This document shows positions 1-64,000 of a stretch of 64,000 bases of DNA, one piece after another. The notes below the pieces were generated by a model. That model worked only from the letters and a program-made list of their open reading frames with translations, had not been told where the DNA came from and made no database searches. The stretch lies in contig NC_021505.1 of the NCBI RefSeq assembly GCF_000412675.1, forward strand, positions 62,001 through 126,000, given 5' to 3'. A program made the position numbers and the translations under genes. The stretch is from Pseudomonas putida NBRC 14164 (GTDB lineage Bacteria > Pseudomonadota > Gammaproteobacteria > Pseudomonadales > Pseudomonadaceae). Position 1 is the first letter of the stretch; each line of letters opens with the position of its first letter.

Positions 1-807
1 TTCCTGTGGCACTTCAAGGAAACGCTCCTCGAACGAGCACACCAGCGGCACTGGCCACTCGACCAGGGCAGTCACTTCGTCCAGCAGCGCAGGCGGCACG
101 ATGGCGGTGCCTTCCTGCTGCATGGCCAGCTCGGCAGTACGCTTGCTGATCAGCTCGCGGCGCTCGGCGAAGTCGGCCAGCACGTAGGCTTTGCGCAGGT
201 CTTCGACGTAGTTGGCCGGGGTGGTGATGACGACGTTTTCCGGGTGGTGGAAGCGGTGGCCACGGGATTCACGGCCGGCCTTCTGCGACAGGATGGTGCA
301 GTCGACCACCTGGTCGCCCAGCAGCATCACCAGCCATTGCGTCGGGCGCACGAACTCTTCACGGCTGGCCGCCCAGCGCATGCGCTTGGGAATCGGCAGG
401 TCGTTGAGCGAATCTTCGACGATGGTTGGCAGCAGGCCGACGGTGGACTTGCCCGGGATATGCTGGGAGAAGCGCAGCTTGGCGCCGCTCTGATCGATTT
501 CCGACAGATCTACACCGCATTTCTTGGCAAAGCCAAGAGCAGCCTGGGTCGGCTCGCCGTCTTTGAAAGCAGCCTGCAGGGGCGGGCCGTCGATATTGAT
601 GCTGCGGTCAGGCTGCTGCACGTCCAGCTGGCGGATCAGCACGGCCAGGCGGCGCGGCGCAGCGTACACCTGCTTGCCGGTGTAGTTCAGGCCAGCGGCC
701 TGCAGGCCTTTCTCGATGCCGGCCAGGAAGGCGTCGCCGAGGGTGGCCAGGGCTTTGGGTGGCAGCTCTTCGGTGCCCAGTTCTACCAGGAAATCTTGAG
801 CACTCAT
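1..807 (-). CDS. glyS: Glycyl-tRNA synthetase beta subunit (N-terminal part, cut by window edge)
   Basis: The beta subunit of the alpha2beta2 glycyl-tRNA synthetase supplies tRNA recognition and editing-like domains; with GlyQ it charges tRNA-Gly in the cytoplasm. About 269 N-terminal residues are present, beginning [20 protein letters not shown], a hallmark start of bacterial GlyS; the rest (family length near 680 residues) lies beyond position 1. Its ATG overlaps the glyQ stop in an ATGA, so the two subunits are translationally coupled, as expected for a stoichiometric complex. The reading frame is intact to the edge. Confidence 0.96.
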
Positions 808-1751
808 TGTGCAGCCTCCAGCTTAGCCAACACTTCGTCACGCAGTTCAGGGGTGGCCATCGGGAAGCCCAGGCGTGCGCGGGCTTGCAGATAGCTTTGC
901 GCCACGTCCCGGGCCAGGGTACGTACACGCAGGATGTAACGCTGGCGCTCGGTTACCGAGATGGCGCGGCGCGCGTCCAGCAGGTTGAAGGTGTGCGAGG
1001 CCTTCAGGACCATTTCGTAGGTCGGCAACGGCAGATCCAGCTTGATCAGGCGGTTGGCTTCGCTTTCGTAGAAGTCGAACAGTTCGAACAGCTTGTCGAC
1101 GTTGGCGTGTTCGAAGTTGTAGGTCGACTGCTCCACTTCGTTCTGGTGGAACACGTCACCGTAGGTGACCTTGCCGAACGGGCCGTCGGCCCACACCAGG
1201 TCGTACACCGAATCAACGCCCTGGATGTACATGGCCAGGCGCTCCAGGCCGTAGGTGATTTCACCGGTGACCGGGTAGCACTCGATACCGCCTACCTGCT
1301 GGAAGTAGGTGAACTGGGTAACTTCCATGCCGTTCAGCCAGATTTCCCAGCCCAGGCCCCAGGCGCCGAGGGTCGGCGATTCCCAGTTGTCTTCGACGAA
1401 GCGGATGTCGTGCACCAGCGGGTCCAGGCCGATGGCTTTCAGCGAGCCGAGGTACAGCTCCTGGAAGTTGGCCGGGTTGGGCTTGAGCACTACCTGGAAC
1501 TGGTAGTAGTGCTGCAGGCGGTTTGGGTTTTCGCCATACCGCCCGTCGGCAGGGCGACGGCTAGGCTGCACGTAGGCGGCGTTCCAGGTTTCTGGGCCGA
1601 CGGCGCGCAGGAACGTGGCGGTATGGAAAGTGCCGGCGCCTACTTCCATATCGTAGGGCTGAAGCACCACACAACCTTGAGCTGCCCAGTAGTTCTGCAG
1701 GGCGAGGATCAGGTCTTGGAAGGTACGCACGGCTGGCGTAGGCTGGCTCAC
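804..1751 (-). CDS. glyQ: Glycyl-tRNA synthetase alpha subunit
   Basis: Catalytic alpha subunit of the heterotetrameric glycyl-tRNA synthetase, which makes glycyl-adenylate and transfers glycine to tRNA-Gly. The 315-residue product (starting [11 protein letters not shown]) carries the conserved blocks [12 protein letters not shown] and [19 protein letters not shown] chose the GTG at 1749-1751 because AGGTGA lies 5 nt upstream; another GTG at 1758-1760 is itself part of that ribosome-binding site. First gene of the glyQS operon, divergent from tag with an 83-bp shared promoter region. Length and sequence are typical of the Pseudomonas enzyme. Confidence 0.97.
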
Positions 1752-1834
1752 GAAATTCACCTGTATCTGGGGATGCGGATGTAAAGAGCGGGAGTATAAC
1801 CTGATTCGCCTCGCCCTCTACTCATTGGAGCCTT

Positions 1835-2386
1835 ATGCCACGCTGCTTTTGGTGTACCGACGATCCGTTGTACCAGGCCTACCACGACCAGGAATGGGGA
1901 ACGCCACAGCGTGACCCGGCGTTGCTCTTCGAGATGCTTTTGCTCGAAGGGTTCCAGGCCGGGCTGTCGTGGATAACCGTTTTGCGCAAACGCGAGCGTT
2001 ATCGCCAGGTGATGTACGGCTTCGACCCGGTGAAACTGGCGGCCATGAGCGACGAACGCATCGAAGAACTGATGCAGGATGCCGGCATCATCCGCAACCG
2101 CCTCAAGCTCAAGGCTGCCCGGCGCAATGCCCAGGCGTGGCTGGCTGTGGATAACCCGGCCGAATGGTTGTGGTCGTTCGTCGACGGTGCGCCGAAGGTC
2201 AACCATTTCACAGGCCGCAGCGATGTGCCGGCGGTTACCGATGAAGCCAAGGCCATGAGCAAGGCCCTGCAGAAAGCCGGGTTCACCTTTGTCGGCCCGA
2301 CCATCTGCTACGCCTTCATGCAGGCCACCGGCATGGTCATGGACCACACCACCGATTGCGATCGCTACGCCGCCTTGTTGCGCTGA
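1835..2386 (+). CDS. tag: DNA-3-methyladenine glycosylase I
   Basis: Base-excision repair enzyme that removes 3-methyladenine from alkylated DNA. The 183-residue protein begins MPRCFWCTDDPLYQAYHDQE. Cys4 and His17, together with His171 and Cys175 near the C terminus, match the four-residue zinc snap described for Tag of E. coli. A GGAG sequence precedes the ATG. It reads away from glyQS, and the acyltransferase gene follows after 41 bp on the same strand. It is constitutive-type Tag rather than the inducible AlkA. No irregularities were seen. Confidence 0.95.
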   Translation: MPRCFWCTDDPLYQAYHDQEWGTPQRDPALLFEMLLLEGFQAGLSWITVLRKRERYRQVMYGFDPVKLAAMSDERIEELMQDAGIIRNRLKLKAARRNAQAWLAVDNPAEWLWSFVDGAPKVNHFTGRSDVPAVTDEAKAMSKALQKAGFTFVGPTICYAFMQATGMVMDHTTDCDRYAALLR

Positions 2387-2427
2387 GGGGTTACAATGCG
2401 CGCCTTGCTGAAATAAGGAATTCGCCT

Positions 2428-3315
2428 GTGGAAAAGTTCAAGGGCGCCCTGATGGTCGGGGTGCTGCGCCTGTTTGCCAAGCTGCCCTGGGGCGCTGTGC
2501 AGCGCGTCGGCGCGGGTATTGGCTGGCTGATGTGGAAGGTCCCCAACGGTTCGCGCAATGTGGTGCGAATCAACCTGGCCAAGTGTTTCCCGGAGATGGA
2601 CCCGGTTGCCCGTGAGCAGCTGGTTGGCCAAGCGCTGCGGGATATCGGCAAATCCTTTGTCGAAAGTGCCTGTGCCTGGATCTGGCCGCCGCAGCGTTCG
2701 CTGGAGCTGGTCAAGGAAGTGCACGGCCTGGAAGTGCTGGAGCAGGCCCTGGCCTCGGGCAAGGGCGTGGTGGGTATCACCAGCCACCTGGGTAACTGGG
2801 AAGTGCTGAACCACTTCTACTGCAACCAGTGCAAACCGATCATCTTCTACCGCCCGCCTAAGCTCAAAGCGGTGGATGACCTGTTGCGCGAGCAGCGCGT
2901 GCAGATGGGCAACCGCGTGGCGCCTTCGACCAAGGAAGGCATTCTCAGCGTGATAAAGGAAGTGCGTCGCGGTGGCCAGGTGGGTATTCCAGCCGACCCG
3001 GAGCCGGCCGAATCGGCAGGGGTGTTTGTGCCGTTCCTGGGCACCCAGGCGCTGACCAGCAAGTTCGTGCCGAACATGTTGGCGGGTGGCAAGGCGGTGG
3101 GGGTATTCCTGCATGCGCTGCGGCTGCCGGATGGTTCGGGCTTTCGGGTGATTCTGGAAGCAGCGCCAGAAGCGATGTACAGCACCGATGTGACCGAGTC
3201 GGCGGCGGCGATGAGCAAGGTGGTCGAGCGCTATGTGCGCGAGTACCCGAGCCAGTACATGTGGAGCATGAAGCGCTTCAAGAAGCGCCCGGCTGGCGAG
3301 CCGCGCTGGTACTGA
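2428..3315 (+). CDS. Lipid A biosynthesis lauroyl/myristoyl acyltransferase (LpxL/HtrB family)
   Basis: Inner-membrane-associated acyltransferase that adds a secondary acyl chain to lipid A precursors using acyl-ACP. The 295-residue product (GTG start, MEKFKGALMVG) has a short hydrophobic N-terminal anchor and the LABLAT-family HX4E signature, SHLGNWE, with His120 and Glu125 as the predicted catalytic pair. An in-frame ATG lies further upstream, but the GTG at 2428 fits the family N terminus and follows a purine-rich AAGGAA. Pseudomonads carry several LpxL/HtrB paralogues, so acyl-chain and position specificity cannot be told from sequence. A REP pair follows the stop. Confidence 0.88.
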   Translation: MEKFKGALMVGVLRLFAKLPWGAVQRVGAGIGWLMWKVPNGSRNVVRINLAKCFPEMDPVAREQLVGQALRDIGKSFVESACAWIWPPQRSLELVKEVHGLEVLEQALASGKGVVGITSHLGNWEVLNHFYCNQCKPIIFYRPPKLKAVDDLLREQRVQMGNRVAPSTKEGILSVIKEVRRGGQVGIPADPEPAESAGVFVPFLGTQALTSKFVPNMLAGGKAVGVFLHALRLPDGSGFRVILEAAPEAMYSTDVTESAAAMSKVVERYVREYPSQYMWSMKRFKKRPAGEPRWY

Positions 3316-3323
3316 GATTTCAG

Positions 3324-3488
3324 GGGGGGCGCTTTGCGCCCCTTTCGCCGGCAAGCCAGCTCCCACCTTGACCGTGCCGGCCCGAGCTCATGCTTTCGGC
3401 TTAGACAAGCTCTGGCTTGTACAAGGCCCATGGGCTTGCTCGGCCCCGTGGGAGCTGGCTTGCCGGCGATGGGCTGCAAAGCAGCCCC
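3324..3488. repeat. Convergent REP pair
   Basis: Two REP palindromes in opposite orientation fill the gap between the acyltransferase and TPR genes: one at 3324-3365 containing gccggcaagccagctcccac, and its inverted partner at 3448-3488. Each has a GC-rich hairpin (for example gggcgctttgcgccc) next to the core. The convergent genes on either side could use the folded transcript as a stop or stability signal; that is inference. Confidence 0.85.
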
Positions 3489-3495
3489 GGCAATC

Positions 3496-3804
3496 TCAGG
3501 CCTTGTTGAGTTTCTTCAGGAACACAGTCATCTCTTTCTCGGCCTGTTTGTCCCCATGGGCCTGTGCCGCCACGATCCCGTCTTCCCAGGCCTTGCGCGC
3601 CGCTGCCAGGTCACCCTGCAATTGATGCGCCTTGCCCAGCAGCTTCCACGCCGCGGAATACTTGGGATCCTGCTCCACACACCGTGCCAGGTGCACCGCC
3701 GCTTCAGCGCCGTTGCCTTCATCCAGCCAGGCCTTGCCCAAGCCAAACCTCAGCAGCGGGTTATCCACACCCTTGGCCAGCATCTTCTCCAGCGATTCGC
3801 GCAT
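3496..3804 (-). CDS. Small TPR-repeat protein
   Basis: A 102-residue protein made almost wholly of tetratricopeptide-like helices: the stretch AAVHLARCVEQDPKYSAAWK fits a TPR repeat, followed by another (GDLAAARKAWEDGIVAAQAH). No signal peptide, so probably a cytoplasmic protein-interaction adaptor. Partner and role are unknown. It lies 11 bp downstream of trkA on the same strand and is probably the last cistron of the def-fmt-rsmB-trkA cluster. This is a conserved hypothetical in Pseudomonas as far as I recall. Confidence 0.8.
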   Translation of the reverse strand: MRESLEKMLAKGVDNPLLRFGLGKAWLDEGNGAEAAVHLARCVEQDPKYSAAWKLLGKAHQLQGDLAAARKAWEDGIVAAQAHGDKQAEKEMTVFLKKLNKA

Positions 3805-3815
3805 GCCTTCTTCTC

Positions 3816-5189
3816 CTAGAAGAAACTCAAGCCGACGTGGAACAGCTTCTCCACATCCCGGATTTGTTTTTTATCCACAACGAACAGGATCACATGGTCC
3901 CCCGATTCGATCACGGTGGCGTCGTGGGCGATCATCACCTCTTCGTCGCGGATGATGGCGCCGATGGTGGTACCCGGTGGCAGGGCGATGTCTTCGATGG
4001 CCTTGCCCACAACCTTGCTCGACTTCGAATCCCCGTGCGCCACTGCCTCGATGGCCTCGGCCGCACCACGGCGCAGCGAGTGCACGCTGACAATGTCGCC
4101 CCGGCGCACGTGCGCAAGCAGGGTGCCGATGGTGGCCAGCTGCGGGCTGATGGCGATGTCGATATCACCGCCCTGCACCAGGTCGACATAGGCCGGGTTG
4201 TTGATGATGGTCATTACCTTGCCTGCGCCCAGGCGCTTGGCCAGCAGCGACGACATGATGTTGGCTTCGTCATCGTTGGTCAGGGCCAGGAAGATGTCGG
4301 CGTCGGCGATGTTCTCTTCGAGCATCAGGTCCTTGTCCGAGGCGCTGCCCTGCAGCACCACAGTGCTTTCCAGGGTATCGGAGAGGTGCCGGCAGCGGGC
4401 CGGGTTCATCTCGATGATCTTCACCTGGTAGCGGCTCTCGATGGCTTCGGCCAGGCGCTCGCCGATCTGCCCACCGCCGGCGATGACGATGCGCTTGTTG
4501 GTCTCGTCGATGCGGCGCAGCTCGCCCATCACGGCGCGGATGTCCTTCTTGGCGGCGATGAAGAACACTTCGTCGTCAGCTTCGATCACGGTGTCGCCAC
4601 GCGGGGTGATCGGCCGGTCGCGGCGGAAGATGGCCGCCACGCGGGTGTCGACGTTGGGCATGTGCGCACGGATCTGGCGCAGTTGCTGGCCGACCAGCGG
4701 GCCGCCGTAGTAGGCCTTCACCGCTACCAGCTGGGCCTTGCCTTCGGCGAAGTCGATCACCTGCAGCGAGCCTGGGTGCTCGATCAGGCGCTTGATGTAG
4801 TTGGTCACCACCTGCTCGGGGCTGATCAGTACATCGACCGGGATATGGTCGTTGTCGAACAACTCTTCGCGGGTGAGGTAAGCCGACTCGCGCACCCGGG
4901 CGATTTTGGTCGGGGTGTGGAACAGCGAATAGGCCACCTGGCAGGCGACCATGTTGGTTTCGTCGCTGTTGGTCACTGCCACCAGCATGTCGGCGTCATC
5001 GGCACCGGCCTGACGCAGCACCGTCGGCAGCGAGCCACGGCCCTGCACGGTGCGGATGTCCAGGCGGTCACCGAGGTCGCGCAAGCGCTCGCCATCGGTG
5101 TCGACCACGGTGATGTCGTTCGCTTCGCTGGCCAGATGCTCTGCCAGCGTACCGCCTACCTGGCCTGCGCCGAGGATGATGATCTTCAT
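3816..5189 (-). CDS. trkA: Trk potassium uptake regulatory NAD(H)-binding protein
   Basis: Cytoplasmic RCK-type subunit that binds NAD(H) and gates the TrkH/TrkG potassium channel. The 457-residue protein is an internal duplication: each half has a Rossmann RCK_N domain (GAGQVG at 8-13; GGGQIG at 238-243) followed by an RCK_C ligand domain. This length and double structure are standard for TrkA. It is encoded 23 bp downstream of rsmB; the rsmB-trkA pairing is common in gammaproteobacteria. The membrane partner TrkH is not in this window. Confidence 0.96.
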
Positions 5190-5212
5190 CCGCTACTCCC
5201 TACCGTTTGTAT

Positions 5213-6523
5213 TTATCCGCGAGAGGCGGCGATCTTGATCAGCTTGGCATAGTAGAAGCCGTCGTGGCCGCCTTCCTGGGCCAGCAACTGGCGGCCGTGG
5301 GGCTGGCGCAAGCCGGCCTCGGTGGCCAGGTCCAGCTCACGGGCGCCTGGGGTGCGGGCAAGGAAGGCGCCTACCACTTCGGTGTTCTCGGTCGGCAGGC
5401 TGGAGCAGGTGGCGTACAGCAGCATGCCGCCTACTTCCAGGGTCGGCCACAGGGCGTCAAGCAGCTCGCCTTGCAGCGCTGCCAGTGCCGGGATGTCGTC
5501 GGCCTGGCGGGTCAGCTTGATGTCCGGGTGGCGGCGGATCACGCCGGTGGCCGAACACGGCGCGTCGAGCAGGATGCGCTGGAACGGCTTGCCGTCCCAC
5601 CAGCTGGCGGTGTCGCGGGCATCGCAGGCGATCAGCTCGGCGTCCAGTTGCAGGCGGTCGAGGTTCTCGCGCACGCGGGTCAGGCGCTTGGCTTCGAGGT
5701 CGATGGCCACCATCTGCGCCAGGCCGGCTTCGGCCTCCAGCAGGTGGCAGGTTTTGCCACCCGGGGCGCAACAGGCGTCCAGCACGCGCTGGCCAGGGGC
5801 CAGTTCGAGCAGGTCGGCGGACAGCTGCGCGGCTTCGTCCTGCACGCTCACCCAGCCCTCGGCAAAGCCTGGCAGGCCGCGCACGTCGCAGGCCTCGGCC
5901 AGCACGATGCCGTCACGGCTGTACTGGCAGGCGCTGGCGCCAATGCCCGCTTCGGCCAGCAGTGCCAGGTAGGCATCGCGGCTGTGGTGACGGCGGTTGA
6001 CCCGCAGAATCATCGGCGGGTGGGCGTTGTTGGCGGCGCAAATGGCTTCCCACTGCTCCGGCCAGAAGGCTTTCAGCGCCTTCTGCAGCCAGCGCGGGTG
6101 GGCAGTGCGTACCACTGGGTCGCGCTCCATGCCGGCGAGCAGTTCTTCGCCTTCGCGCTGGGCGCGGCGCAGCACGGCATTGAGCAGGCCCTTGGCCCAC
6201 GGCTTTTTCAGCTTGTCGGCACAGCCCACGGTTTCGCCGATGGCGGCGTGGGCCGGAATGCGGGTGTAGAACAACTGGTACAGGCCGACCAGCAGCAGCG
6301 CCTGCACATCGGCGTCGGCCGCCTTGAAAGGCTTTTGCAGCAGTTGCGCGGCCAGCAGGTCGAGGCGCGGCTGCCAGCGTGCGGTGCCGAACGCCAGGTC
6401 CTGGGTCAGGCCACGGTCGCGCTCATCAACCTTGTCCAGTTGTGCCGGCAGCGAGCTGTTCAGCGAGGCCTTGCCACTGAGCACAGCGGCAAGTGCACGG
6501 GCGGCGGCGAGACGTGGGTTCAT
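5213..6523 (-). CDS. rsmB: 16S rRNA (cytosine-967-C5)-methyltransferase
   Basis: SAM-dependent enzyme (also Sun/Fmu) that methylates C967 of 16S rRNA. The 436-residue protein has an N-terminal NusB-like RNA-binding domain (about 1-140) and a C-terminal Rossmann methyltransferase domain. Two cysteine motifs are visible: DAPCSATG (Cys323), used for product release, and YATCSS (Cys373), the predicted nucleophile. The SAM-binding motif [12 protein letters not shown] is intact. Its ATG overlaps the fmt stop in an ATGA, indicating coupled translation. Confidence 0.96.
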
Positions 6524-7452
6524 TGGCCCAGCACCTTGCCGACGGCGAACTTCTCGCGGCGGCTGTTGAACAGGTCGCTGAAGTTAAGCGCCTTGCCGCC
6601 GGGCAATTGCAGGCGGGTCAGGCTCAGCGCCTGATCACCGCAGGCAACGACCAGCCCGTCCTTGCTGGCGGACAGGATTTCGCCCGGGGCGCCCTGGCCT
6701 GTGGACAAGTTGGCGGCCAGCACCTTCACGCTTTCACCATCGAGGGTGCTGTGGCACACCGGCCACGGGTTGAAGGCGCGGATCAGGCGCTCCAGCTCAA
6801 CCGCCGGGCGGCTCCAGTCGATGCGCGCCTCGTCCTTGTTCAGCTTGTGTGCGTAGGTGGCCAGGGCATCGTCCTGCACTTCACCGTGCAGCGACCCGTC
6901 GGCCAGGCCGGCGATGGCCTGTACCACGGCGGGCGGGCCCATTTCGGCCAGGCGGTCGTGCAAGGTGCCGCCGGTGTCATCGGCGTTGATGGGGGTGACT
7001 ACCTTGAGCAGCATCGGGCCGGTATCCAGGCCAGCTTCCATGCGCATCACGGTTACGCCGCTCTCGGCGTCGCCGGCTTCCACGGCGCGCTGGATCGGCG
7101 CCGCACCGCGCCAGCGTGGCAGCAGGGAGGCGTGGCTGTTGATGCAGCCCAGGCGCGGGATATCCAGCACTGCCTGCGGCAGGATCAGGCCGTAGGCGAC
7201 CACCACCATCAGGTCCGGCTTCAGCGCGGCCAGTTCGGCCTGTGCATCGGCGTTGCGCAGGGTCTGCGGCTGGAACACCGGGATGTCGTGGGCGACGGCC
7301 AGTGCCTTGACCGCACTTGGCATCAGCTTCTGGCCACGGCCGGCCGGGCGGTCGGGCTGGGTGTAGACGGCCACGATCTCGTAAGGGCTGTCGAGCAGGG
7401 CCTTGAGGTGTTCGGCGGCAAACTCTGGAGTGCCTGCAAAGACGATGCGCAT
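6520..7452 (-). CDS. fmt: Methionyl-tRNA formyltransferase
   Basis: Transfers a formyl group from 10-formyltetrahydrofolate to Met-tRNAfMet to make the initiator. The 310-residue protein shows the catalytic block [15 protein letters not shown], the AGLDTGPML segment of the formyltransferase domain, and a C-terminal OB-like tRNA-binding domain. It sits between def (upstream) and rsmB (downstream, ATGA overlap), the classic arrangement in which the deformylase and formyltransferase are co-located. A strong intrinsic terminator-like hairpin lies between def and fmt, so fmt may be expressed partly by read-through or from its own promoter. Confidence 0.97.
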
Positions 7453-7471
7453 GGAGTTCTCGCTTCAAAAT

Positions 7472-7498
7472 AGAAAAAGGCTTGCCGGAGCAAGCCTT
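7472..7498 (-). terminator. Intrinsic terminator or attenuator between def and fmt
   Basis: Read on the minus strand, a perfect 9-bp stem (AAGGCTTGC with GCAAGCCTT, loop of 4) is followed by a run of five T. It lies after the def stop and 20 bp before the fmt start, so it would stop or reduce transcription into fmt, rsmB and trkA. Confidence 0.75.
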
Positions 7499-7512
7499 CT
7501 GGAAGGTAGGGA

Positions 7513-8019
7513 TCAGGCTTGCTGGCGGTGCTGCTTTTCCAGCTTCTTCTTGATCCGGTCGCGCTTGAGCTGCGACAGGTAGTCAACGAACAGCTTGCCG
7601 TTGAGGTGATCGAATTCGTGCTGCACGCACACCGCCAGCAGGCCTTCGCATTCCAGCTCGTAAGGCTTGCCGTCGCGGTCCTGGGCCTTGACCCGCACAC
7701 GCAGCGGGCGGTCTACGTTCTCGTAGAAGCCGGGCACCGACAGGCAGCCTTCCTGGTACTGGCCCATGTCGTGGGTCAGTTCTTCGACCGTGGGGTTGAT
7801 GAAGACGCGCGGCTCGCTGCGGTCTTCGCTGAGGTCCATGACCACGACCTGCAGGTGCACGTTGACCTGGGTGGCGGCCAGGCCGATACCAGGGGCTTCG
7901 TACATGGTTTCAAACATGTCGTCGATCAGCTGACGCAGGGCGTCGTCGAACTCCGTCACCGGTTTGGCGATAGTGCGCAGGCGCGGGTCCGGGAATTCGA
8001 GAATGTTCAAGATGGCCAT
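7513..8019 (-). CDS. def: Peptide deformylase
   Basis: Metallohydrolase that removes the N-formyl group from nascent proteins at the ribosome. All three signature motifs are present in the 168-residue protein: GIGLAATQ (44-51), EGCLS (90-94) and HEFDH (134-138), giving metal ligands Cys92, His134 and His138 and catalytic Glu135. This is a standard type 1 deformylase. It starts the minus-strand def-fmt-rsmB-trkA cluster and is divergent from dprA, with 206 bp between them. Confidence 0.97.
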
Positions 8020-8225
8020 AAGGTCAGGCAGTCACTGTGCGTTCGGTTGAAAACTGAGCACACATAATAAAGGGAAACGGGGATTTCGGCACCTGGCAAG
8101 CTCGTCTAGGGTGTCTATGGGCTTGATAGCCCCCAGCCAATGGACAGGTTTTCAAAGTGTTACTCACAGAGTTATCCACAGGTTGTGCCACGTAGATGGC
8201 CCAGTTTCGATCAAGGACGATCCCC

Positions 8226-9323
8226 ATGCCCAGTTACCATTCGTCGCTCTGCCCGCCTGCCGAACTGGAGGCGCGATTACGCCTGCATCGCTTGCCCGAG
8301 ACAGGACTGCGACGTTTTCGCACCTTGCTGGATGCGTTCGGCAGCGCCTCTAGTGCGCTTAGCGCTCCCGGTTCGGCCTGGCGAGCGTTGGGCATCCCCC
8401 AAGCCACCATCGATGCCCGGCGCAGTGCCGAGGTACGCGAGGGCGCGCTCGCCGCAATGGCCTGGTTAGAGCGCCCCGGCCAGCATTTGCTGATGTGGGA
8501 CGGCCCTGGCTACCCAGCGTTGCTGGCAGAAATCGACGATGCCCCGCCGCTGCTTTTCGTTGCCGGCGACCGGGCCTTGCTCGACCGCCCTCAGTTGGCG
8601 ATTGTGGGCAGCAGACGTGCCACACCCCCGGCGCTCGACACCGCCCGGGCATTTTCCCGCTACCTTGCGCAGGCTGGTTTCACCATTACCAGCGGGCTTG
8701 CGGTGGGTGTCGACGGTGCCGCTCATCGGGCCGCGTTGCAGGCCGGTGGGTGCACGATTGCCGTGCTCGGTACGGGGCTGCAAAAACTTTATCCACAGCG
8801 CCATCAAGAGCTTGCGCAGGCGATGATCGACAACGGCAGTGCGCTGGTTTCCGAGTATCCGCTGGACGCCGGGCCACTGCCCGGCAACTTCCCACGGCGC
8901 AACCGCATCATCAGCGGCTTGTCGCTGGGCGTGCTGGTGGTCGAGGCCAGCTTGGCCAGTGGCTCGCTTATCACTGCGCGCCTGGCGGCCGAGCAAGGCC
9001 GCGAGGTGTATGCCATTCCGGGTTCCATTCACCACCCGGGGGCCAAGGGCTGCCACCAGCTGATCCGTGATGGGGCGCTGCTGGTGGAAAGTGTGGAGCA
9101 GATCCTGGAAAGCCTGAAGGGTTGGCAGAACCTGCCGCCTGCAGTTGTGGACAGGTTCGACCATCCCCTGCTTGCCCTGCTGCATGCAGCGCCTCAAACC
9201 AGCGAAAGCCTCGCACACTGCAGCGAGCTGCCGCTGGCCGAAGTGTTGGCGCAGCTGACCGAGCTGGAGCTGGAAGGCCGGGTAAGCAATGAAGCCGGGC
9301 GTTGGTTTGCCCGCGCGGGCTAA
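8226..9323 (+). CDS. dprA: DNA processing protein A (DprA/Smf)
   Basis: Single-stranded-DNA-binding protein that loads RecA onto incoming DNA in natural transformation; also widespread in species not known to be competent. The 365-residue protein has the DprA Rossmann-like core (VGSRRATPPALDTA and ITSGLAVGVDGAAH) and a C-terminal winged-helix-like segment. I chose the ATG at 8226 because AAGGA is 8 nt upstream; an ATG at 8196 would add ten residues without a good site. A perfect DnaA-type 9-mer lies 46 bp before the start. tsaC follows 42 bp downstream. Confidence 0.93.
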   Translation: MPSYHSSLCPPAELEARLRLHRLPETGLRRFRTLLDAFGSASSALSAPGSAWRALGIPQATIDARRSAEVREGALAAMAWLERPGQHLLMWDGPGYPALLAEIDDAPPLLFVAGDRALLDRPQLAIVGSRRATPPALDTARAFSRYLAQAGFTITSGLAVGVDGAAHRAALQAGGCTIAVLGTGLQKLYPQRHQELAQAMIDNGSALVSEYPLDAGPLPGNFPRRNRIISGLSLGVLVVEASLASGSLITARLAAEQGREVYAIPGSIHHPGAKGCHQLIRDGALLVESVEQILESLKGWQNLPPAVVDRFDHPLLALLHAAPQTSESLAHCSELPLAEVLAQLTELELEGRVSNEAGRWFARAG

Positions 9324-9365
9324 GTACACTGCGCACAAGCAAGGTATTCAGGCGGAGAAACAGCA

Positions 9366-9923
9366 ATGGTGAGCAGTTTTCGTGTGCAACAAGCCGCACG
9401 TGAGATCCGGGCGGGCGCAGTAATCGCCTACCCGACGGAAGCGGTCTGGGGCCTGGGCTGCGACCCATGGAACGAGGACGCGGTGTATCGTCTGCTGGCG
9501 CTGAAATCGCGGCCTGTGGATAAAGGGCTGATTCTGATCGCTGACAACATCCGCCAGTTCGACTTCCTGTTCGAGGACTTCCCCGAAGACTGGATCGACC
9601 GCATGGGCAGCACCTGGCCGGGGCCGAATACCTGGCTGGTGCCACACCAGGACCTGCTGCCCGAGTGGGTAACGGGGAAGCATGACACCGTGGCGCTGCG
9701 GGTCAGTGACCACCCGGTGGTGCGTGAACTGTGCGCGCTGGTGGGGCCGCTGATTTCCACCTCGTGCAACCCCGGCGGTCGCCCGGCGGCGAAGACCCGG
9801 TTGCGGGTGGAGCAGTACTTCCACGGCCAGCTGGACCTGGTGCTTGGCGGGGCGCTGGGCGGGCGGAAGAACCCGAGTGTGATTCGCAACCTGGCAACCG
9901 GCGAGGTTGTGCGCCCGGGCTGA
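9366..9923 (+). CDS. tsaC: Threonylcarbamoyl-AMP synthase (YrdC/Sua5 family)
   Basis: Makes threonylcarbamoyl-AMP from threonine, bicarbonate and ATP, the first step of t6A37 modification of ANN-decoding tRNAs. The 185-residue single-domain form (YrdC type, without a Sua5 C-terminal domain) carries [17 protein letters not shown] and [11 protein letters not shown] blocks typical of the family. It is preceded by a GGAG site and directly follows dprA, an arrangement seen widely in gammaproteobacteria. The stop is followed by a REP element. Confidence 0.94.
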
Positions 9924-9925
9924 TA

Positions 9926-10009
9926 CCGCTGGCGAGGGCTTCGCCCTCGATCGCCGGCAAGCCAGCTCCCACAAGTACTGCACATGGCTTGCCGGCGATT
10001 GGGCCGCCA
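9926..10009. repeat. REP element with short inverted partner
   Basis: A full REP (9926-9972) with a gagggcttcgccctc hairpin and the core gccggcaagccagctcccac, followed by a truncated inverted copy (about 9987-10009, ggcttgccggcgattgggc). The remainder of the tsaC to 10329 gap is covered by the structured element at 10161-10277; between 10010 and 10160 nothing else was recognised. Confidence 0.75.
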
Positions 10010-10160
10010 ACCCCTGCAGATTTTTCTGATTTTGTCTCGAATGGTTGTCCGGTTTGAGGATTGGGAAATATCCTACGCCCCGCGTCCCCTGCCATCACCT
10101 GTTCAGTAGGAACCAGTGTCCTTAGGCTCTATCCGTCGCCGAATAACTTGGCGATCGGGT

Positions 10161-10277
10161 GTGGTAGCCCGGATGCGTTTTTTTTCCATGACAGTCTATG
10201 GCGGCTGTGCGTGGGAGGCTTTCGAGCCTGCCTGGATTGGAAAATGCCCGGGTCTACCACCTCGCGTACAGTCGCCA
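10161..10277 (+). ncRNA. Candidate structured leader RNA upstream of the DUF3077-like gene
   Basis: Three helices can be drawn. P1: 10199-10211 with 10265-10277, 13 bp including two G-U pairs. P2, inside P1: AGGCT-TTCG-AGCCT at 10216-10229, a UUCG tetraloop hairpin. P0: GTGGTAGCCCGG at 10161-10172 with the complementary segment at 10248-10260, 12 bp with a one-base bulge. P0 and P1 interlock, so they either form a pseudoknot or exclude each other. The element ends 52 nt before the DUF3077-like start codon. Function is inferred from structure and position only. Confidence 0.5.
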
Positions 10278-10328
10278 CCCATTCACGTGGTAGTGATGGT
10301 TGGCGGCCCTGAGGAGCATTTTCCAGTG

Positions 10329-10643
10329 ATGAAGAAACTAGTGCCCGATCCACCCCTACCCCGCACCTCCGCCCGCCCCTTCGGCCGCTGCGACGCCGGC
10401 CATGACCCGCTCTTCACCGTCAACCCGAACATTTCCGCCGAGGACGCTCTCGTCCACGTAGCCCTGTACCTGCGCAGCGCCTACGAAACCGGCTACAAAG
10501 CCCTGGACTACATGCGCGAAGAGGGCCGTGGCATGTTCTGGTCGAACCTGCATGCGATTGAAATGGCGGAGGGTGTGATTGAGGCAATACTCGATGGCAT
10601 CGAGTCGACCCCTCCACCGACAAACCGGCCCTCACAGGCATAG
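10329..10643 (+). CDS. DUF3077-like small protein
   Basis: A 104-residue protein of unknown function. It has a proline-rich basic start and then a helical region (ISAEDALVHVALYLRSAYET, then MAEGVIEAILDG) that resembles the DUF3077 family found in many copies in Pseudomonas genomes. No signal peptide or membrane segment. The ATG at 10329 is 12 nt from GAGGAG, a rather long spacing; an upstream GTG/ATG at about 10290-10296 is possible. It stands alone between REP elements, and the candidate structured RNA lies just upstream, suggesting post-transcriptional control. Confidence 0.65.
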   Translation: MKKLVPDPPLPRTSARPFGRCDAGHDPLFTVNPNISAEDALVHVALYLRSAYETGYKALDYMREEGRGMFWSNLHAIEMAEGVIEAILDGIESTPPPTNRPSQA

Positions 10644-10669
10644 CGCAGCTATTGAAGCCGACGCAGTAC

Positions 10670-10756
10670 CTGTGGGAGCGGGCGTGCCCGCGAACACCGG
10701 CAGAGCCGGTGCCATCCACCGCGGTGGCTGCTTCGCGGGCATGCCCGCTCCCACAG
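10670..10756. repeat. REP inverted pair
   Basis: Two converging arms, ctgtgggagcgggcgtgccc at the left and its complement at the right, with the inner hairpins caccggcagagccggtg and ccaccgcggtgg. It lies between the convergent DUF3077-like gene and qor. Confidence 0.85.
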
Positions 10757-10770
10757 GGAACGTGTGTGGC

Positions 10771-11748
10771 TCAGGGGATTAGTACAGTCGACCCCACAGT
10801 CCGCCGCGCCGACAGCTCCGCCTGCGCCTTGGCCGCCTCACTCAGCGGATACCGCTGCTGGATATCCACAACCAGCTTGCCACTGTCAATCATCGCAAAC
10901 AGGTCATCGGCCATGGCCTGGGTGTTCTCGGCATTGTTGGCGTAGGTCGCCAGCGTCGGCCGGGTGACATACAGCGAGCCCTTCTGCGCCAGAATCCCCA
11001 GGTTCACGCCGCTCACCGCACCCGAGGCATTGCCAAAGCTCACCATCAACCCACGTGGCTGCAGGCAGTCCAGCGAGGTCAGCCAGGTGTCGGCACCGAC
11101 GCCGTCATACACCACCGGGCATTTCTTGCCGTCGGTCAGTTCCAGCACGCGCTTGGCTACATCCTCATGGCTGTAGTCGATGGTCGCCCAAGCCCCCAGC
11201 GCCTTAGCCCGCTCGGCCTTTTCGGCAGAACTCACGGTACCGATCAGCTTGGCGCCCAAGGCCTTGGCCCACTGGCACGCCAGCGAACCCACGCCGCCAG
11301 CCGCCGCGTGGAACAGAATCACATCACCCGGTTTCACCTCATAGGTCTGCTTCAGCAGATACTGCACGGTCAAACCCTTGAGCATCACCGCCGCCGCTTG
11401 CTCGAAACTGATGTTGTCGGGCAGCTTGACCAGGTTGGCCTCCGGCAGCGTATGCACTTCGCTGTACGCCCCCAGCGGGCCGCCGGCATGGGCCACGCGG
11501 TCGCCGACCTTGAGCCGGGTCACACCCTCGCCCACCGCCTCGACCACGCCCGCAGCTTCAGTACCCAGGCCAGAAGGCAGGGACGGCGGCGCATACAGCC
11601 CGCTGCGGAAGTAGGTATCGATGAAGTTCAAGCCGATTGCATGGTTACGCACACGCACCTGCTGTGGGCCGAGCGGGGTCGGGGCGAATTCCACCAGCTG
11701 CATTACTTCCGGGCCGCCATGCTGAGTGAACTGGATACGCTTTGCCAT
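10771..11748 (-). CDS. qor: NADPH:quinone oxidoreductase (zeta-crystallin-like MDR family)
   Basis: Soluble medium-chain reductase that reduces quinones with NADPH. The 325-residue protein begins MAKRIQFTQHGGPEVMQLVE, as typical for Qor, has the NADPH Rossmann motif AAAGGVGSLACQWAKALGAK near the middle, and lacks the cysteine lobe that binds structural zinc in alcohol dehydrogenases. AAGGAG lies 6-7 nt before the ATG; a GTG one codon earlier is less likely. In Pseudomonas the order tsaC-qor-hemF-aroE is usual; here the DUF3077-like gene and the low-GC islet interrupt it. Confidence 0.93.
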   Translation of the reverse strand: MAKRIQFTQHGGPEVMQLVEFAPTPLGPQQVRVRNHAIGLNFIDTYFRSGLYAPPSLPSGLGTEAAGVVEAVGEGVTRLKVGDRVAHAGGPLGAYSEVHTLPEANLVKLPDNISFEQAAAVMLKGLTVQYLLKQTYEVKPGDVILFHAAAGGVGSLACQWAKALGAKLIGTVSSAEKAERAKALGAWATIDYSHEDVAKRVLELTDGKKCPVVYDGVGADTWLTSLDCLQPRGLMVSFGNASGAVSGVNLGILAQKGSLYVTRPTLATYANNAENTQAMADDLFAMIDSGKLVVDIQQRYPLSEAAKAQAELSARRTVGSTVLIP

Positions 11749-11908
11749 CACAAGCTCCTTTAGTTGGATCGAAATCTGTAGATACTAAATAGCAGCCCAT
11801 TAACACAGTTGCTTGGTTGTAGTCAACTGAGTTTTCTGTCAGTTGTTATAAGAAAAATGAAGGTTCAAGATCTTATTCGCAAGACAACTAATTAAAAGGG
11901 AGTTGAAA

Positions 11909-12142
11909 ATGGATATTGAGTATACTATGAGTATGATCCTAGAAAACGGTGAACCTGAGAGGGTGTACCTACCGCAAGAACAATTGAAATACATTTTTGA
12001 GCATATGGAAATAGGCACCCATGTTTGGACAACGAATAATTATGATAAAACTGGAAAACTTATTTACAAGGATTTCCGTGGGGAGACAGCTCATCTGCTG
12101 ATTTCAGTTCCCGACCAAGATTCAAAAAAATCATATTTCTAA
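11909..12142 (+). CDS. Orphan small protein in a low-GC islet
   Basis: A 77-residue acidic protein (MDIEYTMSMILENGEPERVY...) that I do not recognise. AAGGGAG is 6 nt before the ATG, a good ribosome-binding site, and codon use is clearly AT-rich, unlike every neighbouring gene. No signal peptide, membrane segment or known motif; aromatic residues and alternating charged beta-like stretches suggest a compact alpha/beta protein. Size and isolation would suit an orphan immunity or antitoxin-like protein, but nothing in the sequence proves that. Probably acquired horizontally. Confidence 0.6.
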   Translation: MDIEYTMSMILENGEPERVYLPQEQLKYIFEHMEIGTHVWTTNNYDKTGKLIYKDFRGETAHLLISVPDQDSKKSYF

Positions 12143-12256
12143 ATCAACGGCTGTTTTTGCATTGATCTGGAAGTTTGGAAAGGCTACATCTTCTTAATTT
12201 CCAGATTTTTTTGTTAGATGCAATGTTTTCGATATATTCACGGCGTAAGAAACTTT

Positions 12257-12398
12257 AGGCTCTGTACTAAACGCCTTTACACTAGTCATGCTGTGTTGAA
12301 AATAGCTCAGGAATACTCATTTACTCCAGTAAAACTCCGCTTCCTCGGCTGTTTTCGTCATGCCTGAGCGGCGTCTCAAGACGTTTCATACAGAGCTT
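12257..12398. mobile_element. 142-bp MITE-like element or IS remnant
   Basis: Imperfect terminal inverted repeats of 21 bp (12257-12277 and 12378-12398, 17 of 21 positions complementary) bound a 142-bp segment with no gene. The ends read aggctctgtactaaacgcc and, on the other strand, aagctctgtatgaaacgtc. No clear target duplication was found. The form fits a miniature inverted-repeat element or the collapsed ends of an insertion sequence. The rest of the 12143-12575 gap is low-GC with no other feature seen. Confidence 0.55.
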
Positions 12399-12422
12399 GG
12401 GTCGTAATGATCGGATCGGTAA

Positions 12423-13487
<1,065 letters not shown>

Positions 13488-13512
13488 GCTTGTGGATAAA
13501 CAAGGAGCCGTC

Positions 13513-14337
13513 ATGGACCAGTACGTCGTTTTTGGTAACCCCATCGGCCACAGCAAGTCGCCGCTGATCCACCGCCTGTTCGCCGAGCAGACCGGCCAGG
13601 ACCTGGAATACGCCACCCTGCTGGCGCCGCTGGACGAGTTCAGCGATTGCGCGCGCGGCTTCTTCAAGCAAGGCAGCGGCGGCAACGTCACCGTGCCGTT
13701 CAAGGAAGAGGCCTACCGCCTGTGCGACAGCCTGACCCCGCGTGCCCAGCGCGCTGGCGCAGTGAACACGCTGAGCAAGCTGGCTGATGGCACCCTGCAG
13801 GGCGACAACACCGATGGCGCGGGGCTGGTGCGCGACCTGACAGTGAATGCCGGGGTCGAACTGGCTGGCAAACGCATTCTCATCCTCGGTGCCGGTGGCG
13901 CCGTGCGTGGCGTGCTGGAGCCTATTCTGGCGCACAAACCGCAGTCGCTTGTGGTTGCCAACCGCACTGTGGAAAAAGCCGAGCAGCTGGCGCGAGAGTT
14001 CGATGAGCTGGGGCCGGTGGTGGCCAGCGGGTTTGCCTGGTTGCAGGAGCCGGTGGATGTGATCATCAACGCCACTTCGGCGAGCCTGGCCGGGGAGATG
14101 CCGCCGATTGCCGACAGCCTGGTCGAGGCGGGGCGCACGGTTTGCTACGACATGATGTATGGCAAGGAGCCGACGCCGTTTTGCCAGTGGGCTACCAAGC
14201 TGGGGGCTGCCAAGGTACTGGATGGGCTGGGGATGCTGGCTGAACAGGCGGCTGAGGCCTTCTTTATCTGGCGTGGGGTGCGGCCTGATACCGCGCCAGT
14301 GTTGGCTGAGCTGCGCCGGCAGCTGGCTCGGGGCTGA
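13513..14337 (+). CDS. aroE: Shikimate dehydrogenase (NADP+)
   Basis: Reduces 3-dehydroshikimate to shikimate in the aromatic amino acid pathway. The 274-residue protein has the shikimate-binding [10 protein letters not shown] near residues 8-17, the catalytic lysine in VTVPFKEEA (Lys64), and the NADP-binding LGAGGAVRG around residue 125. The ATG follows AAGGAG by 6 nt. Standard AroE length, co-directional with hemF. A perfect DnaA-type 9-mer sits in the hemF-aroE gap. Confidence 0.96.
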
Positions 14338-14344
14338 AATTGTC

Positions 14345-14464
14345 GGGGCCGCTTTGCGGCCCATTCGCGGCACAAGGCCGCTCCTACAACGCCCGCGCTA
14401 TCCGGGCTAACGCGATCCCCTGTAGGAGCGGCCTTGTGCCGCGAATGGGCTGCGCAGCAGCCCC
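14345..14464. repeat. REP inverted pair (cggcacaaggccgctcctac family)
   Basis: A convergent pair of the second REP family, core cggcacaaggccgctcctac, with hairpins gggccgctttgcggccc and gggctgcgcagcagcccc at the outer ends. It separates the convergent aroE and SulP genes. Confidence 0.85.
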
Positions 14465-14476
14465 AGAATCTCAGCC

Positions 14477-16042
14477 TCACTCCTCAAACCGGATCGGGCA
14501 CAACTCCACCCCTTCCAGCTTCTGCAACTCTTCGATCACTTGGGGCCTGGCCCGGTGCAGTGTCAAGCTCCCGCCCAAGCGCCGCAAGCGCCGCGCCTCA
14601 CGGTGCAACATATCCACACCCGAGTAATCGATAAAATTCACCTGCCGCGCGTCGATCACCACATGTGGCCCCTGGCAGCGCTGCAAGCGCACCTGCAGGT
14701 AATGCGCAGCCCCAAAGAATATTGACCCGCCCACCCGTAACACATCCGCGTCTCCTTCACGGCTTTGCTGCACCCGTGGCCGGGAAGTGCGCTTCAAGTA
14801 GAAAAACAGTGACGCCAGCACCCCGGCATAGATGGCCGTCTGCAGCTCCAGCAACAACGTCGCCGCCGCCGTCAGTGTCATGACCAGAAACTCCGAGCGG
14901 CTGACCCTGAACAGCGCGCGAATCCCCCGATGGTCCACCAACCCCCAGCAGATCAGCAAAATGCTGCCGGCCATGGCCGGGATCGGCAGGTGCGCGATCA
15001 GGCCGGCGCCGGTAACGGCAAACAGCGCCACCCACAGAGCCGAGAACACCCCGGCCATCGGTGAACGGGCGCCCGCCTCGTAGCTCAGGCCCGAGCGGGT
15101 GAAGGAACCGGCGGACAGGTAGCCGGAGAAAAATGCACCGGCAATGTTCGACAGGCCCTGTGCGCGTATTTCCTGGTCCGGGTCGATCAGTTGTTCTGAA
15201 CGTGCCGATAACGAGCGGGCAATCGACAGGCTGGTGACCAACCCCAGCATGCCTACCGCAACGGCGCTGGGCAGCAGACGCAACATGAGCTCCACGTCTA
15301 GCAAAGGCAGCGGGCTGAAAGGCGGGAGTTGCCCGGTGAACGCTGCCACCCGCGGCACATGGCCAAATAAGCCCGGCAACAGCCAGGCCAGCAAGCTGAC
15401 CAGCATCAGGCTTATCAACAGGCTCGGCCAGCGCGGGCGCCAGAGCTTGAAGGCCACGCCGATCACTACGGTGGCCAGGCCCAACAGCAAGGAAGGCAGG
15501 TCGACCTCCCCTGCATGGCTGGCCAGGTCCTGTACGGTTTTCAGTGCCGTAGCCTGGCTGGGCAGGTCCATGCCCAGCAGGTTGGGCAATTGGCCCAGGG
15601 CAATGACGATAGCGGCGCCCAGGGTGAAACCGAGTACTACCGAGTGGGAGACGAAGTTGACCAGCGCGCCAAAGCGCAAAAGCCCGAGCAGCAGCTGGAA
15701 GATGCCGCCGAGGAAGGTCAGCAGCAGCACCAGGGTGATGTAATCGGCACTGCCGGCCACGGCCAGCGGGCTGATGCTGGCGTAGAGCACGATGGAGATG
15801 GCAGCGGTGGGGCCGCAGATCAGGTGCCAGGACGAACCCCACAGGCAGGCGATCAGCACCGGTACGATGGCGGCGTACAGGCCATATTCGGCAGGCAAGC
15901 CGGCGATCAGGGCGTAGGCGATGGATTGTGGCAGGGCGAGGATGGCACCGCTCAGGCCCACCAGCAGGTCCTGGCGCAGGCTGCGGCCCGATTGGCGCGG
16001 GAGCCAGGTGAGGAAGGGCAGCAGGTGAATGATGCGATGCAT
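14477..16042 (-). CDS. SulP-family anion transporter with STAS domain (choline-sulfate locus)
   Basis: A 521-residue inner-membrane protein with about 11-13 hydrophobic segments, the SulP-family block QSIAYALIAGLPAEYGLYAA near the N terminus, and a C-terminal STAS domain (about 410-521, including VNFIDYSGVDML). SulP carriers move sulfate, bicarbonate or related anions. It lies downstream of choX and betC, so sulfate or choline-O-sulfate is the plausible substrate, but a REP hairpin between choX and this gene may uncouple expression. The start MHRIIHLLPFLTW was chosen because the open frame upstream runs through that REP. Confidence 0.88.
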   Translation of the reverse strand: MHRIIHLLPFLTWLPRQSGRSLRQDLLVGLSGAILALPQSIAYALIAGLPAEYGLYAAIVPVLIACLWGSSWHLICGPTAAISIVLYASISPLAVAGSADYITLVLLLTFLGGIFQLLLGLLRFGALVNFVSHSVVLGFTLGAAIVIALGQLPNLLGMDLPSQATALKTVQDLASHAGEVDLPSLLLGLATVVIGVAFKLWRPRWPSLLISLMLVSLLAWLLPGLFGHVPRVAAFTGQLPPFSPLPLLDVELMLRLLPSAVAVGMLGLVTSLSIARSLSARSEQLIDPDQEIRAQGLSNIAGAFFSGYLSAGSFTRSGLSYEAGARSPMAGVFSALWVALFAVTGAGLIAHLPIPAMAGSILLICWGLVDHRGIRALFRVSRSEFLVMTLTAAATLLLELQTAIYAGVLASLFFYLKRTSRPRVQQSREGDADVLRVGGSIFFGAAHYLQVRLQRCQGPHVVIDARQVNFIDYSGVDMLHREARRLRRLGGSLTLHRARPQVIEELQKLEGVELCPIRFEE

Positions 16043-16072
16043 GAGATATTCACATTTCCAAAGGTCCACTGT

Positions 16073-16152
16073 CCCCTGTGGGAGCGGGTTTACCCGCGAA
16101 TGCGTCGGTACATGCAATGCAGCATTCGCGGGTGAACCCGCTCCCACAGGGG
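16073..16152. repeat. REP inverted pair
   Basis: An 80-bp near-perfect palindrome with arms cccctgtgggagcgggttta and complement, and the inner repeat cgcgaatgc/gcattcgcg. It sits between choX and the downstream SulP gene on the same strand, so it may act as a 3' stability hairpin for the betC-choX message. Confidence 0.88.
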
Positions 16153-16169
16153 GCGCGTCGTGTCTGAAA

Positions 16170-17093
16170 CTACAGTTTGGCTTTGACGGCCTCCAGGGCA
16201 TTGCCATCGGCCTTGGTAGTCACCCCAGCCAACCACCCTTCCAGCACCTCTGGATACGTTTTCACCCAAGCCCTGGCAGCGTCATCGAAGCTGATCTTCT
16301 TATCCACAACCTCGGCCATGATGGCGTTTTCCATGTCCAGGGTAAATTTCAGGTTACCCAACAGCTTCGCCGCATTCGGGCAGGCTTGTGGATAACCCTT
16401 TCGGGTCAGCGTGTACACCTCGCCCTTGCTGCCGAACCACTTTTCCCCGCCAGTCAGGTAATGCATTTTCAGCTTCACGTTCATCGGGTGCGGGGTCCAG
16501 CCAAGGAAGGTGATGAACTGCTGTTTCTTCACCGCCCGGTCGACCTGGGCCAGCATCGCCTGCTCGCTGGACTCCACCAGTTTCCACTGGCCGAGGTTGA
16601 ATTCATTCTTGTCGATGATTGCCTTCAGCGACAGGTTGGCCGGTGCACCGGAGCCGATACCGTACAGCTTCTTGTCGAACTGGTCGGCATGCTTCTGCAG
16701 GTCGGCAAAGTCCTTCACCCCGGCATTCCACACGTAGTCGGGCACCGCCAGGGTGAACTCGGTTCCTTCCAGGTTACGTGACAGTTGCTGCACATCGCCG
16801 TTGGCGATGAACTTGTCATGGAAGCCTTGCTGCGCCGGCATCCAGTTGCCCAGGAAGACATCGACGCGGCCGTCCTTCAAGCCGCCGTAGATGATCGGCA
16901 CGGCCAGGCTGTCGATCTTCACCTTGTAGCCCAGGCTTTCCAGTAACAGACGGGCCACGGCATTGGTCGAGGCGATATCGCTCCAGCCGGGGTCGGCCAT
17001 TTTTACGGTACTGCATTGCGCGTCGCTGTCGGCGGCGTGGGCCGTGGCGGTGCCCAGGGCCAGGGCGAACACGGCGGCGGAGAACTTGTGCAT
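16170..17093 (-). CDS. choX: Choline ABC transporter periplasmic binding protein (ChoX-like)
   Basis: Periplasmic solute-binding protein of the OpuAC/ProX class, predicted to bind choline or a related quaternary amine. The 307-residue precursor has a clear signal peptide cleaved after TATAHA, then the mature domain with WTPHPMN and the aromatic-rich NWMPAQQG region expected of the cation-pi binding box. A GAGAGG site precedes the ATG. It is 14 bp downstream of betC, indicating co-transcription with choline sulfatase. No permease or ATPase lies next to it, so it must share one encoded elsewhere. Confidence 0.87.
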   Translation of the reverse strand: MHKFSAAVFALALGTATAHAADSDAQCSTVKMADPGWSDIASTNAVARLLLESLGYKVKIDSLAVPIIYGGLKDGRVDVFLGNWMPAQQGFHDKFIANGDVQQLSRNLEGTEFTLAVPDYVWNAGVKDFADLQKHADQFDKKLYGIGSGAPANLSLKAIIDKNEFNLGQWKLVESSEQAMLAQVDRAVKKQQFITFLGWTPHPMNVKLKMHYLTGGEKWFGSKGEVYTLTRKGYPQACPNAAKLLGNLKFTLDMENAIMAEVVDKKISFDDAARAWVKTYPEVLEGWLAGVTTKADGNALEAVKAKL

Positions 17094-17107
17094 GGCGGCC
17101 TCTCTTT

Positions 17108-18625
17108 TCAATCCAGGGGTGCGGGCTGTGGATAACGTGCCTTGCGCTCGAGGTCGTCGAGATCGATGTGGTTGCGCATGTACTGTTGGCTGGCGTCCAC
17201 CAGCGGTTGGTGGTCCCAGCTTTTCAGCGTGCCGATGGCCAGCGCCTCCGCCACCAGGCGGCGGCGCCGCTGGCTGGCGAGTACCTGCTGGCGCAGGCTG
17301 GGGATATCCCAACGCTGTCGTGCTTCATCGGCAAATGCCTGCAGCAGCGCCTGGTGGTCCGGGCTGCCGGCGAGGTTCTCCCGCTCGTGCGGGTCGCGGC
17401 TCAGGTCATAGAGTAGCCATGGGTCGTCTTCGCTGTACACGAACTTGTAAGGCCCACGGCGGATCATCATCAGCGGGCCGACGGTGCCTTCGGCCATGTA
17501 TTCGCCGATCACTTCATCGTGGCCGCCCTGCCCTTGCAGGTGGCCAAGCAGCGAGCGGCCGTCCAGATGCAGGTTGTTATCCACAGTGCCGCCAGCCAGT
17601 TCTACCAAGGTTGGCAGCAGGTCGCAGGTCGATACCGAGGCACTGACCCGAGCCGCCGCAAAGTGCTTGGGCGCATGGATCAGCAGCGGTACCCGCGCCG
17701 ACATCTCGAACCAGTGCATCTTGTACCAGAGGCCACGCTCGCCAAGCATGTCGCCGTGGTCGCCGGAGAACACGATCAGGGTGTCGTCGGCCAGGTTGCA
17801 CTCTTCCAGGGTTTGCAGCAGCTGGCCGATGTTGTCGTCGATGTAGCTGCAGGCGCCGAAGTAAGCGCGGCGGGCGTCGTGGATCTTGTCCACAGGCAGC
17901 GGTTTGTTCCACAGGTCGTAGACCTTGAGCAGGCGTTGCGAGTGGGGGTCGAGTTCTGCCTGGTTGAACTCGGCGCGGGGCATGGGGATATCCACACCTT
18001 CGTAGCGGTCCCAATAGCGCTTGGGGATGGTGTACGGGTCGTGCGGGTGAGTCATCGAAACGGTCAGGCAGAATGGCCGGCCATCGTTCTCGCGCACATG
18101 GTCGTACAGGTACTGGCGCGCCTTGAACACCACTTCCTCGTCGAAATCCAGCTGGTTGGTACGTATGCATGGGCCGGCCTGCAGTACCGAAGACATGTTG
18201 TGATACCAGCTCGGGCGCACATCCGGTTCGTCCCAGTTCACCGCCCAGCCGTAGTCGGCCGGGTAGATGTCGCTGGTCAGGCGCTCTTCATAGCCGTGCA
18301 GCTGGTCCGGGCCGCAGAAGTGCATCTTGCCGGACAGCGCGGTGCGGTAGCCCAGGCGGCGCAGGTAGTGGGCATAGGTCGGCACATCAGCGGGGAAATC
18401 GGCGGCATTGTCGTAAGCGCCGATGCGGCTGGGCAACTGGCCGCTGACCAGGGTGAAGCGTGACGGCGCGCACAGCGGGCTGTTGCAGTAGGCCGAGTCG
18501 AACACCACCGCCTGCTCGGCCAGGCGGCTCAGGTGCGGCATCTGGATGGGCGAAGGGGCGTAGATCGGCAGCAAGGGTGCGGCCATCTGGTCGGCCATGA
18601 TGAACAGGATATTCGGGCGCGTCAT
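17108..18625 (-). CDS. betC: Choline-sulfatase
   Basis: Hydrolyses choline-O-sulfate to choline and sulfate, feeding glycine betaine synthesis and sulfur supply. The 505-residue arylsulfatase-fold protein begins MTRPNILFIMADQMAAP and has the sulfatase signature LCAPSR, in which Cys52 would be matured to formylglycine; an IVFSGDHGDMLGERG block supplies metal ligands. I prefer the ATG at 18625 because GGAAG lies just upstream; a second ATG four codons earlier lacks a site. Divergent from the LysR regulator and followed by choX. Confidence 0.94.
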   Translation of the reverse strand: MTRPNILFIMADQMAAPLLPIYAPSPIQMPHLSRLAEQAVVFDSAYCNSPLCAPSRFTLVSGQLPSRIGAYDNAADFPADVPTYAHYLRRLGYRTALSGKMHFCGPDQLHGYEERLTSDIYPADYGWAVNWDEPDVRPSWYHNMSSVLQAGPCIRTNQLDFDEEVVFKARQYLYDHVRENDGRPFCLTVSMTHPHDPYTIPKRYWDRYEGVDIPMPRAEFNQAELDPHSQRLLKVYDLWNKPLPVDKIHDARRAYFGACSYIDDNIGQLLQTLEECNLADDTLIVFSGDHGDMLGERGLWYKMHWFEMSARVPLLIHAPKHFAAARVSASVSTCDLLPTLVELAGGTVDNNLHLDGRSLLGHLQGQGGHDEVIGEYMAEGTVGPLMMIRRGPYKFVYSEDDPWLLYDLSRDPHERENLAGSPDHQALLQAFADEARQRWDIPSLRQQVLASQRRRRLVAEALAIGTLKSWDHQPLVDASQQYMRNHIDLDDLERKARYPQPAPLD

Positions 18626-18733
18626 GGTGGCTTCCATCGTTGAGGGTTATGCGATTCACTTGCCTTTCAAGATGCGACTGCGGATAACATGGGTAAAGCC
18701 CATGGCGGGCAATGACTGGGATTAGCTGAGCTT

Positions 18734-19633
18734 ATGTTTGAGCACCTTGCCGAGTTGTCGCTGGATACCTTGCGCGTTTTCGAAGCTGCGGCACGCCTGC
18801 GGGGGTTTACTGCGGCGGCGCTGGAGCTGGGCACGACACAGCCGGCAGTGAGCCAACAGGTGAAACGCCTGGAAGCCCAGCTGGGCACGCGCCTGTTTGA
18901 CCGTATTTATCGCGGCATCGAGCTCACCGAGGCCGGCCAGCTGTTGTTTGAACAGGTACACCAGGGCCTGCAAGCCATGGATGACGGCATTTCCCAGGCC
19001 AGCGGGCGTGGCCAGCGAGAAGTGCTCCAGGTGGCCACCGACTTTGCCTTTGCGGCCTTCTGGCTGATGCCAAGGCTGCAACGCTTTCACGAGGCTTATC
19101 CACAGGTGGATGTGAGCCTGGTGACCGGTGAACGCAGCCAGGGGATGTTGCGCCCGGACATCGATGTGGCGGTGCTGTTTGGCGATGGGCGCTTTCATCA
19201 GGGTGAAAGCCGCTGGCTGTTCGATGAAGAAGTTTTCCCGGTGTGCAGCCCCCGCCTGACGGATGGCAAACCCTTGTCAGCCGTGGCTTTGCAACGTTTG
19301 CCTTTGCTGCATTTGAAGGGCGAGCAGGCCAGCCGCTGGTTTGACTGGGCGGGGGTTTTCCGCGGGTTTGGCGTGGCCAGCCCACCGCCTGCGGGGCAAT
19401 TGCGGTTCGACAACTATACGTTGCTGATTCAGGCAGCGATTGCAGGGCAAGGGGTGGCGATTGGTTGGCGGCACCTGGTGGATGGGTTGGTGGAGCAAGG
19501 GTTGCTGTGCCGGCCGCTGGCGGGGAGTTTGCGCTCTCAGCGCGGGTATTACGCGGTGCTGCCGCCGCGCAAGCGGCGTGGGGCGTTGATCGAGCGGTTT
19601 GTGGGGTGGCTTGAGGATGAGCGCAGCCTTTGA
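18734..19633 (+). CDS. LysR-type regulator of choline-sulfate use
   Basis: A 299-residue LysR-family regulator: N-terminal winged helix-turn-helix (about 5-64, FTAAALELGTTQPAVSQQVK) and a periplasmic-binding-like effector domain (about 90-290). It is transcribed away from betC with 108 bp between the two start codons, the usual arrangement for a LysR activator and its target, so it most likely controls betC-choX in response to choline-O-sulfate. Its last 13 nt, including the stop, are the beginning of the tandem repeat unit that follows. Confidence 0.88.
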   Translation: MFEHLAELSLDTLRVFEAAARLRGFTAAALELGTTQPAVSQQVKRLEAQLGTRLFDRIYRGIELTEAGQLLFEQVHQGLQAMDDGISQASGRGQREVLQVATDFAFAAFWLMPRLQRFHEAYPQVDVSLVTGERSQGMLRPDIDVAVLFGDGRFHQGESRWLFDEEVFPVCSPRLTDGKPLSAVALQRLPLLHLKGEQASRWFDWAGVFRGFGVASPPPAGQLRFDNYTLLIQAAIAGQGVAIGWRHLVDGLVEQGLLCRPLAGSLRSQRGYYAVLPPRKRRGALIERFVGWLEDERSL

Positions 19634-20530
19634 GATTTTGGGGCCGCTTTGCGGCCCATCGCCGGCAAGCCAGCTCCCACAGGTACTGCACGGGGCCAGG
19701 CATCGGCGCAGCCTTTGAGATGTTGGGGCCGCTTTGCGGCCCATCGCCGGCAAGCCAGCTCCCACAGGTACTGCACAGGGCCAGGCATCGGCGCAGCCTT
19801 TGAGATGTTGGGGCCGCTCTGCGGCCCATCGCCGGCAAGCCAGCTCCCACAGGTACTGCACAGGGCCAGGCATCGGCGCAGCCTTTGAGATTTTGGGGCC
19901 GCTCTGCGGCCCATCGCCGGCAAGCCAGCTCCCATAGGTACTGCACGGGGCCAGGCATCGGCGCAGCCTTTGAGATGTTGGGGCCGCTCTGCGGCCCATC
20001 GCCGGCAAGCCAGCTCCCACAGGTACTGCACAGGGCCAGGCATCCGCGCAGCCTTTGAGATTTTGGGGCTGCGGCCCATCGCCGGCAAGCCAGCTCCCAT
20101 AGGTGCTGCACGGGGCCAGGCATCGGCGCAGCCTTTGAGATGTTGGGGCGGCGGCCCATCGCCGGCAAGCCAGCTCCCACAGGTACTGCACGGGGCCAGG
20201 CATGGCGCAGCCTTTGAGATGTTGGGGCCTGCGGCCCATCGCCGGCAAGCCAGCTCCCACAAGTACTGCACAGGCCAGGCATCGGCGCAGCCTTTGAGAT
20301 GTTGGGGCCTGCGGCCCATCGCCGGCAAGCCAGCTCCCACAGGTACTGCACAGGGCCAGGCATCGGCGCAGCCTTTGAGATGTTGGGGCCGCGGCCCATC
20401 GCCGGCAAGCCAGCTCCCACAGGTACTGCACGGGGCCAGGCATGGGCGCAGCCTTTGAGATGTTGGGGCCGCTTTGCGGCCCATCGCCGGCAAGCCAGCT
20501 CCCACAGGTACCGCACAGGGCCCGGCATCG
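19621..20530. repeat. Eleven-copy tandem array of REP-containing units
   Basis: Eleven direct repeats of 79-85 bp start at 19621, 19706, 19791, 19876, 19961, 20046, 20126, 20205, 20285, 20366 and 20446. Each unit starts gcgcagcctttgagat, then carries a GC hairpin, the REP core gccggcaagccagctcccac, and an aggtactgcac...ccaggcatcg tail. Units 6-10 share a deletion of about 5 bp in the hairpin (gctttgcggccc shortened), while 1-5 and 11 are 85 bp. The first 13 nt of unit 1 are the end of the LysR gene including its TGA. No spacers, no gene. Confidence 0.97.
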
Positions 20531-20540
20531 GCGCGGTCGG

Positions 20541-20585
20541 AGTGGGAGCTGGCTTGCCGGCGATGGGCTGCACAGCAGCCCCGGC
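20541..20585. repeat. Inverted REP closing the tandem array
   Basis: A single REP in opposite orientation (gtgggagctggcttgccggc onward, then gggctgcacagcagcccc) ends the array and makes the array plus this copy a convergent REP arrangement like the simple pairs elsewhere in the window. Confidence 0.85.
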
Positions 20586-20588
20586 GAT

Positions 20589-21143
20589 CTAGACCACGAA
20601 GTTCAGATGCTCGCCCCGGTGCAGGTCCAGTTCCAGCATATCCGCCATCCCCGCCGCCACACGTGCCCACCCCTCATCGGGCAAAGCCTGCGGCGTATTG
20701 ATCAAGGTCCAGTGCAAAGCACTGCGCTGCAACCCATCAACCACATGGTCCACACATTCCCGCTCCACCTCGCTGTACTTGGCCGGCTCATCCAGCACAG
20801 CGAAATCGCCCACCAGCAACAGCCGGCGTATAGTCGTACGCTCAAGCCCCGCCACCAGCGCCTCGCTCAGCCGTGCTTGCCCCGGCAAGTCACCTGGCGC
20901 CAGCGCCGACAACAGGGCGATTACCGCCGAGCCGCCTGCCGCGCCCTGCTCTGCCTGGTCGGCATCGTCCAGCCCGCCTATCTTGAAGTGCAGGCCCGGG
21001 CGGGCGGTGTGGCGGTTCAGGTCATCGACCACGGCGGTGACTTCGTGCTGGCGCGACAGCAGCTCGGCCATCAGGGCATTGCCCAGGCTGCTTTCAGGCC
21101 CGAACAAGACCAGTTTGAACACTGGAGTTTCGGCGTTTTTCAC
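20589..21143 (-). CDS. NAD(P)-binding epimerase/reductase-like protein
   Basis: A 184-residue protein with a Rossmann-like start (FKLVLFGPESSLGNALMAEL) and an overall plan resembling the short NAD(P)H-binding NmrA/SDR-like family (DLNRHTARPGLHFKIGGLDD, then LLLVGDFAVLDEPAKY). The usual GxxGxxG glycine motif is altered (GPESSLG), so cofactor binding is uncertain. The GTG start at 21143 follows GGGAG by 7 nt; longer open reading without a site was ignored. It is divergent from the DOPA-dioxygenase-like gene, 52 bp apart. Physiological role unknown. Confidence 0.7.
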   Translation of the reverse strand: MKNAETPVFKLVLFGPESSLGNALMAELLSRQHEVTAVVDDLNRHTARPGLHFKIGGLDDADQAEQGAAGGSAVIALLSALAPGDLPGQARLSEALVAGLERTTIRRLLLVGDFAVLDEPAKYSEVERECVDHVVDGLQRSALHWTLINTPQALPDEGWARVAAGMADMLELDLHRGEHLNFVV

Positions 21144-21195
21144 TGCATCACTCCCTTTGCAGGTGGTGATGGTTGGACCGCAATCAGGAGTTATC

Positions 21196-21528
21196 GTGCA
21201 GAGGATCAAGGGTTACCACGCCCACGTTTATTACGACGCAGCGACCATGGAGCAGGCCCGTGAACTGTGCGAGGAGGCGGCGCGGCTGTTTCCCGTGACG
21301 ATGGGGCGCATGCATCAGAAGCCGGTTGGGCCACACCCGGACTGGAGTTGCCAGCTGGCGTTCGGGCCTGAAGTGGTAGGGGTGGTTTTGCCTTGGTTGG
21401 CGCTGTACCGCAAGGGCCTGGTGGTATTCATGCACCCGGAAACCGGGGATGAACTGGCGGACCACCGGGATCATGCGATCTGGATGGGGGCCGTGCGGCC
21501 ATTGAAACTGTCGATTTTTGGTGGGTAA
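21196..21528 (+). CDS. DOPA 4,5-dioxygenase-family protein
   Basis: A 110-residue protein matching the small DOPA 4,5-dioxygenase family (vicinal-oxygen-chelate-like, iron-binding). The N-terminal GYHAHVYYD supplies paired histidines, and HPDWSCQLAF plus VVFMHPETGDELADHRDHAI give further His and Glu residues expected at the metal site. GTG start with CAGGAG 5 nt upstream. In fungi and plants members cleave L-DOPA for betalain-type pigments; the bacterial substrate is unknown. Stands alone, with a REP pair after it. Confidence 0.82.
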   Translation: MQRIKGYHAHVYYDAATMEQARELCEEAARLFPVTMGRMHQKPVGPHPDWSCQLAFGPEVVGVVLPWLALYRKGLVVFMHPETGDELADHRDHAIWMGAVRPLKLSIFGG

Positions 21529-21550
21529 TTCTATTGCCTGTGATGGCCTC

Positions 21551-21632
21551 TTCGCGGGCTTGCCCGCTCCCACAGGTTCTCCACAGTTTTCAGCATCTGT
21601 GTAATCCCTGTGGGAGCGGGCAAGCCCGCGAA
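21551..21632. repeat. REP inverted pair
   Basis: Converging arms ttcgcgggcttgcccgctcc and its complement at 21612-21632, spaced by about 38 bp, between the convergent DOPA-dioxygenase-like gene and trpA. Confidence 0.87.
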
Positions 21633-21646
21633 GCAGGCGACGCGGT

Positions 21647-22456
21647 TTAGCGGCGGGCGCCGCGCACGCCTTCAGCCAGTGCCGAGCACAGGCTCAATAC
21701 ATCACTCACCGCCTGGTCGGCACTTTTAGCCTGGGCGATCTTGTCGACCAGCGCCGAGCCCACCACCACACCATCCGCCAGGCGGGCAATGTTCGCAGCC
21801 TGCTCCGGGGTACGAATGCCAAAACCGACGCTGATAGGCAGGTCGGTATGCCGGCGCAGGCGGGCAATGGCTTCGGTCACGTGCTCGGTGGTCGCCGAGC
21901 CGGCACCGGTCACACCGGCCACCGACACGTAGTACACAAACCCGGAGCTGCGCTCCAGCACGCGCGGCAGGCGCGCATCGTCGGTGGTCGGGGTGGTCAG
22001 GCGGATGAAGTCGATGCCTGCAGCCTGCGCCGGGCTGGCCAGTTCGGCGTCATGCTCTGGCGGCAGGTCGACGATGATCAGGCCATCGACACCTGCTTCC
22101 TTGGCTTCAGCCACGAACGCGTCCACGCCAAAGCGGTGGATCGGGTTGTAGTAGCCCATCAGCACGATTGGCGTAGTGTGGTTATCCACTCGGAATTCGC
22201 GAACCATCTGCAGGGTCCTGGCCAAGGTCTGGCCAGCTTCCAGGGCGCGCAGGGTGGCCAACTGAATGGCCACGCCATCGGCCATCGGGTCGGTGAACGG
22301 CATGCCCAGTTCGATCACGTCGGCACCGGCTGCCGGCAGCCCCTTGAGGATCTGCAGCGAGGCGTCGTAGCCCGGGTCGCCTGCGGTGACGAAGGTGACC
22401 AGTGCCGAACGGCCTTCGGCCTTCAGTTCGGCGAAGCGTTGTTCAAGACGGCTCAT
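21647..22456 (-). CDS. trpA: Tryptophan synthase alpha chain
   Basis: Cleaves indole-3-glycerol phosphate to indole and glyceraldehyde-3-phosphate, passing indole through a tunnel to TrpB. The 269-residue TIM barrel has [13 protein letters not shown] with the catalytic pair Glu49 and Asp60 at exactly the classic positions. ATG overlaps the trpB stop in ATGA. trpBA forms a two-gene operon; the other trp genes are unlinked in Pseudomonas, so this pair is controlled separately by TrpI. Confidence 0.97.
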
Positions 22457-23670
22457 GCCTGTTTCTCCTGGGCGGCCATGTGGTTCATGACGGTTTGCAT
22501 GTCTTTGTCGCCGCGGCCCGACAGGCACACGACCATCAGGTGGTCCTTGGGCAGCTTCGGTGCGCGCTTGATCGCTTCGGCCAGGGCGTGGGAGCTTTCC
22601 AGCGCCGGGATGATGCCTTCCAGACGGCAGCTGGCGTGGAACGCATCCAGCGCTTCGTCATCGGTAATGCTGACGTACTCGACGCGCTTCACTTCGTGCA
22701 GGTAGGCGTGCTCCGGGCCGATGCCCGGGTAGTCAAGGCCTGCGGAAATCGAGTGGGCGTCGGTGATCTGGCCGTCTGCATCTTGCAGCAGGTAGGTGCG
22801 GTTGCCGTGCAGTACGCCCGGTACCCCGCCGTTCAGGCTGGCAGCGTGCTTGTCGGTGTGCACGCCGTGGCCACCGGCTTCGACGCCGATGATCTGTACG
22901 CTTGGCTCTTCGAGAAACTCATGGAACAGGCCCATGGCGTTGGAACCACCACCGACGCAGGCAACCAGGCTGTCTGGCAGGCGGCCTTCCTTCTCTTGCA
23001 GCTGAGCGCGGGTTTCCTTGCCGATGATCGACTGGAAGTCGCGGACCATGGCCGGGTACGGGTGTGGGCCAGCGACAGTGCCGATCAGGTAGAAGGTGTC
23101 TTCGACGTTGGTGACCCAGTCGCGCAGGGCTTCGTTCATGGCGTCTTTCAGGGTGCCGGTACCGGCGGTAACCGGGACGATTTCGGCGCCCAGCAGCTTC
23201 ATGCGGAACACGTTCGCCTGCTGGCGCTCGATGTCGGTGGCGCCCATGTAGATCACGCACGGCAGGCCGAAGCGGGCAGCGACGGTGGCGGTGGCCACGC
23301 CGTGCATGCCGGCGCCGGTTTCGGCGATCAGGCGCTTTTTGCCCATGCGCTTGGCCAGCAGCACCTGGCCGATGCAGTTGTTCACCTTGTGCGCGCCGGT
23401 GTGGTTGAGCTCTTCACGCTTGAAGAAGATCTTCGCACCGCCACAGTGCTCGGTCAGGCGCTCGGCGAAGTACAGCGGGTTGGGGCGGCCGATGTAGTCG
23501 CGCTGGAAGTAGGCCAGCTCTTCGAGGAACTTGGGGTCTGCCTTGGCCGCTTCGTATTCGCGGGCCAGGTCCAGCACCAGTGGCATGAGGGTTTCGGCCA
23601 CGTAGCGGCCGCCGAACGAGCCGAACAGGCCATTGGCGTCGGGGCCGGGGCGGTATTGGGACTGGGTCAT
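22453..23670 (-). CDS. trpB: Tryptophan synthase beta chain
   Basis: PLP enzyme that condenses indole with serine to tryptophan. In the 405-residue protein Lys95 in [11 protein letters not shown] is the Schiff-base lysine, and GGGSNAMG is the phosphate-binding loop. This is TrpB1-type, co-encoded with trpA by a 4-nt overlap. It is divergent from trpI; expression in Pseudomonas is known to be activated by TrpI with indole-3-glycerol phosphate, and the 110-bp intergenic region fits that. Confidence 0.97.
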
Positions 23671-23758
23671 GGGGCGCTCCAGGGCGTAATGAATGAGTGA
23701 TGGGCTTTACTCTAACCACGGCAAGCCCGGCTGAAAACCGATAAGATTGCGCAAACTT

Positions 23759-23773
23759 GTCAGAAAAACTCAC
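23759..23773. promoter_or_regulatory. Candidate TrpI operator dyad between trpB and trpI
   Basis: An imperfect dyad GTCAG-N5-CTCAC lies 89-103 bp before the trpB start and directly upstream of the trpI ribosome-binding site, a position suited to a LysR protein that represses itself and activates the divergent trpBA. Assignment rests on position and symmetry only. Confidence 0.45.
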
Positions 23774-23780
23774 AGGTAAA

Positions 23781-24677
23781 ATGGCCCACGATCTCCCTCC
23801 CCTGAATGCCCTGCGCGCCTTCGAGGCTACCGCCAGGCTCAACAGCGTTAGCCAGGCGGCTGAAGCGCTGCATGTTACCCATGGCGCTGTCAGCCGGCAG
23901 ATCAAGGTGCTTGAGGAGCACCTGGGGGTGGCGCTTTTCGTCAAGGACGGGCGTGGCATCAAACTCACAGATGCCGGTGTGCGTCTGCGCGATGCCAGCG
24001 GTGAGGCCTTCGACCGGTTGCGCAGCGTGTGTACAGAACTCAGCCGCGATGTCAGCGAGGCGCCGTTTGTGCTGGGCTGCTCGGGGAGCCTGCTAGCGCG
24101 TTGGTTTATCCCCAGGCTTGGTCGCCTGAAGGCGGATTTGCCTGAGTTGCGCCTGCACTTGTCCGCAGGTGAAGGTGACCTCGACCCCCGTCGTCCAGGG
24201 CTCGATGCATTGCTGGTATACGCTGAACCCCCATGGCCGGCGGACATGCAGGTGCATGTGCTGGCTGAGGAGCGTATCGGGCCGGTGCTTAGCCCGCATT
24301 TTGCCGGCTTCGATCGCTTGCGAGATGCGCCCGCCAAAGCCCTGCTGGAGGAGGCCCTGTTGCATACCACCTCGCGGCCACAAGCATGGCCGACATGGGC
24401 TGGGCAACAGGGATTGGACCCGGCCGGGTTGCAGTACGGCCAGGCGTTCGAGCATTTGTACTATTTGCTGGAGGCTGCGGTTGCAGGCCTTGGGGTGGCC
24501 ATCGCGCCACAGCCGCTGGTGGCAGATGACTTGAGGGCCGGGCGCCTCAGCGCGCCGTGGGGCTTTTCCCCTACCCGGGCAGCGCTGGCCTTGTGGGTGC
24601 CGCGGCGCGCCGCAGATGGGCGCGCCGAGCAGTTGGCGCAGTGGCTGCGCCGCGAATTGGAACGCCAGGCGGGTTAG
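23781..24677 (+). CDS. trpI: LysR-type activator of trpBA
   Basis: A 298-residue LysR regulator with N-terminal helix-turn-helix (about 10-65, [20 protein letters not shown]) and an effector-binding domain. Position, divergent from trpBA, and length identify TrpI, which in P. putida and P. aeruginosa activates trpBA when indole-3-glycerol phosphate accumulates. The ATG at 23781 follows ACAGGT; the open frame extends eight codons upstream but across the operator. Its stop overlaps the end of the convergent DUF883 gene by 3 nt. Confidence 0.93.
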
Positions 24678-24997
24678 TTGCGACGGGTCAGCAGATAGGC
24701 CGCCAGCAGGCCGAGGGCGCCAAGCGCCACGCCCGCTGTCGTAACCGGGTGCTCCTGTGCGTAATCACGGGTAGCAATACCGGTCTGGCGGGTGCGGGTC
24801 TTCACTTCCTCATAAGCATCGCTGAGCAGGCTGCGCGAGTGTTTCAGCGCGCTTTCGGCGTTGCTGCGGATTGCCTTCACCGACTTCTGGGACTCTTCCG
24901 AGGCGTCATGCTTGAGGTTTTCCAGGCTTTTCAGAAGGCTTTCGATCTCCGCTTCCATGCTCTCCAGGGATGTTTTACGCAGCGAGTTGCGGTGCAT
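24674..24997 (-). CDS. DUF883 (ElaB/YqjD-type) ribosome/inner-membrane anchor protein
   Basis: A 107-residue protein with a long charged amphipathic helix (about 10-75) and a single C-terminal membrane helix ([19 protein letters not shown]) ending in basic residues. This is the plan of the ElaB/YqjD/DUF883 family, C-tail-anchored proteins that in E. coli bind ribosomes in stationary phase under RpoS control. The ATG has a strong AAAGGAGAG site. It is convergent with trpI and divergent from the dodecin gene. Regulation in this organism not shown. Confidence 0.85.
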
Positions 24998-25146
24998 GTT
25001 GACTCTCCTTTGCAGTATGGGCTGTAAGGTTGCGACCCTTGGCCCGCGCGAAAGTGCGATCGAACTTTCACCTTGGCGGACGGCTCGCAGGTAAACCAGG
25101 CCTACCCTGCTAGGCTGAATTTCACCGTTATCCAAGGAGCGTGAAC

Positions 25147-25362
25147 ATGACTGACCATCACACGTACAAGAAGATCGAACTGGTGGGATCCTCGCCAACC
25201 AGCATCGAAGACGCGATCAACAATGCCCTGGCAGAAGCCGGCAAGAGCATCAAGCACCTGGAATGGTTTGAAGTGGTCGATACCCGTGGGCATATTGAAG
25301 GCAACAAGGCCGCGCATTTTCAGGTCACGCTGAAGGTGGGCTTTCGTATCGCCAATAGCTGA
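25147..25362 (+). CDS. Dodecin flavin-binding protein
   Basis: A 71-residue beta-alpha-beta-beta protein of the dodecin family, which forms hollow dodecamers storing or buffering flavins (riboflavin, FMN) in the cytoplasm. Diagnostic features are [16 protein letters not shown], then [14 protein letters not shown] containing the flavin-stacking tryptophan, and a VTLKVGFRI last strand. AAGGAG lies 8 nt before the ATG. Followed by a weak terminator-like hairpin. Confidence 0.93.
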
Positions 25363-25410
25363 AACACTGCCGGGCTGGATGATCCCGGCCTAATGGGGTA
25401 TTCAGGAGAG

Positions 25411-25434
25411 GGGCGCATTGGCGGGCGCCCTTTC
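25411..25434 (+). terminator. Probable weak intrinsic terminator after dodecin
   Basis: Stem GGGCGC/GCGCCC (25411-25416 with 25425-25430) followed by TTTCTGATTT. The T-tract is interrupted, so efficiency is uncertain. Confidence 0.45.
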
Positions 25435-25463
25435 TGATTTCATCTGCACAAGGAAAGCGATCG

Positions 25464-25685
25464 ATGAAAAAACTGATTCTGGCGCTGGGCCTGATGACAC
25501 TGGCCGGTGGTGCGCTGGCGGCGGGCAAGCCGTGCGAAGAGCTGAAGGCAGAAATTGCCGCCAAGCTGGATGCCAAAGGGGTTACTGGCTACAAGCTGGA
25601 GGTCGTCAACAAGGGCGAGCCGGCCGGCAAGGTGATTGGTAGCTGCGAGGCGGGTACCAAAGAGATTGTGTACCGCCGCGGTTGA
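25464..25685 (+). CDS. DUF1161 small periplasmic protein (copy 1)
   Basis: A 73-residue exported protein: signal peptide (about 1-19, ending GALA), then a DUF1161 domain with KPCEELKAEIAAKLDAKGV, a second cysteine in IGSCEAGT, likely forming a disulfide, and a KEIVYRR end. Function of DUF1161 is unknown. A paralogue lies 1.8 kb downstream (27442-27675) with the same KPCEELKAEI core. Followed by a REP pair. Confidence 0.85.
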   Translation: MKKLILALGLMTLAGGALAAGKPCEELKAEIAAKLDAKGVTGYKLEVVNKGEPAGKVIGSCEAGTKEIVYRRG

Positions 25686-25694
25686 TGCGTTTGC

Positions 25695-25781
25695 TTTTTC
25701 GCGGGCTCGCCCGCTCCCACAGGTAACACACTGGGTCAGGCACCCGTGCAGTCCTGTGGGAGCGGGCGAGCCCGCGAAAAA
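25695..25781. repeat. REP inverted pair
   Basis: Arms tttttcgcgggctcgcccgc and complement ending gcgaaaaa, an 87-bp palindrome between convergent genes. On the minus strand the leading T-run makes it usable as a terminator in either direction. Confidence 0.87.
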
Positions 25782-25783
25782 GG

Positions 25784-26788
25784 TCAGGCGGTCTTGAGGG
25801 CCTGCGCCAACAGCTCATAGGACCGGATCCGGTCCGCATGCTCATACAGGTCACAGGTAAAGATCAGCTCGTCCGCCCCGGTCTGCTCCAGCAGCACCTC
25901 CACCTTGGCCTTTACCTTCTGCGGGCTGCCGATCATCGCCAGGCCGAGGAAACTGCCTACCGTATCCCGCTCATGGGGCAACCACAGCCCATCCATGCTT
26001 TCTACGGGCGGCCTCTGCATCAGGCTCTGGCCGCGAATCAGCGCCAGGATGCGCTGGTACACCGAGGTTGCCAGGTATTCGGCCTTTTCGTCGGTTTCTG
26101 CCACCACCATGGGGATGCCCAGCATCACATACGGCTTGTCCAGCGTGGTCGAGGGCTTGAAATGATTGCGGTAAACGCGGATTGCCTCGTGCATGAAGCG
26201 CGGCGCAAAGTGTGAGGCAAAGGCATAGGGCATGCCGCGCATGCCCGCCAGCTGGGCGCTGAACAGGCTGGAACCGAGCAGCCACATCGGCACGTCAGTG
26301 TCGTGCCCCGGCACGGCGATCACTTTTTGATCATCGGTACGCGGGCCGAGGTAGCGCGACAGTTCCTCGACATCGTCCGGGAAGTCGTCCGGGCCGCCGG
26401 CACGGTCACGGCGCAGGGCGTAGGCGGTCATCTGGTCCGAGCCCGGCGCACGGCCCAGGCCCAGGTCGATACGCCCCGGGTAGAGGCTGGCCAGGGTGCC
26501 GAACTGCTCGGCGATCACCAGCGGCGCGTGGTTGGGCAGCATCACCCCGCCAGAGCCTACGCGAATGGTCGAGGTGCCACCGGCCAGGTAGCCGATCAGC
26601 ACCGACGTCGCCGAACTGGCGATGCCGTCCATGTTGTGGTGCTCCGCCACCCAGAAGCGGTTGTAGCCAAAACGCTCGACGTGTTGCGCCAGGTCCAGCG
26701 AGTTGCGCAGCGATTGCGCCGGGCCTGCATCGGCGCGCACGGGCACCAGGTCGAGGGTGGATATTTTCAGATCACGCAGCTGCGTCAT
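25784..26788 (-). CDS. LLM-class flavin-dependent oxidoreductase (bacterial luciferase-like)
   Basis: A 334-residue TIM-barrel protein of the luciferase-like monooxygenase superfamily (single-subunit YhbW/LuxA-LuxB-like type), expected to use FMN or F420-type flavin. Family blocks: [16 protein letters not shown] at the start, [19 protein letters not shown], and [13 protein letters not shown]. Substrate cannot be inferred; relatives are often annotated only as alkanal monooxygenase-like. Divergent from osmC; no partner reductase nearby. Its stop adjoins the REP pair. Confidence 0.86.
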
Positions 26789-26942
26789 GGGAGCCTCCGC
26801 AAAGGTGGTTGGCCAGAGGCCTTTGTAACTCTGTATGGGCATATTCGGGGGATTCAATGTTTGCTGTGCGATTGGTCTGAACTTGCCGTAAGTGGCGGGC
26901 CTCTGAATCCATAACCACGTAACCGAATGACCAGGAGGCAGT

Positions 26943-27368
26943 ATGAAAAAGACAGCATCGGCGATCTGGCAAGGTGGCTTGAAGGATGGCAAGGGCCTGC
27001 TTTCTACCGAAAGCGGCGCGCTCAAGCAGAACCCGTATGGCTTCAACACCCGTTTTGAGGGCACGCCTGGAACCAACCCGGAGGAGCTGATTGGCGCCGC
27101 GCATGCCGGCTGTTTCTCGATGGCGTTGTCGATGATGCTCGGTGAAGCAGGGCTGACTGCGGACCGGATCGACACCGCTGCCGAGGTGACGCTCGACAAG
27201 CTGCCGGATGGTTTTGCCATTACGGCCGTGCATCTTGTGCTCCGGGCCAAGGTACCGGGCGCGAGAGAGGCGCAGTTCCTGGAGATTGCCAACAAGGCCA
27301 AGGAAGGGTGCCCGGTGTCCAAGGTGCTGAACGCAAAAATCAGCCTGGATGCAGCGCTGGTGGGCTGA
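26943..27368 (+). CDS. osmC: OsmC-family peroxiredoxin
   Basis: Thiol peroxidase for organic hydroperoxides. The 141-residue protein has both redox cysteines: Cys57 in [12 protein letters not shown] (peroxidatic) and Cys123 in EGCPVSK (resolving). [21 protein letters not shown] is typical of OsmC rather than Ohr. A GGAGGC site precedes the ATG. In other bacteria osmC is stress and stationary-phase induced; no specific operator was recognised here. Confidence 0.93.
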
Positions 27369-27441
27369 AGCGGCGCAACGGAGGCGGTTTGCTGTAGTCT
27401 AAACAGCGTCGGCAGCACGCTGCCTTTTCAGGAGCCGTTCC

Positions 27442-27675
27442 ATGATTCGCGTAGCAATCGCCGTGTTGGCTTCCCTGGTCGCCACATCCACGTTGGCGGC
27501 GGTCAAGCCGTGCGAGGAACTGAAAGCCGAGATCGAGGCCAAGATCCAGGCTCAGGGTGTGCCGTCCTACACCCTGGAGATCGTGCCCAACAGTGAGGTC
27601 AAGGACCAGAACATGGTCGTCGGCACTTGCGATGGCGGGACGAAGAAGATCATTTACCAGAAGAATGATCGGTAG
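27442..27675 (+). CDS. DUF1161 small periplasmic protein (copy 2)
   Basis: A 77-residue paralogue of the gene at 25464: signal peptide (about 1-19, ending STLA), the shared KPCEELKAEIEAKIQAQGV, a second cysteine in VGTCDGGTKKIIYQ. A CAGGAG site precedes the ATG. Function unknown; both copies flank the LLM oxidoreductase and osmC, suggesting an old local duplication. Confidence 0.85.
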   Translation: MIRVAIAVLASLVATSTLAAVKPCEELKAEIEAKIQAQGVPSYTLEIVPNSEVKDQNMVVGTCDGGTKKIIYQKNDR

Positions 27676-27679
27676 ATTC

Positions 27680-27781
27680 GGGGCCGCTTTGCGGCCCATC
27701 GCAGCACTAGGCTGCTCCTGCAAACGTACGCGATCCCTGTAGGAGCAGCCTTGTGCTGCGAATGGGCTGCAAAGCAGCCCC
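27680..27781. repeat. REP inverted pair (gcagcactaggctgctcctg family)
   Basis: Convergent pair of the second REP family: gggccgctttgcggcccatc at the left, and taggagcagccttgtgctgc with gggctgcaaagcagcccc at the right, between convergent genes. Confidence 0.85.
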
Positions 27782-27784
27782 AGC

Positions 27785-28198
27785 TCACGGAATGCAGAAC
27801 ACGTTACTAGGCTCGTTCACCAGCACCTTGCGGCTGGCGTCGTACAGCAGCACCTGCGGCTCCATCACCGGCGCGCGCGCTTCCAGGCGATAACGCTCGC
27901 CGGCCTTGAAGTCGTCAAAGCGCACGGTCAGGTAGCAGGTTCGGTCCCTGGGTTCGGACATGATGCCGCCCGAGTAGATTTCATAATCGAAGCGCACCAC
28001 CAGTTCGTGCTTGCCGGGCGTTACCTGAAAGTAACGGCCGTCCTCCAGGCGCTTGCCATCGAGGCGGTCGGCCATGATCACGCGGCCGGGGGTCATGGTG
28101 TACAGATCAACCCAGGCCTGCTTGGGGTCGACGGGGGGCAAGGGGCTGGCGCAAGCCCCCAGTGCACTGAGGGCGATCAGCATCATGGGCTGGCGCAT
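27785..28198 (-). CDS. Small lipoprotein, paralogue A
   Basis: A 137-residue secreted protein with a lipoprotein-type signal (LIALSALGAC, lipid attachment at the Cys about residue 15). The mature part is predicted beta-rich with a motif shared with its neighbour: DPKQAWVDL..., then GRYFQVTPGKHELVVRF and a late FKAGERYRLEA. Two further cysteines (TCYLTV and VFCIP) may pair. Unknown function; 55 bp downstream of paralogue B on the same strand. Confidence 0.8.
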   Translation of the reverse strand: MRQPMMLIALSALGACASPLPPVDPKQAWVDLYTMTPGRVIMADRLDGKRLEDGRYFQVTPGKHELVVRFDYEIYSGGIMSEPRDRTCYLTVRFDDFKAGERYRLEARAPVMEPQVLLYDASRKVLVNEPSNVFCIP

Positions 28199-28253
28199 GG
28201 CAAAACTCCCACTTGCGATTTACAAGTAACAAGCATAGCGCCGTTTGTGCGGT

Positions 28254-28667
28254 TCAGGTGCGTTGGCAGCCTGCAGGCAAGCCTTGGCCGACCATTTTCT
28301 GCTGGTCGTCGTAGAGCTTGATCCAGGGGCGGAAGCCGATACTGCCAGCGTGCAGCTGATAGCGCTGCCCGGCGGCAAAGTCCTTGAAGCTCAGTTTGAC
28401 CTGGCAGTCGCGCCACAAGGGCTCGTCGACCGGGCCGATATTGCTGGGTGTGACCGGGAACTGGTAGCGCACGGTCAGCTCGTGGCTGCCGGGCTGTACT
28501 TCGAAATAGCGGCTGTCGGCCCAGTCACGTTCATCGACCTGCACGGCGTCCAGCGAGGTGTTGTCGTAGGGGGTAAGGTCGATCCAGGCCTGATTCGGGT
28601 CCGGGGCCGGCAACGTGGAACAGGCGGATATCAGCAACAGTGAACCGGCGACCAACAATGCACGCAT
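28254..28667 (-). CDS. Small lipoprotein, paralogue B
   Basis: A 137-residue lipoprotein (LLLISACSTLPAPDP, lipobox Cys near residue 16) clearly homologous to the next gene: DPNQAWIDLTPYDNTSLDAV, SRYFEVQPGSHELTVRY, a DCQVKLSF and FAAGQRYQLHA. The equal length and shared pattern show a tandem duplication. A GGGGGAG site precedes the ATG. No function is known to me; the cell envelope is the likely place of action. Confidence 0.8.
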   Translation of the reverse strand: MRALLVAGSLLLISACSTLPAPDPNQAWIDLTPYDNTSLDAVQVDERDWADSRYFEVQPGSHELTVRYQFPVTPSNIGPVDEPLWRDCQVKLSFKDFAAGQRYQLHAGSIGFRPWIKLYDDQQKMVGQGLPAGCQRT

Positions 28668-28734
28668 GGCGAAACTCCCCCTTGGCGAGATAGTCTTGGA
28701 GCGAATTTGGCCTTGAGCGAGTCATACAGCCCGG

Positions 28735-29826
28735 ATGCTTCGACTTTTTTTTATGCAGCGCTCAGGCCCTGGGGCACTCGACCGCGTTTTCACCCGTTTG
28801 GTTCCCCTGCTGGGGGCGCTCCTGCTGAACGGTTGCAGCAGCGTGGCCTACTATGGGCAGCTGGCCGAGGGCCAATTGCAGCTGCTGCGTGCGCGACAGC
28901 CAGTCGCGCAGGTGCTTGCCGACCCCACCACGTCACCGCAGTTACGCTCGCGCCTGGCGCACGCTGAACAGGCGCGGGTGTTCGCCAGCCAGCAGTTGAA
29001 ACTGCCGGATAACCGCAGCTACCGGGTTTATGCCGACATTGGCCGGCCTTATGTGGTGTGGAATGTGTTTGCCACGCCCGAACTGTCGTTGCAGCCGGTG
29101 ACGCACTGTTTCCCGATTGCGGGGTGCGTGGCCTATCGCGGCTACTACCAGCAAGGTGCGGCACGCGGGGCGGCGGCATTGATGCGCCAGGACGGCCTGG
29201 ATGTGTATCTGGGGGGCGTGGAGGCGTATTCGACCCTTGGCTGGTTCGACGACCCGATCCTGTCGTCAATGGTCGGTTGGGGCGACGAGCGCCTGGCCAC
29301 GCTCATCTTCCATGAACTGGCTCACCAGCGCTTCTATGTGCAGGACGATACCGAGTTCAACGAATCGTTTGCCTCCTTTGTCGAGCAGGAAGGCACCCGG
29401 CAATGGCGTGCAGCGCGTGGGCTTGCCGCTGTTGGCGAGGAGCAGGGGCAGCAGCGTGACCAGTTCATCAGGCTGGTGCTGGCCAGCCGTGAGCGGTTGC
29501 AGGCGATTTATGGCGGGCCGCTGGACGATGCGCACAAGCGGCGGGCCAAGCAGGCCGAGTTTGAGCGTTTGAGGCGTGAGTACCGGCAGGTGCGTGATGG
29601 CCAGTGGGGCGGTGACAAGCGTTATGACGCCTGGATGTATGGGCCGATGAGTAATGCCAAGTTGTTGCCGTTCGGGCTGTATGACCAGTGGGTGCCGGCG
29701 TTTGCGGCGGTGTTTCGTGAGGTGGGTGGGGATTGGCTTCGGTTTTATCAGCGGGTCGAGCAGCTGGGGCGGTTGCCGATTGAAGAAAGGAAAGCGGCGC
29801 TGCAGCGTCTGGTGGTTAGCCTGTGA
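28735..29826 (+). CDS. Predicted zinc aminopeptidase lipoprotein
   Basis: A 363-residue protein of the family of putative bacterial aminopeptidases with an HExxH site: HELAHQRFYVQDDTEFNESF provides two zinc histidines and a downstream Glu in FNESFASFVEQEG. A hydrophobic N terminus ends in LLLNGCSS, a lipobox, so it is predicted to be a lipoprotein. No good ribosome-binding site precedes the ATG at 28735; an alternative ATG at 28753 gives 357 residues and keeps the lipobox. Substrate unknown. Confidence 0.78.
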   Translation: MLRLFFMQRSGPGALDRVFTRLVPLLGALLLNGCSSVAYYGQLAEGQLQLLRARQPVAQVLADPTTSPQLRSRLAHAEQARVFASQQLKLPDNRSYRVYADIGRPYVVWNVFATPELSLQPVTHCFPIAGCVAYRGYYQQGAARGAAALMRQDGLDVYLGGVEAYSTLGWFDDPILSSMVGWGDERLATLIFHELAHQRFYVQDDTEFNESFASFVEQEGTRQWRAARGLAAVGEEQGQQRDQFIRLVLASRERLQAIYGGPLDDAHKRRAKQAEFERLRREYRQVRDGQWGGDKRYDAWMYGPMSNAKLLPFGLYDQWVPAFAAVFREVGGDWLRFYQRVEQLGRLPIEERKAALQRLVVSL

Positions 29827-29832
29827 CATCTT

Positions 29833-29950
29833 GGGGCCGCTGCGCGACCCATCGTCGGCAAGCCAACTCCCACAGGGACCGCGCAAGGTTTGAATTTGAT
29901 GCAGGACCTGTAGGCGCTGGCTTGCCGGCGATGGGCTGCAAAGCAGCCCC
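29833..29950. repeat. REP inverted pair
   Basis: A convergent pair with one decayed arm: gtcggcaagccaactcccac on the left and ggctggcttgccggcgatgg plus gggctgcaaagcagcccc at the right, between convergent genes. Confidence 0.82.
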
Positions 29951-29958
29951 TAGGGCAC

Positions 29959-30609
29959 TCAAGCCTTGATGAATGCCTGATGCATCTCGGCCAAGGTCGC
30001 AAAGTGGTAGGCCGGCTCTTCTGCCATCAGTTCTTCCTGGCTACCAAACCCATACCCCACCGCCACTGCCTGCAAGCCATTGCTGCGCGCGCCGATCAGG
30101 TCATGCTTGCGGTCCCCGATCATCAGGGTTTGCGCCGGGTCCAGCCCTTCTTCATCCAGCAGATGGCGAATCAGCTCGACCTTGTTGGTGCGGGTGCCGT
30201 CCAGTTCGCTGCCGTAGATCACCTTGAAGTGTTGGTCGAAGGCGAAGTGCCGGGCGATTTCGCGGGCGAATTCCCACGGTTTGGAAGTGGCGATGTACAG
30301 CGTGCGGCCCTGCCCGTTCAGGGCTTCGAGCAACTCCGGCACGCCCTGGAACACCAGGTTTTCGTACAGGCCGGTGACGCGGAAACGCTCCCGGTAGAAG
30401 TTCACCGCCTCCCAGGCCTTGGCTTCGTCGAAGCTGTAGAACTGCATGAAGGCCTGTAGCAAAGGCGGGCCGATGAAATGTTCGAGGCGGGCCAGGTCCG
30501 GCTCGTCGATGCCCAACTTGGCCAGGGCATACTGGATCGAGCGGGTGATGCCCAGGCGGGGGTCGGTCAGGGTGCCGTCGAGGTCGAAGAGGATGTTTTG
30601 CTGTTGCAT
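29959..30609 (-). CDS. HAD-superfamily phosphatase (phosphoglycolate phosphatase-like)
   Basis: A 216-residue HAD hydrolase: motif I FDLDGTLTD near residue 8 (nucleophile Asp9), motif II TSKPW, lysine motif, and motif IV IGDRKHDLIGA. The alpha-helical cap between motifs I and II places it with the Gph/PgmB-like subfamily. Substrate is not assigned by sequence; it is not the Gph of the trpE locus. Start MQQQNILFDLDG selected as the one giving a normal N terminus. Adjacent to the gamma-carbonic anhydrase gene with a REP pair between. Confidence 0.85.
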   Translation of the reverse strand: MQQQNILFDLDGTLTDPRLGITRSIQYALAKLGIDEPDLARLEHFIGPPLLQAFMQFYSFDEAKAWEAVNFYRERFRVTGLYENLVFQGVPELLEALNGQGRTLYIATSKPWEFAREIARHFAFDQHFKVIYGSELDGTRTNKVELIRHLLDEEGLDPAQTLMIGDRKHDLIGARSNGLQAVAVGYGFGSQEELMAEEPAYHFATLAEMHQAFIKA

Positions 30610-30643
30610 GTATAAGGTTCCACTTGAGTGCTGCGTTGCCTTC

Positions 30644-30725
30644 TTCGCGGGCTTGCCCGCTCCCACAGGTATGGCGCTGGCCCTGAAGGCTCCACTAAAC
30701 CTGTGGGAGCGGGCAAGCCCGCGAA
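30644..30725. repeat. REP inverted pair
   Basis: Arms ttcgcgggcttgcccgctcc and complement ending cccgcgaa, between the co-directional gamma-carbonic anhydrase and HAD genes. Confidence 0.87.
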
Positions 30726-30730
30726 TGCGG

Positions 30731-31279
30731 TCATTCCGGTTGGTCGTAGCCTTCGGCCAGGTGCTGGTCCTTGAGCTTCACGTAATTGCCGGCGCTATAT
30801 GAGAAGAACGCGCGCTCTTTGTCGTTCAGCAACCTGGCCTGTTTCACCGGGCTGCCCATGTACAGGTAACCACTGACTAGGCGTTTGCCCGGCGGTACCA
30901 GGCTGCCGGCACCGATGATTACTTCGTCCTCGACGATGGCGCCATCCATGATGGTGCTGCCCATGCCGACCAGGATCCGGTTGCCCAGGGTGCAGCCATG
31001 CAGCATCACCTTGTGGCCGATGGTCACCTCGTCACCGATGATCAGCGGGAAACCGTCCGGGTTGAACGGGCCGGCGTGGGTGATGTGCAGCACGCTGGCG
31101 TCCTGCACGCTGGTACGTGCACCGATGCGAATGCGGTGCATGTCGCCGCGTACCACGGTCATCGGCCAGATCGAGCTGTCTTCACCGATCTCCACGTCGC
31201 CCAGCACTACTGCCGAGCGGTCGACGAAGGCACGTAGCCCAACTTTCGGAGTGTGTTGCTGGAAGCTTCGGATGGCCAT
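30731..31279 (-). CDS. Gamma-carbonic anhydrase-like left-handed beta-helix protein
   Basis: A 182-residue YrdA/CaiE-type hexapeptide-repeat protein. Repeats of the [LIV]-G-x4 type run through about residues 20-140, and the metal-site histidines are visible in RGDMHRIRIG, SVLHITH and IGHKVMLHGC. These proteins bind zinc or iron as trimers; some are true carbonic anhydrases, while others act on CoA-linked substrates. The start MAIRSFQQHTPK was chosen by family N terminus; an ATG five codons upstream is possible. Divergent from prlC. Confidence 0.87.
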   Translation of the reverse strand: MAIRSFQQHTPKVGLRAFVDRSAVVLGDVEIGEDSSIWPMTVVRGDMHRIRIGARTSVQDASVLHITHAGPFNPDGFPLIIGDEVTIGHKVMLHGCTLGNRILVGMGSTIMDGAIVEDEVIIGAGSLVPPGKRLVSGYLYMGSPVKQARLLNDKERAFFSYSAGNYVKLKDQHLAEGYDQPE

Positions 31280-31381
31280 GATAGCGTCTCTCATCTGTGC
31301 CGATAGGCAGGCTGCCTGCTGCGGTCGGCGTCGATTGTAATTAAGATGGGGCAGTGTTTCTTCTGCCAAGGTATCCAAACC

Positions 31382-33433
31382 GTGACTGCGAACAACCCGC
31401 TTCTGCAATCCCACGATCTGCCGCCCTTCTCGCAAATCCGTGCCGAACACGTGTTGCCGGCGATCGAAGCTATCCTGGCCGACAACCGTAAAGCCATTGC
31501 CGAGATCCTCGAAAAGCAGGGCAAGGCCCCTACCTGGGCTGGCCTGGTGCTGGCCATGGACGAACTGAACGACCGCCTGGGCGCTGCCTGGAGCCCGGTC
31601 AGCCACCTTAATGCGGTGTGCAACAGCGCCGAGCTGCGTGAAGCCTACGAGTCGTGCCTGCCTGCATTGAGCGCCTACTCGACCGAACTGGGTCAGAACC
31701 GCGCGCTTTTCGAAGCCTACCAGGCGCTGATCAATAGCCCCGAAGCCGCCGGCTTCGACGTGGCGCAAAAGACTATTCTCGAACACGCCCTGCGTGACTT
31801 CCGCCTGTCGGGTATCGACCTGCCGGCGGACAAGCAGCAGCGCTACGCCGAAGTGCAAAGCAAGCTCAGCGAGCTGGGCAGCCGCTTCTCCAACCAGCTG
31901 CTCGACGCCACCCAGGCCTGGACCAAGCACGTTACCGACGAAGCCGCACTGGCCGGCCTGACCGATTCGGCCAAGGCGCAGATGGCTGCCGCTGCCCAGG
32001 CCAAGGGCCTCGACGGCTGGCTGATCACCCTGGAATTCCCCAGCTACTACGCCGTGATGACCTACGCCAGCGACCGCGCCCTGCGCGAAGAGGTGTACGC
32101 CGCCTACTGCACCCGCGCCTCGGACCAGGGCCCGAATGCCGGCCAGTTCGACAACGGCCCGGTCATGCAGGAAATTCTCGACCTGCGCCAGGAACTGGCT
32201 GCGTTGCTGGGTTACAAGAACTACGCCGAGCTGAGCCTGGCCACCAAGATGGCCGAGTCCAGCGACCAGGTGTTGAGCTTCCTGCGGGACCTGGCCAAGC
32301 GTTCCAAGCCGTTTGCCGCCCAGGACCTGGAGCAGCTGAAGGCCTATGCCGCCGAGCAGGGCTGCCCTGAACTGGCCAGCTGGGACGCCGGCTACTTTGG
32401 CGAGAAGCTGCGCGAGCAGCGCTACAGCGTGTCGCAGGAAGCCCTGCGCGCCTACTTCCCGATCGACAAGGTGCTGGGCGGCCTGTTCAGCATCGTGCAG
32501 CGCCTGTACGGCATCGAAATCGCCGAGCTCAAGGTCTTCGACAGCTGGCACCCGGACGTGCGGCTGTTCGAGATCAAGGAAAACGGCCAGCATGTCGGCC
32601 GCTTCTTCTTCGACCTTTACGCCCGCGCCAACAAGCGCGGCGGTGCGTGGATGGACGGCGCCCGCGACCGTCGTCGCACTGCCGGTGGCGAGCTGCAGAG
32701 CCCGGTGGCCAACCTGGTGTGCAACTTCACCCCGGCCGCACCCGGCAAGCCTGCATTGCTGACCCACGATGAAGTCACCACCCTGTTCCACGAATTCGGC
32801 CACGGCCTGCACCACCTGCTGACCCGCATCGAGCATGCCGGTGTTTCCGGTATCAACGGCGTGGCCTGGGACGCGGTCGAGTTGCCAAGCCAGTTCATGG
32901 AAAACTGGTGCTGGGAGCCGGAAGGCCTGGCGCTGATCTCCGGCCACTACGAAACCGGCGCGGCCCTGCCCCAGGACCTGCTGGACAAGATGCTGGCGGC
33001 GAAGAACTTCCAGTCGGGCATGATGATGGTGCGCCAGTTGGAGTTCTCGCTGTTCGACTTCGAGCTGCACGCCAGCCATGGCGACGGTCGCAGCGTACTG
33101 CAGGTGCTCGAAGGCGTGCGTGACGAGGTGTCGGTCATGCGCCCACCGGCGTACAACCGCTTCCCCAACAGCTTTGCGCATATTTTTGCGGGCGGTTACG
33201 CGGCGGGCTACTACAGCTACAAGTGGGCTGAAGTGCTGTCGGCTGACGCGTTCTCGCGCTTCGAGGAAGAAGGTGTGCTGAATGCCGAGACCGGGCGTGC
33301 CTTCCGCGAGGCTATCCTGGCCCGTGGCGGTTCGCGCGAGCCGATGGTGCTGTTTGTCGACTTCCGTGGCCGTGAGCCTTCCATCGATGCGCTGCTGCGC
33401 CATAGTGGTCTTACCGAAGGCGCTGCGGCGTGA
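31382..33433 (+). CDS. prlC: Oligopeptidase A
   Basis: Cytoplasmic M3-family zinc metallopeptidase that degrades short peptides, including cleaved signal peptides. The 683-residue protein carries HEFGHGLHHLL (His470-Glu-x-x-His474) and the downstream EWDAVELPSQFMENW-like glutamate segment (VAWDAVELPSQFMENW). I chose the GTG at 31382 (MTANNPLLQSHDLP), consistent with the Pseudomonas enzyme; the frame extends twelve codons more. The yheV-like gene follows at once, almost overlapping the stop. Confidence 0.95.
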   Translation: MTANNPLLQSHDLPPFSQIRAEHVLPAIEAILADNRKAIAEILEKQGKAPTWAGLVLAMDELNDRLGAAWSPVSHLNAVCNSAELREAYESCLPALSAYSTELGQNRALFEAYQALINSPEAAGFDVAQKTILEHALRDFRLSGIDLPADKQQRYAEVQSKLSELGSRFSNQLLDATQAWTKHVTDEAALAGLTDSAKAQMAAAAQAKGLDGWLITLEFPSYYAVMTYASDRALREEVYAAYCTRASDQGPNAGQFDNGPVMQEILDLRQELAALLGYKNYAELSLATKMAESSDQVLSFLRDLAKRSKPFAAQDLEQLKAYAAEQGCPELASWDAGYFGEKLREQRYSVSQEALRAYFPIDKVLGGLFSIVQRLYGIEIAELKVFDSWHPDVRLFEIKENGQHVGRFFFDLYARANKRGGAWMDGARDRRRTAGGELQSPVANLVCNFTPAAPGKPALLTHDEVTTLFHEFGHGLHHLLTRIEHAGVSGINGVAWDAVELPSQFMENWCWEPEGLALISGHYETGAALPQDLLDKMLAAKNFQSGMMMVRQLEFSLFDFELHASHGDGRSVLQVLEGVRDEVSVMRPPAYNRFPNSFAHIFAGGYAAGYYSYKWAEVLSADAFSRFEEEGVLNAETGRAFREAILARGGSREPMVLFVDFRGREPSIDALLRHSGLTEGAAA

Positions 33434-33444
33434 GCGAGGTAGTT

Positions 33445-33711
33445 GTGAACAAGACCAAGAAACGCTTCATTGCCGGGGCGGTATGCCCCGCGTGCAGCGA
33501 GCCCGACAAGCTGATGATGTGGAGCGAAGACGACGTACCGCACCGCGAGTGCGTCGCCTGCGGGTTCACCGACACCCTCAACGAGCAGGGCTTGTCGGTG
33601 CCCAAGGAGCTCGGCACCCGGGTCAACCACCTGGCGCCCAAGGCGGCGCCGGCCAAGGTCCAGACGGTGCAGTTCTTCCCTAATCCGAAGCTGAAGAAAC
33701 CGACAGAGTAA
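33445..33711 (+). CDS. yheV: YheV-family zinc-ribbon protein
   Basis: An 88-residue small protein with two CxxC pairs, CPAC and CVAC, forming a predicted zinc ribbon, and the family N terminus KTKKRFIAGAVCPAC. The GTG at 33445 has GAGGT upstream; another GTG at 33430 overlaps the prlC stop and would add five residues. prlC-yheV linkage occurs across gammaproteobacteria, but the role of YheV is not known to me. The C-terminal tail rich in Ala, Pro and Lys is probably disordered. Confidence 0.85.
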   Translation: MNKTKKRFIAGAVCPACSEPDKLMMWSEDDVPHRECVACGFTDTLNEQGLSVPKELGTRVNHLAPKAAPAKVQTVQFFPNPKLKKPTE

Positions 33712-33761
33712 GCACTGGCTGTCGGATCAGAGGCGCTGGTGGATTCATGGTAGCTGCGATA

Positions 33762-33777
33762 CTGTATGTAAATACAG
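33762..33777 (+). promoter_or_regulatory. LexA (SOS) box upstream of the radical SAM gene
   Basis: ctgtatgtaaatacag matches the gammaproteobacterial LexA consensus CTG-N10-CAG with an AT-rich core, and it is set in a 22-bp near-perfect palindrome (33759-33780). It ends 14 bp before the ATG of the radical SAM gene, so LexA bound here would block its transcription until DNA damage. Confidence 0.88.
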
Positions 33778-33791
33778 TATAGGGGTTAGCC

Positions 33792-34850
33792 ATGAATCCT
33801 CCAGCACCACTAAAGGGCCGTGGCACGGCGCACAATCCGCACAACCGTTTTGCCCCCAACCATTCGGTGGTCGAGGACGACGGCTGGTATCAGGAAGTGC
33901 CGCAGACCCAGGGCACAGAAGTGCGCAGCGAGACGGCGAAGTCGGTCATCTCCCGCAATACCTCGCCCGACCTGCCCTTCGACCGCTCCATCAACCCCTA
34001 TCGTGGCTGCGAGCATGGCTGCATCTACTGCTATGCCCGCCCTTCCCATGCCTATTGGGACCTCTCCCCCGGCCTGGATTTTGAAACCAAGCTGATCGCC
34101 AAGACCAATGCCGCCGAAGTGCTTGCGCAACAGCTGAGCAAGCCGGGTTACGTGTGCGCGCCGATCAACCTGGGCTCCAATACCGACCCGTACCAGCCGA
34201 TCGAGCGGGAGCAGTTGCTGACCCGGCGGCTGCTGGAAGTGTTGCTGCGTTTTCGCCACCCGGTGACCATCGTGACCAAAGGTTCGCTGGTGTTGCGCGA
34301 CCTCGACCTGCTGGCCGAAATGGCCCGGCAACGTCTGGCGCGGGTAATGATCAGCCTGACCACGCTGGACGACGACCTCAAGCGGGTTCTGGAACCGCGG
34401 GCGGCGTCACCCAGTGCCCGGTTGAGGGCCATCCGCGTGTTGCGCGAGGCGGGTGTGCCGGTGGGTGTGTTGTGTTCGCCGATGATTCCGATGATCAACG
34501 ACAGTGAGCTGGAGCGTTTGCTGGAGGCTGCCAGGGAAGCGGGCGCACAGAGCGCGGCCTACATGATGCTGCGCCTGCCACTGGAGGTGGCGCCGCTGTT
34601 CGAGCAGTGGCTGCAGGACCATTACCCGCAACGGGCGGCCCATGTGTTGAGCCTGATCCGCCAGAGCCGGGGCGGCGAGCTGTATGACAGCCGGTTTGGT
34701 GCGCGCATGCGCGGTGAAGGGGTATTTGCCGAGCTGTTGGCACAACGGTTTGCCAAAGCCATGAAGCGGCTGGATTTTGAAGGGCGGGAGGCGCAGACGC
34801 TGGACTGCTCTGCCTTCTGCCCGCCCAATGGGCAGATGGCCCTGTTTTGA
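33792..34850 (+). CDS. SOS-controlled radical SAM protein
   Basis: A 352-residue radical SAM enzyme with the cluster motif CEHGCIYC (Cys73, Cys77, Cys80; CxxxCxxC) in YRGCEHGCIYCYARPSHAYW, the block shared with the Rv2578c/SplB-related family. The barrel continues to about residue 300 with GVLCSPMIPMIND. Family members resemble spore photoproduct lyase, and together with the LexA box a role in DNA damage response is plausible; substrate is unknown. In P. aeruginosa the orthologue (PA0069, from memory) is reported in the LexA regulon. Confidence 0.88.
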   Translation: MNPPAPLKGRGTAHNPHNRFAPNHSVVEDDGWYQEVPQTQGTEVRSETAKSVISRNTSPDLPFDRSINPYRGCEHGCIYCYARPSHAYWDLSPGLDFETKLIAKTNAAEVLAQQLSKPGYVCAPINLGSNTDPYQPIEREQLLTRRLLEVLLRFRHPVTIVTKGSLVLRDLDLLAEMARQRLARVMISLTTLDDDLKRVLEPRAASPSARLRAIRVLREAGVPVGVLCSPMIPMINDSELERLLEAAREAGAQSAAYMMLRLPLEVAPLFEQWLQDHYPQRAAHVLSLIRQSRGGELYDSRFGARMRGEGVFAELLAQRFAKAMKRLDFEGREAQTLDCSAFCPPNGQMALF

Positions 34851-34873
34851 TTTTGAAAAGATCACGGCTTTTT

Positions 34874-34954
34874 TGGGAGCGGGCGTGCCCGCGAACACCG
34901 GCGCAGCCGGTGCCATATACCGAGTTGCCCTTATCGCGGGCACGCCCGCTCCCA
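34874..34954. repeat. REP inverted pair
   Basis: Arms tgggagcgggcgtgcccgcg and its complement, with the inner hairpin caccggcgcagccggtg. The rest of the 34851-35271 gap (about 35000-35271) is AT-rich and likely holds the carbonic anhydrase promoter; no named operator was recognised. Confidence 0.87.
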
Positions 34955-35271
34955 CAGGCAGCTTGCAGGTCTCAGGTCCCCAAATGGGGCCCATTGCCAG
35001 CCCTCAATACAACTAATCCGAGTTAATAATTGCGCTAATACATATTGGCAGTTGATGTTTTTTTGCTATTATCCAGAACCCGCCTTTTATATCTGGAACG
35101 CCCGTTCTAGAGCCTTCGAATTAAGTTTCAGTTAAGTTTTCCCCGCTAGCGTAGGAAATCAGTCCACACCGACTGTGATCTATGGCCCGTGCGTGTCATC
35201 TAAAACCCTGCATAGCCAGAATCTTTCACCGGTAAAATGGATTTACCAACACACCGTCAAGAGGATGAATC

Positions 35272-35991
35272 ATGCCCGTCAAGGACCCATCCAAGGTCGT
35301 TCCGGAGGTACCCGCTGAGGGCGCCGATGCCGCCCTGAAGCACATCGTCGACGGCTTCCTGCGCTTTCACCATGACGTCTTCCCCGAACAGCAAGAGCTG
35401 TTCAAGAAGCTCGCCACTGCGCAAACGCCGCGTGCCATGTTCATCACCTGCGCCGACTCGCGCATCGTCCCCGAGCTGATCACCCAGAGCTCGCCTGGCG
35501 ACCTGTTCGTAACCCGTAACGTGGGTAACGTGGTACCGCCCTACGGTCAGATGAACGGCGGCGTTTCCAGCGCCATCGAATACGCCGTGCTTGCGCTGAA
35601 AGTGCACCACATCATCGTCTGTGGGCATTCCGACTGTGGCGCCATGCGTGCAGTACTCAACCCGCAATCGCTGACCAAGATGCCGACTGTTTCCGCCTGG
35701 CTGCGCCATGCCGAAGTGGCGCGTACCGTGGTCGAGAACAACTGCTCGTGCGGTACCGAACACGAAACCATGCAGGTGCTGACCAAGGAAAACGTGATCG
35801 CCCAGTTGCATCACCTGCGCACCCACCCTTCGGTTGCCTCGCGCCTTGCAGCCGGTGAGCTGTTCATTCATGGCTGGGTTTACGACATCGAAACCAGCAA
35901 GATCGAAGCTTATGACGCCATCAGCGACAGCTTCCTGCCCCTGGCTGCTGGCGAGCCGGTCCCCTGCGCTACTCCGAGAGGCCGCTACTAA
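35272..35991 (+). CDS. Beta-class carbonic anhydrase
   Basis: Interconverts CO2 and bicarbonate. The 239-residue protein has all beta-class zinc and catalytic residues: TCADSRI (Cys60, Asp62, Arg64), CGHSDCGA (Cys117, His119, Cys122). No signal peptide, so cytoplasmic. AAGAGGA lies 7 nt before the ATG. A SulP transporter follows 190 bp downstream on the same strand, so the pair likely supplies bicarbonate to anabolism. The orthologous pair in PAO1 is PA0102/PA0103 (recalled). Confidence 0.94.
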   Translation: MPVKDPSKVVPEVPAEGADAALKHIVDGFLRFHHDVFPEQQELFKKLATAQTPRAMFITCADSRIVPELITQSSPGDLFVTRNVGNVVPPYGQMNGGVSSAIEYAVLALKVHHIIVCGHSDCGAMRAVLNPQSLTKMPTVSAWLRHAEVARTVVENNCSCGTEHETMQVLTKENVIAQLHHLRTHPSVASRLAAGELFIHGWVYDIETSKIEAYDAISDSFLPLAAGEPVPCATPRGRY

Positions 35992-36181
35992 GCGACCCAT
36001 CCACCGCTAGAACCTTGATAGCCGGCTGCACCCTATGGGGTGTGGCGCGGCCTTCGGCTGCCTTGAATTCCCTGACTGCCTTGCCGGCAAGCCCGCTGGC
36101 GGCCCGCGCTTGCGCGCTCGTCAGGGGCAAACGTGCCCACGGCCAGAGGAATGGCCGTGCGACAGAGAAAGGAGAAACACG

Positions 36182-37714
36182 GTGAACATTACACAGTTGA
36201 AAGCGGCCCTGCCGCGTGAGTTGCTGGCGTCGGTGGTGGTCTTTCTGGTGGCCCTGCCGTTGTGCATGGGTATCGCGATTGCCTCGGGCATGCCGCCGGC
36301 CAAGGGCCTGATTACCGGCATTATCGGCGGCATTGTGGTGGGTTTCCTCGCCGGTTCGCCGTTGCAGGTCAGCGGCCCAGCCGCCGGCCTGGCGGTACTG
36401 GTGTTCGAGCTGGTGCGCCAGCATGGCATGGCCATGCTTGGGCCGATCCTGTTGCTGGCCGGGCTGCTGCAGTTGCTGGCCGGGCGCCTGCGCCTGGGTT
36501 GCTGGTTTCGTGTCACTGCGCCAGCGGTGGTGTACGGCATGTTGGCGGGGATTGGCGTGCTGATCGTGTTGTCGCAGGTGCATGTGATGTTCGACACGGC
36601 GCCGCAGCCTTCCGGGTTGCAGAACCTGCTGGAATTCCCGTCCACCGTTGCCGCAGCCCTGCCACAGGAAAACGCAGGCTCCGGCTGGATGGCCGGTGCG
36701 CTGGGCCTGGGCACCATCGCCATCATGTGGGGCTGGGAACGCCTGCGGCCGCAGCGGCTGCGCTTCGTCCCTGGCGCGCTGCTGGGTGTTGCCGCCATGA
36801 CTGCCATCAGTATGTGGCTGGCCTTGCCGGTAAACCGCGTGCAGGTGCCGGCAGACCTGTCCGAGGCCATCGACTGGCTCCGCCCGGCTGACCTGATGCA
36901 ACTGGCCGACCCTACCCTGCTGGTCGCCGCCTTTGCCCTGGCCTTCATCGCCAGCGCCGAAACCTTGCTCTCGGCCGCGGCGGTAGACCGCATGCACAGC
37001 GGCCAGCGTTCGGACTTTGACCGTGAACTGTCGGCCCAAGGTATCGGCAACATGCTCTGTGGCGTGCTGGGCGCGCTGCCGATGACGGGTGTGATCGTGC
37101 GCAGCTCGGCCAATGTGCAGGCGGGGGCGCAGACACGGGCATCGGCAATCTTCCACGGCTTGTGGCTGTTGGCCTTCGTGGTGGTGTTGAGCAGCGTGCT
37201 GCAGCAGATTCCGGTGGCGAGCCTGGCGGGTGTGCTGGTGTTTACCGGGGTCAAGCTGGTCGACTTCAAGGCATTTCGTGGCCTGGGCCGTTATGGTCGC
37301 ATGCCGATGTTCACCTATGCGGCGACGGCGCTGGCCATCATCTTCACCGACCTGCTGACCGGTGTGCTGCTGGGCTTTGCCCTGACCCTGCTGAAGCTGG
37401 CGTTCAAGGCAGCGCGGCTGAAGATCAACCTGGTGAGCCTCGCCAAGGATGGTCACATGGAACTGCGCCTCAGTGGCGCGGCCACGTTCCTGAAGGTGCC
37501 GGCGCTGACCCAGGTGCTGGATACCGTACCCGCGGGCACCACGTTGCATGTGCCGTTGGGCAACCTGAGCTACATCGACCACTCGTGCCTTGAGCTGCTG
37601 GAGGACTGGAACCGCAGTAATGCGGCCAATGGGTCGCGGTTGTTGATCGAGCAGCGGCGCCTGAAGCGGCGGATCGAGGGGCGGTTGCGGACTACGGCGG
37701 GGGTTGGGGCGTGA
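36182..37714 (+). CDS. SulP-family transporter with STAS domain, partner of carbonic anhydrase
   Basis: A 510-residue membrane protein with about 10-12 hydrophobic segments, starting MNITQLKAALPRELLASVVV. N-terminal SulP block (MGIAIASGMPPAKGLITGII) and C-terminal STAS-like part (about 430-500). GTG start with AAGGAG 8 nt upstream; a longer frame exists but lacks such a site. Being next to a carbonic anhydrase points to bicarbonate as substrate; sulfate is the alternative. It is distinct from the SulP at 14477, with little visible similarity outside the family core. Confidence 0.87.
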   Translation: MNITQLKAALPRELLASVVVFLVALPLCMGIAIASGMPPAKGLITGIIGGIVVGFLAGSPLQVSGPAAGLAVLVFELVRQHGMAMLGPILLLAGLLQLLAGRLRLGCWFRVTAPAVVYGMLAGIGVLIVLSQVHVMFDTAPQPSGLQNLLEFPSTVAAALPQENAGSGWMAGALGLGTIAIMWGWERLRPQRLRFVPGALLGVAAMTAISMWLALPVNRVQVPADLSEAIDWLRPADLMQLADPTLLVAAFALAFIASAETLLSAAAVDRMHSGQRSDFDRELSAQGIGNMLCGVLGALPMTGVIVRSSANVQAGAQTRASAIFHGLWLLAFVVVLSSVLQQIPVASLAGVLVFTGVKLVDFKAFRGLGRYGRMPMFTYAATALAIIFTDLLTGVLLGFALTLLKLAFKAARLKINLVSLAKDGHMELRLSGAATFLKVPALTQVLDTVPAGTTLHVPLGNLSYIDHSCLELLEDWNRSNAANGSRLLIEQRRLKRRIEGRLRTTAGVGA

Positions 37715-37740
37715 AAACTTCCATCGCCTGAACTGGCCTC

Positions 37741-37822
37741 TTCGCGGGTGAACCCGCTCCCACAGGGACCGCACAGACACTCAATGCTGTGCAGTACCTG
37801 TGGGAGCGGGCTAGCCCGCGAA
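37741..37822. repeat. REP inverted pair
   Basis: Arms ttcgcgggtgaacccgctcc and complement (tgggagcgggctagcccgcg), between the convergent SulP and DUF-type genes; the arms differ in their internal loop bases, so they are not identical copies. Confidence 0.85.
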
Positions 37823-37840
37823 GAGGCCGGTACAGGAATA

Positions 37841-38482
37841 TCAGGCTGGCTGACCCAGCTCCACACCCAGCTGTCGCGACAGGCAAGGCCAGCGCTTCCA
37901 CGCCTCGCCGGTTGCCGGGCTGCTCAGCTTTTCGCGATAAGCCTCCACCGATTCCACCGCAAAGCTTTCGTCATTGAGCATTTCGTCAACCGAGTGGTGC
38001 ACCACTTCATCTAGCTGGTTGGCAAAGCTCTCGCCAATCAGCTGGTGGGCAATCAGGTTGGCGACCGTGGTGTCGACCGGGATCAGCGGCTGCTGGAAGT
38101 GGCGGATGTACAGGTCATTCACCTCTTCCACCAGGCGGTGCGCCAGGTAGGCCTCATCCAGTAGGCAGTCCAGGCCTACATGCCCTTGCATCACGCTGGG
38201 CGGCTGCAGGAAGTAGGCCTCGGCAATTTTCAGTACAGGTTTGATCTGCGATTCGATCCCGGCTTCGCGGGCGACCGCGTGGGCGGCCTCCAGCAGTTCC
38301 GGAACCTGATCGATGTAGGCGCTGACGAAGCGCGCCAAAGTACCCTGGGCGTCCTGCTCAGGCAGTTGGATCGAGGGGTGCAGATGGGGCAGTTGCAGCT
38401 CGAGACGCTGTTTCAATTGGCCGGTCTGGCCTTCATGTTGATGGGCTTGGCTTACCTGCTCGCGTACAGCAGCGATGTTCAT
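37841..38482 (-). CDS. Conserved hypothetical protein upstream of the cox cluster
   Basis: A 213-residue soluble, acidic, mainly helical protein (LHPSIQLPEQDAQGTLARFV, then IGESFANQLDEVVHHSVDEM). No signal peptide, membrane segment or known motif. It corresponds by position to the hypothetical gene before coxB in other Pseudomonas (PA0104 in PAO1, recalled). A CTGGAG site precedes the ATG. It is divergent from coxB with a 368-bp gap; that gap holds a small hairpin at 38532-38546 but no feature I can name. Confidence 0.7.
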   Translation of the reverse strand: MNIAAVREQVSQAHQHEGQTGQLKQRLELQLPHLHPSIQLPEQDAQGTLARFVSAYIDQVPELLEAAHAVAREAGIESQIKPVLKIAEAYFLQPPSVMQGHVGLDCLLDEAYLAHRLVEEVNDLYIRHFQQPLIPVDTTVANLIAHQLIGESFANQLDEVVHHSVDEMLNDESFAVESVEAYREKLSSPATGEAWKRWPCLSRQLGVELGQPA

Positions 38483-38850
38483 GACAACTCCAGGGACATT
38501 ACGTTTCAAACGGAAGACACTAAATTAGCTCGGTATACAGAATACCTAAGACGCATTTGTTATAAGCGGCGCAAACGTGTGCGCTATCAGGTATATGGGA
38601 GTGCCATTATTGCGCCACACCCTATCAAGCGCGCGGTTTTCAGACCATTCAGTCATTTCGTGAAGTTCATTTCACAGGCTTCATTGCGTGCCATTGGTCG
38701 CTGTCTATACTCCCGTTGAACGTGATTCGTTGATGAGGCCCGACTGCTTTTGCAGGGGCTCGGTCGTCGAAGCCAGGCAGTCTTGACCGCCGTTCCCTCT
38801 TGCCGCAGGCCACGCCTCCGGGACAACAAGAATTAGAAGGGGAACCCGCA

Positions 38851-39978
38851 ATGATGCGACATCCACATGTCTGGATGGGCCTCCTGTTGTGGTCGGTTTT
38901 TGGTCAGGCCAACGCCGCCTGGACCGTGAACATGCACCCGGGGGCGACGGAGGTTTCCAACGCCGTCTTCGACCTGCACATGACCATCTTCTGGATCTGC
39001 GTGATCATCGGCGTAGTTGTATTCGGCGCGATGTTCTGGTCCATGGTCGTCCACCGCCGCTCCACTGGCCAGCAGGCCGCGCATTTCCACGAGCATACCT
39101 GGGTGGAAATCATGTGGACCGTAGTGCCCTTCCTGATTCTGGTGGTGATGGCCATCCCGGCCACCAAGACCCTGATCGACATCTACGACGCCAGCGAGTC
39201 GGACATCGACATCCAGGTCACCGGCTACCAGTGGAAGTGGCACTACAAATACCTGGGCCAGGATGTGGAGTTCTTCAGCAACCTGGCCACCCCCACCGAT
39301 CAGATTCACAACAAGGCCCCCAAGGACGAGCATTACCTGCTCGAAGTCGACCAGCCGCTGGTGCTGCCGGTGGGCGCCAAGGTGCGCTTCCTGGTGACTG
39401 CTGCCGACGTCATCCACTCCTGGTGGGTGCCGGCCTTCGCGGTCAAGCGCGACGCCATCCCCGGCTTTGTCAACGAAGCCTGGACCCGTATCGAAAAGCC
39501 CGGCATCTACCGCGGCCAATGCACCGAGCTGTGCGGCAAGGACCACGGCTTCATGCCGGTAGTGGTGGAGGTCAAGTCCAAGGCCGACTACGACACCTGG
39601 CTGGGCGAGCGCAAGGCTGAAGCCGCCAAGCTCAAGGAACTGACCAGCAAGGAGTGGACCCTGGAAGAGCTGGTGGAACGTGGCGACAAGGTCTACCACA
39701 CCACCTGCGTGGCCTGTCACCAGGCCGAAGGCCAGGGCCTGCCGCCGATGTTCCCGGCGCTCAAGGGCTCGAAGATCGCCACCGGGCCGAAGGAAGGCCA
39801 CCTGAGCATTGTCTTCCACGGCAAGCCCGGTACCGCCATGGCGGCGTTCGGCAAGCAGCTCTCGGAAGTCGACATTGCCGCCGTTGTCACCTACGAACGC
39901 AACGCCTGGGGCAACAACAAGGGCGACATGGTCACGCCGAAGGACGTGCTGGCGCTGAAGCAGGCAGAAGCCAAGTGA
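38851..39978 (+). CDS. coxB: Cytochrome c oxidase subunit II fused to cytochrome c (caa3 type)
   Basis: Electron-entry subunit of the aa3-type oxidase. The 375-residue precursor has a signal peptide, two transmembrane helices, a cupredoxin domain with the CuA ligand motif CTELCGKDHGFM (Cys224, Cys228, His232, Met235), and a C-terminal cytochrome c domain with CVACH (Cys286, heme ligand His290). The fused heme marks a caa3 oxidase. AAGGGG precedes the ATG. First gene of coxB-coxA-ctaG-coxC. Confidence 0.96.
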   Translation: MMRHPHVWMGLLLWSVFGQANAAWTVNMHPGATEVSNAVFDLHMTIFWICVIIGVVVFGAMFWSMVVHRRSTGQQAAHFHEHTWVEIMWTVVPFLILVVMAIPATKTLIDIYDASESDIDIQVTGYQWKWHYKYLGQDVEFFSNLATPTDQIHNKAPKDEHYLLEVDQPLVLPVGAKVRFLVTAADVIHSWWVPAFAVKRDAIPGFVNEAWTRIEKPGIYRGQCTELCGKDHGFMPVVVEVKSKADYDTWLGERKAEAAKLKELTSKEWTLEELVERGDKVYHTTCVACHQAEGQGLPPMFPALKGSKIATGPKEGHLSIVFHGKPGTAMAAFGKQLSEVDIAAVVTYERNAWGNNKGDMVTPKDVLALKQAEAK

Positions 39979-40021
39979 ACCGGGTTACTCGCGGCAATCA
40001 ATGGGTTGCAGGAGACAGGAC

Positions 40022-41611
40022 ATGAGCACAGTGATCGACGACCACGCCCACGGCCATGAGCACGCCCACGGCCCGGCCAAGGGCCTGATGCGCTGGGTAC
40101 TGACCACCAACCATAAAGACATCGGCACGATGTACCTGTGGTTCAGCTTCATCATGTTCCTGCTTGGCGGCTCGTTCGCCATGGTGATCCGCGCCGAGCT
40201 GTTCCAGCCTGGCCTGCAGATCGTGGAGCCAGCCTTCTTCAACCAGATGACCACCATGCACGGCCTGATCATGGTGTTTGGCGCGGTGATGCCGGCCTTC
40301 GTCGGCCTGGCCAACTGGATGATCCCGTTGATGATCGGCGCGCCTGACATGGCCCTGCCGCGCATGAACAACTTCAGCTTCTGGCTGCTGCCGGCAGCCT
40401 TCCTGCTGTTGGTCTCGACCCTGTTCAGCCCGGGTGGCGGGCCGAACTTCGGCTGGACCTTCTACGCCCCGCTGTCCACCACCTACGCCCCCGCCAGCGT
40501 CACCTTCTTCATCTTCGCCATCCACCTGATGGGTATCAGCTCGATCATGGGCGCGATCAACGTGATTGCCACCATCCTCAACCTGCGTGCGCCTGGCATG
40601 ACCCTGATGAAGATGCCGCTGTTTGTCTGGACCTGGCTGATCACGGCCTTTCTGCTGATTGCGGTGATGCCGGTGCTGGCCGGTGTGGTGACCATGATGC
40701 TGATGGACATTCACTTCGGCACCAGTTTCTTCAGCGCGGCCGGGGGCGGTGACCCGGTGCTGTTCCAGCACGTGTTCTGGTTCTTCGGCCACCCCGAGGT
40801 GTACATCATGATCCTGCCGGCCTTTGGTGCGGTCAGCTCGATCATCCCGGCGTTCTCGCGCAAGCCGCTGTTCGGCTACACCTCGATGGTGTACGCCACC
40901 GGCGCAATTGCCTTTCTGTCGTTCATCGTCTGGGCCCACCACATGTTCGTGGTCGGCATCCCGGTAGTCGGTGAGCTGTTCTTCATGTACGCCACCATGC
41001 TGATTGCCGTGCCCACCGGGGTGAAGGTGTTCAATTGGGTCAGCACCATGTGGGAAGGCTCGCTCACCTTCGAAACGCCGATGTTGTTCGCCATCGCCTT
41101 CGTCATCCTGTTTACCATCGGCGGCTTCTCCGGGCTGATGCTGGCCATCGCCCCGGCGGACTTCCAGTACCACGACACCTACTTCGTGGTGGCGCACTTC
41201 CACTACGTGCTGGTGCCCGGGGCAATCTTCGGCATCTTCGCCTCGGCGTACTACTGGCTGCCGAAATGGACCGGCCACATGTACGACGAAACCCTTGGCA
41301 AGCTGCACTTCTGGCTGTCGTTCATCGGCATGAACATGGCCTTCTTCCCCATGCACTTCGTAGGGCTGGCCGGCATGCCGCGGCGCATCCCGGACTACAA
41401 CCTGCAGTTCGCCGACTTCAACATGGTGTCGTCCATCGGCGCGTTCATGTTCGGCGCCACGCAGATCTTCTTCCTGTTCATCGTCATCAAGTGCATCCGC
41501 GGCGGGGCGCCGGCACCGGCCAAGCCCTGGGATGGCGCCGAAGGCCTGGAGTGGTCGATCCCCTCACCTGCGCCCTACCACACCTTCCAGACACCCCCGG
41601 AAGTGAAATAG
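40022..41611 (+). CDS. coxA: Cytochrome c oxidase subunit I
   Basis: Catalytic heme-copper subunit: binds heme a and the heme a3-CuB centre where O2 is reduced. The 529-residue, 12-helix protein has FFGHPEVYIMILPAFG with the cross-linked His-Tyr pair, and WAHHMFVVG with two CuB histidines, together with the HFHYVL heme ligands. A His-rich N terminus (HAHGHEHAHG) is unusual but common in Pseudomonas CoxA. CAGGAGACAGG precedes the ATG. Confidence 0.97.
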   Translation: MSTVIDDHAHGHEHAHGPAKGLMRWVLTTNHKDIGTMYLWFSFIMFLLGGSFAMVIRAELFQPGLQIVEPAFFNQMTTMHGLIMVFGAVMPAFVGLANWMIPLMIGAPDMALPRMNNFSFWLLPAAFLLLVSTLFSPGGGPNFGWTFYAPLSTTYAPASVTFFIFAIHLMGISSIMGAINVIATILNLRAPGMTLMKMPLFVWTWLITAFLLIAVMPVLAGVVTMMLMDIHFGTSFFSAAGGGDPVLFQHVFWFFGHPEVYIMILPAFGAVSSIIPAFSRKPLFGYTSMVYATGAIAFLSFIVWAHHMFVVGIPVVGELFFMYATMLIAVPTGVKVFNWVSTMWEGSLTFETPMLFAIAFVILFTIGGFSGLMLAIAPADFQYHDTYFVVAHFHYVLVPGAIFGIFASAYYWLPKWTGHMYDETLGKLHFWLSFIGMNMAFFPMHFVGLAGMPRRIPDYNLQFADFNMVSSIGAFMFGATQIFFLFIVIKCIRGGAPAPAKPWDGAEGLEWSIPSPAPYHTFQTPPEVK

Positions 41612-41621
41612 GAACCCCGCC

Positions 41622-42188
41622 ATGAACGGCCTGTCGCTGAAACGCCTGGTAACGCGCCTGCTGATGCTGACGGTGGTGATGTTCGCCTTCGGCTTCGCTC
41701 TGGTGCCGATCTACGACGTGATGTGCAAGGCCTTCGGCATCAACGGCAAGACCGGAGGGCAATACGAGGGCAGCCAGGTCAGTGACCCGTCGCGTTCGGT
41801 GCGGGTGCAGTTCATGTCGACCAATGCCAGCGACATGGTCTGGGACTTCTACTCCACGGCTGACCAACTGGAGGTCAACCCGGGGGCGGTGAACCAGATG
41901 ATCTTCGTCGCGCACAACCCGACCGACCGACCCATGAGCGCGCAGGCGATACCCAGCATCACCCCGGCCGAGGCCGCAGCGTACTTCCACAAGACCGAGT
42001 GCTTCTGCTTTACCCAGCAGGTGCTGCAGCCCGGCGAACGCATCGAGATGCCCGTGCGCTTCATCGTCGACCGCGACCTGCCGGCCAGCGTGAAGCACCT
42101 GACACTGGCCTACACCTTGTTCGACATCACCGCTCGCCACCCGCCGGTCGCGCATGTTGCGGCCCAGGACGTCCAGGGCGCCCGTTAA
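41622..42188 (+). CDS. ctaG: Cytochrome c oxidase assembly protein CtaG/Cox11
   Basis: Copper chaperone that delivers Cu to the CuB site of CoxA. The 188-residue protein has one N-terminal membrane helix and a periplasmic beta domain with the copper-binding CFCF motif (Cys127, Cys129) in KTECFCFTQQ. Its ATG is 10 bp from the coxA stop and overlaps the subunit order normal for aa3 clusters. Confidence 0.95.
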   Translation: MNGLSLKRLVTRLLMLTVVMFAFGFALVPIYDVMCKAFGINGKTGGQYEGSQVSDPSRSVRVQFMSTNASDMVWDFYSTADQLEVNPGAVNQMIFVAHNPTDRPMSAQAIPSITPAEAAAYFHKTECFCFTQQVLQPGERIEMPVRFIVDRDLPASVKHLTLAYTLFDITARHPPVAHVAAQDVQGAR

Positions 42189-42204
42189 GGGAAGGAGAAC
42201 AGCA

Positions 42205-43092
42205 ATGGCAAGTCATCAGCACTACTACGTACCGGCGCAGAGCAAGTGGCCGATCATTGCCACCATCGGCATGTTCATCACGGTGTTCGGCCTGGGCACC
42301 TGGTTCAACGACATGAAGGCTGGCCACCCGGAATCGCACGGGCCGCTGATCTTCTTCGTGGGTGCGTTGTTTCTGGCCTACATGCTGTTCGGCTGGTTTG
42401 GCGCAGTGGTCAAGGAGAGCCGGGCCGGGTTGTACAGCCCGCAACTGGACCGCTCGTTCCGCTGGGGCATGAGCTGGTTCATCTTTTCTGAAGTCATGTT
42501 CTTCCTGGCCTTCTTCGGTGCGCTGTTCTACGTGCGCGTCCTGGCAGGGCCGTGGCTGGGTGGCGACGGGGCCAAGGGTGTTGCACACATGCTGTGGCCC
42601 ACGTTCGAATTCACCTGGCCGCTGCTGCACACGCCCGACCCGAAGCTGTTCCCGCCGCCCAAGGAAGTGATCGACCCGTGGCACCTGCCGCTGATCAACA
42701 CCATCTTGCTGGTCAGTTCCAGTGTGACCATCACCATTGCCCACCACGCCCTGCGCCGTGATCACCGCGGGCCGCTGAAATTCTGGATGGCCCTGACCAT
42801 CCTGCTGGGGCTCAGCTTCATTGCATTGCAAGCCTTCGAGTATCACGAAGCCTATACCAAGCTCGGGCTGACGTTGGGGTCGGGGATCTATGGCGCGACG
42901 TTCTTCATGCTCACCGGGTTCCACGGTGCCCACGTGACCTTGGGCACGATCATCCTGATCGTGATGTTCGTGCGCATCTTGCGCGGGCATTTCAACCCCG
43001 AGAAACACTTCGGCTTCGAGGCAGCCAGCTGGTATTGGCACTTCGTCGACGTGGTGTGGGTGGGGTTGTTCATCTTTGTGTATGTGCTGTAG
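42205..43092 (+). CDS. coxC: Cytochrome c oxidase subunit III
   Basis: A 295-residue, seven-helix membrane subunit of the heme-copper oxidase, with the FSEVMFFLAFFGALFYVRVL block and the C-terminal WYWHFVDVVWVGLFIFVYVL segment characteristic of CoxC. AAGGAG is 6-7 nt before the ATG. Last gene of the structural operon; a REP pair follows, and the assembly genes resume after an opposite-strand gene. Confidence 0.96.
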   Translation: MASHQHYYVPAQSKWPIIATIGMFITVFGLGTWFNDMKAGHPESHGPLIFFVGALFLAYMLFGWFGAVVKESRAGLYSPQLDRSFRWGMSWFIFSEVMFFLAFFGALFYVRVLAGPWLGGDGAKGVAHMLWPTFEFTWPLLHTPDPKLFPPPKEVIDPWHLPLINTILLVSSSVTITIAHHALRRDHRGPLKFWMALTILLGLSFIALQAFEYHEAYTKLGLTLGSGIYGATFFMLTGFHGAHVTLGTIILIVMFVRILRGHFNPEKHFGFEAASWYWHFVDVVWVGLFIFVYVL

Positions 43093-43185
43093 GGCCAATC
43101 GCCGGCAAGCCAGCTCCCACAGGGTTACACAGGGCCTGTGGCCTATGCCGATTACTGTGGGAGCTGGCTTGCCGGCGATGAGGCC
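43093..43185. repeat. REP inverted pair
   Basis: A near-perfect pair: gccggcaagccagctcccac at the left and gtgggagctggcttgccggc at the right, between convergent coxC and the DUF2909 gene. Confidence 0.88.
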
Positions 43186-43203
43186 AGCAAAACGAGTGCA
43201 GTT

Positions 43204-43407
43204 TCAGAAGGGCGCGTGTGAAACCAGCTGACCGCTGAGCAAACCCCAGGCGACCAGGGCAATGGTCAGGGCCGCCAGGGTCACCCGCACGGTCAGAGCC
43301 TTCAGCAGACGCGTCGAGTTTTCGTCGTCCTTGACCAGAAACACCAGGCCACTGAACAGGCTGGCAATCGTGGCCAACAGCATCAGGACAATCGCGGCCT
43401 TGAGCAT
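43204..43407 (-). CDS. DUF2909 twin-transmembrane small protein
   Basis: A 67-residue protein that is almost entirely two membrane helices (MLKAAIVLMLLATIASLFSG and VTLAALTIALVAWGLL) joined by a charged loop KDDENSTRLLKA. This is the plan of DUF2909 proteins. GGGAG precedes the ATG. It lies on the opposite strand inside the oxidase cluster, which splits it into two transcription units. A role in oxidase biogenesis is suggested only by its location. Confidence 0.8.
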   Translation of the reverse strand: MLKAAIVLMLLATIASLFSGLVFLVKDDENSTRLLKALTVRVTLAALTIALVAWGLLSGQLVSHAPF

Positions 43408-43458
43408 GGCGCTACTCCCGGGGGATGCGGTGATGTGGATAAGTATAGCGAGGCGCCC

Positions 43459-44196
43459 GTGAGGCCGTTTCGCCCAGGCTGGGTACCGACCTTGGTGGTG
43501 CTTGCACTGCTGCCGGGGCTGGTTGCGCTCGGCTGCTGGCAACTCGGCCGCGCCGAGGAGAAGCGCGCGCTGTTGGCCACCTATGCCGAGCGGCGCATCG
43601 AGGCGCCGATCACCACCGCCCAGCTCGCATCACGCGACGACAATGCGTTTCGCCGCGTGCACCTGTACGGCCGCTTCGACGCCGAGCACAGCGTATTGCT
43701 GGACAACCGCATGCGCGATGGCCAGGCCGGTGTCGAACTCCTGCAACCCTTCCATGACCAAGCCAGTGGCCAGTGGCTGCTGATCAACCGCGGCTGGCTG
43801 CCATGGCCAGACCGCCGTGTGCCGGTGCATTTCGATACCCCTGCACACGCCTTGGCACTGGACGCTTCGGTGTATGTATCGCCGGGCAGCACGTTCCAGC
43901 TGCATCCCGACCCTGAAGGCGGCCAATGGCCGCACCTGCTCACTGCCGTTGATGCCGCGCAGCTATGGCCGGCGCTGGGCCGTGAAGGCTTTGCCCATGA
44001 GTTGCGCCTGGAGCCCGGCCCGGCGGCCTATCGCCTGGACTGGCCGGTTGTCGCCATGGGCCCGGAAAAACACCTGGGCTACGCCGTGCAGTGGTTTGCC
44101 CTGGCGGGTGCACTGGTTCTGCTTTACCTCTATTTCGGCTGGCACCACAACAAGGAGAAACGCCATGGCCACCGCCACTCCACTGGACGTGCCTGA
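43459..44196 (+). CDS. SURF1-family cytochrome oxidase assembly protein
   Basis: A 245-residue SURF1 homologue with N- and C-terminal membrane helices (TLVVLALLPGLVALGCWQL and LAGALVLLYLYFGW) and a periplasmic domain containing the LLINRGWLPW block. SURF1 proteins help heme a insertion into subunit I. The GTG at 43459 has GCGAGG upstream and gives the normal N terminus RPFRPGWVP; a GTG at 43435 would add eight residues. Its end overlaps the next gene by 32 nt. Confidence 0.9.
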   Translation: MRPFRPGWVPTLVVLALLPGLVALGCWQLGRAEEKRALLATYAERRIEAPITTAQLASRDDNAFRRVHLYGRFDAEHSVLLDNRMRDGQAGVELLQPFHDQASGQWLLINRGWLPWPDRRVPVHFDTPAHALALDASVYVSPGSTFQLHPDPEGGQWPHLLTAVDAAQLWPALGREGFAHELRLEPGPAAYRLDWPVVAMGPEKHLGYAVQWFALAGALVLLYLYFGWHHNKEKRHGHRHSTGRA

Positions 44197-44746
44197 ACGT
44201 AGCAAACCCAGAGCCCGCGGGCGTTTGCAGCTTTTGCTGATCCTGCTGGTAGTGCTCGGACCGATGATTTTGGCCACCAGCATGTACAAGCTGAAGTTCT
44301 GGGTGCCGGAGGGCCGCAGCTACCACGGCGATATGATCGGCAACGGTGAGAGCCGCACTGATATCGGCGTGTCAGGCGAGGACGAGCGTTGGCAATTGCT
44401 GGTCAGCGCCCCCGAAGCCTGTGCCGAGGACTGCCAGCGCCTGGTGTACCTCGCCCGGCAGATCCAGGTGGGCCTGGGCCGCGACACCAGCCGTGCCAGC
44501 CATGCACTGGCCACCGCCCAGCCGCTGAGCGCCGACTACCAGGCGCTGCTGGGCCGCGAGTATCCGCAGCTGCAACGCTACCCGCTGGATGCCCCGCGCT
44601 ACTTGCAGAAGGTGGGCGAGCCTGGCCCGCAACTGTGGATCGTCGACCCCCACGGCAACCTGGTGCTGCGTTACGACGGCAAGGCCAACGGCAAGCATGT
44701 GCTGGATGACCTGCGCCACCTGCTCAAGCTGTCCAACATCGGCTAG
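44165..44746 (+). CDS. Thioredoxin-fold-like protein of the oxidase cluster, no CXXC
   Basis: A 193-residue protein with one N-terminal membrane helix (about 19-38, LLLILLVVLGPMILATSMY) and a periplasmic-facing domain of SCO/thioredoxin-like outline (ERWQLLVSAPEACAEDCQRL, ending PQLWIVDPHGNLVLRYDGKA). The redox CXXC is missing; instead there is CAEDC, i.e. Cys-x3-Cys, the spacing of SCO copper sites. Overlaps SURF1 and is followed at 10 bp by ctaA. A copper or heme handling role is likely but unproven. Confidence 0.78.
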   Translation: MATATPLDVPERSKPRARGRLQLLLILLVVLGPMILATSMYKLKFWVPEGRSYHGDMIGNGESRTDIGVSGEDERWQLLVSAPEACAEDCQRLVYLARQIQVGLGRDTSRASHALATAQPLSADYQALLGREYPQLQRYPLDAPRYLQKVGEPGPQLWIVDPHGNLVLRYDGKANGKHVLDDLRHLLKLSNIG

Positions 44747-44755
44747 GAGCCTGCC

Positions 44756-45835
44756 ATGGCCAGACCTGGATTCCGCATTGCTGTGTTCGCCACCCTGTTG
44801 GCACTGCTGGTCGTCCTGCTGGGTGCCTACACCCGCCTGACCCACGCCGGCCTCGGCTGCCCCGACTGGCCGGGTTGCTATGGCTTCATCAGCGTGCCCA
44901 AGAGCGAGGCCCAGCTTGCCCATGCCGAGCTGCACTTCCCCGATCACCCGGTGGAAGAGGCCAAGGGCTGGGCGGAAATGGTCCATCGCTATTTCGCCGG
45001 TACCTTGGCCATGGTGATTGCCCTGCTCGCCTTCCAGGCGCTGCGTCGGCATGCCCGCGATGGCCAGCCTTACCGCCTGCCGGTGCTGTTGCTGGGTGTG
45101 GTGCTGGCCCAGGCGGCTTTCGGCATGTGGACGGTCACCCTGAAGCTGTGGCCGCAGGTGGTCACGGCGCATTTGCTGGGCGGCTTCACCACCCTGAGCT
45201 TGCTATTCCTGTTGTCACTGCGTCTATCCCGGGCCTTTGCGCCCTTGCCGAAACTGCCACTGAGCCTGCGGCGGATCGCTGCGCTGGCGCTGTTGGTGGT
45301 GGTCGGCCAGATCGCCCTGGGCGGCTGGGTCAGTGCCAACTATGCAGCGGTCGCCTGCATTGACCTGCCGACCTGTCACGGCCAGTGGTGGCCAGCGGCG
45401 GACTTCAGCAATGGCTTCCACCTGACCCAGCACGTCGGCCCCAATTACCTGGGCGGGCAACTGGACAGTGATGCCCGCACGGCCATCCACATCAGCCACC
45501 GCCTGGGCGCGCTACTGGTCACCTGCGTGCTGCTGATGCTCAGTTGGAAGCTGTACCGCTGTGGCCTCCCCGGTCTGGCGCGGCTGGTGCTGCTGGCGCT
45601 GGCCCTGCAAGTGGGCCTGGGCATCAGCAACGTGGTATTCCACCTGCCGCTGGCGGTAGCGGTTGCGCACAATGCCGGCGGGGCGCTGTTGCTGTTGAGC
45701 ATGGTGCTGGTGAACTACCGCATTCGAGTGGTCGACAAGGTTCGCGTGGGTGTCGGCCAAGGTTGGCGCCTGCGTCCGGTGGCCGGCGTGGGCATTTCCC
45801 ATCACATGAGGAACGACTCGTGGCGACGCTTCTGA
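44756..45835 (+). CDS. ctaA: Heme A synthase (COX15/CtaA)
   Basis: Oxidises the C8 methyl of heme O to form heme A for the aa3 oxidase. The 359-residue, eight-helix protein has the duplicated four-helix plan with conserved histidines in EMVHRYFAGT and HISHRLGALL, and the N-terminal YTRLTHAGLGCPDWPGCYGF extracellular loop with cysteines. The ctaB GTG begins inside its last codons, so the two heme-tailoring enzymes are coupled. Confidence 0.94.
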   Translation: MARPGFRIAVFATLLALLVVLLGAYTRLTHAGLGCPDWPGCYGFISVPKSEAQLAHAELHFPDHPVEEAKGWAEMVHRYFAGTLAMVIALLAFQALRRHARDGQPYRLPVLLLGVVLAQAAFGMWTVTLKLWPQVVTAHLLGGFTTLSLLFLLSLRLSRAFAPLPKLPLSLRRIAALALLVVVGQIALGGWVSANYAAVACIDLPTCHGQWWPAADFSNGFHLTQHVGPNYLGGQLDSDARTAIHISHRLGALLVTCVLLMLSWKLYRCGLPGLARLVLLALALQVGLGISNVVFHLPLAVAVAHNAGGALLLLSMVLVNYRIRVVDKVRVGVGQGWRLRPVAGVGISHHMRNDSWRRF

Positions 45836-46713
45836 GCGCACGACGGGCCAACTGGCGCGATTACCTGGAGCTGACCAAGCCCAAGGTGGTGGTACTGATG
45901 CTGATCACTTCGCTGGCCGGCATGTTCCTGGCCACACGGGCGGGGGTCGGCTGGAGCGTGCTGCTGTTCGGCAACCTGGGCATCGGCCTGTGCGCTGGCG
46001 CTGCGGCGGTGGTGAACCATGTGGTGGACCGGCGCATCGATGCGCTGATGGCCCGCACCCACAAGCGGCCGCTGGCCCAAGGCCGGGTCGAGCCGCTACC
46101 GGCCTTGCTGTTTGCACTGGCGTTGGCGCTGCTGGGCATGGCCCTGCTGCTGGCGTTCACCAACGCCCTCACCGCCTGGCTGACCCTGGCTTCGCTGCTG
46201 GGTTATGCGGTGCTCTACACCGGCTTTCTCAAGCGTGCCACGCCACAGAACATCGTCATCGGCGGCCTGGCCGGCGCCGCCCCGCCGTTGCTCGGCTGGG
46301 TGGCGGTAAGCGGCCATGTCAGCGCCGAACCTTTGCTGCTGGTGCTGATCATTTTCGCCTGGACCCCGCCGCACTTCTGGGCGCTGGCCATCCACCGCAA
46401 GGAAGAGTACGCCAAGGCCGATATCCCGATGCTGCCGGTGACCCATGGCGAGCGCTACACCAAGCTGCATATTTTGCTGTACACCCTGATTCTGCTGGCG
46501 GTGAGCCTGCTGCCCTATGCCATCCACATGAGCGGCCCACTGTACCTGGCTTGTGCCCTGGCCTTGGGGCTGCGCTTCCTGCAATGGGCCTGGGTGTTGT
46601 ACCGTGGCAGCCGGCCGCACGCGGCGATCGGCACCTTCAAGTACTCTATCGGCTACCTGTTCGCGCTGTTCATCGCGTTGCTCCTCGACCACTACCTGTT
46701 GCTGAACCTATGA
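45820..46713 (+). CDS. ctaB: Protoheme IX farnesyltransferase (heme O synthase)
   Basis: UbiA-type prenyltransferase that adds the farnesyl tail to heme B. The 297-residue protein has about nine helices and two Asp-rich motifs; the first is in VVNHVVDRRIDALMARTHKR. GTG start with GAGGAA 6 nt upstream; overlaps ctaA by 16 nt and the sco ATG by 4 nt. Belonging to the aa3 cluster distinguishes it from the CyoE of a bo3 operon, which would be encoded elsewhere. Confidence 0.94.
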   Translation: MATLLSARRANWRDYLELTKPKVVVLMLITSLAGMFLATRAGVGWSVLLFGNLGIGLCAGAAAVVNHVVDRRIDALMARTHKRPLAQGRVEPLPALLFALALALLGMALLLAFTNALTAWLTLASLLGYAVLYTGFLKRATPQNIVIGGLAGAAPPLLGWVAVSGHVSAEPLLLVLIIFAWTPPHFWALAIHRKEEYAKADIPMLPVTHGERYTKLHILLYTLILLAVSLLPYAIHMSGPLYLACALALGLRFLQWAWVLYRGSRPHAAIGTFKYSIGYLFALFIALLLDHYLLLNL

Positions 46714-47342
46714 CCCGAACCCAGAAAACCGTCTTCATCCTCGTCGCCCTGGTCGCGTTGATCCTGGGCCTTACCGTCAACAAGGTGCTCAATGGCCGCG
46801 ACCAGCCCAACCCCGCCGAGCTGATCGACGCCGGCATTATCCTGCTGCCGCAGAGCCGCACCGTGGCTGACGTGACCATGACCAACCAGGACGGGCAGCC
46901 GGTACAGCTGGATGACCTGAAAGGCAAATGGTCGCTGTTGTTCTTCGGCTACACCTACTGCCCGGACATCTGCCCGACCACCCTGGCCCAGTTGCGCCAG
47001 GTGAAGAGCGAGCTGCCCAAGGAAGCCGTCGACCGGCTGCAGGTGGTGTTGGTGAGTGTGGACCCGAACCGCGATACGCCGAACCAGCTGAAGCAGTACC
47101 TGGGCTATTTCGACAAGGACTTTGTCGGGGTGGCGGGGTCGATCGAAGATACCCAGAAGCTGGCCAATACCTTGAGCATTCCGTTCATTCCGGCGGATAC
47201 GAGCAAACCGGGGTATACCGTGGATCACAGCGGCAACCTGGCGGTAGTCGGGCCTGATGGGCGTCAGCGCGGGTTCATTCGTGCGCCGTTCAACAACCAG
47301 AAGCTGGTGGCGCAGTTGCCCGGGCTTGTGAAGCGGGATTGA
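46710..47342 (+). CDS. SCO1/SenC-type copper chaperone
   Basis: Membrane-anchored thioredoxin-fold protein that loads the CuA centre of CoxB. The 210-residue product has an N-terminal helix (about 7-25), the CPDIC motif (Cys84, Cys88) in YTYCPDICPTTLAQL, and the third copper ligand in YTVDHSG. Overlaps ctaB in ATGA. Last gene of the oxidase assembly unit; a REP pair follows. Confidence 0.94.
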   Translation: MTRTQKTVFILVALVALILGLTVNKVLNGRDQPNPAELIDAGIILLPQSRTVADVTMTNQDGQPVQLDDLKGKWSLLFFGYTYCPDICPTTLAQLRQVKSELPKEAVDRLQVVLVSVDPNRDTPNQLKQYLGYFDKDFVGVAGSIEDTQKLANTLSIPFIPADTSKPGYTVDHSGNLAVVGPDGRQRGFIRAPFNNQKLVAQLPGLVKRD

Positions 47343-47347
47343 GATTT

Positions 47348-47452
47348 CGGGCCTGCTTTGCAGGCCTTTCGCGGCACAAGGCCGCTCCTACAGGGGTACG
47401 CGATCCCCTGTAGGAGCGGCCTTGTGCCGCGAAAGGGCCGCAAAGCGGCCCC
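47348..47452. repeat. REP inverted pair (cggcacaaggccgctcctac family)
   Basis: Arms cgcggcacaaggccgctcct and complement with outer hairpins gggcctgctttgcaggcc and gggccgcaaagcggcccc, between convergent sco and metQ. Confidence 0.86.
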
Positions 47453-47464
47453 AGGGGTTTCAGC

Positions 47465-48235
47465 TTAAAATGCCGGAACCACAGCGCCTTTGTACTTCTC
47501 GATGATGAACTGCTTCACCTCTGGCGAGTGCAGTGCAGCCGCCAGTTTCTTCATGTCTTCCGAATCCTTGTTGTCCGGGCGGGCAACCAGGATGTTCACG
47601 TAAGGCGAGTCGCTGCCTTCGATGGCCAGCGCGTCTTTTTCCGGGTTCAGCTTGGCTTCCAGCGCGTAGTTGGTGTTGATCAGGGCAGCATCGACCTGGG
47701 TCAGCACGCGCGGGATGGTGGCGGCTTCCAGCTCACGGAACTTCACGTTTTTCGGGTTCTCGGCAACATCCTTCACGGTGGACAGGATGTTCTTGTTGTC
47801 CTTGAGCTTGATCACGCCTGCCTTGTCCAGCAGCAGCAGGGCGCGGCCGCCGTTGGTGGCGTCGTTGGGGATGACCACGGTGGCGCCGGAGGACAGCTCG
47901 TCCAGCTTCTTGATCTTGGTGGAATACACGCCCAGCGGCTCGATGTGCACGCCGGCCACGCTGACCAAGTTGGTGCCCTTGGCCTTGTTGAACTCATCCA
48001 GGTACGGCTGGTGCTGGAAGAAGTTGGCGTCCAGGCGCTTTTCGGCAACCTGTACGTTCGGCTGGATATAGTCGGTGAATTCCTTGACCTTCAGCTCCAC
48101 GCCTTCTTTGGCCAACTGCGGTTTGACGAAGTTGAGGATTTCGGCGTGCGGCACCGGGGTGGCGGCAACGGTCAGGGTATCGGCGTGGGCCGAGAAGGCC
48201 GCAACAGCGGCAGCGACAGCAAGCAGCTTCTTCAT
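47465..48235 (-). CDS. metQ: D-methionine-binding protein of the MetNIQ importer
   Basis: Periplasmic substrate-binding subunit for methionine import. The 256-residue precursor has a signal peptide (ending AFSAHA); unlike E. coli MetQ there is no lipobox cysteine, so it would be a soluble periplasmic protein. Conserved blocks ATPVPHAEIL, FFQHQPYLDEFN and ALINTNYALEA. AAGGAG is 7 nt before the ATG. Last of the metN-metI-metQ operon; a hairpin at 48273-48291 lies between metI and metQ. Confidence 0.94.
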   Translation of the reverse strand: MKKLLAVAAAVAAFSAHADTLTVAATPVPHAEILNFVKPQLAKEGVELKVKEFTDYIQPNVQVAEKRLDANFFQHQPYLDEFNKAKGTNLVSVAGVHIEPLGVYSTKIKKLDELSSGATVVIPNDATNGGRALLLLDKAGVIKLKDNKNILSTVKDVAENPKNVKFRELEAATIPRVLTQVDAALINTNYALEAKLNPEKDALAIEGSDSPYVNILVARPDNKDSEDMKKLAAALHSPEVKQFIIEKYKGAVVPAF

Positions 48236-48272
48236 TGATCACTCCTTGTGAGGGCCGCGACGGCCCCCGAAC

Positions 48273-48291
48273 GGGTCGGCCAGGCCGACCC
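48273..48291 (-). promoter_or_regulatory. Intercistronic hairpin metI-metQ
   Basis: A GC stem (gggtcggcc with ggccgaccc) in the 64-bp gap between metI and metQ with no T-run. Such hairpins usually affect mRNA processing or relative expression, fitting the need for more binding protein than permease. Confidence 0.5.
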
Positions 48292-48299
48292 CATTGGGG

Positions 48300-48971
48300 T
48301 TACTTACGGGAAAAATGCACGACCAGTTTGTCGCCCACGCTCTGCAGTACTTGAACCAGTACCAGCAGCAGTACCACGGTCACTACCATCACATCGGTCT
48401 GGAAGCGCTGGTAACCGAAGCGGATAGCCAGGTCGCCCAGACCACCGGCGCCCACCACACCGGCCATGGCGGTGTACGAAACCAGGGTGATGGCGGTTAC
48501 GGTAATGGCCGCGAAGATACCCGGACGGGCCTCTGGCAGCAGCGCACTGGTGATGATCTGGCGGGTGGTGGCGCCCATCGACTGGGTAGCCTCGATGATG
48601 CCGCGGTCCACTTCACGCAGGGCGGTTTCCACCAGGCGGGCGAAGAACGGCGTGGCACCCACCACCAGCGGCGGGATGGCGCCGGCAACGCCCAGCGAGG
48701 TGCCGGTGATCAGTACGGTGAACGGGATCATCACGATCAGCAGGATGATGAACGGCAGCGAACGCAGGATGTTGACCACCAGCGACAGCAACGCGTACAC
48801 GCCCTTCTGCTCGAACATCTGCTTTGGCCCGCAGAGGAACAGCAGCACACCCAGTGGCAGGCCCAGCAGCACGGTGAAGAACAGCGAGCCGAACAGCATG
48901 ATCATGGTGTCGATGGTGGCCAGCCAGATTTCGGCCCAGTCGACGTTGGCAAAGAAATTCAGGGCGTCCAT
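48300..48971 (-). CDS. metI: Methionine ABC transporter permease
   Basis: Inner-membrane channel of the MetNIQ importer. The 223-residue protein has five to six helices, and the EAA loop that docks on MetN lies around 120-150 (AGAIPPLVVGATPFFARLVE with EVDRGIIEATQSMGA). Start ATG overlaps the metN stop as TGATG. Standard length for MetI. Confidence 0.94.
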   Translation of the reverse strand: MDALNFFANVDWAEIWLATIDTMIMLFGSLFFTVLLGLPLGVLLFLCGPKQMFEQKGVYALLSLVVNILRSLPFIILLIVMIPFTVLITGTSLGVAGAIPPLVVGATPFFARLVETALREVDRGIIEATQSMGATTRQIITSALLPEARPGIFAAITVTAITLVSYTAMAGVVGAGGLGDLAIRFGYQRFQTDVMVVTVVLLLVLVQVLQSVGDKLVVHFSRK

Positions 48972-49978
48972 CAACGCAGTACCTCCATATGTACGTCAGC
49001 TGCCTTGAAGCGGGCGAAGGCCGCTTCCATGTCACCGCCGATCAGGGCGAGGGTGAGCTGGCCATAGGGGACATCCTTGATGCGGTCGATACGCCCGGCG
49101 AGGATGCTGTAGTCCACACCGGTTTCGCGGGCCACGGTGCCCAGCAGCGGCGCGTACGTGGCGTCGCCCTGGAAGGTCAGGCGCACGATGCGGCCAGGTA
49201 CGTGGGCAAAGTCGTCGCGCTGCTCGCCTTCGTCGACCTGCTCGTCTTCCTGGACAAAGCGCTTGGTGGTGGGGTGCTGTGGGTGCAGGAACACATCGGC
49301 CACCGAGCCTTGTTCGACGATCTGGCCGGCGTCCATCACCGCCACACAGTCGCAGACACGGCGGATCACGTCCATTTCATGGGTGATCAGCACGATGGTC
49401 AGCTTCAGCTCACGGTTGATTTCGGCCAGCAGTTGCAGGACCGAGGCCGTGGTTTGCGGGTCGAGGGCACTGGTGGCCTCGTCGCACAGCAGGATCTTCG
49501 GGTTGGTGGACAGGGCGCGGGCGATGCCGACGCGCTGCTTTTGGCCGCCGGACAACTGCGCCGGGTACTTTTTGGCGTGGTCTTGCAGGCCGACACGGGC
49601 CAGTAGCTCGGTGACGCGCTTGTCGATTTCGCTGCGCGACAGCTCGCCGGCCAGGGTCAGTGGCAGGGCCACGTTGTCGGCGACGGTCTTGGAGGCCAGC
49701 AGGTTGAAGTGCTGGAAAATCATCCCGACCTGCTGACGGAAGCCGCGGAGCTGGCTGGCGTTGAACGCGGTGACGTCTTCGCCGTCGACGATGATCTTGC
49801 CGCCGGAGGGTTCTTCCAGGCGGTTGATCAGGCGCAGCATGGTGCTTTTGCCGGCGCCGGAATGGCCGATCAGGCCGAACACCTGGCCATCTTCGATGGT
49901 CAGGCTGGTCGGATTCAGTGCGGGGATTTCCCTACCGGCAACGCGGTAGGTCTTATGTACCTGTTGGAACTCGATCAC
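48971..49978 (-). CDS. metN: Methionine ABC transporter ATP-binding protein
   Basis: ATPase subunit of the methionine importer. The 335-residue protein has Walker [10 protein letters not shown], signature [15 protein letters not shown], Walker [12 protein letters not shown], and a C-terminal NIL/ACT-like domain (about 265-335) that binds methionine and inhibits transport when the amino acid is plentiful. GTG start with AAGG upstream. First gene of the operon; divergent from katE with a 227-bp gap. No SAM riboswitch was recognised upstream. Confidence 0.95.
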
Positions 49979-50205
49979 GTAGCGAACCTTGTGGGGCGCA
50001 TTGAAATTTGGGTCAGCGGTTAGCTGGGGTCGCGCATTTTAGCCTTTTCCCATAGCTGTTCTTAGCATTTATTTCGTAATGCACCAATCCTTCGGGCATA
50101 TCGCGACAACCGGTAATCCTGATTGAACGCTCGGCAACGCCCTCCAGTCACTACTTGGACAAGCCCTGAACGGGCAAGCCTTAAGACTGATGAGGAGAGC
50201 CGATC

Positions 50206-52350
50206 ATGCCCAGCAAGAAAACGGACGCGCCCAAGCAGGGTGAAGCCGCCGGCACCCAGACCCCTGACCGGGCCAATACCAATGCCAAGCTGCAGAGCCT
50301 GGAGGCCGACCGCAGCGATGCGACCGGGCATGCGCTGCGCACAAATCAAGGCGTACGCATCGCTGACAACCAGAACACCTTGAAGGCAGGTGATCGCGGG
50401 CCTTCGCTGCTTGAAGACTTCATCATGCGCGAGAAGATCACCCACTTTGACCATGAGCGGATCCCCGAGCGCATCGTGCACGCCCGCGGTACCGGGGCCC
50501 ACGGGTTCTTCCAGAGCTATGGCAACCACGCGGAGCTGACCAAGGCCGGCTTCCTGCAGGACCCGGAAAAGATCACCCCGGTTTTCGTGCGCTTTTCCAC
50601 GGTGCAGGGCCCACGCGGTTCTGGCGACACGGTGCGCGATGTGCGGGGCTTTGCCGTCAAGTTTTACACCGACGAAGGCAATTTCGACCTGGTCGGCAAC
50701 AACATGCCAGTGTTTTTCATCCAGGATGCCATCAAGTTTCCCGATTTTGTCCACGCGGTAAAGCCAGAGCCACACAACGAGATACCTACCGGCGGCTCGG
50801 CGCATGACACCTTCTGGGATTTTGTCTCGCTGGTGCCGGAGTCGGCCCACATGGTCATGTGGGCCATGTCTGATCGCGCCATCCCGCGCAGCCTGCGAAT
50901 GATGGAGGGCTTTGGCGTGCACACCTTCCGCCTGATCAATGCCGAAGGTGTGGCCAGCTTCGTCAAGTTTCACTGGAAGCCGAGCCAGGGCGTGCATTCG
51001 CTGCTGTGGGACGAAGCCCAGAAACTGGCGGGCAAGGACACCGACTTCCAGCGCCGTGACCTGTGGGAAGCCATTGAAACCGGCGACTACCCGGAATGGG
51101 AACTGGGCGTGCAGATTGTGCCGGAGGCTGACGAACACAAATTCGACTTCGACCTGCTGGACCCGACCAAGATCATTCCCGAAGAACTGGTACCCGTCAC
51201 CCCGCTGGGCAAGATGGTGCTGAACCGCAACCCGGACAACTTCTTCGCCGAGGTCGAGCAGGTTGCCTTCTGCCCTGGCCATATCGTGCCGGGTATCGAC
51301 TTCACCAATGACCCCCTCCTGCAGGGCCGGCTGTTCTCCTATACCGACACGCAACTGAGCCGGCTGGGCGGGCCGAACTTCCACCAGATCCCGATCAACC
51401 GCCCTGTGGCCCCCAACCACAACAACCAGCGCGACGCTTTGCACCAGCACACCGTGCACAGGGGCCGTGCCTCGTATGAGCCGAACTCCATCGACGGCGG
51501 CTGGCCGAAGGAAACGCCACCCGCAGCACAGGATGGCGGCTTCGAGAGCTTCCAGGAGCGCATCGATGCGCACAAGATTCGCCAGCGCAGCGATTCGTTC
51601 GGCGACCATTTCTCGCAAGCGCGGTTGTTCTTCCAGAGCATGAGCCCGACAGAGCAACAGCACATCATCAAGGCCTACAGCTTCGAGCTGGGCAAGGTCG
51701 AGCGCGAGGCCATTCGTGCCCGTGAGGTGAACGAAATCCTGGCCAACATCGATCTGAAGCTGGCGGCTGCGGTAGCCGCCAACCTGGGGTTGCCGGCACC
51801 CAAGGCGGGCACCGTTCAGGTGAAAGGCAGCAAGCTTGCCGAGTCCCCGGCATTGAGCCAGATGAACCACCCAGGGGTTGTGGGCATCAAGGGGCGCAAG
51901 ATAGCTGTGCTGCTGGCCGATGGCGTGGATGCCGGCAGTGTCGACCGGTTGGTCAAGGCGCTTGAGGCCCACAGCGCGCGCATCATGCTGCTTGGGCCCA
52001 CCTCGGCACCGGTCAAGGCTGCCGGCGGCAAGGCACTGCCCGTGGATGCCTCGATGGAGGGCATGCCTTCGATCATGTTCGACGGGGTGCTGGTACCGGC
52101 CGGGAAGGCCGCGCTGGATGCGCTGGGGGCGAGTGGCCTGGCCAAGCACTTCCTGCTCGAAGCCTACAAGCACCTGAAGGCGATCGGCTTTGCCAAGGAG
52201 GGCAAGGTGCTGGTGGACGCGCTGGGCCTGAAGGAGGACAAGGGGCTGTTGCTGGGCGATGATCAGAAGACGCTGGACGCTTTCGTCAAAGCGGTCGAGG
52301 GGCACCGGGTGTGGGAGCGTGAAGCTGCTGCAGAGGCTGTACCAGCCTAA
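50206..52350 (+). CDS. katE: Large-subunit catalase HPII (KatE type)
   Basis: Heme catalase that dismutates H2O2. The 714-residue protein is of the clade II type: catalase core with [14 protein letters not shown] (distal His), FSTVQG, and the proximal tyrosine in [14 protein letters not shown], and a C-terminal extension (about 565-714) of flavodoxin/DJ-1-like fold ([14 protein letters not shown]). GAGGAGAG precedes the ATG. Alone between metN and a lipoprotein gene; RpoS-type control is common for KatE but no box was identified here. Confidence 0.95.
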
Positions 52351-52353
52351 GGA

Positions 52354-52450
52354 GCTGCTTCGCACCCCATCGCGTCACAAGGCCGCTCCTACCGGAGATT
52401 GCATGCCCTGGTAGGAGCGGCCTTGTGTCGCGAAAGGGGCGCGCAGCGCC
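52354..52450. repeat. REP inverted pair (second family, degenerate)
   Basis: Arms cgcgtcacaaggccgctcct and taggagcggccttgtgtcgc with ggggcgcgcagcgcc at the end, between convergent katE and the lipoprotein gene. Confidence 0.83.
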
Positions 52451-52460
52451 GCCAGTGTTT

Positions 52461-53168
52461 TCAGCGCTGATGCGGTACCAGAACCACCTGCGCCGGCAGC
52501 GAGCGTTGAATTTCATGCTTCTGCTTGAGCTGGAACCCACTGTCGATCTTGCGCACGCGCTTCTCCAGCAAGGTCTTCAGCCACGGCGCATCGTCTGTGC
52601 GCGGCACCTGGAACACCACTTCGCAGTCATAGCTCACCACATCGGCGGCAATGTCATCGAGCTGGCGGCGCATGGCGCGGCTGTCAGTGGTCTTCAAGGC
52701 AACCACCGTGCTTGGCGCAGTCGGGTCGATGATGCGTGCCGTGGGCTTGGCTTCGGCGGCTTTCAAGGCAGCCTCTGCCTTCTCCAGCTCGGCCTTGCGT
52801 GCCTGGGACAGGGGATCGCCACCGGTCACTGCCGGGGCTTGCGGCATCAGTGCCCGGGCACGGGCCAGGGCGGTAGCGGCCGCATTCACATCACCCTTTT
52901 GCAGGACGATCTGGCTGCGTTGCAGGTAGGCTTCGGCCAACTGACGCTGGTATTGCTCCAGGCGCGCGTCGTCAGGCGACTGCGCTTGCAGGGCTGCCAG
53001 TTGGTCTTCGGCGGTGGCCAGCTCGTTGCTGGCGATGTTTTGTTGCAACTGCTGCCAGGCATCGGCTTGGGCAGGTGCGGGGGCCTGTTCGACCGGCGCG
53101 CTGGAACAGGCAGCCAGGAGCAGGGAAAACGCGGCAACAAGCAGATAACGGGAGGCGAACGGCTTCAT
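52461..53168 (-). CDS. Predicted lipoprotein with helical N-terminal domain
   Basis: A 235-residue lipoprotein (LVAAFSLLLAACSS lipobox, Cys about residue 21). The first 150 residues are Ala/Gln-rich helical repeats (DQLAALQAQSPDDARLEQYQ, then ALARARALMPQAP) with coiled-coil-like character; the C-terminal part is beta-rich (VVSYDCEVVFQVPRTDDAPW). It sits between katE and znuB in the region where PAO1 has PA5502 (recalled). Function unknown; its location after znuB suggests it may be co-transcribed downstream of the zur-znuCB unit. Confidence 0.75.
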   Translation of the reverse strand: MKPFASRYLLVAAFSLLLAACSSAPVEQAPAPAQADAWQQLQQNIASNELATAEDQLAALQAQSPDDARLEQYQRQLAEAYLQRSQIVLQKGDVNAAATALARARALMPQAPAVTGGDPLSQARKAELEKAEAALKAAEAKPTARIIDPTAPSTVVALKTTDSRAMRRQLDDIAADVVSYDCEVVFQVPRTDDAPWLKTLLEKRVRKIDSGFQLKQKHEIQRSLPAQVVLVPHQR

Positions 53169-53295
53169 TCCTGCGACTCTCTATTTGCGCAAAAAGCGAG
53201 CAAGTCTACACCCAGGTGCGCACGCTCGAAAACAGGTCTTACAGACCCTTTACCCGGCAAAAGGTTGCAAGGCGTGCCTTCACACGCCCTGCTGT

Positions 53296-54078
53296 TCAGC
53301 GTTTTGGCAGGGCCAGGCTCAGCAAGAATAGCACCGCCGCGCAAACCACGATCGACGGGCCGGCGGGGGTATCCTTGAACCACGACATGGCCAGGCCACA
53401 GCAGACCGCGGTGACGCCCAGCAGGCTGGCGCCCACGGCCATCTGCTCGGGGGAGCGGGCGTGACGCTGCGCCGCAGCCGCGGGGATGATCAGCAGCGAG
53501 GTGATCAGCAGCACACCGACGATCTTCATGGCCACCGCAATCACCACCGCAATCAGCAGCATCAGTGCCAGGCGCAGGCCGGCAACGGGCAGGCCTTCGA
53601 CCGTGGCCAGTTCTTCGTGCACGGTGACTGCCAGCAGCGGCCGCCACAGCGCGGCAAGCAGCACCAGCACCAGCGCACTGCCGCCGAGGATCCAGGCCAG
53701 GTCGGTGGTGCTGATGGCCAGCAGGTCACCGAACAGGTAGGCCATCAGGTCGATGCGCACATCGTGCATGAAGCTCAGTACCACCAGGCCCAGCGACAGC
53801 GTGCTGGGGGCGAGAATGCCGAGCAGGGTATCGGAGGCCAGCGGTTGGCGTTGCTGCAAGGTCACCAGCAAAATCGCCAGTAGCAGGCAGCCGATGGTCA
53901 CTGCCAGTGCCGGGCTGACGTCCAGGGCAAAGCCCATGGCCACACCGAGCAAAGCGGCATGGGACAGGGTGTCGCCAAAATAGGCCATGCGCCGCCATAC
54001 CACGAAGGAACCCAGCGGGCCGGCAACCAGCGCCAGGGACAAGCCGGCAAGCAAGGCGTAGAGAAGAAAATCAGCCAT
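53296..54078 (-). CDS. znuB: Zinc ABC transporter permease
   Basis: Inner-membrane channel of the high-affinity ZnuABC zinc importer (ABC-3 family). The 260-residue protein has about eight hydrophobic segments, with [18 protein letters not shown] and the ABC-3 block [10 protein letters not shown]. The ATG at 54078 overlaps the znuC end by 8 nt. An upstream in-frame alternative adds eight residues but lacks support. Confidence 0.94.
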
Positions 54079-54844
54079 GCTTGCAGTGCTCTCCGTGAAC
54101 ATGGGTGCCAGGGGCGACCACCGAGCCGTGCAGGTCGTGGCTGTGGTCGTGGTGGTGGTGGTAAATGGCCAGGCTAGGTGCGGTCTGGCCGAACAGTTCG
54201 ACGAACGCCGGGTCGCCGCTGACTTGCTCGGGGTGGCCCGAGCAGCACACGTGACGGTTCAGGCACACCACCTGGTCGGTGGCGCTCATCACCAAGTGCA
54301 GGTCGTGGGACACCATCAGCACGCCGCAGCCATGGCGGTCGCGCAGGCGGGTGATGAGGTTGTACAGCTCGGTCTGGCCGACCACGTCCACACCCTGCAC
54401 CGGCTCGTCGAGCACCAGCAACTGGGGTTCGCGCAGCAGGGCGCGGGCCAGCAGCACGCGTTGCATCTCGCCGCCGGAAATGGTCTGGATCGGGCTGTCG
54501 ATGACCTGTTCGGCGCCCACTTCCTGCAGCGCCGACAAGGCTGCGGCGCGGTCTACGCCGGGCACCAGGCGCAGGAAGCGCAGCACCGACAGCGGCAGCG
54601 TGGCATCGACCTGAATCTTTTGCGGCATGTAGCCAATGCGCAGCTTCGGCTTGCGCCATACTTTGCCACGGTGCGGCTTGAGCAACCCGAGTACGGCGCG
54701 CACCAAGGTGGTCTTGCCCGCCCCGTTGGGGCCGATCAGGGTGACGATCTGGCCGGGTGCGACCGACAGGTCGATGCTGTCGAGCACCGCCTCGCCGCCA
54801 AAGGTGACGCCGACCTGCTCCAGGCGGATCAGGGCATCGCTCAT
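54071..54844 (-). CDS. znuC: Zinc ABC transporter ATP-binding protein
   Basis: ATPase subunit of ZnuABC. In the 257-residue protein, Walker [10 protein letters not shown], signature [15 protein letters not shown], Walker [11 protein letters not shown] and H-loop SHD are intact. The C terminus is strikingly His-rich ([12 protein letters not shown], then [10 protein letters not shown]), a metal-binding tail common in ZnuC of Pseudomonas. Overlaps zur (ATGA) and znuB. Confidence 0.95.
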
Positions 54845-55326
54845 GCCGCGCTCCGGCAGCTGCCGCACAGGCCGACCACTTCCACGGTCTGGGTCTCGAC
54901 AGTGAAGCCCACGTCTTTGGCGCTGTTGATGATGGCGTCGCTGATACTGCTCTGCTCCAGCTCGATGGCCACATGGCAGGCCCGGCAAATCAGGAACTGG
55001 CCTTGGTGCACGTGTTCGGGGTGGCTGCAGCCGATGAAGGCGTTGAGCGAGGCGATGCGGTGCACCAGGCCGTTTTCCAGCAGGAAGTCCAGCGCGCGGT
55101 ATACCGTGGGCGGCGCGGCGCGGCGGCCGTCCTGCTCGCTGAGCACGGCGAGGATGTCGTAGGCGCCCAGCGGCTTGTGGCTTTGCCACACCAGCTCCAG
55201 CACACGGCGGCGCAGCGCGGTCAGGCGCAGGCCCTGGCGGGTGCACAAGGCGTCGGCTTCAGCCAGTGCGCTGTGTACGCAATGGGAATGATCGTGAGGA
55301 CGGTTGGCCAGCGGCGTGATGGACAT
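54841..55326 (-). CDS. zur: Zinc uptake regulator (Fur family)
   Basis: Zinc-responsive repressor of the Fur family. The 161-residue protein has a winged helix-turn-helix (about 25-85, [20 protein letters not shown]) and the Cys-rich zinc sites CRAC and CGSC, plus [17 protein letters not shown]. It is the first gene of zur-znuC-znuB and thus self-regulated across the shared region with znuA. Confidence 0.94.
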
Positions 55327-55352
55327 GGGCAGCGACGGTTCTGGATGGAGAC

Positions 55353-55365
55353 GTTATTATGTTAC
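55353..55365. promoter_or_regulatory. Probable Zur box shared by zur-znuCB and znuA
   Basis: gttattatgttac agrees at 10 of 13 positions with the gammaproteobacterial Zur core gttataatataac, and it lies midway between the divergent zur and znuA start codons, where one site could repress both promoters. Confidence 0.6.
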
Positions 55366-55392
55366 CTGTTTCTGACGACTCGAGTATCCACC

Positions 55393-56301
55393 GTGTCCCG
55401 ATTCCTAGCTCTGTTTGTCGCTTTCATCGCATTTTCTGCCCAGGCCGATGTGCGTGTGCTCACCAGTATCAAGCCCCTGCAGCAGATTGCCGCTGCCGTG
55501 CAGGATGGCGTTGGCAGCCCTGACGTGTTGCTGCCGCCAGGCGCTTCGCCGCACCACTATGCCTTGCGCCCGTCCGATGTGCGCCGCGTAGGTGATGCCG
55601 ACCTGCTGTACTGGATCGGCCCGGACATGGAGAGCTTCCTGCCGCGGGTGCTGGGCAGCCGTAGCAAGCCTACGGTGGCCGTGCAGTCGCTGACGGGCAT
55701 GAAGCTGCGCCATTTTGGCGAGGACAGCCATTCCCATGAGGAAGAAGACCACGACGACCATGACCACGATCACCGTCCAGGCAGCCTGGATGCACATTTG
55801 TGGTTATCGTCGGTCAACGCGCGAGTAATCGCGGCCAAAATGGCGGCTGACCTGGCACAGGTCGACCCTGCCAACGCAGCTCGCTACCAGAGCAACCTGA
55901 AGGCCTTCGATGAGCGGCTGGATGCACTGGATGGGCGTATCAAGGCGCGGGTGGAGGGTATTGCCGACAGGCCGTACTTCGTGTTTCACGAAGCGTTCGA
56001 TTACTTCGAGGCTGAATATGGCTTGAAGCACACCGGCGTGTTCAGCGTGGCGTCCGAGGTGCAGCCTGGGGCGCAACATGTGGCAGCCATGCGCAAGCGC
56101 CTGCAGGAAGTGGGCAAGACGTGCGTGTTCAGCGAACCGCCACTGCGACCGCGCCTGGCCGAGACCCTGACTGCCGGGCTGCCGGTGCGCCTGGCCGAGC
56201 TGGATGCACTGGGTGGCACCGACCCGGTGGATGGCAAAGGGTATGAGCGCTTGCTTGAGAAGCTGGGTGGTGATCTGGCTGGTTGCCTGGAACAGCTGTA
56301 A
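55393..56301 (+). CDS. znuA: Periplasmic zinc-binding protein
   Basis: Cluster A-I metal-binding protein that captures zinc for ZnuBC. The 302-residue precursor (GTG start at 55393) has a signal peptide cleaved after FSAQA. It has metal-ligand histidines in SPHHYALRP and DAHLWLS, and the flexible His/Asp/Glu-rich loop (HSHEEEDHDDHDHDH, about 117-131) typical of ZnuA rather than manganese binders. Divergent from zur; a REP pair with internal duplication follows. Confidence 0.94.
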   Translation: MSRFLALFVAFIAFSAQADVRVLTSIKPLQQIAAAVQDGVGSPDVLLPPGASPHHYALRPSDVRRVGDADLLYWIGPDMESFLPRVLGSRSKPTVAVQSLTGMKLRHFGEDSHSHEEEDHDDHDHDHRPGSLDAHLWLSSVNARVIAAKMAADLAQVDPANAARYQSNLKAFDERLDALDGRIKARVEGIADRPYFVFHEAFDYFEAEYGLKHTGVFSVASEVQPGAQHVAAMRKRLQEVGKTCVFSEPPLRPRLAETLTAGLPVRLAELDALGGTDPVDGKGYERLLEKLGGDLAGCLEQL

Positions 56302-56314
56302 GCCTGTACCGGCC

Positions 56315-56460
56315 TTTTCGCGGGCATGCCCGCTCCCACAGGAACAACGATAACTTTCAGGGTTGTGTTATCCCTGTGGGAGCGGGCATGCCCGCTCCCA
56401 CAGGAACAACGATAACTTTCAGGGTTGTGTTATCCCTGTGGGAGCGGGCGTGCCCGCGAA
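56315..56460. repeat. REP cluster with a 62-bp tandem duplication
   Basis: A 62-bp unit, starting cgggcatgcccgctcccaca, occurs twice in tandem (56321-56382 and 56383-56444), then a third partial arm ends the set. The duplicated unit contains a full REP plus its spacer and the opposite arm's beginning, so the original convergent pair has been copied unequally. Confidence 0.9.
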
Positions 56461-56474
56461 GAAGCAGACGGGGT

Positions 56475-57425
56475 CTAAAGGGCGAACGGCAGGTGCAAGG
56501 CCACTTGCTGGCGCTGGGCCAGGCGCACTTCGAACTCGCTCGGGTCGTGGATCATCACATCCATCCCGGCAAACGATTCGGCTGCGATCAGGCGCGACAG
56601 CCAGAAGCGCACGCAACCTACCCGCAACATTTCCGGCCACAGCCCGGCTTCGGCCGCCGTGAACGGCCTCAGCGCCGCATAGGCCGCCAGCAATGCCTGG
56701 GCACGCGGTACATCCACCGCGCCCTTCTCATCCAGGCACCAGTCGTTCACGGTGATGGCGATGTCATACAGCATCGGCCCGGAGCAGGCGTTGTAGAAGT
56801 CGATCACGCCGGTCAGGTGGGTGCCTTCGAACATCACGTTGTCGCGGAACAGGTCGGCATGCAGGTTGGCCCGTGGCAACGCAAGGATCTGCGCCTTGTG
56901 CGCGGTGATTTCATCCAGCGCCGGCTGCAGCAATGCGGCCTGTTCGGCAGTCAGGCGCGGCAACAGCTCGGCACCCGAGGCCAGCATCCAGTCCAGGCCA
57001 CGGTCGGTGCGGCGCTCGATGATGTGCTCGCGGGTGGCCAGGTGAATGTGTGCCAGCAGCTCGCCGACCTGGGCGCAGTGTTGGTTGTTCGGCGCCTTGA
57101 TGTGCTTGCCCGACAGCCGTGGCTGCAGCAGTGCCGGCTTGCCGCACAACTCGCGCAGGCCATTGCCGTCGCGGTCACGAATGGCATAGGGCACCGGCAT
57201 GTCGGCGTCGTGCAGGGTGTCGAGCAGTTCGATGAAGAACGGCATGTCCTCGCTGGGCCCGCGCTCGATCAGCGTCAGGACGAACTCCCCCTGTTCGAGG
57301 CTGACGAAGAAATTGCTGTTCTCGGTGCCGGCGGCAATGCCCTGGAAGTCGAGCAGACGGCCCAGCTCGTACGGCGCCAGAAAGGTTTCCAGCTCAGGCC
57401 GGGTCACGGGGGTGAAGACTGACAT
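56475..57425 (-). CDS. thrB: Homoserine kinase (ThrB, aminoglycoside phosphotransferase fold)
   Basis: Phosphorylates L-homoserine to O-phosphohomoserine in threonine synthesis. The 316-residue protein belongs to the APH-like ThrB class of Pseudomonas, unrelated to the GHMP ThrB of E. coli: catalytic loop ANLHADLFRDN, metal motif GVIDFYNA, and NFFVSLEQGEFVLTLIER as kinase N lobe. Begins MSVFTPVTRPELETFLAPYE. A DUF2782 gene lies 69 bp upstream on the same strand. Confidence 0.9.
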   Translation of the reverse strand: MSVFTPVTRPELETFLAPYELGRLLDFQGIAAGTENSNFFVSLEQGEFVLTLIERGPSEDMPFFIELLDTLHDADMPVPYAIRDRDGNGLRELCGKPALLQPRLSGKHIKAPNNQHCAQVGELLAHIHLATREHIIERRTDRGLDWMLASGAELLPRLTAEQAALLQPALDEITAHKAQILALPRANLHADLFRDNVMFEGTHLTGVIDFYNACSGPMLYDIAITVNDWCLDEKGAVDVPRAQALLAAYAALRPFTAAEAGLWPEMLRVGCVRFWLSRLIAAESFAGMDVMIHDPSEFEVRLAQRQQVALHLPFAL

Positions 57426-57494
57426 GATGAAAATTTGCCCATACGGGCACTTCCGCCGGGAAGTGCCGGGTTGATGTGAACGGTGCGCGTCAGA

Positions 57495-57782
57495 TTACCA
57501 CTCGAAGATCTTCCAGGACGGAATCAGCATGTCCGGCTGGTCGGATCGAATGAAATTGGCATCAGTGCCATCAGCGCGTACCAGAAAATAAGGCTTGCCG
57601 TTTTTCGGCGTGATCTTGATCGCATACAGGAAGCCGTTCTGCCGGTACTCCTGGATGGTTTTGTCGCCTTCCGTGCGAATGGTCACCTCGGGATCGGCCG
57701 AGGGGGCGTCGTCCGCCGCCAGGGTGACGACTGGCGTGGTTGCCAACAGGCCGAGCAGTAACAGGCGATTGAGTGTACGCAT
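57495..57782 (-). CDS. DUF2782 small exported protein
   Basis: A 95-residue protein with a signal peptide (ending PVVTLAA) and a compact DUF2782 domain: [20 protein letters not shown], then [19 protein letters not shown]. Function unknown. It is divergent from polA and directly before thrB, an order conserved in Pseudomonas (PA5494 next to polA in PAO1, recalled). Confidence 0.85.
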
Positions 57783-57857
57783 GATAACCTAGTCCCTTTG
57801 TCGTCAATGATTCTGGCTATTCTAGCGCCGGACCCGTCGAAAAGGTTGATTCTGCTC

Positions 57858-60605
57858 ATGAGCCAAGCCCCCCTCGTCCTGGTGGACGGTTCCTCCTACC
57901 TGTACCGCGCCTTCCACGCGCTGCCGCCGCTGACCACGTCCAAGGGCATGCCGACCGGTGCGGTGAAGGGTGTGCTGAACATGCTCAAGAGCCTGCGCAA
58001 GCAGTACCCGGACAGCCTGTTCGCGGTGGTGTTCGACGCCAAGGGCGGCACATTCCGTGATGCCATGTTCGCAGAGTACAAGGCCAACCGCCCAAGCATG
58101 CCTGACGACCTGCGGGTGCAGGTCGAGCCGCTGCACGCCAGCGTGAGGGCACTTGGCTACCCGCTGTTGTGCGTTGAGGGTGTCGAAGCCGACGACGTGA
58201 TCGGCACCCTGGCGCGCAGCAGCGCCGCCCAGGGCCGCCCGGTGATCATCTCGACCGGCGACAAGGACATGGCCCAGCTGGTGGACGGGCACATTACCCT
58301 GGTCAACACCATGACCGGTAGCGTGCTGGACGTGGCTGGCGTGCACGAGAAATTTGGCGTCGGCCCGGAACATATCATCGACTTCCTGGCCCTGATGGGT
58401 GACAAGGTCGACAACATCCCAGGCGTACCCGGCGTTGGCGAAAAAACCGCGGTGGGCCTGCTGACCGGTATCGGCGGTGGCCTCAGCGACCTTTACGCCA
58501 ACCTGGACAAGGTGCCGGCGCTGGCCATTCGCGGCGCCAAGACCTTGCCGGCCAAGCTGGAGGAGCACCGCGATGCGGCGTTCCTTTCCTACGAACTGGC
58601 CACCATCAAGGTCGATGTGCCGCTGGATGTCGAGGTCGAGGCACTGGTGTGTGGCGAGCCCGACCGCGATGCGCTGTTGGCGCTGTACACCGAGATGGAG
58701 TTCAAGAGCTGGGTTGCCGAGGTGCAGCGCGACGCGGCAAGGGCTGGTACTGAGGTTGCGCCGGTCGCAGAGCCGACGGCCAAGGTCGAGCCGCAGTACG
58801 AAACCGTTCTGGACCAGGCCCGTTTCGACGCATGGCTGGAAAAGCTGCGCCAGGCGCCGCTGTTTGCCTTTGATACCGAAACAACCGGCCTGGATGCCCA
58901 GAAGGCGCAGCTGGTTGGCCTGTCTTTCGCTGTCGCGCCCCATGAGGCGGCTTATGTGCCCTTGGCGCACGACTATGAAGGTGCGCCGGCCCAGTTGGAC
59001 CGCGAGGCTGTATTGCTGGCGCTGAAACCGCTGCTGGAAGACCCGGCCAAGGCCAAGGTCGGGCAGAACGCCAAGTACGACATCAATATCCTCGCCAACG
59101 GTTCGCCCGCCATCGAAATGCGCGGCGTGGCCTACGACACCATGCTCGAGTCGTATGTGCTGAATTCCACCGCTACCCGTCACGACATGGACAGCCTGGC
59201 GCAAAAGTACCTCGACCACACCACCATTGCCTTCGAGGACATCGCCGGCAAAGGCGCCAAGCAGCTCACCTTCAACCAGATCCACCTGGACAAGGCCGGC
59301 CCTTACGCTGCCGAAGACGCCGACATCACCCTGCGCTTGCACCAGGCGCTACAGACGCGCCTGGCGCAGACGCCGGGCGTGCTGCCGGTGCTGATGGACA
59401 TCGAAATGCCGCTGGTGCCGGTGCTGGCCAAGATCGAGCGTCAAGGTGCGCTGGTCGATGCCGCACTGCTTCACGTACAGAGCGGTGAGCTGGGCGTGAA
59501 GATGGCCGAGCTGGAGCTGCGGGCCTACGAGCTGGCCGGTGAAGAATTCAACCTCGGCTCGCCCAAGCAGCTGGGTTCGATCCTTTACGACAAGCTGGGC
59601 ATGCCGGTGCTGAGCAAGACCGCCAAGGGCCAGCCATCCACCGCCGAAGCCGTACTCGATGAACTGGCCTTGCTCGGCTACCCACTGCCTGAGGTACTGA
59701 TGCAGTACCGCAGCCTGAGCAAGCTCAAGAGCACCTACACCGACAAGCTGCCGGGCCAGATCAACCCGCGCACCGGGCGAATCCACACCTCCTATCAGCA
59801 GGCAGTGGCAGCGACCGGCCGGTTGTCGTCGAGCGACCCGAACCTGCAGAACATCCCGATCCGTACCGCCGAGGGCCGGCGTATCCGCCAGGCGTTCATT
59901 GCCAGCCCGGGCTACAAACTGCTGGCGGCGGACTACTCGCAGATCGAGCTGCGCATCATGGCCCACCTGGCCAAGGACGAAGGCCTGCTGCACGCCTTCC
60001 GCAACGACCTCGACGTGCACCGGGCAACGGCGGCGGAAGTGTTCGGTGTTGCCCTGGAAGACGTCACCACCGACCAGCGTCGCAAGGCCAAAGCCATCAA
60101 CTTCGGCCTGATCTACGGGATGAGCGCCTTTGGCCTGGCCAAGCAGATCGGCGTCGACCGCAAGCAGTCGCAGGACTACATCGACCGTTACTTCGCCCGC
60201 TACCCGGGCGTGCTGGCCTACATGGAGCGCACCCGTGCGCAGGCCGCCGAGCAAGGCTTTGTCGAAACCCTGTTCGGCCGCCGCCTGTACCTGCCAGACA
60301 TCAACGCCAAGAACCCGGCCCTGCGCAAAGGCGCCGAGCGTACGGCGATCAACGCGCCGATGCAGGGCACCGCAGCCGACATCATCAAGCGGGCCATGGT
60401 CAATGTGGATAACTGGCTGAGCGAGAGCGGGCTGGATGCCCGGGTGATCCTGCAGGTTCACGACGAACTGGTGCTGGAGGTGCGTGAAGACCTGGTTCAG
60501 CAGGTGAAAGATGAAATTCGCCAGCACATGAGCCAGGCCGCACAACTGGATGTGCCGCTGCTGGTGGAGGCAGGAATTGGCGCAAATTGGGACGAAGCTC
60601 ACTGA
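57858..60605 (+). CDS. polA: DNA polymerase I
   Basis: Repairs and replaces Okazaki RNA primers, using 5'-3' exonuclease, 3'-5' exonuclease and polymerase activities. In the 915-residue protein: N-terminal FLAP-type exonuclease (about 1-300), proofreading domain with intact [11 protein letters not shown] motif (residue about 335), and polymerase domain (about 500-915) with [16 protein letters not shown] and the palm VHDELVLEV. The ATG at 57858 is the one matching the family; the frame also opens 20 codons upstream. Confidence 0.96.
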
Positions 60606-60720
60606 TTGAGCGGGGAAAGCTGTGTAGGATCTGCGACGTAGTGACGCGGATCCTGGCACTGCTCAGTGCAGTTGGTGCTGAAGTTTCATGAAACTATCGC
60701 AAATAGTTTTCAGGGCTTCG

Positions 60721-60748
60721 GAACTAAACCGGTGAAGCGGAACTCAGA
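60721..60748 (+). promoter_or_regulatory. AlgU (sigma-22)-like promoter for the sRNA after polA
   Basis: GAACTA (-35) and TCAGA (-10) separated by 17 bp approximate the GAACTT-N16/17-TCTGA consensus of the AlgU/RpoE envelope-stress sigma factor. Transcription starting near 60755 would run 130 nt to the intrinsic terminator at 60841-60884. Confidence 0.5.
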
Positions 60749-60754
60749 GTAACT

Positions 60755-60884
60755 GAATGGCTGGTGAAGCCCTTCGATGCTCCTATGTTGTGTTAAGTGT
60801 TGGCAGATATCTGGACCCCGCCCTAGCGGTCCGGACTTGGACCCCGAACTTCCCCCTCCCCATACGAAGTCCGGGGTTTTTTTT
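60755..60884 (+). ncRNA. ersA: Probable ErsA-type regulatory small RNA
   Basis: The polA-engB gap is the Spot 42 position of enterobacteria and the ErsA position of Pseudomonas. Here it ends in a strong terminator: stem accccgaacttc/gaagtccggggt (60841-60852 with 60866-60877) and eight T. The loop is C-rich (cccctccccat), resembling the seed by which ErsA base-pairs with mRNAs such as algC in P. aeruginosa. A second hairpin, ggaccccgccctagcggtcc, precedes it. Length about 130 nt agrees with the reported ErsA size (132 nt, recalled). Confidence 0.7.
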
Positions 60885-60921
60885 GCCCGCAATTTGACAG
60901 GCAGCCGCTGCTGCTCCCTAT

Positions 60922-61018
60922 TGTAGGAGCAGCCTAGTGCTGCGAAAGGGCCGGTATGGACAACAGATTTCTACAGCCTGTCATGGCCTCTTCGCAGCAC
61001 AAGGCTGCTCCTACAGGT
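60922..61018. repeat. REP inverted pair (second family)
   Basis: Arms tgtaggagcagcctagtgct and gcagcacaaggctgctccta, between the small RNA and engB; the left arm has a change in its core. Confidence 0.82.
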
Positions 61019-61030
61019 CTGCGCAGGCCC

Positions 61031-61663
61031 TCAGGCCACAGGCTTGTCTTCCAGCTCCATCCAGCCCGCCAGCACGCGGTAGGCGTCTTCCACGCCCAGG
61101 CGCTTGGGCGCCGAGAACAGCTGGATGGTCACGCCATCACCCCAGCCCTTGCGGATTTCCGACTGCACTTTCAGCAAGGTGTTCTTGCCCGCGCCATGGG
61201 TGAGCTTGTCGGCCTTGGTCAGCAGGATGTGCATGGGCATGCGGCTGGCCTTGGCCCAGTCGAGCATCATCTTGTCAAAGTCGGTCATCGGGTGGCGCAC
61301 GTCCATCATCAGGATCACGCCGCGTAGGCACTCACGGCTGCCCAGGTAGGCTTCCAGGTGTTTCTGCCAGTGCTGCTTGAGCGGGATCGGCACTTTCGCA
61401 TAACCGTAGCCCGGCAGGTCGACCAAACGCCGTTCATCGTCCAGACTGAAGAAATTCAACAGCTGGGTGCGCCCCGGGGTTTTCGAGGTACGCGCCAGGC
61501 TGGCATGGGTCAGGGTGTTGAGGGCGCTGGATTTGCCGGCGTTGGAGCGGCCGGCAAAAGCCACCTCGTAACCCTGGTCTTCCGGACATTGTTCGACCTT
61601 GGCAGCGCTGAGGGCGAATGTGGCTTTCTGGCAGAGGCCGAGGATGGGGTTCTTGACTTGCAT
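61031..61663 (-). CDS. engB: Ribosome biogenesis GTPase EngB/YihA
   Basis: Small GTPase required for late 50S assembly. The 210-residue protein has the circularly normal TRAFAC motifs: G1 [11 protein letters not shown] near residue 37, G3 [10 protein letters not shown]4 TKAD, G5 SA-type segment ([10 protein letters not shown]). It starts [20 protein letters not shown]. Located after polA on the opposite strand, as in other gammaproteobacteria. Confidence 0.96.
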
Positions 61664-61864
61664 GGGATATCCGATGTGGGTGTTGCCTGACTCTGAAGGC
61701 CCGAGCCTGGCAAGCGGTGTCGTTTCCGTTTGGATGGCGGAAGTATATAATGCCCCAGTTTTTGTGTGCTCATTCTCCCAGCGAAGGGGAACGGGCATGG
61801 GGTGTCGAACAATAGCTCGCGCATCAGAACGCAGCGCGGCCCCCAACCCTGAAGGTCGTTCCGC

Positions 61865-62167
61865 ATGGCGAAATGGCTGCTTGCTGTCGGTATGTTCCTG
61901 CCGGTTTTCAGCGCACAGGCTACACAGGATCCCGAGGTGTTGTACAACCGCACGTGTGCGGCCTGTCACACCGGGCAGTTGCCACAGGCGCCCAGACAGG
62001 GTGACCGGGCAGCATGGGAGCCAAGGCTGGCGCAAGGCATGGATGTACTGGTGAAGCACGTGACCCAGGGTTTCAAGGCTATGCCGCCGCGTGGATTGTG
62101 CATGGACTGCAGTGCCGAGGACTACCGTTTGGTCATCCTTTGGATGAGCGGCAGTCCCGATACATAA
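61865..62167 (+). CDS. Small cytochrome c5-like protein
   Basis: A 100-residue periplasmic c-type cytochrome: signal peptide (ending FSAQA), heme motif CAACH (about 32-36), and a C-terminal pair of cysteines (GLCMDCS) with candidate Met ligand in FKAMPPRG. This is the cytochrome c5 class. GAAGG lies upstream of the ATG. It is 31 bp before the cytochrome c4 gene and likely co-transcribed with it. Confidence 0.88.
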
Positions 62168-62198
62168 CATTTCACCCTTAGCCGTGTTGGATTAGCTG

Positions 62199-62816
62199 AT
62201 GAACAAACTAGTCGTGAGTCTGCTGTTGACCCTGGGTGTCGCAGGTGCGGCCACTGCTGCGCAAACTGTCAAGGGCGATGCCGCCGCCGGTCAGGCCAAG
62301 ACGGCCGTGTGTGGCGCCTGCCACAACCCCGACGGCAATAGCCTGGCACCAAACTTCCCGAAACTGGCCGGCCAGGGCCAGCGTTACCTCGAAAAACAAC
62401 TGCACGATATCAAGTCGGGCAAGCGTACCGTGCTGGAGATGACCGGCATGCTGACCGCGTTCAGCGACCAGGACCTGGCCGATATCGCCGCCTACTTCTC
62501 CAGCCAGAAAGGCAGCGTGGGTGCCGCCGATCCAAAGCTGGTCGAACGTGGCCGTTCGCTGTTCAATGGCGGCGACCTGGAAAAAGGCATGCCTGCCTGC
62601 ACCGGTTGCCACTCCCCCAACGGCGCAGGTATTGCTTTGGCCGGCTTCCCGCACCTGAGCGGCCAGCACTCGCAGTACGTGACCAAGCAGCTCACGGACT
62701 TCCGCGAAGGCAACCGCACCAACGATGGTGATGCCATGACCATGCGCACCATCGCCGGCAAGCTGAGCAACCACGACATCGAGGCGTTGGCCAGCTACAT
62801 CCAGGGCCTGCATTAA
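62199..62816 (+). CDS. cc4: Diheme cytochrome c4
   Basis: A 205-residue periplasmic protein with a signal peptide and two cytochrome c domains: CGACH (Cys38, Cys41, His42) and CTGCH (Cys134, Cys137, His138), with Met axial ligands expected in each. Electron donor to terminal oxidases, including the cbb3/aa3 type. Followed by an intrinsic terminator at 62847-62871. Confidence 0.93.
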   Translation: MNKLVVSLLLTLGVAGAATAAQTVKGDAAAGQAKTAVCGACHNPDGNSLAPNFPKLAGQGQRYLEKQLHDIKSGKRTVLEMTGMLTAFSDQDLADIAAYFSSQKGSVGAADPKLVERGRSLFNGGDLEKGMPACTGCHSPNGAGIALAGFPHLSGQHSQYVTKQLTDFREGNRTNDGDAMTMRTIAGKLSNHDIEALASYIQGLH

Positions 62817-62846
62817 CCTTCAGTTAATGTTGTAGGCCAATGATGA

Positions 62847-62871
62847 AAGGGCGGCCGGGCCGCCCTTTTTT
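62847..62871 (+). terminator. Intrinsic terminator after cc4
   Basis: Stem AAGGGCGGC/GCCGCCCTT with loop CGG, then TTTTTT. A textbook rho-independent terminator on the plus strand. Confidence 0.92.
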
Positions 62872-62967
62872 CAGTCCGCAGCCGTTACACTACAGAACTC
62901 GATCCCTTCCCGGCCTGTCTCAGTGCAGGTAGGGTCGTGGCGACCTATGACTGCTCAGGAGTAAAGC

Positions 62968-63600
62968 ATGCGTAAACTGATTCTCAGCGCCGCGCTGGTC
63001 GCTGCCAGCGTATTTGGTATGACTGCCGTCCAGGCCGCCGAGCCTGTTGCTGGCAAGGAATACCTCGAGCTGAGCAACCCTGTTCCAGTTTCCGTGCCTG
63101 GCAAGATCGAAGTGGTCGAGCTGTTCTGGTACGGCTGCCCACACTGTTACCACTTCGAGCCGACCATCAACCCGTGGGCTGAAAAGCTGCCGGCTGACGT
63201 CAACTTCAAACGTGTTCCTGCCATGTTCGGTGGCCCATGGGACGCACACGGCCAGATGTTCCTGACCCTCGAAGCCATGGGCGTCGAGCACAAGGTGCAT
63301 GCTGCCGTCTTCGACGCCATCCAGAACCAGAAAAAGCGCCTGACCGACCCGCAGGACATGGCCGACTTCCTCGCCACCCAGGGTGTGGACAAGGACAAGT
63401 TCCTGGCTACCTTCAATTCGTTCGCCATCAAGGGCCAGGTCAACCAGGCCAAGGAACTGGCGAAGAAGTACGAAATCACCGGCGTACCGAGCTTGGTCGT
63501 CAACGGCAAGTACCGCTTCGACCTGGGTACCGCTGGCGGGCCGGAAGGCGTACTGAACGTCGCCGACCAGCTGATCGCCAAGGAGCGCGCCGCCAAGTAG
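62968..63600 (+). CDS. dsbA: Thiol:disulfide interchange protein DsbA
   Basis: Periplasmic oxidase that introduces disulfide bonds into exported proteins. The 210-residue precursor has a signal peptide (ending VQAA), the thioredoxin-fold active site CPHC (Cys57, Cys60), and the cis-Pro loop TGVPSLVV. CAGGAG precedes the ATG. Linked to the cytochrome genes as in PAO1 (PA5489-5491, recalled), where cytochrome and Dsb functions share the periplasm. Confidence 0.95.
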   Translation: MRKLILSAALVAASVFGMTAVQAAEPVAGKEYLELSNPVPVSVPGKIEVVELFWYGCPHCYHFEPTINPWAEKLPADVNFKRVPAMFGGPWDAHGQMFLTLEAMGVEHKVHAAVFDAIQNQKKRLTDPQDMADFLATQGVDKDKFLATFNSFAIKGQVNQAKELAKKYEITGVPSLVVNGKYRFDLGTAGGPEGVLNVADQLIAKERAAK

Positions 63601-63612
63601 GCGGCGTAACCC

Positions 63613-64000
63613 ATGCCCCGCTTCAGAACCACGCGTGGCATTGGCCTGCACCAGCCGCAGGTCAACGAGCATCACCTGCAGGCCTCCGGCTTGCCCGAGG
63701 ATGGTCGCCTGCGGCTGCTCAGTTTCAACATTCAGGTCGGCATCAGCACCGAGCGCTACCGGCATTACCTGACCCGCAGCTGGCAGCACTTGCTGCCGCA
63801 CAACGGGCGTGCCGGCAACCTGCAGAAAATCGGTGATTTGCTGGGCGACTTCGACCTGGTGGCCTTGCAGGAAGCCGACGGTGGCAGCCTGCGCTCAGGT
63901 TATGTAAACCAGGTCGAGCACCTGGCTCATCTGGGGGCCTTCCCCTACTGGTACCAGCAACTCAACCGCAACCTCGGGCGTTTCGCCCAGCACAGCAATG
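63613..64000 (+). CDS. Endonuclease/exonuclease/phosphatase family protein, cut by window edge
   Basis: The first 129 codons of a gene that runs past 64000. The sequence contains the EEP-family N-terminal metal motifs LLSFNIQVG and VALQEADGG, in which the Asn and Glu bind Mg. Family members are DNA or lipid phosphoesterases and nucleases; the substrate cannot be inferred here. It starts 12 bp after dsbA, so it is probably co-transcribed; no signal peptide is seen. Confidence 0.82.
   Translation, partial: MPRFRTTRGIGLHQPQVNEHHLQASGLPEDGRLRLLSFNIQVGISTERYRHYLTRSWQHLLPHNGRAGNLQKIGDLLGDFDLVALQEADGGSLRSGYVNQVEHLAHLGAFPYWYQQLNRNLGRFAQHSN

Follow-up and report, generated by a model that had tools for sequence, protein, structure and literature searches.

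The window, a stretch of 64,000 nucleotides from the chromosome of Pseudomonas putida NBRC 14164, contains a compact succession of RNA elements in front of a small gene, which an earlier note had assigned to positions 10161-10277 and described as a possible pseudoknot or switching RNA. The whole feature is larger than this segment, as it extends to the start codon of the gene at 10329, and it is composed of the following parts:

10100-10128, + strand: promoter-like pair TGTTCA - 17 nt - TAGGCT, weak with 6/12 consensus matches, at a position relative to a1 as found at other loci
10122-10175, + strand: c4-a1b1 leader (RF03163, 'a1, b1 targets of C4 antisense RNA'), 43.4 bits, below the cut-off of 46.7
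10161-10167, + strand: target a1, GUGGUAG, complementary to a' in 7/7 positions
10175-10181, + strand: target b1, GCGUUUU, weak, 7 pairs with 10241-10247 including one G-U, -4.3 kcal/mol
10194-10282, + strand: C4 antisense RNA (RF01695), 67.2 bits, above the cut-off of 45, fold z -3.8
10239-10247, + strand: antisense segment b', GGAAAAUGC, in the loop of P3, complementary to b2 in 9/9 positions
10254-10260, + strand: antisense segment a', CUACCAC, in the junction between P3 and P1, complementary to a1 and a2, 7/7 each
10287-10293, + strand: target a2, GUGGUAG, complementary to a' in 7/7 positions
10310-10316, + strand: Shine-Dalgarno-like UGAGGAG, read from the sequence
10316-10324, + strand: target b2, GCAUUUUCC, from the last Shine-Dalgarno base to just before the start codon, complementary to b' in 9/9 positions
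10329-10643, + strand: DUF3077/DUF6124-like gene of 104 amino acids (PF19619, 22.6 of 27 bits; PF11275, 19.7 of 21 bits)

Its sequence identifies the feature as a C4 antisense RNA together with its targets. The properties that define the C4 family are reflected in the score of the RF01695 covariance model, which exceeds its gathering cut-off, in a three-stem fold with compensatory changes, although the consensus excludes P3, and in the full complementarity of a' and b' to their two targets, a2 and b2, around the beginning of the downstream gene. The c4-a1b1 leader misses the gathering score of its own model, and the complementarity of a1 is nonetheless complete. Elsewhere in the window, a Pseudomon-1/ErsA sRNA is found at 60777-60892 with 143.5 bits.

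The three helices that had been drawn by hand can all be read in the sequence. These are the outer stem P1 (10199-10211/10265-10277) with 13 bp and two G-U pairs, an AGGCU-UUCG-AGCCU hairpin located inside this stem, and a 12-bp pairing between 10161-10172 and 10248-10260 with one bulged base (10253). In the Rfam alignment and the computed fold, P1 extends inwards to 17 pairs, and a further hairpin that was absent from the initial list, P3, carries the main antisense loop. The helix crossing P1 exists as a pairing, but its nature is that of an antisense:target duplex, in which a', together with the 3' strand of P3, binds a1 and the bases following it. The predicted energy of the 10194-10282 fold is -43.6 kcal/mol (z -3.8), which was attained in none of 200 dinucleotide shuffles, and when 49 C4 copies are aligned (41 from the Pseudomonas genome G049, seven from the window's own genome and the window itself), 14 of 22 consensus pairs show changes on both sides that preserve the pair. 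Both observations show that the fold is not a product of chance; together with the C4 match they bear out the assignment as a structured RNA, and the alignment provides the covariance analysis that had been suggested as a check. The covarying pairs belong to P1 and P2, whereas P3, with its variable loop length, is missing from the consensus fold.

The downstream gene, which contains an alternative GTG start immediately 5' of its ATG, is related to DUF3077 and DUF6124 by profile scores that remain formally below the curated cut-offs of both families. The pairing partner at the gene start had been missed. The DUF3077/DUF6124-like character of the gene sets it apart from icd-ant, whose control is confined to P1/P7 and lies outside the Rfam definition of the family. 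A model of the encoded protein contains two helices (pLDDT 77.3, pTM 0.60), which in a fold search matched nothing beyond generic helical structures (best E 0.33). A search by sequence for a relative of solved structure returned none, PADLOC and NCBIfam gave no match to the protein, and the best value in PHROGs was E 0.46. Two DUF3077 relatives match phrog_36471, a phage family of unknown function (E 1.4e-19 and 5.3e-10), and the gene family is therefore not confined to cellular genomes.

The suggestion of similar text upstream of other small Pseudomonas genes has proven correct, since further C4 copies with a1b1 leaders are found at such genes. The chromosome of 6.16 Mb that contains the window harbors eight C4 above the cut-off and a ninth below it at 36.3 bits; a tenth match of 17.4 bits is at chance level, and five of the 14 control genomes likewise give matches at this loose threshold, all of them below the cut-off. 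All nine are preceded by a c4-a1b1 match (above the cut-off in seven, with the one in the window below), and for seven of the nine a manual comparison identified a DUF3077 match, of ten in the genome, on the same strand within 600 bp downstream. At four loci (L005, L007, L008 and L009) the first frame of 80-87 residues starts with M.K.VPDPP and is followed by the DUF3077 match, which by order alone recalls the location of icd before ant in P1. No C4 is found in four stretches with unlinked DUF matches of the same genome and in six of G049 (10.6 bits at best), and some members of the gene family therefore live without a C4.

In a survey of 79 Pseudomonas genomes, C4 is present in 73 at E 0.001 and above the cut-off in 72, with at least 1265 matches overall and 20 or more in 30 genomes, where the high counts per genome are lower bounds because 47 candidates were scored in each (at least 47 in G049, for which a deeper search revealed 55 C4, 52 of them above the cut-off). 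The number of C4 follows the summed number of DUF6124 and DUF3077 matches with a Spearman coefficient of 0.94 and a slope of 0.97, uncorrected for genome size and phylogeny; none of the genomes has such genes but lacks C4, and 11 contain one to four C4 but no such genes. This linkage is pronounced in G049, where a DUF6124/DUF3077 gene is located within 600 bp of 40 of the 55 C4, compared to a mean of 0.1 and a maximum of 2 in 2000 trials of random placement, and where a C4 accompanies 40 of the 47 domain matches, with one gene counted under both families. Among the other 15 C4 of this genome, downstream frames were scanned for ten, of which three encode Bro-N antirepressor-like proteins (L077:1227-1739, L048:1643-2161 and L097:1143-1649) and seven contain no Pfam family above the cut-off. 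The Bro-N-like protein of L077 starts with the same K.TPNPP motif as DUF6124 proteins.

A survey of the class under stricter filters revealed C4 in 6 of 140 genomes, including the own genome, with one to three copies in each of the other five. Seven C4 from these five genomes outside Pseudomonas (L219-L225) fit their own leaders and precede various small frames, with runs of 7-9 for b' and of 7 or 8 for a' in six cases, compared to 4 in L219. In viral contigs, C4 is located next to DUF6124 at all 20 loci scanned of 27 found, many of which are located near the end of a contig and might represent flanking host DNA; a tblastn search with one DUF6124 protein against 50,697 phage records yielded a single match. 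The C4-DUF units are thus mainly chromosomal yet not foreign to phages.

Relatives of the window gene in named genomes amount to 149, of which the best 80 were kept. Among these 80, 78 are titled Pseudomonas, and the closest are from P. juntendi, Pseudomonas sp. S37, a Pseudomonas bin and P. hunanensis. With the model built from the 49 copies, a C4 adjoins the gene start on the same strand in 77 of the 80, the exceptions being L149 and L209 with partial matches and L216 with none; in L173 the C4 overlaps the matched frame, so that no leader remains. The Rfam model was concordant in all 20 relatives scanned. Loop and gene start co-vary between these loci, with GGGAUUC facing GAAUCCC in L141 and AUAACUCGC facing GCGAGUUAU in L185, compared to GGAAAAUGC and GCAUUUUCC in the window. 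Additional C4 that lack an own start region precede a complete unit at L190:893-1069, L192:896-1071, L182:1126-1212 and L183:1134-1220; they share a', or nearly so, with that unit, differ from it in b' and are possibly orphans. Two complete units in tandem are found at L157:1366-2369, one with the loop of the window and the other with a different loop and a matching start region.

To quantify the relation between antisense segments and targets, the longest Watson-Crick run with the own leader and with all other leaders was determined for each copy, both for its P3 loop and for its P3-P1 junction. For all 55 copies of G049, runs between the loop and the Shine-Dalgarno zone amount to 6.84 for own and 4.52 for permuted leaders (z 18.4) and those between the junction and the a2 zone to 6.93 and 4.01 (z 20.6), with equivalent values upstream for the junction (6.95 vs 4.59, z 18.0) and the loop (6.25 vs 4.48, z 14.7). 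With reversed bases the same four runs, in this order, are 4.82, 4.00, 4.67 and 4.38, where the reversed-loop control is not entirely flat (own 4.82 vs 4.50, z 2.6). In 42 of 55 own pairs, compared to 25 of 2970 foreign ones, both downstream runs are at least six long; in the remaining 13 copies one or both of them are shorter. Summed over both runs, 40 of the 55 copies fit their own target strictly best, and 47 fit no other target better. The loops of the 55 copies are all different, and their junctions comprise 32 cores. In the own genome, both runs reach six in 7 of 9 own and 0 of 72 foreign pairs, although the pairing of the loop upstream (b1) is no better than chance (z 1.0). In the named relatives, a set of 78 including the window reduced to 55 distinct loci, both do so in 44 of 55 own and 182 of 2970 foreign pairs, with a strictly best own target in 21 of 55, the a' segment being common to orthologues.

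In an earlier energy matrix of whole antisense regions in G049, the own target had been best in only 15 of 55 cases for the downstream site and in 25 of 55 for the upstream site; with the P3 hairpin alone it was best in 4 and 5 of 55, a weakness likely caused by the conserved GC-rich stem of P3. The narrowing to loop and junction was chosen after this matrix and the G049 loci had been inspected, and identical cuts were subsequently applied to the own-genome, named, P1 and class sets. When the narrowed test is based on energies, it performs less well than with run lengths, the own target being best in 4 of 55 cases for pairing of the junction to a2. The run lengths suggest that the two short segments act as an address, by which the copies of one chromosome would mostly fit their own gene best.

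A search for sigma-70-like sites in the 58 of 60 leaders that contain a1 provided a mean score of 6.67 of 12 compared to 4.82 after shuffling; scores of at least 8 are reached in six leaders (1.9 when shuffled), all with the end of the -10 element 29-33 nt before a1. The site in the window scores 6/12, and a stricter promoter scan of the window identified no promoter-like site at this locus. In 37 of 58 leaders and in 53 of 76, a CCTAC element recurs at a fixed distance of about 87-90 nt from a1, which places it upstream of the promoter-like site (about 10071-10077 in the window); this may result from shared descent.

Family membership, structure, covariation in P1 and P2, complementarity to a1, a2 and b2, preference for the own target and linkage to the gene are all evident from the sequences. 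We consider it highly probable that these features amount to a chromosomal C4 antisense module, which would most likely autoregulate one small gene. For this unit we infer transcription, cleavage, repression and a role of a1b1 in the following manner. A single transcript would begin just before a1b1 and proceed through C4 into the DUF3077/DUF6124-like gene. C4 would adopt its three-stem form and then be excised, by analogy with P1 through RNase P, whereupon a' (7 nt) would pair with a2 and b' (9 nt) with b2 in the gene leader, thereby covering the space between the Shine-Dalgarno sequence and the start codon and blocking translation, either of the same transcript in cis or of further RNA copies. 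The upstream a1b1 region would bind to the same antisense face and thus act as a competitor that holds C4 inactive in the uncut transcript.

Another account of the same pairings, which we consider improbable, would assign the regulation mainly to a leader that switches in cis, with the gene turned on by pairing of a1b1 with C4 and off by the C4 fold, and with a short a1b1 RNA activating in trans as described for IsrK, an experimentally tested precedent (PMC4825925). The idea of exclusive states had been raised at the outset and is reflected in competing pairings: two such folds are plausible since the uncut leader of the window favors the a1b1:C4 pairing with -97.0 over the C4 fold with -85.1 kcal/mol. 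The same fold is of lowest energy in 20 of 52 loci of G049, 1 of 8 of the own genome and 21 of 78 named loci, compared to 1, 0 and 2 upon exchange of the leader for that of another locus; it is nevertheless a minority in all three sets and thus no rule across loci. A terminator-like hairpin followed by a T run at 10155-10172 (one site in the window scan with 0.4 expected) would be suited to release a short RNA, but an equivalent hairpin between a1b1 and C4 is present in just 6 of 52 loci of G049 (shuffled mean 0.6, maximum 2), 0 of 9 of the own genome and 1 of 78 named loci, which is too rare for a general terminator. Similarly, the isrK model (RF01394) matches the window, although with 25.8 bits far below its cut-off of 50.

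A further alternative, which appears very unlikely to us, views C4 as an expressed leftover or superimmunity RNA, whose useful target would be the antirepressor mRNA of an incoming phage instead of the neighboring gene. It draws on the control of antirepressor synthesis by C4 in P1, on the three C4 of G049 that precede Bro-N antirepressor-like genes and on the C4 next to DUF6124 in viral contigs. A role of this kind has been proposed for Acinetobacter (PMC5320573). In contrast, the joint change of loop and neighboring start across paralogues and relatives requires selection on the pairing with the neighbor. Finally, a riboswitch, attenuator or stable pseudoknot devoid of an antisense role, as initially proposed in light of the crossing helices, is practically ruled out by the C4 family match and by the 55 differing loops of G049, which follow the neighboring start, unlike a conserved ligand pocket.

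A wider interpretation, plausible yet short of probable, would be that a switch of phage immunity has been adapted in Pseudomonas to form dozens of antisense switches throughout the genome, each with its own address and tied to one gene of a large family of small proteins (DUF6124/DUF3077 and others including Bro-N-like ones), so that every gene could be switched singly, and possibly in a bistable manner via a1b1, for variegated expression or phage-related control. C4 is a regular part of most sampled Pseudomonas genomes, alongside a large gene family of unknown function, and DUF6124/DUF3077 genes thereby gain a first regulatory handle. Tens of natural antisense:target pairs per cell also offer a test bed for the sequence that is needed to keep antisense RNAs apart.

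Both C4 and c4-a1b1 have been listed for Proteobacteria and phages (Weinberg 2010, PMC2864571), including Pseudomonadales, as reported in PMC5320573. The latter source describes many chromosomal C4-like Group 1 sRNAs with variable target loops in Acinetobacter baumannii, which are expressed and apparently processed; their targets are left open there, whereas in the window the target can be read off the adjacent gene. In the IsrK-orf45-anrP region of the Salmonella prophage Gifsy-1, the upstream segment pairs with a downstream segment as in the window, and two folds of the leader decide on translation (PMC4825925). The differences are that a short upstream RNA activates in trans in Gifsy-1 and that the isrK model matches the window far below its cut-off. 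The CI RNA of phage P4, likened by description only, is an antisense RNA released by processing, with targets (seqA and seqC) on either side of it in the same transcript, yet is described as acting through transcription termination (PMC4825925). In the literature searched, with subscription papers mostly outside its scope and hence no proof of absence, the term DUF6124 is absent, DUF3077 appears in a single paper, on furfural tolerance, and a Pseudomonas C4 array on DUF genes was not found. While C4 itself is known and already predicted in Pseudomonadales, the array of many individually addressed copies tied to DUF6124/DUF3077 appears new relative to this literature.

C4 has been described mainly for the immunity of the phages P1 and P7, where in P1 it is cut from the transcript by RNase P. 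The order a1, b1, C4, a2, b2 and gene is the same in the window and in P1, whose record annotates a1, b1, c4, a2, b2, icd and ant1 with a sites of 7 nt and b sites of 8 nt. The a sites are thus of equal length in both, compared to a b' of 9 nt in the window, and the same script detects 7 pairs for a2 and 8 for b2 in P1. Both share the three-stem fold, and the start codon is located 47 nt past the C4 match in P1 and 46 nt in the window. However, in P1 and P7 C4 precedes icd-ant, whereas in the window it precedes a DUF3077/DUF6124-like gene, as one of many copies per Pseudomonas chromosome.
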